From Clostridiales bacterium (GTDB lineage Bacteria > Bacillota > Clostridia > Lachnospirales > Lachnospiraceae): a stretch of 45,803 bases of DNA. The first letter of the stretch is position 1. Each line of letters opens with the position of its first letter. Positions 1 through 45,803 of this stretch are shown piece by piece. Position numbers and translations under genes: made by a program. The DNA is taken from contig JAJBUA010000076.1 in the NCBI GenBank assembly GCA_020860565.1, positions 1 through 45,803 on the forward strand, given 5' to 3'. The notes below the pieces were generated by a model. The model did no database searches. It was not told the DNA's origin and saw nothing but the letters and a program-made list of their open reading frames with translations.

Positions 1-166
1 GCGTGTTCGGGACTTTCACCCGTTAGAGCGCGCCCATGGCGCGCAAACAAAGGGACGGCTCATTGGGCCGTCCTCATCCAACTACTGGCTCAATAACGCC
101 TGGTGTTGGCCTCGCCAAATATATGAATTTGCCACAATCCTGAAATAAATACTGCCAGATGATGGA
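1..166. other. Non-coding edge with two GC-rich hairpins
   Basis: I see no convincing gene here. Two strong inverted repeats follow each other: a 7-bp GC-only stem at 28-34/38-44 with a 3-base loop, and a 7-bp stem at 53-59/67-73. They resemble the structured end of a mobile element or a terminator of a gene lying left of the window, but I cannot name an element. The rest of the stretch is unremarkable. Confidence 0.3.
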
Positions 167-460
167 TTATAAAATCGCTGCGATCCGTGCCGAAACTTTA
201 TCAGCCTCCTCCGTTCGGTCTTCACTATCGCGCACAGGATTCTCCTCATAATATGTCTGCAATAATTCATTCGCTTCTTCAAAATATATTTCGCCTTCAA
301 TATTCCGAACGGCAGTGTGTAACAGGTGTTCCGATCTTTTTAATCCGTTTTTTTATGGAACTGTAAAAAATCAATATTGCCATAATTTTCCTCAACATTA
401 TATCTAAATCTTTCCTGAAATTTCCTGTATCCTATGGGTGTCGATTGAGAAAAGCGACAA
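167..460 (-). pseudogene. Frameshifted remnant of an unidentified protein gene
   Basis: Two minus-strand reading frames join into one protein-like sequence if a single A is restored in the A7 run at 348-354. The upstream part ends ENYGNIDFLQFHKK. The downstream part continues as LKRSEHLLHTAVRNIEGE and ends EEADKVSARIAAIL before a TAA at 167-169. Both halves have the charged, helical composition of a real protein, whereas other frames here do not. I do not recognise the family. No start codon or ribosome binding site was found, so the 5' end is also missing. The hypothesis is a one-base deletion in a homopolymer followed by decay. A sequencing error at the run is the alternative. Confidence 0.45.
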
Positions 461-520
461 AAACTGAAAAACAGCCGAAAGGCTGATCGAACTCAAATCA
501 ATTTCAGGAGGTACACAATT

Positions 521-652
521 ATGTTAAGGAATATAAATACTTTTTGGAAAGAATATGGCACCGATATTGGAGGAATGCTTCTCATGTTTGGCCTTGGAGT
601 CGCAGCGATTGTGATCCGGTATGCTTCATACTTTTCAAACTATAGCGCTTAA
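521..652 (+). CDS. 43-residue single-span membrane peptide
   Basis: A short gene with a strong ribosome binding site (AGGAGG, 9 bases before the ATG). The peptide starts MLRNINTFWKEYG, has one hydrophobic segment at about residues 17-33 (GGMLLMFGLGVAAIVIR) and ends in a short polar tail. It carries no cleavable signal and no known motif. A small GNRA-type hairpin (cagcc-gaaa-ggctg, 472-485) lies in the leader, and a strong terminator follows at 710-750, so it looks like a self-contained one-gene transcript. Small membrane proteins of this kind can act as regulators, toxins or secreted peptides, and nothing here distinguishes these. I do not recognise a family. Confidence 0.55.
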   Translation: MLRNINTFWKEYGTDIGGMLLMFGLGVAAIVIRYASYFSNYSA

Positions 653-709
653 TATCTAAGTTGAATCGGTACTTATGACTGAAGCTGTGAAATAATTAGC
701 CCCATTGAA

Positions 710-750
710 AAGGCCATCTGGACTCGCATTAGCGAAAGACAGATGGCCTT
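710..750. terminator. Bidirectional terminator hairpin
   Basis: An 11-bp perfect stem (AAGGCCATCTG / CAGATGGCCTT, 710-720 and 740-750) with a 19-base loop that can itself pair tcgc/gcga. It lies between the 43-residue peptide on the plus strand and the end of the kinase gene on the minus strand, so it probably serves both. Confidence 0.8.
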
Positions 751-849
751 CTCTGTGGTAAAATTAAGTTGTGAAAAATAAAAATACCACCGCATATTAT
801 AATGGAAAGCGGGCAGACTCAGCACCTGCCTCTTCTAATCTCCTGTCAT

Positions 850-3800
850 CTACCATCCTATATCCCCCGCAATCAAAAACGTCCCATCAGACTGAACGCC
901 CAATGTGCAGCTGTCGCCCGCCGAAATGTAGACGACATCCGTCCAGTCCTCCACCTCACATTGACCGGCGTCGTTGCTCCCCACCGCATAGACGGTTCCG
1001 TCAGAGCGAAGCCCTGCTGTGTGATACAGTCCCATTGCCAGCTGAGTCAGATCAGTCCAGTCGTAAGTATTGTATTGTCCATAATTATATTCCGCGGAAT
1101 CTTCCAGAAAGACCGCTGTTCCATCTGCGCGAATCGCACCGATCGCGTAACCTCCGGCGTAAAGCCCGGTGATATCCGACCAGCCTGCTGCCGTCTCTGA
1201 CTGATTTCCGTCAAAATCAATACTGACAACCGTCCCATCACTTCGGAGTCCCAGGATTTCGCTGTTGTAATAATCATCACGACCACTGCGGCACGCCACC
1301 TGCACGATATCCGTCCAGTCCTCCACGGCATAAAGAGCTTCCGGCAATTCGAGTACACCCGCCTGATACAGATGTACCTGACCATCTGCATCCACACCAG
1401 CTACATAAATTGCCGCATCATTCGCCATAGTATTATCCGGCGAACTGACCTGAATCAGCGGTTCCTCGTTCACAAGACTCAAACCCGCATAATCTTCTTC
1501 CTCTGGAATCTGCATGTACAAATAACCGTCCGCATCCAGATAATAGCTGCCTTCGTACAGATCTATTTCTGAATAGAAATATTCCAGTTCACCCACCTCT
1601 CCCAAATCAGAAACATTTTGTGCCAGAACTATAAAATCACTAAAGAAGGATCCACTCGTCCAGCAAAGAACCGTTCCGTCTTTGGTTAGCCCAAGCACGC
1701 TGCCAGTCTGAGACTGCAGACCGTTATATATCCGCACCTGTGCCAGATCGCTCATGTCCTCCACAGAAACATTGCCCTGATTAACGGAAGTCTCCACAAT
1801 CTCTCCATCCTTCCGGATTCCAATCGCATGACTGTTGGAAAGGCCATTAATCAGCACTCCGCTCATCCCACTCCAACCGGATATGGTCTCATGAAAAGAT
1901 TCTCGAAAACTGAGTGGGAAACCAGCTGTGTACACTTCTCCGTTTTCAGATACCGCATAACAGCTACTATAAGATACTGTCATTTGTACAATATCCTGAA
2001 AATTTTCCAACCCCGGCATAGTAAGATCAGAATAACCATACACATTCTTATCTGTCCACAGGTTCGCGCGGATCGCAGTTCCATCTTCTTTCACACCGAT
2101 TACAATATACTGATTGAGTGCCAGAAATTGTACATCATCCCAACCAGCAATTTCCGCAGAAGTTCCTTCCAGTCCTGTGCTAAGCACCTGTCCATCCTCT
2201 GTCAGGCCGCACAGAACATAACCAGCCGCAGCAATTGTGCGGATGCCGCTCCATTCCAGACATTCCTGTGCTTGTCTTCTGGTATCGTTGGTAACGATTG
2301 TTCCCTCCGTTGTCAGGCCATAGACATAGCTCCCCGTCGCTGCGATTTCAACGATATCAGTCCAACGTTCTACATCATCAACACCGTCTAACTGTCCTGC
2401 GATCACCACGGTTCCATTCTCCCGAAGTCCCGCCGAAAACGTGTCACCTGCCGCAACTGCAGCGATCCTGGTCCATTCCGAAAGATTTCTCTGACCGTAC
2501 GCGTTACTCCCCATGGAGGTCACGGTTCCATCCTCCAGCAGGATTAAAGCGTGTGTATTAGACGCCGCATAACTGGTCTGCGGTACAGCAGTCACGATGA
2601 CTTCTCCAAAATCTTCTTCCTCCTGCTGCAAGTCAATGGTTTGTGTCTCGCCTGACGAATCCTCTGCAGCAGAAATATCCTCTTGCATCAATGTCTCTGT
2701 TGCCTGCTCCATCTCCGCTGTCTGCATGGTCGACGTGCTCTCCTGACCTGCCTGCCTTCTTCCGAATGTAAAAAATAATCCCACCGCCAGCAGACCGCAG
2801 ACTGCCACACCACCAATGGCCACGACTGTCTTTCCCCTCTTTTTAACACCATTTTTCCGGACGGTCTTCCCCTCATAGAGCGCACCCGTAAGCTCCGCAA
2901 TGCTCTGGATCCGGTCTTCCTTCTTTACCGCAAGGCCTTTCAGATCCGCAGTTGCTGTCCCCTTGCTGACTTTTACCGGAAATGCGTCAAACCCTTTCAG
3001 GCTGTCCTGAAACATCCGGTCCATTGCGGACACCGGCGTCTCTCCGGTCAGCATCCGGTAAAGCACTGCGCTGATCGCGTAAACGTCCGTCCACGATCCC
3101 TGTTCGCCGTGAGTGCGGTATTGCTCTTCCGGGGCATAACCATGTTTCAGGATTATGGTCAACGACTTCTGATCATTCTTTGCCGTCATACGCGCCGCGC
3201 CGAAGTCGATGAGTTTGACGGACTCGATCCTGCGGCCGATTCGCTTTCCAGTCTCTGCTGCTCCGGCAGCACCGGAGGACAGATCGCTTTCCGCTTCCTC
3301 TTTGAAGGTCAGCATGATATTATCCGGGCTGATGTCCCGATGGATGATCCCAGCCGTATGTATCTTGCTCAGCGCGTCCAGAACTGGTCTTAAGATAGCA
3401 AGCGCCTCCGCCTCCGGCAAACTTCCGCCGCGCTCAGCGAGATAATCCTTCAGACTCTCTCCCTCGATATATTCCATGACGATGTAGGCCGTCTCATTTT
3501 CATAAAAGAAATCCTTTACCGACACTACGCCAGAGATGTCAGAGAAACGGGAGACGTTCCGCGCCTCCGTCACATACTTCTCCAGTCCCTGCTGATAGGT
3601 GCGGCTCTTCTCTCCGCTTAAGGAGAGTACTCGGTCGCCAGTCATCGACGTCGTGTCGCGGCTGACCAGCTCCACCGGGAAATATTCCTTGATCGCCACG
3701 CGGGTCTCCATATTTAAGTCAAAGCCCATGTAGGTGATGCCGAAGCCGCCCTGTCCCAGCACGCGCCCCACCAGGTATTTCCCGGCGAGGATTGTATTCG

Positions 3801-3927
3801 GCGGCAGGCAGCGCGGATTCGATTGATACGCGGACAGATCAAAGCCGCAATACGGACACGCGCCACCCGCTGTTTTCTTTTCTCTCATACATCCCAGACA
3901 AAGTTTGTTAATATCAATCATGCTCAT
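850..3927 (-). CDS. Membrane Ser/Thr protein kinase with zinc ribbon and RCC1-like propeller
   Basis: Predicted transmembrane Hanks-type kinase of about 1025 residues. An N-terminal zinc ribbon (CLGC then CPYC, residues 10-30) precedes the kinase domain. The kinase has a glycine loop GQGGFG, VAIK lysine, catalytic HRDISPDN, DFG in LIDFGAA, and the HGYAPEEQY activation segment typical of bacterial members. A basic stretch and one membrane span (near residues 370-395) follow, then an acidic linker and about ten RCC1-like blades with repeated DGTV and WTDI/WSDI units, probably extracellular. The start at 3927 was chosen because GGAAGG sits 6 bases upstream. An ATG at 3933 is the alternative. It has its own promoter carrying the island motif at 3982-4023. 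Substrate and sensed ligand are unknown. Confidence 0.88.
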   Translation of the reverse strand: MSMIDINKLCLGCMREKKTAGGACPYCGFDLSAYQSNPRCLPPNTILAGKYLVGRVLGQGGFGITYMGFDLNMETRVAIKEYFPVELVSRDTTSMTGDRVLSLSGEKSRTYQQGLEKYVTEARNVSRFSDISGVVSVKDFFYENETAYIVMEYIEGESLKDYLAERGGSLPEAEALAILRPVLDALSKIHTAGIIHRDISPDNIMLTFKEEAESDLSSGAAGAAETGKRIGRRIESVKLIDFGAARMTAKNDQKSLTIILKHGYAPEEQYRTHGEQGSWTDVYAISAVLYRMLTGETPVSAMDRMFQDSLKGFDAFPVKVSKGTATADLKGLAVKKEDRIQSIAELTGALYEGKTVRKNGVKKRGKTVVAIGGVAVCGLLAVGLFFTFGRRQAGQESTSTMQTAEMEQATETLMQEDISAAEDSSGETQTIDLQQEEEDFGEVIVTAVPQTSYAASNTHALILLEDGTVTSMGSNAYGQRNLSEWTRIAAVAAGDTFSAGLRENGTVVIAGQLDGVDDVERWTDIVEIAATGSYVYGLTTEGTIVTNDTRRQAQECLEWSGIRTIAAAGYVLCGLTEDGQVLSTGLEGTSAEIAGWDDVQFLALNQYIVIGVKEDGTAIRANLWTDKNVYGYSDLTMPGLENFQDIVQMTVSYSSCYAVSENGEVYTAGFPLSFRESFHETISGWSGMSGVLINGLSNSHAIGIRKDGEIVETSVNQGNVSVEDMSDLAQVRIYNGLQSQTGSVLGLTKDGTVLCWTSGSFFSDFIVLAQNVSDLGEVGELEYFYSEIDLYEGSYYLDADGYLYMQIPEEEDYAGLSLVNEEPLIQVSSPDNTMANDAAIYVAGVDADGQVHLYQAGVLELPEALYAVEDWTDIVQVACRSGRDDYYNSEILGLRSDGTVVSIDFDGNQSETAAGWSDITGLYAGGYAIGAIRADGTAVFLEDSAEYNYGQYNTYDWTDLTQLAMGLYHTAGLRSDGTVYAVGSNDAGQCEVEDWTDVVYISAGDSCTLGVQSDGTFLIAGDIGW

Positions 3928-3981
3928 TCCCATCCTTCCACCAATTCGAATTTCACAAGTACCTTCTCCTTGCTGACCAGT

Positions 3982-4023
3982 TTATTAAATTATTTTTTCG
4001 CCTGCAACAAGGTGAACTTTAAC
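3982..4023 (-). promoter_or_regulatory. Island promoter 1: GTTAAAGTTNACC element before the kinase gene
   Basis: On the minus strand GTTAAAGTTCACC (4023-4011) is followed directly by TTGTTG (4010-4005, -35 position), 17 bases, and TAATAA (3987-3982, -10 position). The predicted leader is about 50 bases. The same 42-base layout occurs at 9967-10008 and 14511-14552. The element contains an imperfect dyad, GTTAA-AG-TTNAC, which suggests a protein binding site abutting -35. Confidence 0.65.
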
Positions 4024-4030
4024 GATTCCA

Positions 4031-4063
4031 TAAAAAAACCGATCACCTTTTACGGCAATCGGT
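4031..4063 (-). terminator. Rho-independent terminator after the DUF4160 gene pair
   Basis: On the minus strand a 10-bp stem (ACCGATTGCC with GGTGATCGGT, including two G-U pairs), a 6-base loop, then a run of T. It ends the DUF4160 transcript just before kinase promoter 1. Confidence 0.75.
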
Positions 4064-4140
4064 CTATCATTCCATGATACCCTTATCAGAAAATCAAAGC
4101 AGCAGATATAAAATGTCCTATCCGTATATAAACGTTAAGG

Positions 4141-4419
4141 TCAACAGTAGAAATGAATCGTATCTTCTACGAAAAACTCCTTCCATGCTACACATATATA
4201 AAAGAATTGAGCAGAGATAAACTCCATTAATTCGTTCAACTCCGATAAAGGAATTTGACTTCTGTTATTTGCAAGAATACAACCACCATTTCTGGTAAGC
4301 CATATTTTAGTGCTATTTGGTGTAGGATGCCCCTTTGAAATATGGACATGTATCGGTTCTGTATTCTCATTTGACCAAAAATATATTTTATAACCGCTGA
4401 CTGTAAATAAATTAGGCAA
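4141..4419 (-). CDS. DUF4160 family protein (TTG start, coupled)
   Basis: A 92-residue protein matching the DUF4160 pattern: an N-terminal PNLFTVSGYKIYFWSNE stretch, then EPIHVHISKG, and a C-terminal AWKEFF helix. I place the start at TTG (4419), since GGGGAG lies 6 bases upstream and family members usually begin M-P-x-[LI]-F. This start overlaps the end of the upstream gene by 8 bases, which implies translational coupling. In-frame ATGs at 4434 and 4464 would add residues foreign to the family. DUF4160 genes are often found beside a small partner and have been suggested to belong to toxin-antitoxin-like pairs. Its biochemical role is unknown. Confidence 0.75.
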   Translation of the reverse strand: MPNLFTVSGYKIYFWSNENTEPIHVHISKGHPTPNSTKIWLTRNGGCILANNRSQIPLSELNELMEFISAQFFYICVAWKEFFVEDTIHFYC

Positions 4420-4681
4420 TATGAACTCCCCCATTAGCAGCATATTTATAAAAAAGATGTGCATTGCTTTCCATCAATTTCTGAAACATGGCAATTTCGT
4501 TATCGGAATATCCATTTCTCATAATCCAGGTATAAGACGGAAGTTCACATCTAGCCGAATCAAAACCATTAGCTGTAGGACGTTCAAAATGGACCAGAAC
4601 TTTTCTTATATCTCCCTCCTGTATAATGTGGGAGTGAACAATCTCCGTTCCATCTCCCAACGTCATATATGGATACATCAT
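4412..4681 (-). CDS. Small partner of the DUF4160 protein
   Basis: An 89-residue soluble protein starting MMYPYMTLGDGTEIVHS. The start at 4681 is set by GGAGG 8 bases upstream; the open frame reaches further back but has no better site. The body contains charged beta-rich sequence (VLVHFERPTANGFDSARCEL) and a C-terminal helix ending YAANGGVHIA. I recall similar short proteins next to DUF4160 genes in Firmicutes, but I cannot name a domain. Its stop overlaps the TTG start of the DUF4160 gene, so the two should be made together. The pair ends at the terminator 4031-4063. Confidence 0.65.
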   Translation of the reverse strand: MMYPYMTLGDGTEIVHSHIIQEGDIRKVLVHFERPTANGFDSARCELPSYTWIMRNGYSDNEIAMFQKLMESNAHLFYKYAANGGVHIA

Positions 4682-4808
4682 AATTCTCGCCTCCATCTGC
4701 ATAAGATTGATTTCATTATAACAGTTGATTTTCCTGAATTCAATCCTGCATTTTCCTTTCCAGCAATAAAACATTTTACGCTACCGGAGCGTGAACCCCC
4801 TTGCGTAT

Positions 4809-5126
4809 TTACTGCACGGCAGGAAGTGTATCATTATACTTCGTATTCGACTGTCGTTTTTCCGAGCGCTTATAATCGAGCTGCGCAGCTTCAATACTTT
4901 CCCATGGCTTTTCTAAATTCCATGCGAAAATAATCGCGCGTGCATTGCCGTAAAGGTTGTTATCCGCGTCGATTGCTCCTCCCATGCCAAGATTCCCATC
5001 CTCTTCCGGGTTGATTCCTGCGGAAATATATCCAGATTCGGAAGCAACTACTTTCACATTGGTCCATGTGGCGAAGGTCTGCTCGCATACAGCGGCCTCT
5101 GATGAATCAGCGGCGACATATACAAA
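4809..5126 (-). pseudogene. In-frame orphan tail downstream of the GLUG lipoprotein
   Basis: About 105 protein-like residues in exactly the same frame as the lipoprotein gene ending at 5136, separated from it by TAA, TGA and TAG within four codons. It reads FVYVAADSSEAAVCEQTF, later WTNVKVVASESGYISAGI and AIIFAWNLEKPWESIEAAQ, ending at 4809. There is no ATG with a ribosome binding site; a GTG at 5057 exists but lacks one. It may be the lost C-terminal domain of the lipoprotein, or a remnant of another gene. The phrase WTNVKVVA weakly resembles the RCC1 blades of the neighbouring kinase, but I would not assign it. Confidence 0.4.
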
Positions 5127-5135
5127 CTATCATGA

Positions 5136-7259
5136 TTAAGGCCGCAAATTTCTTTCATATCCGGTATCGTCAATTGTCAGCACCCAGTCTGCGTTATCGA
5201 GCCATTCGCATGGATACTCCTGTGTCTCCAGAAGCTCCGGTCCATCTGCCGTCAGCGTGTAAATATCCACATAGCTCTCCGCATCTTCCCGTCCGCCCAT
5301 CTCTATGACCAGTTCCAGAACGCCGTCCTCATTGATATCTGCCATAGTATAAACGTTGTAATCCGAATTGTTTTCCCCGAAATACTGAACGTCTACGATT
5401 TCATGATAAGCGGCATAATCCGGTCCCCATCCTTCTGCCGCTTCGGAACCTGGCGTTGTTTCCGCCGGGGATTCTGCTTCTTCTCCATCGTTCTCCGTCA
5501 GATCTTCTTCGGGATCTGTCATCGTAGCGGTCATTCCTTCCGTCCAGGTAAAACACGGCCCATCCGCATTGGTTGTCCACTCGCTGTATCCTTCTCCCAG
5601 AGACTTCACGCCTTCATTCAGTGCGGCTGCCACAGTTCCATCCGTAAAGGCCGCTGCCTCCGTAGCGGTGAAGGAATCTTCTTGTGGCTGCCCCTTCGAT
5701 TTCACAATGCTGTACTCAGCAGTATCTTCTGAAAAAAAGCAGTTTTCAATGGTCGCTGACCCGATTCCATACTTCAGACTTGCGGTCATATGAGCCGTTG
5801 AACTGCAATTGGTGATCGTACCGTCTGTTTTGCTGAGCTGGGCAATGGCGTAGGCGCTGTCAGCCATTTTAGGAAGCGTATAAATCGTTCCGCTTGTATA
5901 ACAATTGGTAACTTTCGCTTTTACCGGGCTGCTGGTAGTGCCGAGAGTCGCCCTTCCCACGATACCTCCGGCATGTCCGGTGAAACCGTCTGCTGTATGA
6001 GTATGGATATCATAGCCTGATTTTATCATCACATCAACATCCAATCCCACTGCCTCATATTGCTCCATAACCTTTTGGTAATCCGTCGCTACCGTTCCGA
6101 TCTGATAGCAGTTCTGCACATCCAGGCTGTTTCCGTATCCTTCTGCCAGGATTCCTCCCGCCAGAGCGCATCCGTAGACCATACCCGTATTGCCGCACTG
6201 ATCGATCGTAATGTTACTTGCACTGCCGACAATCCCTCCTGCGCCTTCTCCGGAAACCACGATGCCGGTATTGGTACAGTTTTCTACGGGAATGCCTGAC
6301 TGTTTTCCTTCCAGTTCCGCTACGATACCGCCGCTGATGCGATAGCCGAGCACAGCTCCATGATTCTCACAGTTTCTGACCGTAGTATACGCAACCTTGG
6401 CAATCCCCGCACAGCTGCCTTTCGACATCTTTCCTCTGCTCATGGTACTCTCTGTCGCGTCACTGGTCATAACAATTCCGTAGTTGACGCAGTTCTCTAC
6501 CTCTTTCACACTGAACGCGATTCCACCCGCTTCTCCCATGGTTCCTTTTCCCCATGAGCCGTGCGCGTCTGCCCCAAGGACGGTACCGGAAAAGCTGCAG
6601 TCTACAATCCGGTTTCCATAAGCCGCGATTCCACCCGCCTGCGCAGCTCCGACATTTCCTTCTACATGGCAATTCTCAATCAGTCCATCCGAATTGCTGG
6701 TAATGGCACCGCCCTCATTCGAAACATAGATCATGACATCATCCAGCGTAAGATTCCGAATCACGCTTTCCTCTCCGCATGCACGAAATAATCCCGCATG
6801 ACCATTGGGATCGGTCTCTGCGTCAATCACGATATAAAGGCCGCTGATCGTATGTCCGTCGCCGTCAAAGACTCCATCATAGCCATAAATCGGATCCCAG
6901 TTTCCTGTACCTTCACCGCATACTCCCGAGAGGTCAATATCCGCCGTCAGAACCGCGTTCAGAGTATCCTCGCCATCATTCACCCGGTCGCGGAATTTCT
7001 CGAGGTCGGCCGCCGAACTGATCTTCACCGCACCATCGAACAGGCTGTCAAGAAGTCCCCCGTCCTTCGCATCCTCACCCTCTGCTTCGGCATCTTCCTC
7101 ATCAGATAAATCCCCGGATGTCTCTTCCTCCTCGTTTTCCGACTGCAAAGAATTCTCTTCTTCCAGTCCGGGTATCTGGCCAATCTTATGTGATCCTGAG
7201 CATCCCGCCAGTGATGTCACCAAAATCGCTGCCATGATGATTGTGGCAATCCTTCTCAT
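5136..7259 (-). CDS. GLUG-type beta-helix surface lipoprotein
   Basis: A 707-residue predicted lipoprotein. The signal peptide ends in the lipobox LAGC (Cys20). An acidic, disordered linker follows to about residue 70. A long repetitive region has recurring G-G-I-A/V and NC-x-N-x-G units (for example GGIVGSASN, NCTNTG), typical of GLUG or parallel beta-helix repeats. After a second acidic linker, a C-terminal domain carries DINEDGVLELV, a calcium-loop-like motif seen in cell-surface proteins. GGAGG lies upstream of the ATG. It follows the 853-residue lipoprotein gene by 113 bases with no promoter motif of its own, so the two are probably co-transcribed. Likely anchored outside the membrane, with ligand unknown. 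Confidence 0.8.
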   Translation of the reverse strand: MRRIATIIMAAILVTSLAGCSGSHKIGQIPGLEEENSLQSENEEEETSGDLSDEEDAEAEGEDAKDGGLLDSLFDGAVKISSAADLEKFRDRVNDGEDTLNAVLTADIDLSGVCGEGTGNWDPIYGYDGVFDGDGHTISGLYIVIDAETDPNGHAGLFRACGEESVIRNLTLDDVMIYVSNEGGAITSNSDGLIENCHVEGNVGAAQAGGIAAYGNRIVDCSFSGTVLGADAHGSWGKGTMGEAGGIAFSVKEVENCVNYGIVMTSDATESTMSRGKMSKGSCAGIAKVAYTTVRNCENHGAVLGYRISGGIVAELEGKQSGIPVENCTNTGIVVSGEGAGGIVGSASNITIDQCGNTGMVYGCALAGGILAEGYGNSLDVQNCYQIGTVATDYQKVMEQYEAVGLDVDVMIKSGYDIHTHTADGFTGHAGGIVGRATLGTTSSPVKAKVTNCYTSGTIYTLPKMADSAYAIAQLSKTDGTITNCSSTAHMTASLKYGIGSATIENCFFSEDTAEYSIVKSKGQPQEDSFTATEAAAFTDGTVAAALNEGVKSLGEGYSEWTTNADGPCFTWTEGMTATMTDPEEDLTENDGEEAESPAETTPGSEAAEGWGPDYAAYHEIVDVQYFGENNSDYNVYTMADINEDGVLELVIEMGGREDAESYVDIYTLTADGPELLETQEYPCEWLDNADWVLTIDDTGYERNLRP

Positions 7260-7372
7260 TTTCTCATTCCTCCGTCATTCATTTTTCTTTTTATTCTTTT
7301 CTTTCTGCTCTTCTTTCTGTTGAGTCATATCCGCGCAGGCGAACATGTCCGTTTGATAACGATTCACCAACG

Positions 7373-9934
7373 CTAGTCCGGATTGATCATCGTCGGCTCC
7401 GCCGCCTTTACCTCACTGTTTACCGTAGTAATCACCAGCACCGGATCCATATCATTGATCTCCCGGTAAGCTTCGACATAGTCGTTGATCTCCTGCTCCG
7501 TATGCATCTCCCGATTCAGCACACTTTCCGGAAGTACATTTCCGTAAGCTCCCGTGATCCTCATCAGGGTATCCGCGACGCCTCCCTCCGGCATATTCGC
7601 CGTATAAAAGGAACCAAAGGTTACGCCGTCTCTCAGGATAAACGCATTCTCCTCTGACACCTGAAATTCCCCCGTCACAGAGAAATACGCCGTATACGCG
7701 GTTCCTCCCTGATAATCGGATACATCCACCGCAAAGGAATTCTCCCCCAGATCAATCTCACGTCCGAGGATCATAACCTTCCCGTCATCTGCTGTCCTGG
7801 CGCCATCCAGATAAATCAGCCGGTCGGTCGTGCGCTCCCCTACGTGAAGCCCGTTGACCTGATATTTCCTGCCGCTCACGATCTCCATTGCCTGCAGGAC
7901 CACCGGATATTTCTTATAATTCAGTTCCGCCGTCATCGTCCGCACAGCCGCCGAATCGGTATCCATGCTGTCCTTTCCCGCCATATCAAAGGACACGTCA
8001 AACCTGCCTTCCTCATCCGTCATACATTCCACGAGAAGCGTACTGTCCTCATCCTTTATTTCCATCTTTACCCCGGGCACCGGCTGCTCATCCTCCCAAC
8101 TGAGGACCTGTCCGGTCAGCTCGGTAAGGGTGAAGATCACTTCCTGCCAGGCTTCTGCGCCATTGATTGTAAGATTCGCCAGTTGCGAAGGCATCAAACC
8201 AAATCTCTTCCCGGTATCCGAAAAGTCCGCCATAAAATACTCCAGCTTTGTATTTAACTCCTTCTGTCTGGCAAGCTGCGACGCAGTAAGACCGTATTCC
8301 GCCGCAATGCATCCGTAATACCGTGACACATAGCAGGCTTTAACCGCGTTACAGAGGATATAACGAAAAGTCTGTTCATCCTCCATGGTCCATGTCTTTG
8401 GTACGCTAACCAGAGTTTCCTTATAAATCTGCTCGAAAGCAGCCATGGCATCCGTCTCATACAGGATTCCCTGTACCGCTGTCAGAAAGGCCTCCTCGTC
8501 GTCCAGCGCTCCCGATGTAAATGTACTCCATAGTCCGGAAGCCATTGTCACAAATCCGAAAAAGCTGTCTCCCAGAAAAGCAAGTCCATTTGCCGTCACG
8601 TTAACCAGATTTTCCTGCCACCACTGTTTCTGTTTATCTCTGAAACCGGAGATTCCGCTGCTGCCGTATGCTTCCACCCGATCAGCAAAAGACTGATATA
8701 AACTGGCCGGAAGCGCAAGCTGTTCCAGATCTTTCTTTCTCTCCAGAAACTCCTCACACGCAGACTTCATCCATTCATCCCCGCTGTCAAATCGTGTTGC
8801 CAGAGAACCATAAGAAATCATCCACCCCACGACAGTCAGGAGATTGCTCACCTGACCCATACCCTTCGCCTGATCAGAAGCATTCTCTGCCGCCATCTGA
8901 ATACTCGCGTATTCACTCGCATCCTCCAACGTTATCAATGCCATGCTGTTTGGACCTGGATTATGTGTACTCAGCTCATGTTCCATGATCTCCACTGCTG
9001 ACTCCAGATCCGCCTGTTCGCCGTAAACGACCGCACCCATGATATTCCACGCATCATCATAACTTCGAGAAGATATATCCCAGAGAATCTGAGCCAGCTG
9101 ATCGTCCATTTCCAGCATCGAATCTGCGAATTTATTCAGATATTTTGCGTCAAGGATCTCATCAATACCAGAAAATGTGTATGCAACGGCATAAGTGTCC
9201 AGAGAAAACAGATTGCGCAGATACGTGGAAAGAGTCGCTCCCAGATCCATATAAGCCAGGTTTTTCCCCGAATATCCGAGATCACTGTACTTAAAATCAT
9301 AAGTCGCGCGATCCTGATAAAATTCTGCCAGCCGATCCAGTACCGTCTCCCGATTGCGATAAAGCAGTAAAGGAAATGTCCCTGCCGTTGTTATCACAAT
9401 AGAAAAATCACCCTTTAAATCAGCCATTGTCACAAAAGCATCCAGCGGCACATACCAGTCCTCCTCATACAGCATCGGACTGCTCCCCATATCGATCATC
9501 TCATCGAAAAACGCATTGCTATAGGTGGCTGTATTGCTGCCGATCGTCATATAAATGGATGTCTTATTAAGAACTGCTTTGGCATTGCTACGATCAAAAT
9601 AAACCGGAAAATCCAGAAAATCGCCCAGAGAATCCAGCTTCCCATATACGACATGGTTTTCATCCACGATCACCGGAAGGTAAGCATTCCTCTTCGCAAC
9701 TATGGATACACCGCTTTTATCCATGGTCTTATCGGCAATCGTCTCAACACCCAGATAACCGGTCGCCGGGAAAGTGGTCGGCTCCGGCATCTCTTCGAGT
9801 TTTTTCAGCGAATAAGGATTCGCCTCCTGCGAGCTGTTTACTCCCGGCACCTCCTTATCGGAGCATGCAGTCACATTTCCTGCCATAACAATAGCCAGAA
9901 TGAATGCCGCGGCGCGGCGTAGCTGTCTTTTCAT
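7373..9934 (-). CDS. Large lipoprotein of the kinase/STAND island
   Basis: An 853-residue predicted lipoprotein. The signal peptide ends at VTAC (Cys24). Residues about 60-190 resemble the copper amine oxidase N-terminal or stalk fold (YLPVIVDENH, then WYVPLDAF), although without a confident match. The middle is mostly helical with no recognised domain. Near residues 650-720 there is a carboxypeptidase-regulatory-like beta-sandwich pattern (PVPGVKMEI, then TDEEGRFDV), followed by a beta-rich end. The start at 9934 has AAGGGG upstream; the frame also reaches 9973 without a ribosome site. Its promoter (9967-10008) carries the island motif. I do not recognise a specific family. Confidence 0.75.
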   Translation of the reverse strand: MKRQLRRAAAFILAIVMAGNVTACSDKEVPGVNSSQEANPYSLKKLEEMPEPTTFPATGYLGVETIADKTMDKSGVSIVAKRNAYLPVIVDENHVVYGKLDSLGDFLDFPVYFDRSNAKAVLNKTSIYMTIGSNTATYSNAFFDEMIDMGSSPMLYEEDWYVPLDAFVTMADLKGDFSIVITTAGTFPLLLYRNRETVLDRLAEFYQDRATYDFKYSDLGYSGKNLAYMDLGATLSTYLRNLFSLDTYAVAYTFSGIDEILDAKYLNKFADSMLEMDDQLAQILWDISSRSYDDAWNIMGAVVYGEQADLESAVEIMEHELSTHNPGPNSMALITLEDASEYASIQMAAENASDQAKGMGQVSNLLTVVGWMISYGSLATRFDSGDEWMKSACEEFLERKKDLEQLALPASLYQSFADRVEAYGSSGISGFRDKQKQWWQENLVNVTANGLAFLGDSFFGFVTMASGLWSTFTSGALDDEEAFLTAVQGILYETDAMAAFEQIYKETLVSVPKTWTMEDEQTFRYILCNAVKACYVSRYYGCIAAEYGLTASQLARQKELNTKLEYFMADFSDTGKRFGLMPSQLANLTINGAEAWQEVIFTLTELTGQVLSWEDEQPVPGVKMEIKDEDSTLLVECMTDEEGRFDVSFDMAGKDSMDTDSAAVRTMTAELNYKKYPVVLQAMEIVSGRKYQVNGLHVGERTTDRLIYLDGARTADDGKVMILGREIDLGENSFAVDVSDYQGGTAYTAYFSVTGEFQVSEENAFILRDGVTFGSFYTANMPEGGVADTLMRITGAYGNVLPESVLNREMHTEQEINDYVEAYREINDMDPVLVITTVNSEVKAAEPTMINPD

Positions 9935-9966
9935 AATCAGCCCCTTTGTCAGTTTTGCTGGTGATC

Positions 9967-10008
9967 TTATCATGATTTTTCCTTTGAGACAACAAGGTCA
10001 ACTTTAAC
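9967..10008 (-). promoter_or_regulatory. Island promoter 2: GTTAAAGTTNACC element before the lipoprotein pair
   Basis: On the minus strand GTTAAAGTTGACC (10008-9996), TTGTTG at the -35 position (9995-9990), 17 bases, and TGATAA at the -10 position (9972-9967). The predicted leader is about 26 bases. The element begins 12 bases after the stop codon of the STAND ATPase gene. Confidence 0.65.
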
Positions 10009-10020
10009 AGTTTACGGTAT

Positions 10021-12141
10021 CTACTCTAACCGATCCCCCGCCTCCGCCAGTTTCGCCCCTACTCGTTCGATCCAGTCCCGGCGGGCCTGAAAATGCCGGT
10101 TTAAATCTTCAAACACGATCCGGTATTCCTGCGCCGCCTCCTGCGTACGACCGGCAGCCATATAGAGATCGCCCATCTGTTCCCGGCACATCAGAGTATC
10201 TTTAAAATACCTTCCCCGGTAATGCAGCGCACGCTCCAGAGATTCGATCGCCAGCTGCTCCGCCTGCGTGAAATCACCCTTAGCCTGATAAATCATGATC
10301 AGCACCTGATCGTATTCATTGAGGCGGTATTCCGCTCCCTCTATTTTCCGCATGGCAGCTTTCGCATCTGTACAAAGAGCCAGCGCCTCATCTGTTATTC
10401 CCTGCAAAAACAAAAGTTCCGCTTTTCGCAGGCGATGCGACTGCCAGACGGTCTCGATATCGGTATCATGGCTGTGTAAAATTCCCTTTTCCCTGCAAAA
10501 TTTCCGGTATTCATCAAAGTACGCCGTTCCCTTTTCATTGTAAAAAGCTGCCTTTTCCAAAAGTCCCTCGGACTGATACCGGCGGGCCAGCTTCATATTT
10601 ACCTCCGACATAAGACGCTTATATCTTGTATCCAGCGGCTCACACTGACTCAGACTGCGAAATGCTTTTTCGTACCATATGTTTGCCTGCCGGATATCCA
10701 TCCAGTTATAGTAAACTGCCGCCATTCTCAGATACATTTCCCCCGTGAGCTGATGGTATTCGCCAAAATCCCGTTCTACACATTCCACGATTTTCTTCTG
10801 CCATTCTTCAGCCTCTTCATAATATTCCTGAATCCACAGCCAGGTAGACAGACGCTCCAGTTCGATGGCAAACCACGATAACGGGCGCGGAAAGGCTTTC
10901 ATAATCGCAAAGACATACGGCTCCATTTTCTGATTCTCTGCGTAGGTGTCCTCCCACATATTCCACTGGGCATTGCAAAAAGCCGCCACCATACCGCGGC
11001 AGTTCGTCAGTGTCGGTGTAAAAAGCTGTCTCACCGCCTCAGCAACCAGCGGATGCAAAGACAATACACACTCCTCGTCCTGTTTCTGTCGATTGAGCAG
11101 CAGACAGGATTCCAGCCGATCCAGTGTCTTTGCGGATACCTTCGAGATCTTCAGATACAACGACTGCGGGATTCCCTTAACCGGCATAACAGAGAGTTCT
11201 CTCAGTGCCTGTTTTTCCTCCTGTCTGAGCGAAAAACGTGAAAAAAGATCCATCAGGTTTTCCAGAGACGGTTTCCCCTCTGAGAAAATCGCCTCTGTCA
11301 TATCTTCAGTTTTTCCTTCCCGCCACTCATTGTCCGCAATCCGGATCTTCATCAGCAGTACCTGGCCGCCTACCTGTCTGCAGTATTGATCCAGACACTC
11401 TCTTTCCTCCTCACTGACAGATCCTTTTGCGTAAGCGGACAGAAACTGATCCCACTCCTGCCGTGTTTCAAACCCGGATATCGGAATGCCTCCCTCAAAT
11501 CCCCATACCGACGGATGCATGCGGGTCGTCACGATGATATCACAGGGAATGGCAAAGACCTCGTCCCTTCCTGCGTCCTTCTCCCGATTCCAGTCATCGA
11601 TCACCAGCAGGAGCTTTTCCTCTCCGGCGATCCCGGTCAGGACCCGTATTTTCTCCCGGAAATAGTTGATCCGGCTCCCGTATTCATCGCGGGAATACTG
11701 CAGATTGCTGATCGATACCTGAACGTCGTCACAGATGGCTGACCGGATTCCCGCATCCCCATAGATGAAAAGCACATGGTCGTAATCCTTCCCCTTCCGC
11801 CGCACGTATTCCCTGGCAATGGAACTTTTTCCCATGCCGCCCATCCCGTAGAGGATGACCGGTGCCTGCCGGTCCATCAGTTCTTTCTCGATCCGGCTTA
11901 GGATCGCCTCCCTGCCTACAAAGATTTCCTCCGGCATCCGGTTATTCTGTGTGAGCAGACGCATCACGCAGGATTCCCGGTATCGCCCACGCGCTTCTTC
12001 CAGGTGAATCCTCTCACCGGCTTCCTGTTCTTCACTTTGAAATCCGGCCGGCGTATCCCGATACCGGGCGCGAAGCTCAAACTGCCGTTCTTTCCATTCC
12101 AACAGATCCTTCTCGTAATTTTCTCTCCCACTCATACCCAT
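10021..12141 (-). CDS. STAND/NB-ARC ATPase with TPR-like C-terminus
   Basis: A 706-residue signal-transducing ATPase. An N-terminal charged helical segment is followed by FVGRE, Walker A GMGGMGKSS (about residues 100-108), Walker B LLLVIDDW (about 178-185) and the sensor-type IIVTTR. This is the NB-ARC arrangement known from AP-ATPases and bacterial STAND proteins. A winged-helix-like region comes next, and the C-terminal half is a helical array of TPR-like repeats with many paired aromatic and alanine positions, the usual ligand-sensing module. It has no obvious enzymatic effector domain. It lies 14 bases after the adaptor gene in the MATE-led operon. The ATG at 12141 is preferred over GTG 12147. 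It may act in defence, stress or envelope signalling; I infer none firmly. Confidence 0.85.
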   Translation of the reverse strand: MGMSGRENYEKDLLEWKERQFELRARYRDTPAGFQSEEQEAGERIHLEEARGRYRESCVMRLLTQNNRMPEEIFVGREAILSRIEKELMDRQAPVILYGMGGMGKSSIAREYVRRKGKDYDHVLFIYGDAGIRSAICDDVQVSISNLQYSRDEYGSRINYFREKIRVLTGIAGEEKLLLVIDDWNREKDAGRDEVFAIPCDIIVTTRMHPSVWGFEGGIPISGFETRQEWDQFLSAYAKGSVSEEERECLDQYCRQVGGQVLLMKIRIADNEWREGKTEDMTEAIFSEGKPSLENLMDLFSRFSLRQEEKQALRELSVMPVKGIPQSLYLKISKVSAKTLDRLESCLLLNRQKQDEECVLSLHPLVAEAVRQLFTPTLTNCRGMVAAFCNAQWNMWEDTYAENQKMEPYVFAIMKAFPRPLSWFAIELERLSTWLWIQEYYEEAEEWQKKIVECVERDFGEYHQLTGEMYLRMAAVYYNWMDIRQANIWYEKAFRSLSQCEPLDTRYKRLMSEVNMKLARRYQSEGLLEKAAFYNEKGTAYFDEYRKFCREKGILHSHDTDIETVWQSHRLRKAELLFLQGITDEALALCTDAKAAMRKIEGAEYRLNEYDQVLIMIYQAKGDFTQAEQLAIESLERALHYRGRYFKDTLMCREQMGDLYMAAGRTQEAAQEYRIVFEDLNRHFQARRDWIERVGAKLAEAGDRLE

Positions 12142-12155
12142 GTTCACCCGTCATA

Positions 12156-13094
12156 TTAACCCTTCAGAGCTTTAAAATACAGAAACCGCAGATCTTCTTT
12201 TTCTCCCAGACAGACATCCAGACATTGATAAGCCTCCTGAAGCCAAACGGAGCATTCCGCGGGATCCATCCCCCTGCAGGATTCCTCGTAAAGCTTCAGA
12301 AATCCCAGAATCAGCCGGTCCAGATGACTGCCTCTTGCCGTGGTATGTTTCTCTGTTAACGGCAGATATCCGAATCCTTCCAGATATTCACTGACCAGAC
12401 GACGGTTAAGAAAAGGCTGCGCAAATATGATAATATGCCGGATCATGCTTCTTCTCGGAATCTCTCCCAGCAACAGCATCTGACGGCTGAATTCCGAATC
12501 ATAATTAATGCTGTCAAAATGTTTTTCCGATCCCTTATGATTCTTCTGTCCGAGATAAGCTCTCGCATCCATATAATAAAAATGCCGCAGATAATGCTTC
12601 ATGTCCTGGCGCCGCACACCCATCCGCATCCGGCGGATCGGATGAATCTTATCCAGATATTCCGCTGCCAGTTCATCCAGTCTGCTGCGTCTTTGTTCGT
12701 AGATCCTGCCTTCGGGCGTCTCCGGCTCCGGCTCCGTCCCAAAGGTCCGATCACAACGGTCACAATAGGAAATCAGTAACTCTCTCTGCTCTTCCTCTGA
12801 CAGATCCATCGCGCGTCCAAACGCCACACACTGACTCCGGTTGACCGGCATGTGTCTGCCGGTCCGCCAGTAGCGTATCTTTAATGTATCCGAGGACTTT
12901 TGCGGCAGCGACGCATACATTTTTGCGTAGATCAGTTCATCCGCCTCGGTTTTCTTGAAGATCCCTTCTGTTTTCCGAAACCGCTCATAACGTTTCTTCA
13001 GCCAGACCATCTCCGGCCGCTCCTCTTCTCCCAGGCGGATACAGGTCCTGGCCAGTTCTTCCAATTCTGCTTTTACCTGCTCCGTTACGATCAT
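12156..13094 (-). CDS. Conserved-looking helical protein, possible HTH adaptor for the STAND ATPase
   Basis: A 312-residue soluble, basic, helical protein. Residues about 30-110 (LKKRYERFRKTEGIF, TLKIRYWRTGRHMPVN, then FGRAMDLSEEEQRELL) resemble a helix-turn-helix or XRE-like module with a C-terminal acidic helix. A CDRCDRTF stretch follows, and the rest is helical without known motifs. GAGGTGAG precedes the ATG. The gene sits between a MATE transporter (44-base gap) and the STAND ATPase (14-base gap), which suggests one operon. It could be the DNA-binding regulator of the shared island motif or a signalling adaptor for the ATPase. Both are inference; I do not recognise the family. Confidence 0.6.
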   Translation of the reverse strand: MIVTEQVKAELEELARTCIRLGEEERPEMVWLKKRYERFRKTEGIFKKTEADELIYAKMYASLPQKSSDTLKIRYWRTGRHMPVNRSQCVAFGRAMDLSEEEQRELLISYCDRCDRTFGTEPEPETPEGRIYEQRRSRLDELAAEYLDKIHPIRRMRMGVRRQDMKHYLRHFYYMDARAYLGQKNHKGSEKHFDSINYDSEFSRQMLLLGEIPRRSMIRHIIIFAQPFLNRRLVSEYLEGFGYLPLTEKHTTARGSHLDRLILGFLKLYEESCRGMDPAECSVWLQEAYQCLDVCLGEKEDLRFLYFKALKG

Positions 13095-13138
13095 TCCATC
13101 TCACCTCGAACTTTTCTCACTCTGTCATGCGGCTCAAC

Positions 13139-14467
13139 TCATTCTGCGATTTCATTTCTCAGACATCTACGGTAAATCAGGACTCCGGTCACAGCGGGGA
13201 TTCCCCATTTGAATGCCGCGCACCAGCAAACCGCTGTATATCCGTATTGCGGCATCAACCCCCACGCAAAGATCAGACAGACGGCTGCCTCCAGTCCTCC
13301 CAGCAGCGGCAGCGCCCGGTAGACTCCCATTGACTGAAGAGAATTTCTCATGATGATATAGCAGCTCACCAGCGGCAGCGCGCAGATCTGGATCCGCAGG
13401 ATCCGGCTTCCGGCCTGCAGACTGGTCTCAGAAAGCTCCGCTCCCGACAGGGACCGGATGATCACCGGAGCAAACATCAGTACACTCACGATATAAATGA
13501 CACAGAGAATGGCACTCGCGGCCAGCAGCTTCTGATTCCAGCGGTCTGCTTCTCTGATCCGATCCCTTCCCCTGTTCTGTCCGGTGATCAGTCCCGCCGT
13601 CACGGCGAATGCACCCAGGGATGACATCAGAAAATTGACCGGCACCTGACCATAGGAATAACCGGTCAGAATATCCTCCGGCAGCGTATTGATCCTCCGC
13701 TGGAACAAAAAGGCTCCCAGGCCAATGATCATCATCATGAAGGATTTGGAACATCCGTTTTGCAAAAGCTCCGACCAGACGGAGCGCGCCGGCAGGCAGG
13801 GTGACATCAGGAGTTTTCTCCCGACAGGCTGCCGCAAAACCCATAAAAACAGCAGCGCTGCCACCCAGAGATGATTCGTCAGCACAGCCAGCGCCGACGC
13901 CTCCACCCCCAAGCCGCCCTGAACGATCAGCAAAACCATCACACAGGTCTGCACAACGACGCTCATCATCGATAAAAAAGCCGGCACACGGCTCTCACCC
14001 AGAGCCTCTGCTACCTGTACCAGCAGATTTTCCAGCGCCCAGAACCCGCCGCCAAAGAGGATCACCCTCATGTAAGGCCTTGCATCTTCACGCATATAAT
14101 CAGGAATATTAGCCAGCGTCATGATCATGTCCGCCAGCCCGGACAGAAAAATGCCCAGAATGATCATGCAGAGGCAAAGCCACAGGGATCCCCACAATGA
14201 CTCCCTCTGCCGTTTGATATCTCCCGATCCGATACATCGGTTGATAAAGAATCCAAATCCCGTAGTCATACTTACATAGAGATAACTCTCCATGCTCAGG
14301 CACGAACCACAGGCTACTATCACTGCCAGCGCCCCGGGCGTCAGGAAACGCCCGCTGACTGCCGCATTCACCATCGAATACCCATTGCTGAACACCGTTG
14401 AAACAAACAACGGCAATATAAACTGACCTACTTCTCTGTCAGACAATTTACCTGTAAAGTTATTCAT
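13139..14467 (-). CDS. MATE family multidrug/organic cation antiporter
   Basis: A 442-residue integral membrane protein with about twelve hydrophobic spans in two homologous halves, as in MATE exporters (DinF/NorM/MepA type). Family signatures include the N-terminal PLFVSTVFSNGYSMVNAAV stretch, LGESRVP between halves, and VPVNFLMSSLGAFAVTAGLI in the second half. Such proteins export drugs or metabolites using Na+ or H+ gradients. The start at 14467 has GAGGGTG upstream; a TTG at 14482 is less likely. It is the first gene of the MATE-adaptor-STAND operon and has island promoter 3. What it exports is unknown; linkage to an NB-ARC ATPase is unusual. Confidence 0.88.
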   Translation of the reverse strand: MNNFTGKLSDREVGQFILPLFVSTVFSNGYSMVNAAVSGRFLTPGALAVIVACGSCLSMESYLYVSMTTGFGFFINRCIGSGDIKRQRESLWGSLWLCLCMIILGIFLSGLADMIMTLANIPDYMREDARPYMRVILFGGGFWALENLLVQVAEALGESRVPAFLSMMSVVVQTCVMVLLIVQGGLGVEASALAVLTNHLWVAALLFLWVLRQPVGRKLLMSPCLPARSVWSELLQNGCSKSFMMMIIGLGAFLFQRRINTLPEDILTGYSYGQVPVNFLMSSLGAFAVTAGLITGQNRGRDRIREADRWNQKLLAASAILCVIYIVSVLMFAPVIIRSLSGAELSETSLQAGSRILRIQICALPLVSCYIIMRNSLQSMGVYRALPLLGGLEAAVCLIFAWGLMPQYGYTAVCWCAAFKWGIPAVTGVLIYRRCLRNEIAE

Positions 14468-14510
14468 CTCACTCACCCTCAAGTGTAAAAAACACTTTTT
14501 CAGGTGAAAA

Positions 14511-14552
14511 ATAACACAAATTCAACAATCGTGCAATCAGGTAAACTTTAAC
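14511..14552 (-). promoter_or_regulatory. Island promoter 3: GTTAAAGTTNACC element before the MATE operon
   Basis: On the minus strand GTTAAAGTTTACC (14552-14540), TGATTG at the -35 position, 17 bases, and TGTTAT at the -10 position (14516-14511). Overall length and register match the other two copies. It begins 12 bases after the mgtE stop codon, the same offset as copy 2 has from the STAND gene. Confidence 0.6.
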
Positions 14553-14564
14553 AATTTAAATGTT

Positions 14565-15992
14565 TCACCCCGCCAGATGCAGCACCTGCAGCAACAGCAC
14601 CCAGCACAGTCCATAATACACAACAACCGCAACCAGATCATTGACCGTGGTGATCAGCGGCCCGGAGGCTGCCGCCGGGTCGACGTGGATCTGTTTGAAG
14701 AAGAGCGGAATCACCGTCCCCACCGTACTGGACACCAGCATCGCGGTCACCATGGCGATCCCGATACAGCCGGAAATCGCATATGCATACGCAAACGACT
14801 GTCCCTTGGCGATAACCAGGAAAAGTCCCACGACCAGAAAGGACGCGATCCCAAGGATCAGACCGTTGCAAAAACCCACTCTGGATTCCTTCAATACCAG
14901 TCCTATCTTCTGGCGCGCAGTCAAAGTCTCATCCATCAGCACGCGGATCGTAACCGCCAGCGACTGTGTCCCGACATTGCCGGACATACCCAGGATCAGA
15001 GACTGAAACGCCATGATCAATGTCAGCTGGGCAACCACCTTCTCAAAGGAACTCACTACTCCGGACACAAAAAGCCCCAGAAACAGCAGGGTGATCAACC
15101 ATGGCAGCCGCTTCTTCATGCTCTCCGGAAGCGTCTCCGAAAGCTCCTCTTCTGCGGTCAGACCTGCGAAACGGGCATAATCCTCCCCCATTTCCTCATC
15201 CACGACTTCAATCAGGCTCTGAGAGGTGATAACTCCCAGCACGTGATTCTTATTATCCAGAACCGGGATCGAATCTTCCGAATAATCCTTCAGCTTCTCA
15301 ATACATTCATCAATACTTTCATGGGCATAGACATAGGGGAACGAGGTCGCAATCACCGACTCCAGAGAATCCCCCTGACGGGCGATAATCAGCTCACGCA
15401 GATCAATCGTCCCGTAGAAGACGCCTGCTTCATCCACAACAAAGATCGTAGAGACATTTTCATTCTCCCTGGCCTGTTTCAGAAGCTCCCGCATGGCTCC
15501 CTTGATCGAAAGATCCCGCCGGATCAGAATATAGTCCGTGGACATCCGGCTGCCGATCTCATCCTCATCAAAGGAAGCGATCAATTCGATATCCCGCTTG
15601 GCCTCCTCGTCCATCAGGCTGAGCAGAAGCCTGCGCCTTTCCCCGGGAATCAGGCTGAGGATGGATGCCACACGATCCGAATCCATCTCGGAGACAATCG
15701 CAATCTCTTTTTGCAGATCCATCTCCTTCAGACAACGGATCGCGTCATCTTCCTCCATATATTCGAAAATGCCAGACAATGTCTCCAGATCCAGCAGATT
15801 AAAAAGCTTCGTCTGCTCCTGTGCGGTCAGTCTGGGAATCGCCTGCGCAATATCGTTATTATGATAATCCTCCAGTTTTTCCTGAAGAATCCTGGGGGAA
15901 CGGTTACTGCGTACAACTGCAATAATTTCCTCCACATAATCCGGTTTTTCCACCCGGTCTTTTTCTGTCAAAATCTCATCCGGCTTTCCCAT
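14565..15992 (-). CDS. mgtE: Magnesium transporter MgtE (copy 1)
   Basis: A 475-residue Mg2+ channel/transporter. The cytosolic N domain of helical repeats contains DAIRCLKEMD and DEDEIGSRMSTDYI. A CBS pair follows (VSTIFVVDEAG, EDSIPVLDNKNHVLGVIT), then five membrane spans with MSGNVGTQSLAVTIR and the C-terminal DPAAASGPLITTVNDLVAV pore motif. The start at 15992 is chosen because the leader GGTGAGAAT-ATG is identical to that of the neighbouring copy, and this gives the same 475-residue length. The frame also opens at 16019. It lies 75 bases after the second copy and is probably co-transcribed. No M-box riboswitch is visible upstream of the pair. Confidence 0.95.
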   Translation of the reverse strand: MGKPDEILTEKDRVEKPDYVEEIIAVVRSNRSPRILQEKLEDYHNNDIAQAIPRLTAQEQTKLFNLLDLETLSGIFEYMEEDDAIRCLKEMDLQKEIAIVSEMDSDRVASILSLIPGERRRLLLSLMDEEAKRDIELIASFDEDEIGSRMSTDYILIRRDLSIKGAMRELLKQARENENVSTIFVVDEAGVFYGTIDLRELIIARQGDSLESVIATSFPYVYAHESIDECIEKLKDYSEDSIPVLDNKNHVLGVITSQSLIEVVDEEMGEDYARFAGLTAEEELSETLPESMKKRLPWLITLLFLGLFVSGVVSSFEKVVAQLTLIMAFQSLILGMSGNVGTQSLAVTIRVLMDETLTARQKIGLVLKESRVGFCNGLILGIASFLVVGLFLVIAKGQSFAYAYAISGCIGIAMVTAMLVSSTVGTVIPLFFKQIHVDPAAASGPLITTVNDLVAVVVYYGLCWVLLLQVLHLAG

Positions 15993-16067
15993 ATTCTCAC
16001 CTGTATTCCCTGTTTTCATATAGCAGACTATCTTCTGTCATTAAACTGATAACTGATCAGACAGCAT

Positions 16068-17495
16068 CTACCCCGCCAGATGCAGCACCTGCAGCAGCAA
16101 AAACCAGCTCAGGCTGTAATAAACCACCACAGCAACCAGATCATTGACTGTCGTGATCAACGGACCGGAAGCTGCCGCAGGATCCACATGGACCTGTTTA
16201 AATGCCAGCGGGATCACGGTTCCGACCACACTCGAAACCAGCATCGCGATCACCATCGAAAGGCCGATGCAGCCGGAAACGGCATACGCAAAAGAAGCCG
16301 GCAATCTCTTCACGATCATCAGAAACAAACCGACAAACAGAAACGACGCGGAACCCAGAACCAGTCCATTGCAAAAGCCAACCCGCGATTCCTTGATGAC
16401 CAGACCGATCTTCTGACGTGCGGTCAGTGTCTCATCCATCAATACACGGATCGTGACCGCCAGCGACTGCGTCCCGACATTGCCTGACATATCCAGGATC
16501 AGCGACTGGAAGGCCATGATTAACGTCAGCTGCGCGACCACCTTTTCGAATGCACTGACCACCGCCGATACCATCAGACCAAGAAACAGCAGGATAATCA
16601 GCCACGGGAGTCGCTTCTTCATGCTCTCAAACAGCGTCTCCGACAGATCCTCCTCTGCAGTCAGACCGGCGAACAGGGCGTAATCCTCTCCCATCTCTTC
16701 ATCCACGACTTCAATCAGGTTCTGGGAAGTAATGACGCCCAGCACGCGGTTATCGCTGTCAAGCACAGGGATCGAGTCCTCCGAGTAATCCTTTAACTCT
16801 TCGATACAATCATCAATACTCTCGTGTGCGTACACATAGGGGAAAGAGGTTGCCGCCAGATCTTCAAGGATCGTGTCCTGACGTGCGATAATCAGCTCAC
16901 GCAGATCGACTGCACCATAAAAAACCTCGGCGTCATCTACTACATAAATTGTGGAAACGTTATTATTATCCTCCGCCTGGCTGATCAGTTCCCGCATCGC
17001 AGCCTTTACGGACAAACTGCGGTTAATCACAATATAATCGGTAGTCATCTTACTGCCGATTTCATCATCATCAAAAGACGCCAGCAGCTGTACATCCTGT
17101 TTGGATTCCTCATCCATCAGATTCAGTACTCTCGCACGGCGGTCTTCCGGCATCGCCTCCAGCAGATCCGCCGCGTAATCAGAATCCATCTCAGAGACAA
17201 CTGACGCTGCTTTCAGAAGATCCATTTCCTTCAGGCAGCTGATCGTCTCGTCTTCATCCATATACTCCAGGATATCCGACAGCGTTGGGATATCCAGTAA
17301 ATGGAAAAGCTTCTTACGTTCCTGCACGGTGAGCTCAGGAATCGCGTCCGCAATATCGTTCTCATGGTAATCTTCCAGCTGGTCGCGGAGAACCTTTGGG
17401 CTCTGACCACTTCGGATGATCGCTATAATCTCCTGCTCATAATCCGGTTTATCGACCCGCTCTTTCGCTGTGATCGTTTCATTCATCTGCAACAT
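16068..17495 (-). CDS. mgtE: Magnesium transporter MgtE (copy 2, tandem paralog)
   Basis: A 475-residue paralog of the next gene, with the same architecture: MgtE N domain, CBS pair and five membrane spans. The two proteins are nearly identical from the CBS region through the end, and differ most in the N-terminal helical domain and in a few CBS residues. This copy has ILDMSGNVG where the other has ILGMSGNVG, an acidic change next to a conserved motif. It is first in the transcript and has its own promoter (17597-17625). The duplicated, diverged N domain suggests different Mg2+ gating thresholds, which is inference. Confidence 0.95.
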   Translation of the reverse strand: MLQMNETITAKERVDKPDYEQEIIAIIRSGQSPKVLRDQLEDYHENDIADAIPELTVQERKKLFHLLDIPTLSDILEYMDEDETISCLKEMDLLKAASVVSEMDSDYAADLLEAMPEDRRARVLNLMDEESKQDVQLLASFDDDEIGSKMTTDYIVINRSLSVKAAMRELISQAEDNNNVSTIYVVDDAEVFYGAVDLRELIIARQDTILEDLAATSFPYVYAHESIDDCIEELKDYSEDSIPVLDSDNRVLGVITSQNLIEVVDEEMGEDYALFAGLTAEEDLSETLFESMKKRLPWLIILLFLGLMVSAVVSAFEKVVAQLTLIMAFQSLILDMSGNVGTQSLAVTIRVLMDETLTARQKIGLVIKESRVGFCNGLVLGSASFLFVGLFLMIVKRLPASFAYAVSGCIGLSMVIAMLVSSVVGTVIPLAFKQVHVDPAAASGPLITTVNDLVAVVVYYSLSWFLLLQVLHLAG

Positions 17496-17596
17496 ATTCT
17501 CACCTGTATCCCCAAATTTTCTGTGCTTATCTTCCTATAATTTTATACTCCTCTGAATGATCCTTTTTAATCGGATGGTTGCAAAACTCCGTACTG

Positions 17597-17625
17597 ATTA
17601 TAAAACATTACTTTTTTGTTTACAA
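17597..17625 (-). promoter_or_regulatory. Predicted vegetative promoter of the mgtE pair
   Basis: On the minus strand TTGTAA (17625-17620), a 17-base spacer and a perfect TATAAT (17602-17597). The leader is about 95 bases. It is too short for an M-box and shows no matching structure. Confidence 0.6.
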
Positions 17626-17671
17626 GTCGGAAACGGGCTGATGCGCGTCATTTTAACAAAATTTAACACAA

Positions 17672-17703
17672 GTCCTCTACAGATATTCTTTCCTCTCAGG
17701 GAC
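17672..17703. repeat. Solitary arm of the dispersed palindromic repeat
   Basis: A 32-base stretch beginning GTCCTCTACAGATATT and ending CTCAGGGAC. It matches the right arm of the complete element (20091-20122) at most positions, and is close to the reverse complement of the left arm at 45706-45737. No other part of the element is present here. It lies between the divergent mgtE and deacetylase genes. Confidence 0.6.
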
Positions 17704-17802
17704 TGTTTTCCTGGCATACATATAGTTTATATTAATAAAAAACATGTATATTCCAACCCCAGCCCGCATATCCTACTCCAAGGTTTCTTCTCAGGTGTCT
17801 AT

Positions 17803-18744
17803 ATGTCTGATCTGCGTTATCTTACTGCCGCCCTGCGTCATTATCTCCGTCAAAAGCGAGTCTCTTTTCCGGGTCTTCTGCGAACGGCGCTTTTTCTCAT
17901 CCTTGCTTTTTTTGCCGGTACCTTCCTTGCCCATCTCACCCATCCGGTACCGGATGTTTCCTCTGTCGAACCGCTCCCGGTATCTGCGGACGGCAGCTGG
18001 GGACTGAGTTTTCAACAGGAAGGCAGGACTCCCGTGGGCAATGCCACTGCGGATGATCTCGCCCGGTATCATGCTCACTATGTCGGCAATACTAAGGAGC
18101 CCGTCATCTACCTCACGTTTGACGCCGGTTATGAAAATGGCAATACACCGGCGATCCTGGATGCTCTGAAAAAGCATCAGGTTTCAGCCACCTTTTTTCT
18201 TGTTGGGAATTATCTGAATACCAGCCCTGATCTGGTAAAGCGAATGATCGCCGAGGGGCATACGGTCGGCAACCATACTTTTCATCACCCGGACATGTCT
18301 AAAATCTCCACAAAGGAGGACTTCACCCAGGAGCTTCAGTCACTGGAGGAGCTCTGCGAAGAGGTCACCGGTCAGAAAATGAGCCGCTTCTATCGCCCTC
18401 CGCAGGGACTGTACAGTGAGGCCAATCTGAGAATGGCGGATGAACTCGGCTACCACACCTTTTTCTGGAGTCTCGCCTATGTAGACTGGTACGAGGACAA
18501 ACAGCCTTCTCATGAGGAGGCCATGCAGAAGCTGACCTCCCGTATCCATCCCGGCGCAATCGTCCTGCTTCACAGTACCTCTCGCACCAACGCGGAAATT
18601 CTCGACGAACTTCTCACCAAATGGGAGGAAATGGGATATCATTTTGGTACTCTTGAGGAACTGACCGCTTCTCCGAGCTCCGAGAGATCAATCACTGTCA
18701 GTATGTCTCCATCCACACGAAAACGGATATTGGTCCCGGCATAG
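17803..18744 (+). CDS. PdaA-like polysaccharide deacetylase (membrane-anchored)
   Basis: A 313-residue NodB-fold deacetylase. The N-terminal span (residues 29-45) acts as a signal anchor. The catalytic domain begins at about residue 98. Motif 1 is TFDAGYENG (105-113), motif 2 is HTFHH (158-162), motif 3 is RPPQG, and LLHS lies near the end. The TFD-x-GYE form is typical of PdaA, which removes acetyl from N-acetylmuramic acid during spore cortex muramic lactam formation. This fits the sporulation genes in the window. The start at 17803 has GGTG upstream; the frame also runs back to 17557 without a ribosome site. The last ~27 codons overlap trmO on the other strand. Confidence 0.88.
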   Translation: MSDLRYLTAALRHYLRQKRVSFPGLLRTALFLILAFFAGTFLAHLTHPVPDVSSVEPLPVSADGSWGLSFQQEGRTPVGNATADDLARYHAHYVGNTKEPVIYLTFDAGYENGNTPAILDALKKHQVSATFFLVGNYLNTSPDLVKRMIAEGHTVGNHTFHHPDMSKISTKEDFTQELQSLEELCEEVTGQKMSRFYRPPQGLYSEANLRMADELGYHTFFWSLAYVDWYEDKQPSHEEAMQKLTSRIHPGAIVLLHSTSRTNAEILDELLTKWEEMGYHFGTLEELTASPSSERSITVSMSPSTRKRILVPA

Positions 18745-19349
18745 GCAACCCCGTACACTCGTTCCGGATCGTTCTGATAGGAAGGTCTCGGATCCTCTGC
18801 CAGGGTCTTTATGATCGCTTCTCGTTTATCTGTGGGCAGACGCATCAGCAATTCATCCGGGAAAATGACCTGCAGACGCTCACCTTTTACTTCTTCGGCA
18901 AAGCCGCCTCTTGCTTCCGGATGACTGTCTACATAAGGAAGGTAGGGCTTGATGTCATAAATCGGCGTCTGATCCCGCAAATCAATCCCCGATACATGCA
19001 GCAGCGGTCCGCGGCTGCTCTCCCACTCGACCAATTCCAGCCGTACGCACGAAAGTCCGATCGGATTGGGCCGAAAGGGGGAGCGTGTCGCAAACACTCC
19101 CATGCGCGTATTGCCTCCCAGACGCGGCGGCTTCACGGTAGCCGACCAGCCCCCGCGCTCCGGCACCTCAAACTGCCAGAGCAGCCACAGATATTCGTAT
19201 CCGTCGATGCCGCGCAGTGCCTCCGGCTGACGGTACTCCGGTTCAAAGACAATGGTCCCCGTCAGTTCCGGTACCAGTGTGCTCTGACGCGGGATGCCGA
19301 ATTTCTCCGGGAAATCCGTCTCGATATGCGCGATTATTTTCCATTCCAT
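18639..19349 (-). CDS. trmO: tRNA (N6-threonylcarbamoyladenosine37-N6)-methyltransferase TrmO
   Basis: A 236-residue TrmO (UPF0066) protein. It methylates t6A37 in tRNAs decoding ACY codons, using S-adenosylmethionine. Signatures are the N-terminal beta-barrel with FGIPRQS, TRSPFRPNPIGLS, and GIDLRDQTPIYDIKPY, which are diagnostic of the family. A C-terminal subdomain (RVYGVAYAG, FRVDGDILTV) completes it. Length is as expected. Its 3' end overlaps the plus-strand deacetylase gene by 106 bases, with both frames open. A hairpin at 19374-19410 separates it from the upstream Nudix gene. Confidence 0.95.
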   Translation of the reverse strand: MEWKIIAHIETDFPEKFGIPRQSTLVPELTGTIVFEPEYRQPEALRGIDGYEYLWLLWQFEVPERGGWSATVKPPRLGGNTRMGVFATRSPFRPNPIGLSCVRLELVEWESSRGPLLHVSGIDLRDQTPIYDIKPYLPYVDSHPEARGGFAEEVKGERLQVIFPDELLMRLPTDKREAIIKTLAEDPRPSYQNDPERVYGVAYAGTNIRFRVDGDILTVIDLSELGEAVSSSRVPK

Positions 19350-19373
19350 CCTTCTCGCTCACTTTCCTGAATC

Positions 19374-19410
19374 TATAGTAAGCGACAAATTATTTCTGTC
19401 GTTCACTATA
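19374..19410. other. Intergenic hairpin between nudix and trmO
   Basis: An imperfect inverted repeat: TATAGT...CGACA at 19374-19388 pairs with TGTCG...ACTATA at 19396-19410 around a 7-base loop. It is not followed by a clear T run on the minus strand, so it may be a processing or partial termination site. Confidence 0.45.
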
Positions 19411-19418
19411 AAATATCT

Positions 19419-19919
19419 CTATTCGAATACCCGCCGGATACTGTCATAATGCAGAAAGATTCCCTGCTCTGCCAGCGCGTGAATCTCTTCGCCTGCCGCC
19501 AGGCGAAATCCCAGTACTTCTCCCTTCTGAATTCTGACATCACTCTCGTCAAAGTCCATGACAAAGCGGTAGATATCGACAAAATAATTATCTCCCTCGC
19601 CCGGATTTTCCCGATGATAGCTGAAGACATAGCCGCCCTCTGCTTCTGACACATCCAGACCGGTTTCTTCTCTCACTTCGCGGAGCACCGCCTCCTCGGA
19701 GGTCTCTCCCGCCTGTGCCGCTCCGCCGGGGATCTCCCACCAGCCGGGAGCCCAGGGTTTCGTCAGGACCCGCTGTGTGATCAGAAATTTTCCGTCCGGG
19801 CGCATGACTGCGCCCAGCACTGACAGATGGTACTCGCCGTCTTTTAAGATCCAGTCGTTTTTTTTCATGAGCCGGCCGGTTCTGTGTTTATCCTTATCAT
19901 AAATGTCCCAGTATTCCAT
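19419..19919 (-). CDS. Nudix hydrolase
   Basis: A 166-residue Nudix protein. It starts MEYWDIYDKDKHRTGR, as in the IPP-isomerase-like or YfcD-like subgroup. The Nudix box starts at GGAAQAGE and ends REVREETGL, with all catalytic Glu/Arg positions present, so it should hydrolyse a nucleoside-diphosphate-linked substrate with Mg2+. WAPGWWEIPGG precedes the box. The substrate cannot be deduced. The complete palindromic repeat (19979-20122) lies just upstream. Confidence 0.9.
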   Translation of the reverse strand: MEYWDIYDKDKHRTGRLMKKNDWILKDGEYHLSVLGAVMRPDGKFLITQRVLTKPWAPGWWEIPGGAAQAGETSEEAVLREVREETGLDVSEAEGGYVFSYHRENPGEGDNYFVDIYRFVMDFDESDVRIQKGEVLGFRLAAGEEIHALAEQGIFLHYDSIRRVFE

Positions 19920-19978
19920 GTGCTTTTTCTTATCCTTCCTGAAAAAATGTCTATATATACTATATTGACAAACTGTCC

Positions 19979-20122
19979 GTCCATGAGAGAGACAAATATC
20001 CTCCGAGGACCGTTCGCACTTAGATTTTCACGTAGCGGTACTAAGTTCGCAGGAAAAGCATCCTGCTCACTAAGTGCCGACGTGAAAAATGTCCTCTGCG
20101 GATATTTGTCTCTCTCATGGAC
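19979..20122. repeat. Complete copy of a dispersed, structured palindromic repeat
   Basis: Two 32-base arms (19979-20010 and 20091-20122) pair at 30 of 32 positions. The 80-base centre contains a 6-bp hairpin (GCAGGA/TCCTGC, 20049-20066), and two further complementary pairs in crossing order: GCACTTAG (20016-20023) with CTAAGTGC (20070-20077), and ATTTTCACGT (20024-20033) with ACGTGAAAA (20080-20088). Nested and pseudoknotted folds therefore compete. Related copies lie at 30412-30480 and 45702-45803, with a lone arm at 17672-17703. The right arm ends 3 bases from the pepF stop codon. It encodes no protein. Confidence 0.85.
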
Positions 20123-20125
20123 TAC

Positions 20126-21919
20126 CTACTGGCATAGATAAATATCTTCAAATTCATCCAGCAGTTCATCGAAAAATGCTAATGCCTCCCTTACGGGTTC
20201 CGGGGTGGACATGTCGATGCCGCATAGTTTCAGCAGTTCTACTGGTTTCCGGGAGCATCCGCCGCTTAAGAACCGGCGGTATCCTTCCAGTGCGCCTGGC
20301 TCTCCCCGCAGGAGCCGGCTGCTGATCGCAACAGCTGCGCTGAATCCGGTTGCGTACTGGTAGACATAAAATGGAGTGTAAAAATGCGGGATCCGCTCCC
20401 ATTCATAATCGATCGAGGGATCTACCGTCATCTCCGGGCCGAAATATTCTGCATTCAGTCTGTGATAGTATCCGCACAGCCCCTGTGCTGTCAGGCTCTC
20501 CCCTCGTTCGGCCATCGCGTGTGCTTCCTGCTCAAATTCGGCAAACATCGTCTGGCGGTACAGGGTTCCCCGGAAGGTCTCCAGAAAATGGTTGATCAGA
20601 TATGCTTTTTCTGCCTGGTCTTTGCTCCCGGCGATCAGATGGCGGATCAGCAGCGCTTCGTTGCAGGTGGACGCTACTTCTGCGACAAAGATCTTATAAC
20701 CGGCATCCGTGTAGGTCTGGTTATGGTCGGAATACCAGGAATGGATCGAGTGTCCCATTTCATGTGCCAGCGTAAAGACGTCATTTAATGTTCCATGGAA
20801 ATTCATCAGCACATAGGGATGGCAACCGTACACACCCCAGGAATAGGCTCCGCTTCGTTTTCCTTCATTTTCATAGACATCGATCCAACGATGGTCAAAG
20901 CCTTCCTGCAGGATCTGTCCGTATTCTTCTCCGAGCGGCGCGAGTCCCTCTTTTACGATTTTCTTTGCTTCCTCCAATGTGTATTTTCTGTCATAAGACG
21001 CCACCAGCGGCACATACAGATCATACATATGAAGCTCATCCAGCTGCAGCACCTGTTTTCTCAGTGACACATAGCGATGGAGCTTCGGCAGAGCCTCTCT
21101 CACTGCCGACACCAGATTATCATAAACCTGCACCGGCACTTCATTGTCTGCAAGCATATATTCCCGGCTGGAAGCATATTTTTTAGCCTTCGCGTAAAAA
21201 ACCGCCTGTTTGACATTTGATGCAAAAGCCGCCGCCAGAGTATTGGAAAACTGCCGATAGACGCTGTACATTCCCTCAAAGGCGTCTTTGCGTACTTTCC
21301 GGTCCTGACTTTCCAGCAGCGCGATATAATTTCCATGCGTGATCTGCACATTCTTCCCATCTGCATCCGCGATCATCGGAAAGCGGATATCCGCATTATT
21401 GAACATGCCAAAGATCTGCGACGCTCCCTGTGTCGCCTCATAAGAAGCCGCCAGCAGGTTTTCCATTTCCTCCGTGAGCGTATGTGCTCTTTTTTCCGTC
21501 AGCATCTCCAGGGAACGCCGGAAGCGGCTGATGCCGTTATCTGCCTGCTGATACTCCTCCAGCAGTTCCTGCGGCATTGCCAGGATCTCCGGCGCCATAA
21601 AAGACGACGCCTGTGCTGCCTGAAAAGAAAGCGACTGCGCTCTGGCAAAGAAATCCTGATATTTCTGCTCCGACGCATCCTGATCCAGCCGCATCTTCGC
21701 ATAAACATATAAGAGCTCCATCTTCTGAGAGGAACGGTCATCAAAAGTCAGACACCGGCACAGGATATCCGCCGACTCCGCCAGATGTCCCTTAAACTCC
21801 TCATAGGCAATCAGCTCTCCGGCCGCCTCCGCAAAAAGTTCCTCCCACGCTTCATCCGACGGAATCATATCCTCTAACTTCCAGGTGTCCTTTTCCGCTG
21901 TTTCCGATCTCTTTCTCAT
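20126..21919 (-). CDS. pepF: Oligoendopeptidase F
   Basis: A 597-residue cytosolic M3 metallopeptidase that cleaves short peptides. The zinc site HEMGHSIHSWYS carries both His ligands and the catalytic Glu, with the downstream third ligand region (FVAEVASTCNEALL). The N-terminal helical lobe starts TWKLEDMIPSDEAWEE, typical of PepF. The length is as expected. The start at 21919 is fixed by AGGAGG 6 bases upstream; the frame opens at 21940. A cluster of hairpins lies upstream and the dispersed repeat directly downstream. Confidence 0.95.
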   Translation of the reverse strand: MRKRSETAEKDTWKLEDMIPSDEAWEELFAEAAGELIAYEEFKGHLAESADILCRCLTFDDRSSQKMELLYVYAKMRLDQDASEQKYQDFFARAQSLSFQAAQASSFMAPEILAMPQELLEEYQQADNGISRFRRSLEMLTEKRAHTLTEEMENLLAASYEATQGASQIFGMFNNADIRFPMIADADGKNVQITHGNYIALLESQDRKVRKDAFEGMYSVYRQFSNTLAAAFASNVKQAVFYAKAKKYASSREYMLADNEVPVQVYDNLVSAVREALPKLHRYVSLRKQVLQLDELHMYDLYVPLVASYDRKYTLEEAKKIVKEGLAPLGEEYGQILQEGFDHRWIDVYENEGKRSGAYSWGVYGCHPYVLMNFHGTLNDVFTLAHEMGHSIHSWYSDHNQTYTDAGYKIFVAEVASTCNEALLIRHLIAGSKDQAEKAYLINHFLETFRGTLYRQTMFAEFEQEAHAMAERGESLTAQGLCGYYHRLNAEYFGPEMTVDPSIDYEWERIPHFYTPFYVYQYATGFSAAVAISSRLLRGEPGALEGYRRFLSGGCSRKPVELLKLCGIDMSTPEPVREALAFFDELLDEFEDIYLCQ

Positions 21920-21946
21920 AATCTGCCTCCTCATAGACAAGCCTCA

Positions 21947-22062
21947 ACGAGTAGGAGGCGGCTTTTTGCCTCATACTCGTCGCGCTGACGCTGGATGTCC
22001 GGTGGACATCCGTTTAGCTCCGACCGAAGCGGAGCGTAGACCCGGGTGCGGCATAAGCCGCA
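21947..22062. other. Cluster of four hairpins upstream of pepF
   Basis: Four consecutive inverted repeats: 21947-21959/21968-21980 (12 of 13 pairs), 21993-22000/22004-22011 (8 bp, 3-base loop), 22017-22022/22030-22035 (6 bp) and 22047-22052/22057-22062 (6 bp, ATAA loop). They fill most of the pepF leader, ending about 16 bases before its ribosome site. Open frames cross it, but their composition follows the palindromes. It looks like a structured RNA or an inserted repetitive element. Confidence 0.5.
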
Positions 22063-22070
22063 AAGATGAA

Positions 22071-22094
22071 AAAAGAGGATACTGGCAATCCTCT
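22071..22094 (-). terminator. Terminator after the truncated regulator gene
   Basis: On the minus strand AGAGGAT, a 7-base loop, ATCCTCT, then about six T. It follows the regulator gene by about 60 bases. Confidence 0.7.
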
Positions 22095-22157
22095 CTGGTT
22101 TCCTTGTTCCCTGTCCCATCATAACAGGAATTTGGCGATTCCGCAATGACTTCATTT

Positions 22158-22580
22158 TTATTTTCCGCAGTGTTCCCCTTCATTCGTAATCATTTCCCTG
22201 ATCCGTTCCCGTTCCCATCCCTCGTCACAGTTATTTAACAGCTTATAAAGAATCGGCAGCAGTTCTTCACGCTCCAGGGAATTCCCTTCCAGCAACGCCT
22301 GGCAGACAACCAGTATTTCCCGTGAACTCAGCTGTTTTTCTGTTCTTGTAACCAGCCGGTACACGCCGGTTGACCGCTCATACTGAATCTCCTGAATCTC
22401 ACCCTTTTCATTGATCCGGTTACGCAGAAATGCCTGAATGTCTGCAATGTCACGCTGCAGCGTCCTCTCCGTTATCCCCTGCCCGGCAATCTCCTTCGCC
22501 TTATCGATAACACTTCCTTCTTTTAACCTTGAATAAATTGATAAAATTCGTTCTACCTTATTCCCGGAATCCTCTCTCAT
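22158..22580 (-). CDS. DeoR/WYL-type transcriptional regulator, apparently truncated
   Basis: A 140-residue protein. Residues 5-60 form a winged HTH of the kind found at the start of WYL regulators (KVERILSIYSRLKEG, then ITERTLQRDIADIQAFL). A short second part follows (STGVYRLV, SSREILVVCQALLEG). In full-length relatives a WYL ligand-binding domain of 150 or more residues comes next, but here the gene stops, so it may bind DNA without a sensor. The start at 22580 has GGTGA upstream; the frame runs back to 22634. It is divergent from an XRE regulator 145 bases away. Confidence 0.7.
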   Translation of the reverse strand: MREDSGNKVERILSIYSRLKEGSVIDKAKEIAGQGITERTLQRDIADIQAFLRNRINEKGEIQEIQYERSTGVYRLVTRTEKQLSSREILVVCQALLEGNSLEREELLPILYKLLNNCDEGWERERIREMITNEGEHCGK

Positions 22581-22725
22581 ATCATTCACCTGCTCCAAAT
22601 CTGGATATTTGTTACCTGACAGCTTATATTGCATAGTCTATCAGAATCTGTTAAATTCCACAATGCTATTTTAAGCTTGAAGCATACAATACAAAAGCAA
22701 AAAGCTTATGATTATAGGTGATCTC

Positions 22726-23058
22726 ATGAATGTACAAGGACTGGGCAGACAAATCAAATCAGCAAGAAACGATCGTCGATTAACCGCAGAACAGCTTTCC
22801 GAGTTGTGCCATATCAACTCCGTTTACCTGCGCCAGATTGAAAGCGGTATGAAAACACCCAGTCTCCCGGTCTTTGTCGACATCTGCAATGCTCTGCGCA
22901 TTTCTCCGGATTATCTGCTGCAGAATGATCTGTCCACAAATGAAGTCAGCCAGATCAAAGAGATCGAAGCCCTGTGGGAAACCGTCTCGCCCAACACACA
23001 GAATCTCGCTCTGACAATCCTGAAGACTGTCCTGGAGCAGGAGAAATCTCAGCCTTAA
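22726..23058 (+). CDS. XRE family HTH transcriptional regulator
   Basis: A 110-residue DNA-binding protein. The five-helix XRE/Cro domain fills residues 6-66 (GRQIKSARNDRRLTAEQLSE, then YLRQIESGMKTPSLPVF and LRISPDYLL). A short C-terminal helix (ALWETVSPNTQNLALTILK) may dimerise. AGGTGAT precedes the ATG at 22726. Its TAA stop overlaps the opposing comEC gene stop inside a shared TTAA. No target site could be identified. Confidence 0.88.
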   Translation: MNVQGLGRQIKSARNDRRLTAEQLSELCHINSVYLRQIESGMKTPSLPVFVDICNALRISPDYLLQNDLSTNEVSQIKEIEALWETVSPNTQNLALTILKTVLEQEKSQP

Positions 23059-23972
23059 TCCGGATTCTCCCGCGCCAGAAATGTGCTCCACCCGATCGTT
23101 TTTCCGTCTGTGCGCAGCGTCACCGCCCCATCCAGCGCCGTCTGAAAAACGGTGATATTTCTTTCTGTAAGTGCTTCCACAACTCTGGCATTCGGATGTC
23201 CGTACCGATTGTTTTTCCCATACGAAATAACCGCCCACATCGGAGATATCGCATCCAGCCACTCCTCGCCGGATGCCGTTGCGGAACCGTGATGAGCGAT
23301 TTTTAATGCAGAAATCTCCGCGAGTTGTCTTTTCCTGTCACTCTCTGATAATATCGCATTTTCTCCCTCCGCACTCATATCCCCTGTCAGCAGCAGATGA
23401 AAATCCCCGTAATCACAGCGGATCACCAGAGAATGGTCATTTCTTTCTTCGGATGGACTGTCCTGAGAGTCCTCCGGGTACAGGCAAACCAGAGTCAGGT
23501 TGCCTGCCTCGATCCGGTCTCCTGTCTCCATCCAGAAAACCTGAGTTCCCTGATCCGCCGCCAATTCACCGAGTTCTTCATAAATCTCATCTCCGCGGCC
23601 GGCCGCCGGCAGTACCAGATTCCGGATCCGGATGTCTGACTCCGCGCCCAGCAGATACTCCAGCCCATTGATATGATCCTGATCTCCATGACTCACAATC
23701 GCGTAGTCTACCTCTGTCACTGCCTGAGATTTGAGAAACGGTTCCAGCCGGTCTTCCCCCAGATCCGAAACACTGCTGCTGCCTCCGTCTGCCAAAATGG
23801 AAAAACCTCTTCCCCGCAGGAAAATTCCATCTCCCTGCCCCACATCCAGAAAGGTTACCCGGAAATCGCGCACAGGGAACGGCAGTAAAATCAGGGTCAG
23901 TATACATATGACAATCAGGTCTTTTGCCGTCCCCCGTGCCCTCCGTATCATCCCCCGGATTTTTTCTATCAC
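23055..23972 (-). CDS. ComEC C-terminal part: metallo-beta-lactamase-fold protein
   Basis: A 305-residue protein equal to the C-terminal nuclease-like domain of ComEC/Rec2. One membrane span (DLIVICILTLILLPFP, about residues 18-33) is followed by FLDVGQGDGIFL, the metal-binding VSHGDQDHINGL, LLLTGDMS and AHHGS, all diagnostic of this domain. In typical ComEC it is fused to the channel, here encoded by the preceding gene (24021-25565), 48 bases away. The start is GTG with a weak ribosome site, so coupling is possible. It probably processes the non-transported DNA strand during uptake. Confidence 0.85.
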   Translation of the reverse strand: MIEKIRGMIRRARGTAKDLIVICILTLILLPFPVRDFRVTFLDVGQGDGIFLRGRGFSILADGGSSSVSDLGEDRLEPFLKSQAVTEVDYAIVSHGDQDHINGLEYLLGAESDIRIRNLVLPAAGRGDEIYEELGELAADQGTQVFWMETGDRIEAGNLTLVCLYPEDSQDSPSEERNDHSLVIRCDYGDFHLLLTGDMSAEGENAILSESDRKRQLAEISALKIAHHGSATASGEEWLDAISPMWAVISYGKNNRYGHPNARVVEALTERNITVFQTALDGAVTLRTDGKTIGWSTFLARENPD

Positions 23973-24020
23973 ACAAAATTTTTCTGTTTTGCGAAAACTT
24001 CCCCCGTTCTCAGACTTCCT

Positions 24021-25565
24021 TTATTCCTGATTACAATTATCCACGCCCACACCCGGTTCCATCTGTCCTCCACATTTTCCTGCCTCTGCCTTCTCCAGAT
24101 ATTTTAATAAAATGATCAACCCACCATAATACAGCCCGATCTGCCAGGCCGCCGGCCGTCCCAGAACCAGATTTGCCATCGGCAGCTTCTGAAAAAAACG
24201 ACACAGCCAGTCATACCACAGCAGAATCACATGCGCCGTTCCTGCAAAGAAACGCGCTGCCATCCGGTTTCCAATCCCACACAATATTGTCAGAGTCCCC
24301 GAACCGATGACTCCGCCTACCAGCGGAAGTACCAGCAGATTGAGCACAATCCCGTAGAGTGGCAGCTGAAAATAATGATAGAGGATCACCGGCACAGTTG
24401 CCGCCTGCAGTGCCACAGACACCGGAAGGGTCTTCGACTCCTGCACCGCCGCAATCCCCGCTACCGCCGCAAAAGATAACTGGACTCCGGACTGAGTCAG
24501 CTGCCACGGGCTGTCCCAGAGGATCAGAAATCCTGCCACTCCAAGAGCTGTCAGCACATCATAGGTACGCCCCAGATATGCCGCCAGATATCCGCACAGT
24601 ACCATCACCAGTGCACGGACAGACGAAGCAGAACTCCCGGTCATCACACAGAAACTGACCAGCACGAGACAACCGGCCATGCCAGCAGTCCCATAACCGC
24701 CGCCCAGTCTGCGCAGCACCCCGTACACCGCCATACTGATCAGTGACAGGTGCAGTCCACTGATCGCAAGCAGATGCGCGATTCCGTTTCTTTGATAAAG
24801 ATCGCGAATCTCCGGATCCAGACCGCTCTTGTCTCCGAGCAGCATGGACTTAAGAACTCCCGCGTCCCTTTCATCCGCTGATTCATCCAGAATATCTCCC
24901 AGACAGGAAGACAGACGACGCAGCGCATCCCGGCATCGATCTCCCATTTTCTGTTTTCGATCGATAATCTCAAACTCCACTGCGCTCATGCGACAGCTCA
25001 GCTTCTGTGCCCGATAATAACTGCGATAATCAAACTGTCCCGGATTGCCCGCCGCTTCCACCGCGCTTACCTTTCCCTCCGCCCGCACCCGAAAGCCGAT
25101 CGACAACTCTCCGGTCAGGCTGCGATCCACATAAACCAGCAAACCGCGAAGCCATTCTCCCCGCTCAGACACCGCCGGCTGCAGCAGAAGCTCATACCGA
25201 TCCCCGCTCTCCCGGATACGTTCCACCACTCCGGTGAAACTGCATGTCTTCCCATCCAGATCAAACGCCGCTTCCTTTTCCCAGATCTGACGCTCCCATC
25301 CGCCGCGTATAACGCCGCAGAGGATAAAAAAGAGCAGAAGCCCCGCTTTTCGGACTCTGCTCTTCTTTCGTAACCGGAGAATGGATTTCGGATCTTCTTC
25401 TCCTGATTTTTTTGTTTTTTCTCTTCCCGCATTGCTCAAAACGTATCCGGCTATTACCGCCAGCGCGGCCACCGCCACGATCCTTACCGCCGTCTGATTT
25501 CGCAGGCCCAGCACCTCTCCAAGTACGAACCCTCCCGCAAATAAGAAAAGCGGTCGTTTTTCCAC
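24021..25565 (-). CDS. comEC: ComEC N-terminal part: DNA uptake channel
   Basis: A 514-residue membrane protein with the DUF4131/OB-like N region (TCSFTGVVERIRESG) and the Competence domain (LLGDKSGLDPEIRDLYQRNG, then IAHLLAISGLHLSLI), followed by several spans (VALQAATVPVILYHY). ComEC translocates single-stranded DNA across the membrane. Usual ComEC proteins are about 750-800 residues; this one ends after the channel spans at VDNCNQE, and the nuclease-like domain is a separate gene. It starts at GTG with GGAGGG upstream. It is in line with the GerMN and sensor kinase genes, 18 bases from the former. Confidence 0.9.
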   Translation of the reverse strand: MEKRPLFLFAGGFVLGEVLGLRNQTAVRIVAVAALAVIAGYVLSNAGREKTKKSGEEDPKSILRLRKKSRVRKAGLLLFFILCGVIRGGWERQIWEKEAAFDLDGKTCSFTGVVERIRESGDRYELLLQPAVSERGEWLRGLLVYVDRSLTGELSIGFRVRAEGKVSAVEAAGNPGQFDYRSYYRAQKLSCRMSAVEFEIIDRKQKMGDRCRDALRRLSSCLGDILDESADERDAGVLKSMLLGDKSGLDPEIRDLYQRNGIAHLLAISGLHLSLISMAVYGVLRRLGGGYGTAGMAGCLVLVSFCVMTGSSASSVRALVMVLCGYLAAYLGRTYDVLTALGVAGFLILWDSPWQLTQSGVQLSFAAVAGIAAVQESKTLPVSVALQAATVPVILYHYFQLPLYGIVLNLLVLPLVGGVIGSGTLTILCGIGNRMAARFFAGTAHVILLWYDWLCRFFQKLPMANLVLGRPAAWQIGLYYGGLIILLKYLEKAEAGKCGGQMEPGVGVDNCNQE

Positions 25566-25583
25566 GCAGCTTCATCCCTCCTG

Positions 25584-26516
25584 TCACTGCTGCAGATAAT
25601 CCAGATTTCGTTCAAAAAGATCATTCAGGGATACCGTTTCCCGGAACATGACATTCTGCTCTCCATTCACCGTGATCTGGATCCGGTTTACACTGGAAAG
25701 CTCTGACAATGAATTGACAATCGCGTAGATCGGAAGCTCAGCCGTCACCTCCAGAGCATTATTCAGAAACGATGAGCCAAAATTAATATAACAGATATTT
25801 TCATTCACCGAAATATTTAAAAGCTCCGTACCAGGCTCCAGCACCGGCTTTAATCCCCGGGCCTGGGGGCCGCTGATCAGCTGCTCTACCACGACCCGTT
25901 CCAGGGAATTGCTGATGTTATAGACGACCTGACGCTTCTCCGGGACCAGCTTTTCCCCTGTCTCATCCGCAAAATAAAGCGTAAGCTCCGTCTCCTCGTA
26001 CGCATTCACATCGCTGATGTTGTCGATAAAATCACTCGCGCTCAACATCCCGACCGGCATCCCGCTGCGATCCATCAGCGGTTGTTCCCCTGCATAAATA
26101 TTGATGAATTCCACACCCGCCACCTGCGTAAGTGTACGAACCAGCGCCGCCCGGCAGAGGATCTCCCGATCTGGCTTCATACTGGTATAATTATTATCAA
26201 AATACAGATAGAGTACGCTGTCCTCCCACTTATATCCCAGATATTCTGCCTTCCCCGAAAGAGCCGTCTGACAGTCCACGTCCGGCGGCACATTTAAAAA
26301 CTGCTCCATCAGCTCCTGAATCAGCGTCTCCGCGCTCTCTGTCCGCGTACGGTATTCCTGCGCCGCCATCCGGGTCCCGGATGAATTCAGATAATAAATC
26401 TGATAAAGCTGCTCCCCTTCCTGCGTCGGGTCGGCCTGCCCCAGGAGTTTTCCGCATCCCGACAATAACAAAAGCGCCGTAAACAGCACAATCATCTGTC
26501 TGCCGATTATCTTCAT
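25584..26516 (-). CDS. GerMN-domain lipoprotein
   Basis: A 310-residue lipoprotein. The signal peptide ends at LSGC, and two tandem GerMN domains follow. The first spans about residues 35-160 (YQIYYLNSSGTRM, LIQELM, TQVAGVEFINIY). The second spans about 175-305 (LTLYFADETGEKLVPEKR, VVEQLISGPQ, INFGSSFLNN). GerM proteins act in sporulation and germination at the cell surface, probably binding peptidoglycan or the SpoIIQ-IIIAH complex. It overlaps the sensor kinase gene by 4 bases (ATGA), so both are made together. YycH/GerM-like lipoproteins often modulate a nearby kinase; that is inference here. Confidence 0.88.
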   Translation of the reverse strand: MKIIGRQMIVLFTALLLLSGCGKLLGQADPTQEGEQLYQIYYLNSSGTRMAAQEYRTRTESAETLIQELMEQFLNVPPDVDCQTALSGKAEYLGYKWEDSVLYLYFDNNYTSMKPDREILCRAALVRTLTQVAGVEFINIYAGEQPLMDRSGMPVGMLSASDFIDNISDVNAYEETELTLYFADETGEKLVPEKRQVVYNISNSLERVVVEQLISGPQARGLKPVLEPGTELLNISVNENICYINFGSSFLNNALEVTAELPIYAIVNSLSELSSVNRIQITVNGEQNVMFRETVSLNDLFERNLDYLQQ

Positions 26517-27985
26517 CCCTGTCCTCCCGCCGACGCAATATATTTGAGCGGAATACGCAGCGTAAACGTGCTCCCCTCGCCCGGCCGGCTTGTAAGCTTA
26601 ATCGCACCTTTATGCATCAGCACCACATTCCGTGTGATCGCCAGTCCAAGTCCGCTTCCTCCCGTCTCGCGCGAACGGGTCTTGTCCACCCGGTAAAAAC
26701 GATCGAAAATTTTATTCTGCTCTTCCTCCGGGATCCCGATTCCCGAATCTGAGATCTTAATATAGAAGAACTTATGGTCAGCATCCACTGTTACGCGGAC
26801 CCAGCCGTTTTCTGTGTTGTATTTCACCGCGTTCTCTGCCAGATTCGTAATTGCCAGCGACACCTTTACCTCATCAATCTCCGCACTGACCTCCCGGATG
26901 CTCTCAAAAATCAGTTCTACTTTCTGGCGGTCGGCGATCGGACGCAGCCGCTTCAGTATCTGTTCTACCAGCAGATTGACATTAACGGTTGAGATGTTCA
27001 ATTCGGCATTAGACTTGTCCATTTTGACCAGTGCGAGCAGGTCGTTGATAATCTGCGTCTCACGATCAATCTCATGTGAAATATCCTCCATGAACTCCTG
27101 GTACAGTTCTGTCGGGACATCCTCCATCCCCATCAGGGAATCCGCCAGTACGCGGATCGAAGTAATCGGAGTCTTCAGCTCATGGGAAACATTGGAAACA
27201 AACTCCTGGCGCGACTCATCGATTTCCCGCAGCTTGGTAATCGTCTGCTCAACGGATTCGGAGATTTTTAAAGTCTCCCTGTAAGTGCTCGTCGTAATAT
27301 CTGTATCCAGAAACCCTTCAGCCACCAGATCCAGCTTCTTCTGCAATTCCTCAAACGGTGTAAAGAGCACACGAACCGCCACAAACGCCGCCATTACCAG
27401 AATAATCAGCGTCAGTACCTGAAAAAAGGATGCCCGGTCCATCACCTTATCCAGCAGATTGATGATACTTTCTGTTGATACCGTAATCACCAGCACTCCG
27501 TCGATGCCTTTATCATCCGTATTATCATAAACCGGCAGCGTCTGGATGAAATAATTTTTCTGCGAATTATACTTGCTGCTGTTTTCCCCCTGAAAACAGC
27601 GGATCACTTCCTCCGCCACCATCAGCCGGTTTTCCGCGATATGAAAGGTGTCCTGAACAATCCGGAAATCCCGGTCCACCACGACGATCCTTCCGTTGTA
27701 CACATCCGCCATCGTCTCGATCTCACTGTCCAGAGAGGGCACTCCTCCCTCCTCCCAGAAATACCGCAGCCGCGTCATCTTGCTGCTCACAATCCTGCAC
27801 TGATTCTGAATCTCGACCATCCTTGCGTCGATCTCATTCTGCTGCACCGAACGGATGATCGTCTGTGCACAGAAAAATGTCGGAATACAGCCAAATAAAA
27901 GCAGCAGAAAAAATATTACCACCCGCATCCGCAGGACAATCTTTCGTTTCCATGGCCGGAATCCGGCCGTCAGTCTGTGTCCCAT
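26513..27985 (-). CDS. Sensor histidine kinase
   Basis: A 490-residue membrane histidine kinase. Two spans (about residues 18-38 and 185-205) flank an extracellular sensor domain. A HAMP-like segment (VLFTPFEELQKKLDLVAEG), the dimerisation box SHELKTPITSIR with the phospho-His, the N box NLAENAVKYN, the G1 box DSGIGIPEEEQNKIFDRF and the G2 box GGSGLGLAI follow. It resembles the PhoR/WalK group. The adjacent genes contain no response regulator. The best candidate is the OmpR-type regulator at 37026-37724, some 9 kb away. Confidence 0.92.
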   Translation of the reverse strand: MGHRLTAGFRPWKRKIVLRMRVVIFFLLLLFGCIPTFFCAQTIIRSVQQNEIDARMVEIQNQCRIVSSKMTRLRYFWEEGGVPSLDSEIETMADVYNGRIVVVDRDFRIVQDTFHIAENRLMVAEEVIRCFQGENSSKYNSQKNYFIQTLPVYDNTDDKGIDGVLVITVSTESIINLLDKVMDRASFFQVLTLIILVMAAFVAVRVLFTPFEELQKKLDLVAEGFLDTDITTSTYRETLKISESVEQTITKLREIDESRQEFVSNVSHELKTPITSIRVLADSLMGMEDVPTELYQEFMEDISHEIDRETQIINDLLALVKMDKSNAELNISTVNVNLLVEQILKRLRPIADRQKVELIFESIREVSAEIDEVKVSLAITNLAENAVKYNTENGWVRVTVDADHKFFYIKISDSGIGIPEEEQNKIFDRFYRVDKTRSRETGGSGLGLAITRNVVLMHKGAIKLTSRPGEGSTFTLRIPLKYIASAGGQG

Positions 27986-28005
27986 ATCCTTCCTTTTCTT
28001 TGCCG

Positions 28006-28872
28006 CTAACAGGTAATCATTTTACTGCATGCCACGCCCAGAGAACCGGGGCCGATATGACATGCGGTATTTAACGAAAGAGGAGCGATGTGAATCTCCC
28101 CCGTCCTGGGAAACCGTCCGCGGATCTCCTTCGCAAAATCTTCCGCCATCTCACGATTCTGGGTATGAGCAATCGCGATCCGGCTATGCTCCGCCTCCGG
28201 ATCACCAAAGCGGCTCTCCAGATCATGGGCCAGAGCGGAAAGCATAACCTCCCGGCCCTGTTTCATCGTGCGTGCCCGCGAAAAAGCGTCTACTTTTTCC
28301 CCCTGGATCTGCAGCACCGGTTTGATCCTCAACAGCGTGCCAAGCGCGGCAGCTGTCGGCGTAATACGCCCTCCTCGTTTCAGATATTTCAAAGTGTCAA
28401 CCGTAATATAGATACTGGAATCAAATTTCCCCTTTTCCAGAATCTCGCGCACGTTTGCCGCTCCATACCCTCTCTGTACCAGTTCGCACGCATCCAGCAC
28501 CGACTGCCGCTGGGTCACAGACACCCGCTGGTTATTGACAACCTGCACGCGGCCATCGTAATCCTCCGCCACCAGCTCCGCTGTCTGAAATGCGCCGCTT
28601 AAACCGCTTGAAAGCGGGATATATACAATCTCATCGTACTCTTTTAATATCTCATCCCATCGGTCACTGAGCTCCTGCGGTGAAGTCTGAGACGTGCTGA
28701 TCTCGACATTCTCCGCCATTCTCTCATAAAACTCATCATTTGTGAGGGTAACGCCGTCCTCGTACTCTTTACCGCCAATAATAAACGGCATCGGAATCAC
28801 AAAGATTCCCAGTTTTTTCGCTTGCGCCTGTGAAATCCCGCTGCTGCTGTCTGTACCGACCGCTGTCCTCAT
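28006..28872 (-). CDS. DegV family fatty-acid-binding protein
   Basis: A 288-residue DegV protein. It starts VGTDSSSGIS, with the TSQTSP loop at about residue 60, IPLSSGLSGAF, and RGGRITPT, all family signatures. DegV (FakB-like) proteins bind fatty acids and present them to a FakA kinase for incorporation into lipids. No fakA is in the window. It sits 20 bases before the sensor kinase gene and may be co-transcribed. The C-terminus ends in a short CSKMITC tail. Confidence 0.93.
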   Translation of the reverse strand: MRTAVGTDSSSGISQAQAKKLGIFVIPMPFIIGGKEYEDGVTLTNDEFYERMAENVEISTSQTSPQELSDRWDEILKEYDEIVYIPLSSGLSGAFQTAELVAEDYDGRVQVVNNQRVSVTQRQSVLDACELVQRGYGAANVREILEKGKFDSSIYITVDTLKYLKRGGRITPTAAALGTLLRIKPVLQIQGEKVDAFSRARTMKQGREVMLSALAHDLESRFGDPEAEHSRIAIAHTQNREMAEDFAKEIRGRFPRTGEIHIAPLSLNTACHIGPGSLGVACSKMITC

Positions 28873-28964
28873 AAATCAAATATCCTTTCTGATTTTGTTA
28901 CAATCTTCTCCTGATTTTATCATAATCATCCGGTAAATAAAAGGGGCATTTTCCGGCTTCTGTC

Positions 28965-28993
28965 TGGACGAATCCACAATTCTGTTTTATAAT
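28965..28993 (+). promoter_or_regulatory. Predicted promoter of the zinc-ribbon membrane protein
   Basis: TGGACG (28965-28970), a 17-base spacer and a perfect TATAAT (28988-28993). It is placed 89 bases before the ATG at 29082 and faces away from degV. Confidence 0.5.
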
Positions 28994-29081
28994 CGACGAT
29001 AATGATTCAGGATTTGTCCGGATACCCCGCGGCTGATTCTTTCAATCAGATACAAAATCAGACTCTCAGGAGGAATCAATC

Positions 29082-29795
29082 ATGCCTTATTGCCCGAAAT
29101 GCGACATGGAATTTGTCCAGGGAATTACCATATGCAGCGACTGCGGCGGACCCCTGTATGAATCAAAAGAAGAAGCCGAAGCCGCCATGAAAAAAGAATG
29201 GATGGATCAACAGGCGCAGACCGAAGCGCTGAGAGAATTATCCCGGCAGATATCCGAAGAACAGCAGGAAGAAAATCCGCAAGAGGAGAATCCTGAGGAC
29301 AGCCAGTCCTCATACCGGCATGTCTATGTAAGTAAATCTCAGCAATACGATGATTATCAGTCATCCGCTGCTGCTTTTTATCTGGTGGGCGGTATCCTGC
29401 TTGCCGTCTCAGTCCTGGGACTGGCAGGCATACTTCCGCTGCCATTCTACGGCCTGTCACGATACATCAGTCTCGGCGCGATGGCAGCAATCGGACTTGC
29501 GTGCCTCTTTTGGGCCGTCCAATCCTCCCGGACAGCCAGAACCGTACAGGGACAGATCAGCCAGGAGGAAGAAACCACAAAAGCACTGATTGACTGGTTT
29601 TTATCCAGTTATACCGCCGACGGACTGGATCAGCAGATTCTCTCCGAAACTCCCGGCGAACTTACACCGGAAGAACAGAGCCTGAAACGGTTTTCCCTGA
29701 TCCAGGATCTGATCATCACCAACCACGATATTATTGATCAGTCCTATGTTGATCTTCTGTCAGAGGAAATTTACGATAAGATGTTCGAAAACTGA
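29082..29795 (+). CDS. Zinc-ribbon membrane protein of unknown function
   Basis: A 237-residue protein. An N-terminal zinc ribbon (MPYCPKC, then CSDCGG) is followed by a Glu/Gln-rich coiled region to about residue 75 and two hydrophobic segments (about 96-118 and 124-146). A cytosolic helical tail follows, rich in acidic residues and ending EEIYDKMFEN. AGGAGG precedes the ATG. The layout recalls other zinc-ribbon membrane proteins in this window (850-3927 and 41756-42742). It stands alone, convergent with the Asp23 gene across the terminator at 29855-29884. Function not recognised. Confidence 0.8.
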   Translation: MPYCPKCDMEFVQGITICSDCGGPLYESKEEAEAAMKKEWMDQQAQTEALRELSRQISEEQQEENPQEENPEDSQSSYRHVYVSKSQQYDDYQSSAAAFYLVGGILLAVSVLGLAGILPLPFYGLSRYISLGAMAAIGLACLFWAVQSSRTARTVQGQISQEEETTKALIDWFLSSYTADGLDQQILSETPGELTPEEQSLKRFSLIQDLIITNHDIIDQSYVDLLSEEIYDKMFEN

Positions 29796-29854
29796 GAACC
29801 AACAGACCAGATTTTCATCAAAAGATATTGCAGGAGATATCAACTAACCATTTT

Positions 29855-29884
29855 GTCCCAGACAGATTTCCCCCTGTCTGGGAC
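29855..29884. terminator. Bidirectional terminator
   Basis: An 11-bp perfect stem (GTCCCAGACAG / CTGTCTGGGAC) with an 8-base loop, flanked by TTTT on both sides. It separates two convergent genes. Confidence 0.9.
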
Positions 29885-29896
29885 TTTTATCCGCCC

Positions 29897-30298
29897 TTAC
29901 GCACCCTCCGGCAGCGTAATCCCACAGATTTTAATATTCACATCCGTCACCGCAAGCCCTGTCATGTTCTCAATCGCATTCTTCACACGCTCCTGCACAT
30001 TCTCACTGACCTCCGGAATCGGATATCCATATTTCAGATTCAAAGAAAGATCGACCGACACCTGCGCTCCGGCCACATCCACCTTCACACCGCGGGAAAG
30101 ATTCTTCATACCAAGACGACTGACCAGATTATTGGTCACATTTCCCTCCATCGATTTGACCCCTTCCGCCTCCGTAGCCGCAAGCCCGGCAATAATCGCC
30201 ACCACCTCATCCGCAATCCGGATCTCACCGCCCTCGTTCTTCTCCATTTTTTCTTTCTCAACCGTCTTCGAAATCTTCTTTTCTTCTTTATCTGCCAC
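29897..30298 (-). CDS. Asp23/Gls24 family envelope stress protein
   Basis: A 133-residue Asp23/Gls24 protein. The signature starts IRIADEVVAIIAGLAATE, then VKVDVAGAQVSVDLSLNLKYG and VQERVKNAIENMTGL with VNIKICGI. A charged lysine/glutamate leader of about 25 residues precedes it. The start GTG at 30298 has GGAAGGAG 8 bases upstream and is preferred to the ATG at 30322, which lacks one. This family (YqhY, AmaP partners) often lies near the spoIIIA and acc genes, as here. The role is membrane or envelope homeostasis. Confidence 0.88.
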   Translation of the reverse strand: MADKEEKKISKTVEKEKMEKNEGGEIRIADEVVAIIAGLAATEAEGVKSMEGNVTNNLVSRLGMKNLSRGVKVDVAGAQVSVDLSLNLKYGYPIPEVSENVQERVKNAIENMTGLAVTDVNIKICGITLPEGA

Positions 30299-30411
30299 AG
30301 CCGTATCTCCTTCCTGCCGCATCTCAAAACGCTACATCTCCAGTATAACAAACCTCTCTGTTTTTTCATAGGGGTAAATTTATATTACTTCTTTAACATT
30401 CCAGTACCGTA

Positions 30412-30480
30412 GTCCCATATAAAACAATATCTGTAGAGGACATTTTTCACGTCGGCACTTAGTGAGCCGGATGCTTTTCC
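30412..30480 (-). repeat. Half copy of the dispersed palindromic repeat
   Basis: The reverse complement matches the right half of the complete copy: 45 of 46 bases are identical over 30435-30480, corresponding to 20051-20096, and then the arm diverges. The left half is absent. Its edge lies one base after the spoIIIAH stop codon, so the element or its deletion boundary sits exactly at the gene end. Confidence 0.8.
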
Positions 30481-30481
30481 A

Positions 30482-31201
30482 TCACTCCTCCAAATTGAGC
30501 AGCGTAATCACAATACTGTCCGCCGCCACCATCGTCTTCCTCTTCACAATATCCTCAATCTGCGCCCTCTCCTGATCACTGATCGCCGCCGCATTGATCA
30601 CCACATCAACCTTCCCCTCACTGAGGCTCACCACCGGATCCGCAAACCCCTTTGCCTGAAGCAGCGTCTCGGCAGCGTTTTCCTTTTCCGCGATCTCTGT
30701 CATCGTGATCATATTCTGGATCGCCTCCTGTTTGGCCGACGCCTCGATGCTGGCATTGTTGATAATATTATTCAGTGTCTCTTTATTACGCGCGCGGATC
30801 TGCTCCCGGTTGAGCTGCACGCCGGCTATGTAATCCGAGACGGTCATGCCGTTCGTCAGCACAGCTTCTCCCGGATTATCGATTCCCGTTTCACTGCTGA
30901 TCTCCTCACCGGCATCCCAGCTGTCAATCTCAGCCAGGGACTCGGCCTCTTCGATCTCCCCTTCCATCTCATAAGCAGCAAGATTTTCCTGATAAAGATC
31001 CTCTTCAGAAATGTCTCTGCTGCCCGCCTCGTACACCAGCGATTCTTCTCCACCTTCCAGTTCCTCTTTTCCGGCATAGTTTAAATAGCCGGCCGCGGCA
31101 ATCATCACTGCAAGAGTAGTGATCACAATCTGATTTCTGCGGAACAGCCGTTTCACGTTGTCTTTGCCGGCATCTTTTTTCTCTCTTTTTCTGAATCTCA
31201 T
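30482..31201 (-). CDS. spoIIIAH: Stage III sporulation protein AH
   Basis: A 239-residue SpoIIIAH. It has one N-terminal span (residues about 25-45, IVITTLAVMIAAAGYLNYAG), an acidic linker and a C-terminal ring-forming domain (REQIRARNKETLNNIINN, then VSLSEGKVDVVINAA), related to YscJ/FliF. It pairs with forespore SpoIIQ to form the channel across the intermembrane space. The ATG at 31201 has GGAG 8 bases upstream. It is the last gene of the operon; the half repeat lies directly after it. Confidence 0.93.
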   Translation of the reverse strand: MRFRKREKKDAGKDNVKRLFRRNQIVITTLAVMIAAAGYLNYAGKEELEGGEESLVYEAGSRDISEEDLYQENLAAYEMEGEIEEAESLAEIDSWDAGEEISSETGIDNPGEAVLTNGMTVSDYIAGVQLNREQIRARNKETLNNIINNASIEASAKQEAIQNMITMTEIAEKENAAETLLQAKGFADPVVSLSEGKVDVVINAAAISDQERAQIEDIVKRKTMVAADSIVITLLNLEE

Positions 31202-31214
31202 GGCTGACACTCCT

Positions 31215-31835
31215 TTATTCCACCCGCTTTAACACTTTTATCTTATGTGCCGGAAGTCCGAATAATGCTTCCATTGCGGCGGAAATTTCAGCCTGAACCG
31301 AAGGGCTGTCCCCTCCCTGCGCACTGATGATGATCCCCGACACCTCCGGATAGAACTCTTTCGTCAGCATGGGTTCCTCTGCCCCTTCCCTTTCGACAAC
31401 GACCGTCTGAACCTCCTTCTCTTCACTGACAACACGGCGAAGTTCATCGCCGTCTCCGCTTTCCTCTGTCGAGGAAGAACTGCTCTCATCCGTCTGCCAG
31501 ATCTTCTCCGATGAGGATTTTAAGACGACCATCACATCGACCTCTCCCACGCCCGATACTTTTCGCAGAATCTGCCGGATCCGGTTCTCCAGCGCTTTTT
31601 CATACGTTTCCTGGCCGCCGGTGTCCTCGGAACCGTTTCGGAAAACCGTTACCGTATCGATCGTTTCCCCGTCCACTTGGGCAATTCCGGTCATTACGCG
31701 GTCGCTTTCTGCGGCTGCTTCCTTTTTCCCTGCACTCAGCCACTCCATGGGAAAAGCGAGAATACACAGAATCAAACCCATCGTTAATAAAAAAATCCAT
31801 TTCTCTTTACCGGTCAGTGATTTGAATTTCGACAT
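31215..31835 (-). CDS. spoIIIAG: Stage III sporulation protein AG
   Basis: A 206-residue SpoIIIAG. It has one span (about residues 12-30, WIFLLTMGLILCILAF) and a C-terminal ring-building domain with LENRIRQILRKVSGVGEVDV and ISAAMEALFGLPAHKIKVL. It forms the large ring of the feeding-tube complex in the mother cell membrane. The start at 31835 has GGAGGAG 4-5 bases upstream and overlaps spoIIIAF by 29 bases. An upstream in-frame ATG at 31922 lacks a ribosome site. Confidence 0.93.
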   Translation of the reverse strand: MSKFKSLTGKEKWIFLLTMGLILCILAFPMEWLSAGKKEAAAESDRVMTGIAQVDGETIDTVTVFRNGSEDTGGQETYEKALENRIRQILRKVSGVGEVDVMVVLKSSSEKIWQTDESSSSSTEESGDGDELRRVVSEEKEVQTVVVEREGAEEPMLTKEFYPEVSGIIISAQGGDSPSVQAEISAAMEALFGLPAHKIKVLKRVE

Positions 31836-32343
31836 TTGACTCCTCCAGATTATAATCCGCACTGATCTTCCTGCGAAGCCAAAGTACGCCCGCGTTTCCA
31901 TCCTTCTTTTCTGCATCGGCACAAACCTGCAGAGTTATCTCAGTCACCTTTCCAAAATCCTCCTCTGACTCATCCGCAGCAATTGTCACACGGCAATCTC
32001 TCACCTCATAACCGTTTTCCATGGCCATTTCGCTGACCGTTCCGGCAATCACCGACTCATATCGCCGGATCAGCCGCGTAAGCTGCTCTCGCTCCGCTCC
32101 CAGCATCTCTTCTTTTAATTCTTTTGCCTCATCCTGAAACTCCAGTTCCTGAAACGCACGGACCAGCGATTGCGAAATCCCCGCCCGATCCGTCAGTGGT
32201 GAAATTACCAACAGCAGCAGGATCAGCCCGGCAAATAAATGGATATACTTCCCATAACTTTTCTCCGGAATCAGCTGATCCAGCACAGACAGGAAAATGA
32301 GATAACCGGTCAGGTTTCGCAGCCATTGAAAAACTTCTTCCAC
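31807..32343 (-). CDS. spoIIIAF: Stage III sporulation protein AF
   Basis: A 178-residue SpoIIIAF. Two N-terminal spans (residues about 10-27 and 34-50; YGKYIHLFAGLILLLLVI is the typical second one) precede a soluble domain resembling the ring-building motif. It starts at GTG with GGAGGG upstream. The 3' end overlaps spoIIIAG by 29 bases, suggesting coupled translation. Confidence 0.92.
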   Translation of the reverse strand: MEEVFQWLRNLTGYLIFLSVLDQLIPEKSYGKYIHLFAGLILLLLVISPLTDRAGISQSLVRAFQELEFQDEAKELKEEMLGAEREQLTRLIRRYESVIAGTVSEMAMENGYEVRDCRVTIAADESEEDFGKVTEITLQVCADAEKKDGNAGVLWLRRKISADYNLEESNVEIQITDR

Positions 32344-32355
32344 AGTCCCTCCTGC

Positions 32356-33555
32356 TTATGACGACAGATAAGCGGTGTTTGTACCCATACCAGTTAACGC
32401 AATCGCTACAATAAAAATAATCATTCCGTATGTGAGGATCCCCAGCAGTAACTGCTCGCCCTCCGCGACCCCGCAAACCGCGGCGGCGATCCGCTTTTCC
32501 CCCACCGGCTGCAACACCGCTGCTGTCAGCCGGTAGATCACCACAATAACCGCAAGTTTGATCAGAGGCGCCGCACTGATCATTACCAGCATGATCACAC
32601 CGGCCGCCCCCACCGCGTTCTTAATCAGAACCCCCGCACCCAGAACCATCCTGGCTGCGGTTCCCACTCCCGCTCCGATCCCCGGCACAAATTGCAGCAA
32701 TTTGCGAATACCGGCCGTCTGCAGCGAATCCGCATAAGGCAGCACCATTCCCTGTACTACCTGAAATCCAAGAACAACTCCTGCCAGAGAGCGCGTCCCC
32801 CAGCGGACCATATCACGAATCAGCGCAGTCATCCCTGACAGCATATCTTCCCCGGACAGATTTCCCACAAGTACAAGCAGGACATAGATCTGAGAAAAAG
32901 GGATCAGCAGCTTACGATAGAAATTCTCCACACAGGCAATCAAAAACAGGATCACCTGCATCCATGCTGCCGCCGTTGTGCCGCTGCCGGCCCAGACCGC
33001 CGCAACAGCGTAAGCCGGCAGCAATACTTTCATAAATTCGGTCTGCCGTTCCAGTATCTCCCCTGTAAGGGTGACGCCCTCCTGAAATGCTGCTGCCAGG
33101 ACGCCAAACAGCAGCAGATACGTAAAAAGATTACCCACATCCGCAATTCTGGTTTCGGAAAAAAGCTGCGAAAAATGAACAAATACCGCTCCCAGAAGTC
33201 CAAACGCGAGGATTTGACCCGCTATCCGAGCGGATCGGCCGATCTCCTCAGCAAAAGCCGCATAAAGAAGACTTCGTATCGTTCTGACCGCCGCCTCTGC
33301 GTCTCCGGACGCCAGATTTTTCACCAGATCTGCAAATCGGGGATGATCGGACCTCTTTCCATAGATTTCTTCCAGCCAGGAGTCTATGTCCTCCCATCTG
33401 TCCTGTCGTGATATCTTATCCAGATCAGAAAGCCATGCCGTCCCATTCTGATCGTCAGATACTTCTGCTGCCTCCGCCGCCATCCTGTCACCGATACAGA
33501 AAAGTGTTCCACACAGAAAAAAAAGCCAGACGATCAATCGGCAGGCATGAGACAA
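32356..33555 (-). CDS. spoIIIAE: Stage III sporulation protein AE
   Basis: A 399-residue polytopic membrane protein, the same length as B. subtilis SpoIIIAE. The start is a TTG at 33555 with AAGGAGG 7 bases upstream, which gives a clean signal peptide (LIVWLFFLCGTLFC, then AAEA). A longer frame back to 33723 would run through the preceding spoIIIAD gene and is rejected. Family traits are the LPAYAVAAVWAGSGTTAAA stretch, the FVPGIGAGVGTAARMVLGAG loop and about eight spans. It is a membrane core component of the SpoIIIA-Q complex. Confidence 0.93.
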   Translation of the reverse strand: MSHACRLIVWLFFLCGTLFCIGDRMAAEAAEVSDDQNGTAWLSDLDKISRQDRWEDIDSWLEEIYGKRSDHPRFADLVKNLASGDAEAAVRTIRSLLYAAFAEEIGRSARIAGQILAFGLLGAVFVHFSQLFSETRIADVGNLFTYLLLFGVLAAAFQEGVTLTGEILERQTEFMKVLLPAYAVAAVWAGSGTTAAAWMQVILFLIACVENFYRKLLIPFSQIYVLLVLVGNLSGEDMLSGMTALIRDMVRWGTRSLAGVVLGFQVVQGMVLPYADSLQTAGIRKLLQFVPGIGAGVGTAARMVLGAGVLIKNAVGAAGVIMLVMISAAPLIKLAVIVVIYRLTAAVLQPVGEKRIAAAVCGVAEGEQLLLGILTYGMIIFIVAIALTGMGTNTAYLSS

Positions 33556-33574
33556 AAAGCTGCCTCCTTCTCGA

Positions 33575-33958
33575 TTAAAAGAACTCCTGCACAGTTTCCA
33601 GCAGCGACAACACAACCGGCATACTGACCGCCAGAATCGACAGTTTCCCAAATATCTCAATCTGATTTCCGATCCCTCCATATCCGGCGTCTCTGCAGAT
33701 CCCGGATGAAAACCCTGCCACACAGGTGATTCCTGCCATTTTCAGAAGCATTTTCAGATATACCGGGCTGATCTGGATCATCTCTTCGATTCTCTGTATG
33801 CTCTCTACGACCATCCCCATCTTCTGTACTCCGGCGAAAAACAGAAGACACCCGGCAGCCGCCGTCAGATAGGTGCCAAATTCCCCTCCTGTATTCTTTA
33901 AGGCAGTCGCCATCAGTACCGCTGTGATTCCCAGCAAGCTGACTGTTATGATCGTCAT
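33575..33958 (-). CDS. spoIIIAD: Stage III sporulation protein AD
   Basis: A 127-residue membrane protein with four hydrophobic segments. The family stretch MLLKMAGITCVAGFSSGICRD is followed by GNQIEIFGKLSILAVSMPVV. It belongs to the operon core with AC (8-base gap) and AE. It is similar in style to small secretion-system membrane subunits. Confidence 0.92.
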   Translation of the reverse strand: MTIITVSLLGITAVLMATALKNTGGEFGTYLTAAAGCLLFFAGVQKMGMVVESIQRIEEMIQISPVYLKMLLKMAGITCVAGFSSGICRDAGYGGIGNQIEIFGKLSILAVSMPVVLSLLETVQEFF

Positions 33959-33966
33959 CCTTTCAC

Positions 33967-34161
33967 CTACAATTCAAACAGTTTTTTGATCGTCTCAAAC
34001 AACTCATAGATATATGGTATCATCCAGAACAACACCAGAATCAGGCCGGCCAGACTGGTGAGAAATGCCTGTTCCTCACGGCCGCTGTGCTTTAATACCT
34101 GACAGACAACAGACACCAGGATCCCGACTGCCGCAATTTTAAAAATCAGATTTACACTCAT
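33967..34161 (-). CDS. spoIIIAC: Stage III sporulation protein AC
   Basis: A 64-residue protein with two spans. It starts MSVNLIFKIAAVGILVSVVC, carries VLKHSGREEQAFLTSLAGLI and ends FETIKKLFEL, all as in the family. GGGAGG precedes the ATG. Confidence 0.93.
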   Translation of the reverse strand: MSVNLIFKIAAVGILVSVVCQVLKHSGREEQAFLTSLAGLILVLFWMIPYIYELFETIKKLFEL

Positions 34162-34174
34162 TCCGTACCTCCCG

Positions 34175-34708
34175 TCAGCAGATCAGCAAAACCAGAAAAA
34201 TCCCGCACAGGACTCCCATGCTGCTATATAACCGGCATCGATCCCGTTTCTGCTTCCCCAGTTCCAGTATCACACCGTCCAGTTCTTCCAGATAGAGCAG
34301 AAGATTTCGCTCCTGCAGTTCTCGGTCCATATATCCCAGATGCTCTGCCATTGCCGTCAGGGACTGCCTGTCCGACCAGGAAAGAGCACAGCCCGGTCCC
34401 AGCGCCTCCACACAGGATCTCCATATCCCGGGAAACGGTTCTCCCGGAGACGCCGAAATGCACTCTGCCGCCTGCCGGAAAAGTCCGGACAATTCTCCCT
34501 CCGTGCGTTTCCCCACCTCCAGAAACGCTTCCCCTAAAGGCGCGTTACCATAGATCATCTGCCCCTTCAGCAGCAAAATCATCTGGCGCAGTTGGGTCAG
34601 CGCATCCATTCTGGCCCGGTACCGCTCCGCCAGCGCAAAACCGTAACCTGAGCATCCTGTAAGGATCAGACTGCAGCCAATGATTTTCAGGATAAACCGC
34701 AGATTCAC
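34175..34708 (-). CDS. spoIIIAB: Stage III sporulation protein AB
   Basis: A 177-residue SpoIIIAB, related to GspF-like assembly proteins. An N-terminal span is followed by ALTQLRQMILLLKGQMIYG and PLGEAFLEVGKRTEGELSGL, and a C-terminal span closes it. It starts at GTG overlapping the spoIIIAA stop by 4 bases (GTGA). Confidence 0.92.
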   Translation of the reverse strand: MNLRFILKIIGCSLILTGCSGYGFALAERYRARMDALTQLRQMILLLKGQMIYGNAPLGEAFLEVGKRTEGELSGLFRQAAECISASPGEPFPGIWRSCVEALGPGCALSWSDRQSLTAMAEHLGYMDRELQERNLLLYLEELDGVILELGKQKRDRCRLYSSMGVLCGIFLVLLIC

Positions 34709-35652
34709 GCTTTCCTTACCTCATCCTGTTCATACAGAATCATGCCGGCTTCATCACAGACCGTCTTCACCATCCCCGGTGATCGGCGTCCCCTCAGAAT
34801 AATATAACGTTCAAACCACCGTTCCCGCAGGATTCTCTCAAAGGCAGCCTTTTTCTTCAGTTCCTCCATGCTGCTCCCATGAACCGTCGCCAGGATTTTA
34901 CATCCACAGTTCATACTGTATTCCAGTGCTTCCACATCCGCCCTGCTCCCAATCTCATCTACCGCTACTGTCTCCGGCGACATAGTACGGATCAGCATCA
35001 GCATTCCCTGCGCCTTTGGCGAACCGTCCAGCACATCCGTACGGATCCCCAGATCGTTTTGCGGGATCCCCTGATAGCAGGCGCCGATCTCCGAGCGCTC
35101 GTCGACAACGCCTACCGTCATACCCGGATGCTGCCCGTTCCCATCTGATATCTGACGGATCAGATCACGCAGCAGCGTCGTCTTACCCGCTCCCGGCGGC
35201 GACAGGATAAGTGTATGACAGAGCTTCCCCTTCTCATAGACAAAAGGGATCAGCCCATCCGCACAGCCCCGGATCTCCCGCGCCAGCCGGACATTCATAA
35301 AAGTTATGTATTTCATCCCCCGCAGCGCACCTGCCTCCACAACTGCTTTTCCGGCAAGTCCGATCCTGTGCCCGCCCTGAACCGTAAGGAACCCCTGTCT
35401 CAGCTCCTCTTCATAGGCATACAGCGAATATCCTGACAGATAGTCCAGTGTCTCTTTCAGATCTCCCGGCGTCACACGATAACCTTCTGCCGGGTTCCTG
35501 ATCATCCGGCCTTCCTCCGAGACAGACCTCTCTCCATCCTGAAAACGCAGCAGAACCGGCGCATGGACACGCAGCCGGATCTCCTGCAGTCTGCCGTCAT
35601 CCACAGGCAGTCCTGACAACAATTTCCGCAGACGCCGCGAAAAGATTTTCAT
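34705..35652 (-). CDS. spoIIIAA: Stage III sporulation protein AA (ATPase)
   Basis: A 315-residue GspE/VirB11-like ATPase that powers or gates the SpoIIIA-Q complex. Walker A is SPPGAGKTTLL (about residue 150). The Walker B region follows, with VDERSEIGACYQG, and AVDEIGSRADVEALEYSMNCG is also typical. The start at 35652 has AGGAAGG 5 bases upstream. The frame opens at 35667, immediately after the T run of a terminator. It leads the eight-gene operon; a sigma-E-like promoter candidate is listed at 35694-35721. Confidence 0.94.
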   Translation of the reverse strand: MKIFSRRLRKLLSGLPVDDGRLQEIRLRVHAPVLLRFQDGERSVSEEGRMIRNPAEGYRVTPGDLKETLDYLSGYSLYAYEEELRQGFLTVQGGHRIGLAGKAVVEAGALRGMKYITFMNVRLAREIRGCADGLIPFVYEKGKLCHTLILSPPGAGKTTLLRDLIRQISDGNGQHPGMTVGVVDERSEIGACYQGIPQNDLGIRTDVLDGSPKAQGMLMLIRTMSPETVAVDEIGSRADVEALEYSMNCGCKILATVHGSSMEELKKKAAFERILRERWFERYIILRGRRSPGMVKTVCDEAGMILYEQDEVRKA

Positions 35653-35674
35653 CAGCCCTTCCTGCATAAAAAAA

Positions 35675-35713
35675 TCACCTTCCCCTCATTGTTATCTTAT
35701 GTAGGGAAGGTGA
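35675..35713 (-). terminator. Terminator of the cell-wall-binding protein gene, 22 bases before spoIIIAA
   Basis: On the minus strand TCACCTTCCC (35713-35704), a 19-base loop, GGGAAGGTGA (35684-35675) and seven T. It is a classical terminator, unusually close to the start of the next gene. Confidence 0.85.
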
Positions 35714-35721
35714 AATTATGC
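35694..35721 (-). promoter_or_regulatory. Candidate sigma-E promoter of spoIIIA lying across the terminator
   Basis: On the minus strand GCATAAT (35721-35715), a 13-base spacer and CATAAGAT (35701-35694), close to the sigma-E pattern KMATATT-N13-15-CATACANT. Transcription would begin near 35687, in the terminator loop after its 5' arm. Seen: the sequence. Inferred: sigma-E use, from B. subtilis spoIIIA. Confidence 0.45.
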
Positions 35722-35776
35722 CATCTGCGATAAAAGTGCTGTCAGGCAGCTGTACGGACTGCGTGCCTGCGCCGGA

Positions 35777-36517
35777 CTACTCGATCAGTGCCCCGCTCGT
35801 ATCAAACTGATAGGTCACACCGTCGATCATAACCTCTCCGGTAACCATCGCTCCGGAAGGCGAGCCGTTAAGGTCACAATAATAAGTCGCGCCGTTGTCA
35901 TCAATCCAGCCGCTCTGCATGTAGCCCTGTTCGCTCATATAATACCAGTTCTGATCGGCCGGATCCTGGAACCAGCCGCCGGCCGGATAGCTGCCGTCTG
36001 TATTTTTATACCACCAGCCGACCTCATCCGATACCCAGCCGTTATCCCGGATCACGGCAACCGCGGTTGACTCCGTATCGGTACCGTTTGCCGCATTCTC
36101 TGCTCCCGATTCACTCACATAATAATAATCCGAATACGAAGACCACGAACTGGTCGAATAGGTGTTGCCACTTGCTACCGCACGGACACGGAAATAATAA
36201 TCGCCGCTTTTCGTTATCTTGCTGCGAAAATTATAATAGTTTTTTTTCGTCGTCACGCCGGAAGCCATCGTTGATACCGAACCATTTTCATCTTCACAAT
36301 ACAGCGTAAGCTCGTACTTCTTGACGTTCTCGACCTCATCCCATTTTGCCCATGAGCCTTCATCATAGTCGCTGTCATCCTCTTTTGACGTCCCGCTCCA
36401 ATAAAGGCCCTCCGGCGTATCCAGCTTCGTCTTAGCCAGGGAAGTAAACGTGCATGCCGCTGAAAATACGGCAATCGCCGTCAGAAAACCGATTTGTCTC
36501 TTCCAGTTTCTTTTCAT
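35777..36517 (-). CDS. Secreted cell-wall-binding repeat protein
   Basis: A 246-residue exported protein. The signal peptide ends near TSLAKT. A fibronectin-III-like domain follows (WDEVENVKKYELTLY, YYFRVRAVASG). The C-terminal third has choline-binding or cell-wall-binding repeats (GWWYKNTDGSYPAGGW, NWYYMSEQGYMQSGW, DNGATYYCD). It probably sits non-covalently on wall polymers. It is co-directional with rlmH (16-base gap) and ends at the terminator before spoIIIAA. The specific role is unknown. Confidence 0.85.
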   Translation of the reverse strand: MKRNWKRQIGFLTAIAVFSAACTFTSLAKTKLDTPEGLYWSGTSKEDDSDYDEGSWAKWDEVENVKKYELTLYCEDENGSVSTMASGVTTKKNYYNFRSKITKSGDYYFRVRAVASGNTYSTSSWSSYSDYYYVSESGAENAANGTDTESTAVAVIRDNGWVSDEVGWWYKNTDGSYPAGGWFQDPADQNWYYMSEQGYMQSGWIDDNGATYYCDLNGSPSGAMVTGEVMIDGVTYQFDTSGALIE

Positions 36518-36533
36518 TGATCATCTCTCCTTT

Positions 36534-37013
36534 TTATTTATGATAGGGTTCCCCCATATTGATCTTAAAACAGCGGTAAATCTGCTCCAGCAGGATCACC
36601 CGCATCAGCTGGTGCGGAAATGTCAGCCGCGAGAAACTGAGCGCCTCATCCGACCTTCTCATCACCTCGTCAGACAATCCCAGGGAACCACCGATCACAA
36701 AACAGATATCACTGTTCCCCGCCAGCCCCAGTTCTGCCAGCTTTTCTGCCAGTCCCTCGGAATCCATCTCCCTGCCCTGAATCGCCAGCGCGATCACATA
36801 AGAACTGTCCCGGATCTGGGCGAGCACACGCTCTCCCTCCCGCTTTTTCACCAGATTTTCCTGTGCCTGCGAAGCCCTTTCAGGGATCTTCTCATCCGGC
36901 ACCTGGATGATCTCCAGCTTACAGTAACGGCTCAGCCGCTTTTCATACTCGGCAACCGCGTCGGAAAAAAACTTCTCCCGGATCTTTCCGACTGCAACCA
37001 GTGTAATCTTCAT
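36534..37013 (-). CDS. rlmH: 23S rRNA (pseudouridine1915-N3)-methyltransferase RlmH
   Basis: A 159-residue RlmH, the usual length. SPOUT-fold motifs are ALAIQGREMDSEGLAEKL, FVIGGSLGLSDEV and the C-terminal LSFSRLTFPHQLMRVILLEQ knot. It methylates the 70S ribosome at position 1915 with S-adenosylmethionine. The ATG at 37013 gives MKITLVAVGKI, the family start; a GTG at 37022 would add three residues. It follows the response regulator by 12 bases. Confidence 0.96.
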   Translation of the reverse strand: MKITLVAVGKIREKFFSDAVAEYEKRLSRYCKLEIIQVPDEKIPERASQAQENLVKKREGERVLAQIRDSSYVIALAIQGREMDSEGLAEKLAELGLAGNSDICFVIGGSLGLSDEVMRRSDEALSFSRLTFPHQLMRVILLEQIYRCFKINMGEPYHK

Positions 37014-37025
37014 CCCCTGCACCTG

Positions 37026-37724
37026 CTACGCACGGAAATAATATCCGACGCCCCATTTCGTATGGACGTATTTCGGATCACTGGGACTCGGCTCGATCTT
37101 TTCCCGCAGTCTGCGCACATGCACATCAACCGTGCGGACATCGCCGGTCTCTGACGCCCGATTCCCCCATACGAAAGTCAGAAGGCTCTCTCTGCTGTAC
37201 ACTTTATTGGGATTACACGCCAGAAGCTCCAGCAGATCAAACTCCTTTGCTGTCAGGTTGATTTCCTTCTCTCCGACAAAGACCCGCCGGCCCTCCCGGT
37301 CGAGCTTCAGATCGCCCGCCGTGACAATGCGGTTATCCTGTTTGGCCGCGCGTTTTGCCTTCCTCGCATTTCTCCGGATAATCGCCTTAATCCGTGCCTT
37401 GACCTCAAGAATATTAAATGGTTTTGTGATATAATCATCCGCTCCGTTTTCCAGACCCAAGATCTTATCCATATCCTCGCCTTTGGCCGTCAGCATGATA
37501 ATCGGCATCTCGGAAAATTCACGGATCGCCTGACAGACTTCAAAGCCATCCAGCTTCGGCAGCATAATGTCCAGCAGCACGACGTCATACTCCGTCTGTT
37601 TTGCCAGGTTCACCGCTTCCTCTCCGTCATAGGCACAGTCGACTTCCATGCCCTCCTGTTCCAGGCTGAAGCGTATCCCCTTTACGATCAGCTTTTCATC
37701 ATCTACAACCAGAACCTTTGCCAT
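37026..37724 (-). CDS. OmpR/PhoB family response regulator
   Basis: A 232-residue response regulator. The receiver domain has VLVVDDEKLIVKG, the phospho-Asp in VVLLDIMLPKLDG, MLTAKG and the switch Lys in DDYITKPF. The winged-helix domain has LTAKEFDLLELLACNPNKV and RTVDVHVRRLREKIE. GGGAGG precedes the ATG at 37724. No histidine kinase is adjacent; the kinase at 26513-27985 is the natural candidate partner. It is followed by rlmH and preceded by comEA. Confidence 0.94.
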   Translation of the reverse strand: MAKVLVVDDEKLIVKGIRFSLEQEGMEVDCAYDGEEAVNLAKQTEYDVVLLDIMLPKLDGFEVCQAIREFSEMPIIMLTAKGEDMDKILGLENGADDYITKPFNILEVKARIKAIIRRNARKAKRAAKQDNRIVTAGDLKLDREGRRVFVGEKEINLTAKEFDLLELLACNPNKVYSRESLLTFVWGNRASETGDVRTVDVHVRRLREKIEPSPSDPKYVHTKWGVGYYFRA

Positions 37725-37770
37725 GTTTCCTCCCAATACCAAATATCTCATCCGTGTACGGAATCAGCCG

Positions 37771-38472
37771 CTACACGGTTATCTTGTCTTTTATCTTTTG
37801 AAATGCCGCATCCTTGATCCCGGATACCTTCATGATATCCTCAATCGCCTGAAAGTTGCCGTGCTCCGTGCGATAAGCGATAATGGCCTCTGCTCTCGCC
37901 TCTCCGATCCCGGTCAGCGTCATGAGTTGACTGCGGTCTGCCGTATTGATATTGATCTTGCTGCTGTCTGCACTGACCGCGGCGATACCAGCAGTCTCTG
38001 CCGGCATTACGGCCGCCTGTTCCTGATCCGGCACTTCAATCTTCATCCCGTCCGTCACAGGCTGAGCGAGATTCAGATAGCTTTGCGCTGCCTCCGGCGT
38101 AAAACCTCCGGCCAAGCCGATTGCCTCATAGATCCGCTGTCCTTCCGAGAGACGATAAACTCCCGGATATAACACTTCACCGCACACATAAACATAACAG
38201 ACGGATACTTCCGTGTTTTCCATTGTATCCTTATCGTTTGCCGGGATCTCCGCCTCTCCGGCTGCAGTCTTCGCCGGCACACCCTCATCGGCGGCACCTT
38301 CCGTCAGAATATTTTCTGTGACCGTACCTTCTGTAACCGTGTTTCCACCGTTATCTTTCGCCAGTGTTACCCGGTCTGTACCGGTACCACCACAGCAATA
38401 TAAAATTCCCGCGGCAGCAGCCAGCAGCCCAATCAAGGCCCATTTTCCCAAGACCAGCTTTTTGTTTGTCAT
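37771..38472 (-). CDS. comEA: ComEA family DNA-binding competence protein
   Basis: A 233-residue ComEA. It has one N-terminal span (about residues 10-27), a linker, an SLBB domain (VYVCGEVLYPGVYRLSEGQ, YEAIGLAGGF) and a helix-hairpin-helix pair (ININTADRSQLMTLTGIGEA, then FQAIEDIMKVSGI). It binds incoming DNA outside the membrane and hands it to ComEC, whose genes are at 23055-25565. GGAGGG precedes the ATG at 38472. It has its own promoter at 38517-38545. Confidence 0.92.
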   Translation of the reverse strand: MTNKKLVLGKWALIGLLAAAAGILYCCGGTGTDRVTLAKDNGGNTVTEGTVTENILTEGAADEGVPAKTAAGEAEIPANDKDTMENTEVSVCYVYVCGEVLYPGVYRLSEGQRIYEAIGLAGGFTPEAAQSYLNLAQPVTDGMKIEVPDQEQAAVMPAETAGIAAVSADSSKININTADRSQLMTLTGIGEARAEAIIAYRTEHGNFQAIEDIMKVSGIKDAAFQKIKDKITV

Positions 38473-38516
38473 AAGATCCCTCCGTTTCCGGAAGAATCCT
38501 GATTCAGTCACTTATT

Positions 38517-38545
38517 ATTCTAGCGAATCGAACAGGCAAATACAA
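38517..38545 (-). promoter_or_regulatory. Predicted vegetative promoter of comEA
   Basis: On the minus strand TTGTAT (38545-38540), a 17-base spacer and TAGAAT (38522-38517), 45 bases before the start codon. Confidence 0.55.
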
Positions 38546-38584
38546 GAACAATTTTCTTAAATTTCAGTGTCATTTCCTCCTGCT

Positions 38585-41014
38585 TTATCCCAGCACCGTT
38601 CCCGCGAAATTGACAGAAGCCATCGCATCCTTACAGTAACTGTCGGCCCCCATGGTATCTGCGTATTCCTGTGTCAGCACCGCGCCGCCTACCATGACCT
38701 TCGCCCATGGCGCATCGCGGCGAAGCTGACGGATTGTTTCCTCCATACTGGGCACCGTAGTCGTCATCAGCGCGCTTAATCCCACCAGTCTGACCTGCTG
38801 ACGCACCGTTTCCTCAACGATCGTTTCGGGCGGGACATCCTTACCGAGATCGATCACCTCATAGCTGTAGTTTTCAAGCAGAACCTTGACAATATTCTTT
38901 CCGATATCATGGATATCACCTTTGACCGTAGCAAGAATGATTTTCCCTTTACTCTCCTGCTTCTGCCCGCTTTCCTGCATCTTTTCCCGGATGACCTCAA
39001 AGGCTGCCTTGGCGGCCTCTGCGCTCATCAGCAGCTGCGGCAAAAACACCGTTCCCGCCTCAAATCCCTTCCCGACATGATCGAGGGCGGGGATGATCTC
39101 CGTATTGATCACCTCCAGTGCATCCATGCTCTGCAAGAGCTCTCTGGCTGCCAGAGCTGCCTGTTCCTTCAGTCCCTTCTCGATACACTGACCCGGCGTC
39201 ATCATACCACCGCCTGCGGTGCCGGAAACAGATCCGCCCTGCAGCGCAGACTGACCCTTACCCGGATTTCTCGTCACCGTCTCTGTCCAGCCGCCATATA
39301 CGTCAATATACTGCGTACAGTTTGCATCAAGCCCCATCAGCGCGCGATGAGTATAATACGCTCTCATCATTGCTTCTGAGTTGGGATTGATGATCGCCGC
39401 ATTCAGCCCGCTCTGCATTGCCATTGTAAAAAACGCCGCATTAATGATCTCCCGCTGCGGCAGTCCAAACGAAATATTAGACACGCCAAGAATCGTCTTG
39501 CCGTGCAGCTCATCCCTCACTCTGCGCAGTGTCCCCAGCGTCGTCACCGCTCCCTGACTGTCCGAACTGATTGTCATACACAGGCCGTCAATCACAATAT
39601 CATCCGGCGAGATCCCATACTCCGCCGCTGTCCGGTAAATCTTTTCCGCAACCGCTATACGCCCGTCCGCATCCTCCGGGATGCCATTCTCGTCAAGAGC
39701 AAGGGCAACCACTACGCCGCCATATTTTTTTACCAGCGGAAAAATCTCGCGCATCGACTCTTCTTTGCCGTTTACCGAATTGATCATGGCTTTCCCATTA
39801 TAAACCCGCAGCGCGTGCTCCATCGCAACAGGATCTGAGGTGTCAATCTGCAGAGGAAGCTCCTGGATACTCTGAAGCTCTTTCACCACCTCTTCCAGCA
39901 TCTGCGGCTCATCGATCTCCGGCAGTCCCACGTTGACGTCCAGAATATGCGCTCCATGATCCGCCTGAACGATACCTTCTTTTAAAATGTAATCCAGATC
40001 GTGATCCCTCAATGCCTGCTTAAATCGTTTTTTCCCTGTCGGATTGATCCGTTCCCCGATAATGACCGGATCCTTTCCGATCTCCACCGCACGGCAAAAG
40101 GAAGTTACCACTGTACGGTGTTTCCGCGTGATCGGCCGGGGCGTCATGCAGCGGCACATCTCCACAGTCTTACGGATATGCTCCGGAGTCGTTCCGCAGC
40201 AGCCTCCGACCGCGCGCGCCCCCAGAGCAACAATCTCCTTCATCGCAGCCGCAAATTCATCCGCGTTGATGTCATAGACTGTCTTTCCGTTCTCACTGCG
40301 CGGAAGTCCCGCATTGGGATTGACAATCACAGGCAGAGACGAGACCGCAAGCATTTCTTTTACAATCTCTTTCATCTGAACGGGACCCAGCCCACAGTTG
40401 ACACCGATTGCGTCAACGCCCAGCCCCTCCAGCATTGCCGTCACGGAGGCCGGAGTTCCCCCTGTCAGAAGTTTTCCCTTTTCATCAAAGGTCAGTGTGA
40501 TCATCACAGGCAGAGAACTGGCTTCCTTTGCCGCAAGGACAGCAGCTTTTGCCTCATAGCTGTCGGACATGGTTTCGATCAGTACCAGATCCGCCCCGGC
40601 TTCGGCTCCGATCTCCACAATCCGCCGGTACAGTGCATATGCGTCTTCAAACGCCAGATCCCCCAGCGGTTTTAACAGCTTACCGGTCGGACCCAGATCG
40701 AGAGCTACAACGGCATCCTTCCCTGACAGGCTGAGCGCCTCCCGGGCATTATGAACCGCCGCGCGGATTACCTTTGCCAGCGCGAATTCGCCTTCCTCCT
40801 GATATTTTAACCCATCGACCCCAAACGTATTGGTCGTTACCACATCCGCTCCGGCCTCCAGGTAATCTCTGTGAATCTGTACCAGAATCTCCGGATGCAG
40901 CAGATTCCATGTCCCGGGCAGTTCTCCCGGCTTCAGGCCGGCTTCCTGCAGCAGACTCCCCATACCTCCGTCAAAAAATACCATTCTCCGGTTGATTACT
41001 TCCCCTATGTTCAT
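38585..41014 (-). CDS. metH: Cobalamin-dependent methionine synthase (lacks activation domain)
   Basis: An 809-residue methionine synthase. The homocysteine methyltransferase barrel has FDGGMGSLLQ, GVNCGLGP and the zinc ligands in GGCCGTTPEHI. The pterin-binding domain follows (GERINPTGKKRFKQAL, VNVGLPEIDE), then a cobalamin-binding domain with GDIHDIGKNIV, where His is the lower axial ligand. E. coli MetH is about 1200 residues; the missing part is the S-adenosylmethionine-binding reactivation domain, here a separate gene 82 bases upstream (41097-41759). It converts homocysteine to methionine. No cobalamin or S-box riboswitch is visible nearby. Confidence 0.95.
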   Translation of the reverse strand: MNIGEVINRRMVFFDGGMGSLLQEAGLKPGELPGTWNLLHPEILVQIHRDYLEAGADVVTTNTFGVDGLKYQEEGEFALAKVIRAAVHNAREALSLSGKDAVVALDLGPTGKLLKPLGDLAFEDAYALYRRIVEIGAEAGADLVLIETMSDSYEAKAAVLAAKEASSLPVMITLTFDEKGKLLTGGTPASVTAMLEGLGVDAIGVNCGLGPVQMKEIVKEMLAVSSLPVIVNPNAGLPRSENGKTVYDINADEFAAAMKEIVALGARAVGGCCGTTPEHIRKTVEMCRCMTPRPITRKHRTVVTSFCRAVEIGKDPVIIGERINPTGKKRFKQALRDHDLDYILKEGIVQADHGAHILDVNVGLPEIDEPQMLEEVVKELQSIQELPLQIDTSDPVAMEHALRVYNGKAMINSVNGKEESMREIFPLVKKYGGVVVALALDENGIPEDADGRIAVAEKIYRTAAEYGISPDDIVIDGLCMTISSDSQGAVTTLGTLRRVRDELHGKTILGVSNISFGLPQREIINAAFFTMAMQSGLNAAIINPNSEAMMRAYYTHRALMGLDANCTQYIDVYGGWTETVTRNPGKGQSALQGGSVSGTAGGGMMTPGQCIEKGLKEQAALAARELLQSMDALEVINTEIIPALDHVGKGFEAGTVFLPQLLMSAEAAKAAFEVIREKMQESGQKQESKGKIILATVKGDIHDIGKNIVKVLLENYSYEVIDLGKDVPPETIVEETVRQQVRLVGLSALMTTTVPSMEETIRQLRRDAPWAKVMVGGAVLTQEYADTMGADSYCKDAMASVNFAGTVLG

Positions 41015-41096
41015 TCTTTTCTCTTATCCCTCATCCTGATCTTTTATTGTCATCCCACTGCCGGAACTGTTTGCCGAATCTCTTCCGCCCGATATC

Positions 41097-41759
41097 TCAC
41101 CCTGCCTGACAGCGCCGGTATTCGCAGTCTTTTTTCCCACACGCCCCACAGCTCTCTGACACACAGCCAGACGGCGTCTTACTTACCCCGATTACCGCTG
41201 TCACCGATTTCGACGGCGCCATCAGGAAACTGTCGGTCAACGTGATGCCAATCCGTTTATTCAGTTCCAGCGCTTCAAAAAACGGCTTCTGACATTCCAG
41301 CGGGAAATCCCCGTAACCGGGGCTGAACCGTGGTCTCAGATATAATCCAAGCTTTCCATAATCCTCTTTCAGGCGGTTATTCTGCTCATCGCACCAGGTT
41401 TCCAGCATCGCCGCCGCGGCTGCCTGCAGTACCACGCATCTGCTCATCTCAAACCGGCCATAGCGGTGCAGCAGGACATCCACGCCGCTTCCCAGTGTCG
41501 CCGCAAAAAGGATGACCCGTTCACAGCTTTTCAGGTTGCGCATCAGCGCCCTGCTTGTAGTCCGGAACGCCGTCATATTGATCTCGTCATCAGCAAAGAT
41601 AAGCGGATACTCCCTCCAATAAGAACGGGGATCTGCATGCATTTCCAATTCCTTCTCACATTCATGGATCAGCCGTCTGATATCCTCGTCCGGCTCCTGT
41701 CCCCGGTATCCGAGATAGCGAAAAATCTCCCTTTCATCCCAGTTCCACATCGTTCTCAC
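41097..41759 (-). CDS. Methionine synthase activation-domain protein
   Basis: A 220-residue protein matching the vitamin B12-dependent methionine synthase activation domain. It contains FAATLGSGVDVLLHRYG, AAAMLETWCDEQNN and RPRFSPGYGDFPLECQ, the S-adenosylmethionine-binding region. It ends in a Cys-rich tail (CGACGKKDCEYRRC). It should work in trans with the short MetH encoded 82 bases downstream, reactivating oxidised cobalamin. Start options are GTG 41759, overlapping the previous gene by 4 bases, or ATG 41750 with GGGAG upstream. Confidence 0.88.
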   Translation of the reverse strand: MRTMWNWDEREIFRYLGYRGQEPDEDIRRLIHECEKELEMHADPRSYWREYPLIFADDEINMTAFRTTSRALMRNLKSCERVILFAATLGSGVDVLLHRYGRFEMSRCVVLQAAAAAMLETWCDEQNNRLKEDYGKLGLYLRPRFSPGYGDFPLECQKPFFEALELNKRIGITLTDSFLMAPSKSVTAVIGVSKTPSGCVSESCGACGKKDCEYRRCQAG

Positions 41760-42742
41760 TCCCGGCCAATATAAATACTGAAGCCATCCGGATACGAATA
41801 CTGCGTCACCGCCACATTGCCGTAATCCGCATAAAAACTGCTCTGATTATTCATCGAGGTCCTTACATCCTCCAGAATTGCCTGCAGATTCACATCTCCA
41901 TAAATTTCCGTGTACTGATCCAGCAGTTCCAGCAGTGCCCCGGTCAGAGCGGCTGCACGAACCGGATCCGACAGGTAGATGTCGAATTCATGCAGCTCGC
42001 CGGTTGCCGTATCATAATTAACAGCCAGGCTCTGATAATCCACATCCTCCCCCGGTATTTCCAGATTATACGTTGTTACCGTTTCATACCAGGTCTCTCC
42101 ATCCCCGTAAACCTGATTATAGGATTCTGTGGAAATGCCGATAATCTGATATCCCTGCTCGGTCAGTGCATAAAAAACTTCATCCGTAACCTCATCTGCC
42201 AGAATGTCAAAATGTCCCATCTGGCTGCAGGCCACTCCCTGCGTGATCACTTCCTCATCCGTCAGCATAACCGGATCCTCATCTGCTTCTCCACGAAAAT
42301 CTCCCAGATCAATGTCAAACTCCACATGGTTTTCAAAGAGATTCCCCAGCCCATTTCCCACAAAGTTCAATATCCCGGACAGCAGTTCAAAGCAAAACGC
42401 GATCACTACCAGAATAACCAGAACCCGGAAAAACTCCGGCCCTTTTGTCTTTCCCACATTTTTCTTCTCAGATCCCTTATGATTCTGAGGCATGGAAAAA
42501 ATCTCTCTCCATTCGCCGCTTCTCCCCGATTCGGTTATTTTCCTGATCAGATCCGGAACATGCTCCGGCTCCTCCTCCAGTTTCCCGTGAAAGGTACAAT
42601 CCTGCTCCGCCTCCGGATGACGTTCATTCAGATAATAATTCACATCCCGGATCCACGGGTTTTTTACAACGCTCCTGCATGTCGTGCAATAATGCGGAAG
42701 CGTCATTGTCTGATCGCAGATCGGACATATCCTTCGTACCAT
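41756..42742 (-). CDS. Zinc-ribbon membrane protein of unknown function
   Basis: A 328-residue protein. An N-terminal zinc ribbon (CPICDQ, then CTTC) is followed by NPWIRDVNYYLNERHPE. One membrane span (about residues 105-130, FFRVLVILVVIAFCFELL) precedes a long, acidic extracellular domain of unknown fold. The start at 42742 has GGGAG 9 bases upstream; 42751 overlaps an upstream 30-codon frame. I recall similar zinc-ribbon proteins in Lachnospiraceae without assigned function. It overlaps the MetH-activation gene by 4 bases, which suggests co-expression. Confidence 0.75.
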   Translation of the reverse strand: MVRRICPICDQTMTLPHYCTTCRSVVKNPWIRDVNYYLNERHPEAEQDCTFHGKLEEEPEHVPDLIRKITESGRSGEWREIFSMPQNHKGSEKKNVGKTKGPEFFRVLVILVVIAFCFELLSGILNFVGNGLGNLFENHVEFDIDLGDFRGEADEDPVMLTDEEVITQGVACSQMGHFDILADEVTDEVFYALTEQGYQIIGISTESYNQVYGDGETWYETVTTYNLEIPGEDVDYQSLAVNYDTATGELHEFDIYLSDPVRAAALTGALLELLDQYTEIYGDVNLQAILEDVRTSMNNQSSFYADYGNVAVTQYSYPDGFSIYIGRE

Positions 42743-42747
42743 AATAT

Positions 42748-42840
42748 TCATCTCCCTGCCATATCTATCATATCCCACACAGATTCGATTTCCTGTGTCA
42801 GTTCATCGCCTGCGCTCATAATATCATGAACTTCGTTCAT
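42748..42840 (-). CDS. Possible 30-residue leader peptide
   Basis: A small frame starting MNEVHDIMSAGDELTQ and ending AGR. Its TGA overlaps an ATG of the next gene (42751) by 4 bases, as in coupled pairs. The start codon lies inside a 9-bp hairpin (42823-42843) and the ribosome site is weak. It could be a regulatory leader or chance. Confidence 0.3.
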   Translation of the reverse strand: MNEVHDIMSAGDELTQEIESVWDMIDMAGR

Positions 42841-42876
42841 GATCGCCGTTCGTCAAGAACATGCCTGCATGTTCTT
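42823..42876. other. Two tandem hairpins in the intergenic region
   Basis: ATCATGAAC/GTTCATGAT (42823-42843, 3-base loop) and AAGAACATG/CATGTTCTT (42855-42876, 4-base loop). The second has a T-rich plus-strand tail and may terminate weakly. The stretch from 42877 to 42960 holds no gene I can support. Confidence 0.5.
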
Positions 42877-42962
42877 TCTTCTCTTTCGCTCATTATACCA
42901 TAATCCCATGTGCTTGGAACAGCATATTTTTGTTTATTATTTAACGATCTTTTTCTTTTTGC

Positions 42963-42991
42963 TTTCCATTTCTTTCCGGTCGTGATATGAT
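42963..42991 (+). promoter_or_regulatory. Predicted extended -10 promoter of the PTS permease gene
   Basis: TGATATGAT (42983-42991) fits TGnTATAAT, with a weak -35 (TTTCCA, 42963-42968). An 8-bp hairpin (TTTGGTCT/AGACCAAA, 43005-43027) follows in the leader. Confidence 0.45.
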
Positions 42992-43109
42992 ATTGCTCAA
43001 CTGCTTTGGTCTCCTGGGAAGACCAAATGTGTGCCTCTATGTCCCACCCATCATCATGCAGTACGGATTCGTTCCGGATATGCAAATCTAAAAAAAGGAG
43101 AATTTTTTG

Positions 43110-44132
43110 ATGGAACAGAAAGGCTTTAAAGAATTTTTACAGCGAAAAGGTGTTTCAATCACCGTCAAGACCTATCTTATCGACGCGTTGGGAGCGATGG
43201 CTTTTGGTCTCTTTGCCTCCCTGCTCATCGGCACCATCTTCGGTACTCTCGGAGATAAAACCCATGTAGAACTTTTCACAACGATATCGGATTACTGCAA
43301 AACAGCCACCGGAGCGGCGCTGGGCGTATCGATTGCTTACGCACTTCATGCCCCGCAGCTTGTGCTGTTTTCCGCTGCTACGGTCGGCATCGCCGGCAAC
43401 GCGCTCGGCGGACCGGTCGGGGCTCTCATCGCCACCATTGTTGGTACGGAACTGGGCAAAATCGTATCAAAAGAAACTCGGGTTGATATTCTGGTCACAC
43501 CTGGCGTTACCATCATTGCCGGCGTTCTGATCGCTCAGTTTGTCGGTCCTGGAGTATCGGCTTTTATGACCGCATTCGGCAATCTGGTAAAAACCACAAC
43601 GGAAATGCAGCCACTCTTTATGGGTATGCTGGTATCCGCTCTGATCGGCATCGCGCTGACTCTCCCGATCAGCAGCGCCGCCATCTGCATTATGCTGAGT
43701 CTGGACGGTCTGGCCGGAGGCGCCGCTACCGCAGGCTGCTGCGCACAGATGATCGGCTTTGCTGTAATGAGTTATCGTGAAAACGGCGTAGGCGGTCTGC
43801 TCGCACAGGGTCTCGGCACTTCCATGCTTCAGATGGGAAATATCGTAAAAAATCCCCGCATCTGGATCGCACCCACACTGGCCTCTATGATCACCGGTCC
43901 CATCGCCACCTGTGTCTTCCGACTGGAAAATATTGCGGCCGGCTCCGGCATGGGCACCTGCGGACTGGTTGGTCCGATCGGCATCTATACCGCTATGGGC
44001 GGCGGCAGCAATATGTGGCTGGGCATCCTGCTCGTATGCTTTGTTCTGCCTGCAATCCTTACCTTTATCTTTGGTGAGATTCTGCGCAAGATCGGATGGA
44101 TCAAATTCGGAGATCTGAAGCTGGATCTGTAA
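43110..44132 (+). CDS. PTS IIC-like / PfoR-type membrane permease
   Basis: A 340-residue polytopic membrane protein with about eight to ten spans. It matches the PTS_EIIC_2/PfoR-like family (FLQRKGVSITVKTYLIDALG, GGPVGALIATIVGTELGK, SGMGTCGLVGPIGIY). No EIIA or EIIB gene is nearby, so it may be regulatory, as PfoR was proposed, or may use components encoded elsewhere. The ATG at 43110 has AAGGAG upstream. A terminator follows at 44187-44224. Confidence 0.8.
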   Translation: MEQKGFKEFLQRKGVSITVKTYLIDALGAMAFGLFASLLIGTIFGTLGDKTHVELFTTISDYCKTATGAALGVSIAYALHAPQLVLFSAATVGIAGNALGGPVGALIATIVGTELGKIVSKETRVDILVTPGVTIIAGVLIAQFVGPGVSAFMTAFGNLVKTTTEMQPLFMGMLVSALIGIALTLPISSAAICIMLSLDGLAGGAATAGCCAQMIGFAVMSYRENGVGGLLAQGLGTSMLQMGNIVKNPRIWIAPTLASMITGPIATCVFRLENIAAGSGMGTCGLVGPIGIYTAMGGGSNMWLGILLVCFVLPAILTFIFGEILRKIGWIKFGDLKLDL

Positions 44133-44186
44133 TCTGCGGATGGCTATGTCAGCTATATAATTTCCATATCCGCTCATGCACATACA

Positions 44187-44224
44187 AAACCCCATGGGAA
44201 ACAGGACGTGATCCATGGGGGTTT
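44187..44224 (+). terminator. Terminator after the PTS permease gene
   Basis: AAACCCCATGG and CCATGGGGGTTT with one bulged G and a 15-base loop, followed by a T-rich stretch. Confidence 0.8.
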
Positions 44225-44286
44225 CATTTCTTCTCTTTCTATTTCTATTCCCTCTAATCACCAGGAATACTCCTGCTCAGAGGATT

Positions 44287-45642
44287 TCACCGTTCCCCGG
44301 CCAGCACCTCCAGCGCCGCCGTGATCTGATTATCATACGCGAGCGGATCCGCCGCTGCCGCCTCCAGATCCTCCGGCAGCTCGTATTCCACTTCTACATC
44401 CGGTTCCAGTCCCTTCTCGTGAAGGTCAAAACCACTCGGCGTATAGTAATGAGCCGTCGTAATTTTAACAGCAGAACCGTCTTCCAGCGGCACCAGACTC
44501 TGCACAATTCCCTTGCCAAAGGTTTTTGTCCCTACCAGCTTTGCCACACCGTAGTCCTTCAACGCGCCGGAAAAGAGTTCAGATGCGCTTGCTGAATTTC
44601 CATTCACCAGAATCACCATCGGCAGGTCAACCTCATGCCCATCCTCCTGCGGGTATCTTGAATCACTTCCGGAACCGTCGCTTGACTCAAAACAGATCTC
44701 ACCGTCTTTACAGTAATAGCGTATGCCCTTTCCGTTTTTATCCGCTGTTGAGAGAATTGTGCCGTCCATCGCATCCTCCGGCAGGATATAAGCCGCCATC
44801 GCGACCGCTGTATCAAGCACACCACCCGGATTATCCCTCAGATCGATCACCAGCTGTGTCATTCCCTGCGCTTCCAGGTCATTGATTGCTTCCTCAAACT
44901 GACCTGCAGTAATTACATCAAACTGACTGACCAGCACATAACCGGTTTTGCCGTCTTCCAGCATCTCATGATCAACGGTTGCCACTTCTACCTGCCTGCG
45001 CGTCACGGTCATCTCGATCTCTTCTCCATCTCGGAGAACCACAAGCTTTACCGTCGTACCTTCCGCACCGCGGATTTCCTGACTGACCAGAAGATCCAGA
45101 TCCTGCTCTGCAGCCTCCAGCCCGTTTACCTCATACAGGATATCGCCCTTCTGAAGTCCCGACTCCTCCGCAGGAGAATCAGGAAACACGCGCAGAATGG
45201 TCACAATCCCGGAATTGATATCCTGGCTCACCAGCGCGCCGATCCCATAATACGTCCCTTCCGTCTCCTCCGTCAGTTCCTGATACTCCTCCGGCGTATA
45301 ATAAACCGTATACGGATCATCCAGCGCCGCCATCATCCCTTTGTAAATTCCATCTTCGATCGCCCCGGTGTCGCTGTCAAAGAGGAAGTACTGATCGACA
45401 ATCCGTTTTAACAGCGTCATCTTTTTCTGGATCCTGCGGTAATCAAGCGCAGCTCCCACACTTTCTCCGCTGTTTGCAGAATTCTCAGCCGTCTCACGCG
45501 TCTGACTGTCTATCATCGTCCGTCCGACCAGCAAAAGGCCCGCGGCGCCTCCTACCAGAATCAGGCCGGCAAACAGGGTGACCAGGATGCCAATCAGGAC
45601 GCCCTTCCAGAATCTATTTTTTGTCTTTGTTTCGTTTTCCAA
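44287..45642 (-). CDS. C-terminal processing protease (S41)
   Basis: A 451-residue CtpA/CtpB-type protease. One N-terminal span (residues about 12-38) and a helical region precede a PDZ domain (IGALVSQDINSGIVTI, SGLQKGDILYEVNG). The catalytic core has LRDNPGG, Ser in NGNSASASELFSGAL and Lys in GTKTFGKGIVQ. B. subtilis CtpB cleaves SpoIVFA in the intermembrane space to activate sigma-K, so a sporulation role is plausible, but it could be general. The start is TTG at 45642 with GGAAGG 6 bases upstream. Confidence 0.92.
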   Translation of the reverse strand: MENETKTKNRFWKGVLIGILVTLFAGLILVGGAAGLLLVGRTMIDSQTRETAENSANSGESVGAALDYRRIQKKMTLLKRIVDQYFLFDSDTGAIEDGIYKGMMAALDDPYTVYYTPEEYQELTEETEGTYYGIGALVSQDINSGIVTILRVFPDSPAEESGLQKGDILYEVNGLEAAEQDLDLLVSQEIRGAEGTTVKLVVLRDGEEIEMTVTRRQVEVATVDHEMLEDGKTGYVLVSQFDVITAGQFEEAINDLEAQGMTQLVIDLRDNPGGVLDTAVAMAAYILPEDAMDGTILSTADKNGKGIRYYCKDGEICFESSDGSGSDSRYPQEDGHEVDLPMVILVNGNSASASELFSGALKDYGVAKLVGTKTFGKGIVQSLVPLEDGSAVKITTAHYYTPSGFDLHEKGLEPDVEVEYELPEDLEAAAADPLAYDNQITAALEVLAGER

Positions 45643-45701
45643 AGCTGTCCTTCCTTTATATACTTGACTTAAATTACTCTTAAGCTAATTATTGGTAACC
45701 C

Positions 45702-45803
45702 GTCCGTCCCTGAGATGGGAGAATATCTTCCGAGGACCGCTTGCGCTTAGGTTTTCACGTAACGGTACTAAGTTCGCCAGAAATACATCCGGCTCACTAA
45801 GTG
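45702..45803. repeat. Dispersed palindromic repeat, cut by the window end
   Basis: Aligns without gaps to the complete copy from 19975 to 20076: left arm, core with CTAAGTTCGC and the terminal CTCACTAAGTG. The arm differs at several positions from the complete copy. The right arm lies outside the window. It sits upstream of the protease gene. Confidence 0.85.

Follow-up and report, generated by a model that had tools for sequence, protein, structure and literature searches.

An operator-like promoter module of gut Lachnospiraceae, probably bound by a Cro/C1-fold adaptor encoded beside a STAND ATPase

The window is a 45,803-nucleotide stretch of contig JAJBUA010000076.1 (assembly GCA_020860565.1) from a Clostridiales bacterium of the Lachnospiraceae. 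Part of it is an island of minus-strand genes for a kinase, a pair of lipoprotein-like proteins, a MATE transporter, a 312-residue adaptor and a STAND protein. The features are as follows; bit scores are those of the second matrix described below.

850..3933, minus strand: Ser/Thr kinase with RCC1 repeats (profile match)
3979..4023, minus strand: element 1, operator GTTAAAGTTCAC, heading the RCC1 kinase; 31.8 bits; predicted -35 TTGCAG (4007-4002), -10 TAAACT (3984-3979) and start 3972
4036..4065, minus strand: terminator-like hairpin and T run, immediately upstream of element 1 (consensus scan)
5136..7259, minus strand: GLUG-motif lipoprotein-like protein, 113 bp past the 866-aa lipoprotein-like gene
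7373..9973, minus strand: 866-aa lipoprotein-like protein (lipobox by eye)
9964..10008, minus strand: element 2, operator GTTAAAGTTGAC, heading the lipoprotein-like genes; 37.5 bits; predicted -35 TTGTCT (9992-9987), -10 TAAGAT (9969-9964) and start 9957
10021..12147, minus strand: STAND protein, 708 aa, NB-ARC and TPR, beginning 8 bp past the adaptor
12156..13094, minus strand: 312-aa adaptor, the proposed regulator (profile searches, AF2 model)
12753..13022, minus strand: predicted Cro/C1-type HTH fold, adaptor residues 25-114 (fold comparison)
12861..12896, minus strand: putative recognition helix, adaptor residues 67-78 (SSDTLKIRYWRT), the third helix of the predicted HTH
13139..14482, minus strand: MATE transporter, the first gene behind element 3; likelier start ATG at 14467 (by eye)
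14508..14552, minus strand: element 3, operator GTTAAAGTTTAC, heading MATE-adaptor-STAND; 41.4 bits; predicted -35 TTGCAC (14536-14531), -10 TATTTT (14513-14508) and start 14501

These positions agree with the first-pass annotation, in which the elements were said to head the kinase, the lipoprotein pair and the MATE-adaptor-STAND genes. The hairpin lies directly before element 1, which thus probably opens a new transcript. Given the predicted transcription start at 9957, the start codon of the 866-aa lipoprotein-like gene is likelier at 9934 than at 9973. The window has no Rfam match at gathering score.

The elements share the 13-mer GTTAAAGTTNACC, found on the minus strand at 4023-4011, 10008-9996 and 14552-14540; the copies are identical apart from N, exactly as first described. 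Allowing up to two mismatches, the window contains no further match beyond the three, against a shuffle mean of 1.65 at the same tolerance. The whole-genome scan proposed as a check confines the exact 13-mer to the three window sites: the assembly (2,825,184 bases in 125 contigs) has no other exact match, and the reversed pattern has none. By hand arithmetic, with 12 fixed bases and equal base use, about 0.34 exact matches per assembly are expected. Three copies within 10.5 kb, on one strand and in one register, are therefore not due to chance, and the earlier wording, very unlikely by chance, was justified. The accompanying claim that no full match lies elsewhere holds for the exact 13-mer, but the full promoter pattern adds two sites with one mismatch each, on contigs C91 and C120. 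As a family-wide marker the exact 13-mer was rejected, since it matches 59 of 299 family genomes, mostly once, and the reversed control is no lower (by eye). Variation within it spoils its use as a marker, and the full module should be used instead.

The element is the core of this conserved promoter module, which joins an 18-bp pseudo-palindrome to a weak sigma-A-like promoter at a rigid distance. Aligned, 68 sites from related loci give the logo aaAtGTTAAAnTTnACmTtrTTG(a/c)(c/a)n, then a poorly conserved stretch, then TGnTAnnnT; outside the module the columns are nearly uninformative, mostly 0.0-0.15 bits. The pseudo-palindrome, GTnAA-nn-TTnAC or in extended form AwTGTnAAnnTTnACmTk, is centred near -45 and ends one base before the -35 hexamer. 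The -35, TTGnnn, occupies element positions 17-22, followed by a spacer of 17 and the -10, TAnnnT, at positions 40-45, with TG ahead of the -10 in 40 of 69 sites. Each copy of the 13-mer had been described as followed by -35-like and -10-like hexamers in the same register. The constant register and the 17-base spacer stand, but better hexamer pairs sit three bases further on (TTGCAG/TAAACT, TTGTCT/TAAGAT and TTGCAC/TATTTT). The suggestions that the dyad next to the -35 is an activator or repressor site and that it may define a regulon are both supported by computation.

Rigid spacing was assessed with sites picked by GTTAAANTTNAC alone, of which 39 related loci contain 44 exact copies (reversed, 3). 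TTG is in register at 33 of the 44 and TAnnnT at 30; both are in register at 26, and the two boxes coincide at no other offset between -6 and +6. At 59 of 68 testable sites an ORF begins no more than 150 nt from the predicted transcription start, compared with 21% for random positions. The core promoters match a mean of 8.0 of the 12 consensus bases. We infer from the rigid spacing and the weak core promoters that an activator is favoured. A fixed operator distance to the -35 of a weak promoter is also the class II-like arrangement.

In 299 genomes of the family, the adaptor profile finds seven strong cases including the source genome (E<1e-100) and weaker matches in G204 (3e-44) and G225 (2e-4); the single-sequence search finds 8 of 299. 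An order sample of 373 genomes yields three matches, of which two are strong (the source genome and G155, both of the same family) and the third is in another family (G590, E 5.6e-5). The 39 related loci come from a scan of named genome contigs with the adaptor and are labelled mostly Lachnospiraceae, Lachnoclostridium, Blautia, Faecalicatena, Merdimonas and Clostridiales, with one Erysipelotrichaceae.

At these loci the element is common. A first matrix, made from eight sites (five from the source genome, three from relatives) with a cut-off of at least 15 bits, finds 69 sites (reversed control, 2); at least one site is present in 34 of the 39 loci and five have none. The fixed 18-base pattern gives 19 exact, 26 one-off and 14 two-off matches (reversed, 0). 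In the whole genomes behind the loci, 36 of 39 have matches with up to two mismatches (96 matches; reversed, 5) and 31 of 39 with up to one. In the family sample, exact matches occur only in G000 (3) and G090 (2). With up to one mismatch, five of the seven strong-adaptor genomes match versus 10 of the 292 others, G204 and G225 being counted among these 292; with up to two, 66 of 299 genomes match, which is chance level (reversed, about 77 by hand count). Compared with 10/292, Fisher p is 3e-6 for 5/7 and 1e-27 for 31/39, values that overstate the association because the genomes share ancestry, the sets partly overlap, and the pattern and loci were not independently chosen. A second matrix is a better check: it was built from the 69 sites, with none from the source genome, although these 69 had been selected by the first matrix, which the source-genome sites had seeded. 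It scores the five source-genome sites at 41.4, 37.5, 31.8, 33.7 and 26.2 bits, with two reversed matches above 12 bits. The G124 site is weak (19.7 bits, locus L125), and G204 has no site at up to two mismatches. Distal sites were mapped in 29 stretches, at least one of which, L208, lacks a suitably oriented gene; some distal matches may thus be chance.

The adaptor has no Pfam match (E<=1) and no NCBIfam match (E<=0.1), and its sequence retrieves just two rows from solved structures, at E 0.5-0.6. In PADLOC, neither the adaptor nor the STAND protein has a match at E<=0.01; the window kinase matches kinase models. The AF2 model (mean pLDDT 92.8) gives residues 25-114 a predicted five-helix fold like those of Cro/C1 HTH domains. 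K72 and R74-G79 are invariant in 32 of 32 aligned adaptors, placing the motif K-x-RYWRTG in the putative recognition helix, and in one clade a single helix change accompanies a single operator change. For the C-terminal half, about 195 residues, there is no clear structural match, and the fold comparison has no RRNPP-like (TPR-like peptide-binding) row. Since no curated family profile matches, we call the adaptor Cro/C1-like in fold and assign it to no named family. The idea that the 312-residue protein controls the element gains support from its predicted HTH fold, from the way element and protein occur together in different genomes, from the element ahead of the adaptor's own operon, and from the covariation of helix and operator in one clade, all of which are computational.

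The adaptor's neighbour varies. A STAND protein is encoded at 18 of the 39 loci, a sigma-factor-like protein at 15, both at none and neither at six, some of which are truncated. The element is present in 18 of 18 STAND loci and 12 of 15 sigma-type loci; within loci chosen for the adaptor, the adaptor is thus the common factor. In the source genome nothing closely resembles the large sigma-like protein; the best match is a 189-aa frame at E 1.3e-6. The STAND protein matches NB-ARC and TPR models and no HTH model; the predicted HTH is in the neighbouring adaptor, so that NB-ARC, TPR and a DNA-binding domain are not found in one chain as in SWACOS/MalT-type regulators. It is likely that the co-encoded STAND ATPase is the signal-sensing partner, replaced elsewhere by the sigma-factor-like protein.

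We propose that the adaptor, a Cro/C1-fold protein, has the element as its operator and probably recruits RNA polymerase at weak sigma-A-like promoters. The adaptor would bind the 18-bp sequence centred near -45 and, once bound, recruit polymerase as an activator beside sigma region 4. Lambda cI is an activator beside sigma region 4 at PRM. Because the element precedes MATE-adaptor-STAND, the adaptor would feed back on itself. Its other targets in the source genome would be the lipoprotein pair, the RCC1 kinase, a PP2C/FHA/vWA/kinase operon on C91 and a membrane-protein gene on C120. The STAND ATPase or the sigma-factor-like partner would sense a signal and control the adaptor.

The same operator and adaptor might instead serve repression, or the adaptor might have both roles and repress its own operon, which we consider possible but somewhat unlikely. 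Cro/C1-fold proteins are often repressors. A further dyad, GTTAATTTTAAC, covers the -10 of the adaptor promoter at L110 and L114, and just past the predicted start of a sigma-like gene there is an inverted operator at six loci (L128, L131, L132, L134, L135, L137); both are repressor-like places. Contact with RNA polymerase, however, better fits the weakness of the core promoters and the placement of the main operator at a single rigid distance upstream of the -35. That another co-inherited regulator reads the element, such as the STAND protein or some other factor, is improbable. Co-occurrence cannot separate co-inherited genes, and G231 has a site with no adaptor found; but the STAND protein was not found in the 15 sigma-type loci, nor the sigma-like protein in the 18 STAND-type loci, while the element is in both kinds, and the source genome is without a close sigma-like relative. 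The covariation, too, points to the adaptor.

An ORF for a sigma-like protein stands behind a site at 12 loci (L124, L125, L128, L130, L131, L132, L134-L137, L140, L141), as would be expected if the element were a promoter recognised by an ECF-type alternative sigma factor. The identification is by Pfam (Sigma70_r2 and r4) for L124, L134, L135 and L141 and by similarity for the rest, and at L131 and L132 the site behind that count scores 14.3. We dropped this explanation as very unlikely, since the downstream half, TTGnnn-N17 with TGn-TAnnnT, has the housekeeping layout and the source genome carries the element without such a protein. LytTR-type direct repeats were also dropped; inspection by eye showed no second half-site at the spacing they require. 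A chance repeat, or the remnant of a mobile repeat copied three times, would agree with the few sites per genome, but the nearly uninformative columns outside the module and its presence in 36 of 39 adaptor genomes make this explanation negligible.

The adaptor has several near counterparts among known systems. It resembles Cro/C1 (XRE) regulators (P22 c2, C.AhdI, SinR, PlcR, ComR) in its predicted five-helix HTH fold and in its putative pseudo-palindromic operator beside a promoter, and differs in lacking a profile match, in its unmatched C-terminal half and in its own operator sequence. Lambda cI at PRM uses an operator near -42 to -45 of a weak sigma-70-type promoter, ahead of the regulator's own unit, and the layout here is alike; in contrast to cI, the adaptor, a putative activator, neighbours a STAND ATPase or a sigma-like protein. 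MalT/AfsR-type STAND (SWACOS) regulators link an NB-ARC plus TPR module to transcription, and the island may be analogous, except that DNA binding is here assigned to a second protein and that a sigma-like protein can take the place of the STAND neighbour. If the STAND partner gates the adaptor, the two proteins together would amount to a MalT-type regulator split in two, and an NLR-like protein would be acting in transcription.

A wider reading is offered only tentatively: in gut Lachnospiraceae, an NLR-like STAND protein, exchangeable for a sigma-factor-like protein, might control a separate Cro/C1-fold activator and, through one operator, a small conflict-type regulon of kinases, PP2C/FHA/vWA proteins, surface proteins and lipoproteins, and a MATE exporter. 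Were this two-protein switch real, bacterial NLR-like sensing would be wired to a transcriptional response and not to a direct effector. A protein family without a Pfam or NCBIfam model gains a testable function and target sequence, and the role of a gut-bacterial STAND/kinase island becomes testable through its regulon. Among the titles listed in literature searches, one for GTTAAAGTT included, none is on this regulator.

The proposed regulon reaches beyond the island. The C91 and C120 sites came from a relaxed operator-plus-promoter pattern. Only these two are claimed as additions, because at up to three mismatches the total is below the reversed control (20 versus 30); a candidate-listing scan gave 57 versus 37 reversed. 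The C91 site lies 26 bases from the contig end, ahead of ten genes in the order PP2C, Zn-ribbon-FHA, vWA-FHA, kinase-FHA, PP2C, FHA, FHA, kinase-RCC1, FHA, kinase-RCC1 (six of ten annotated by Pfam, the remainder by eye); the C120 site precedes a small membrane-protein frame. The last C91 gene is 55% identical to the window RCC1 kinase over query residues 1-739. The kinase as a conserved regulon member is unsupported. In 30 kinase loci with 1.5 kb of flank, taken singly from 30 of the 37 matching genomes and including the C91 copy of the source genome, the element does not occur, and it is also missing from five longer stretches (G063, G124, G223, G231). This test is weak, given that in the source genome the C91 kinase is itself separated from its element by about 11 kb. 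The kinase may thus have joined the regulon in this lineage only.

In other genomes the element heads units that encode, not always as the first gene, Hsp70 (L110), tubulin-like (L211), vWA and kinase (L210, L228), or GLUG and BspA-repeat surface proteins (L222, L223), as well as MATE and lipoprotein-like genes (by similarity or by eye). The GAP1-N2-type conflict systems, as described in section 29 of Kaur et al. 2020 (PMC7159879), include tubulin-like, vWA, Hsp70, kinase and PP2C proteins, and that section names no such regulator or element. By that description the likeness in gene kinds extends to tubulin-like, vWA, Hsp70 and kinase genes in the units of other genomes, and to kinase, PP2C and vWA genes in the source genome.

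Further source-genome candidates were dropped because they lie inside genes (C66, C23, C24), inside genes of the other strand (C26, C82), or have no promoter in register (C118). Other candidates, outside the claimed set, are present on C48, at the contig edge, and on C56 and C98, with two mismatches.

In the related loci L110 (3967–3978) and L114 (9936–9947), the aligned site rows contain a further perfect dyad, GTTAATTTTAAC, which overlaps the −10 hexamer of the promoter of the adaptor, the 312-aa proposed regulator. This dyad is a possible autorepression site. L128, L131, L132, L134, L135, and L137 also carry an exact operator in inverted orientation, a short way past the predicted start of a sigma-factor-like gene; these inverted copies have no promoter of their own in register. 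L227 and L236 each have a distal exact site with a second adaptor paralogue behind it, which in L227 is preceded by a MATE gene.

The further element on C120, another contig of the same genome, stands before the following frame:

L081 (contig C120) 1516–2333, small membrane-protein frame, apparently broken near 1690

On the strand opposite this frame lies what, by eye, resembles a class-B-sortase gene.

At the low end of the window, the minus-strand reading of positions 1–60 resembles, by eye, the 5′ end of a group II intron; Rfam at the gathering score gave no match for this segment. Between the kinase and lipoprotein-like genes is found:

window 4141–4774, a small DUF4160 gene and an adjoining small gene

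This pair is possibly toxin-antitoxin-like. Ending just before element 3, the operator and predicted promoter heading the MATE-adaptor-STAND genes, are two closely similar tandem genes (14565–17495), MgtE-like by eye; this pair is a local gene duplication.
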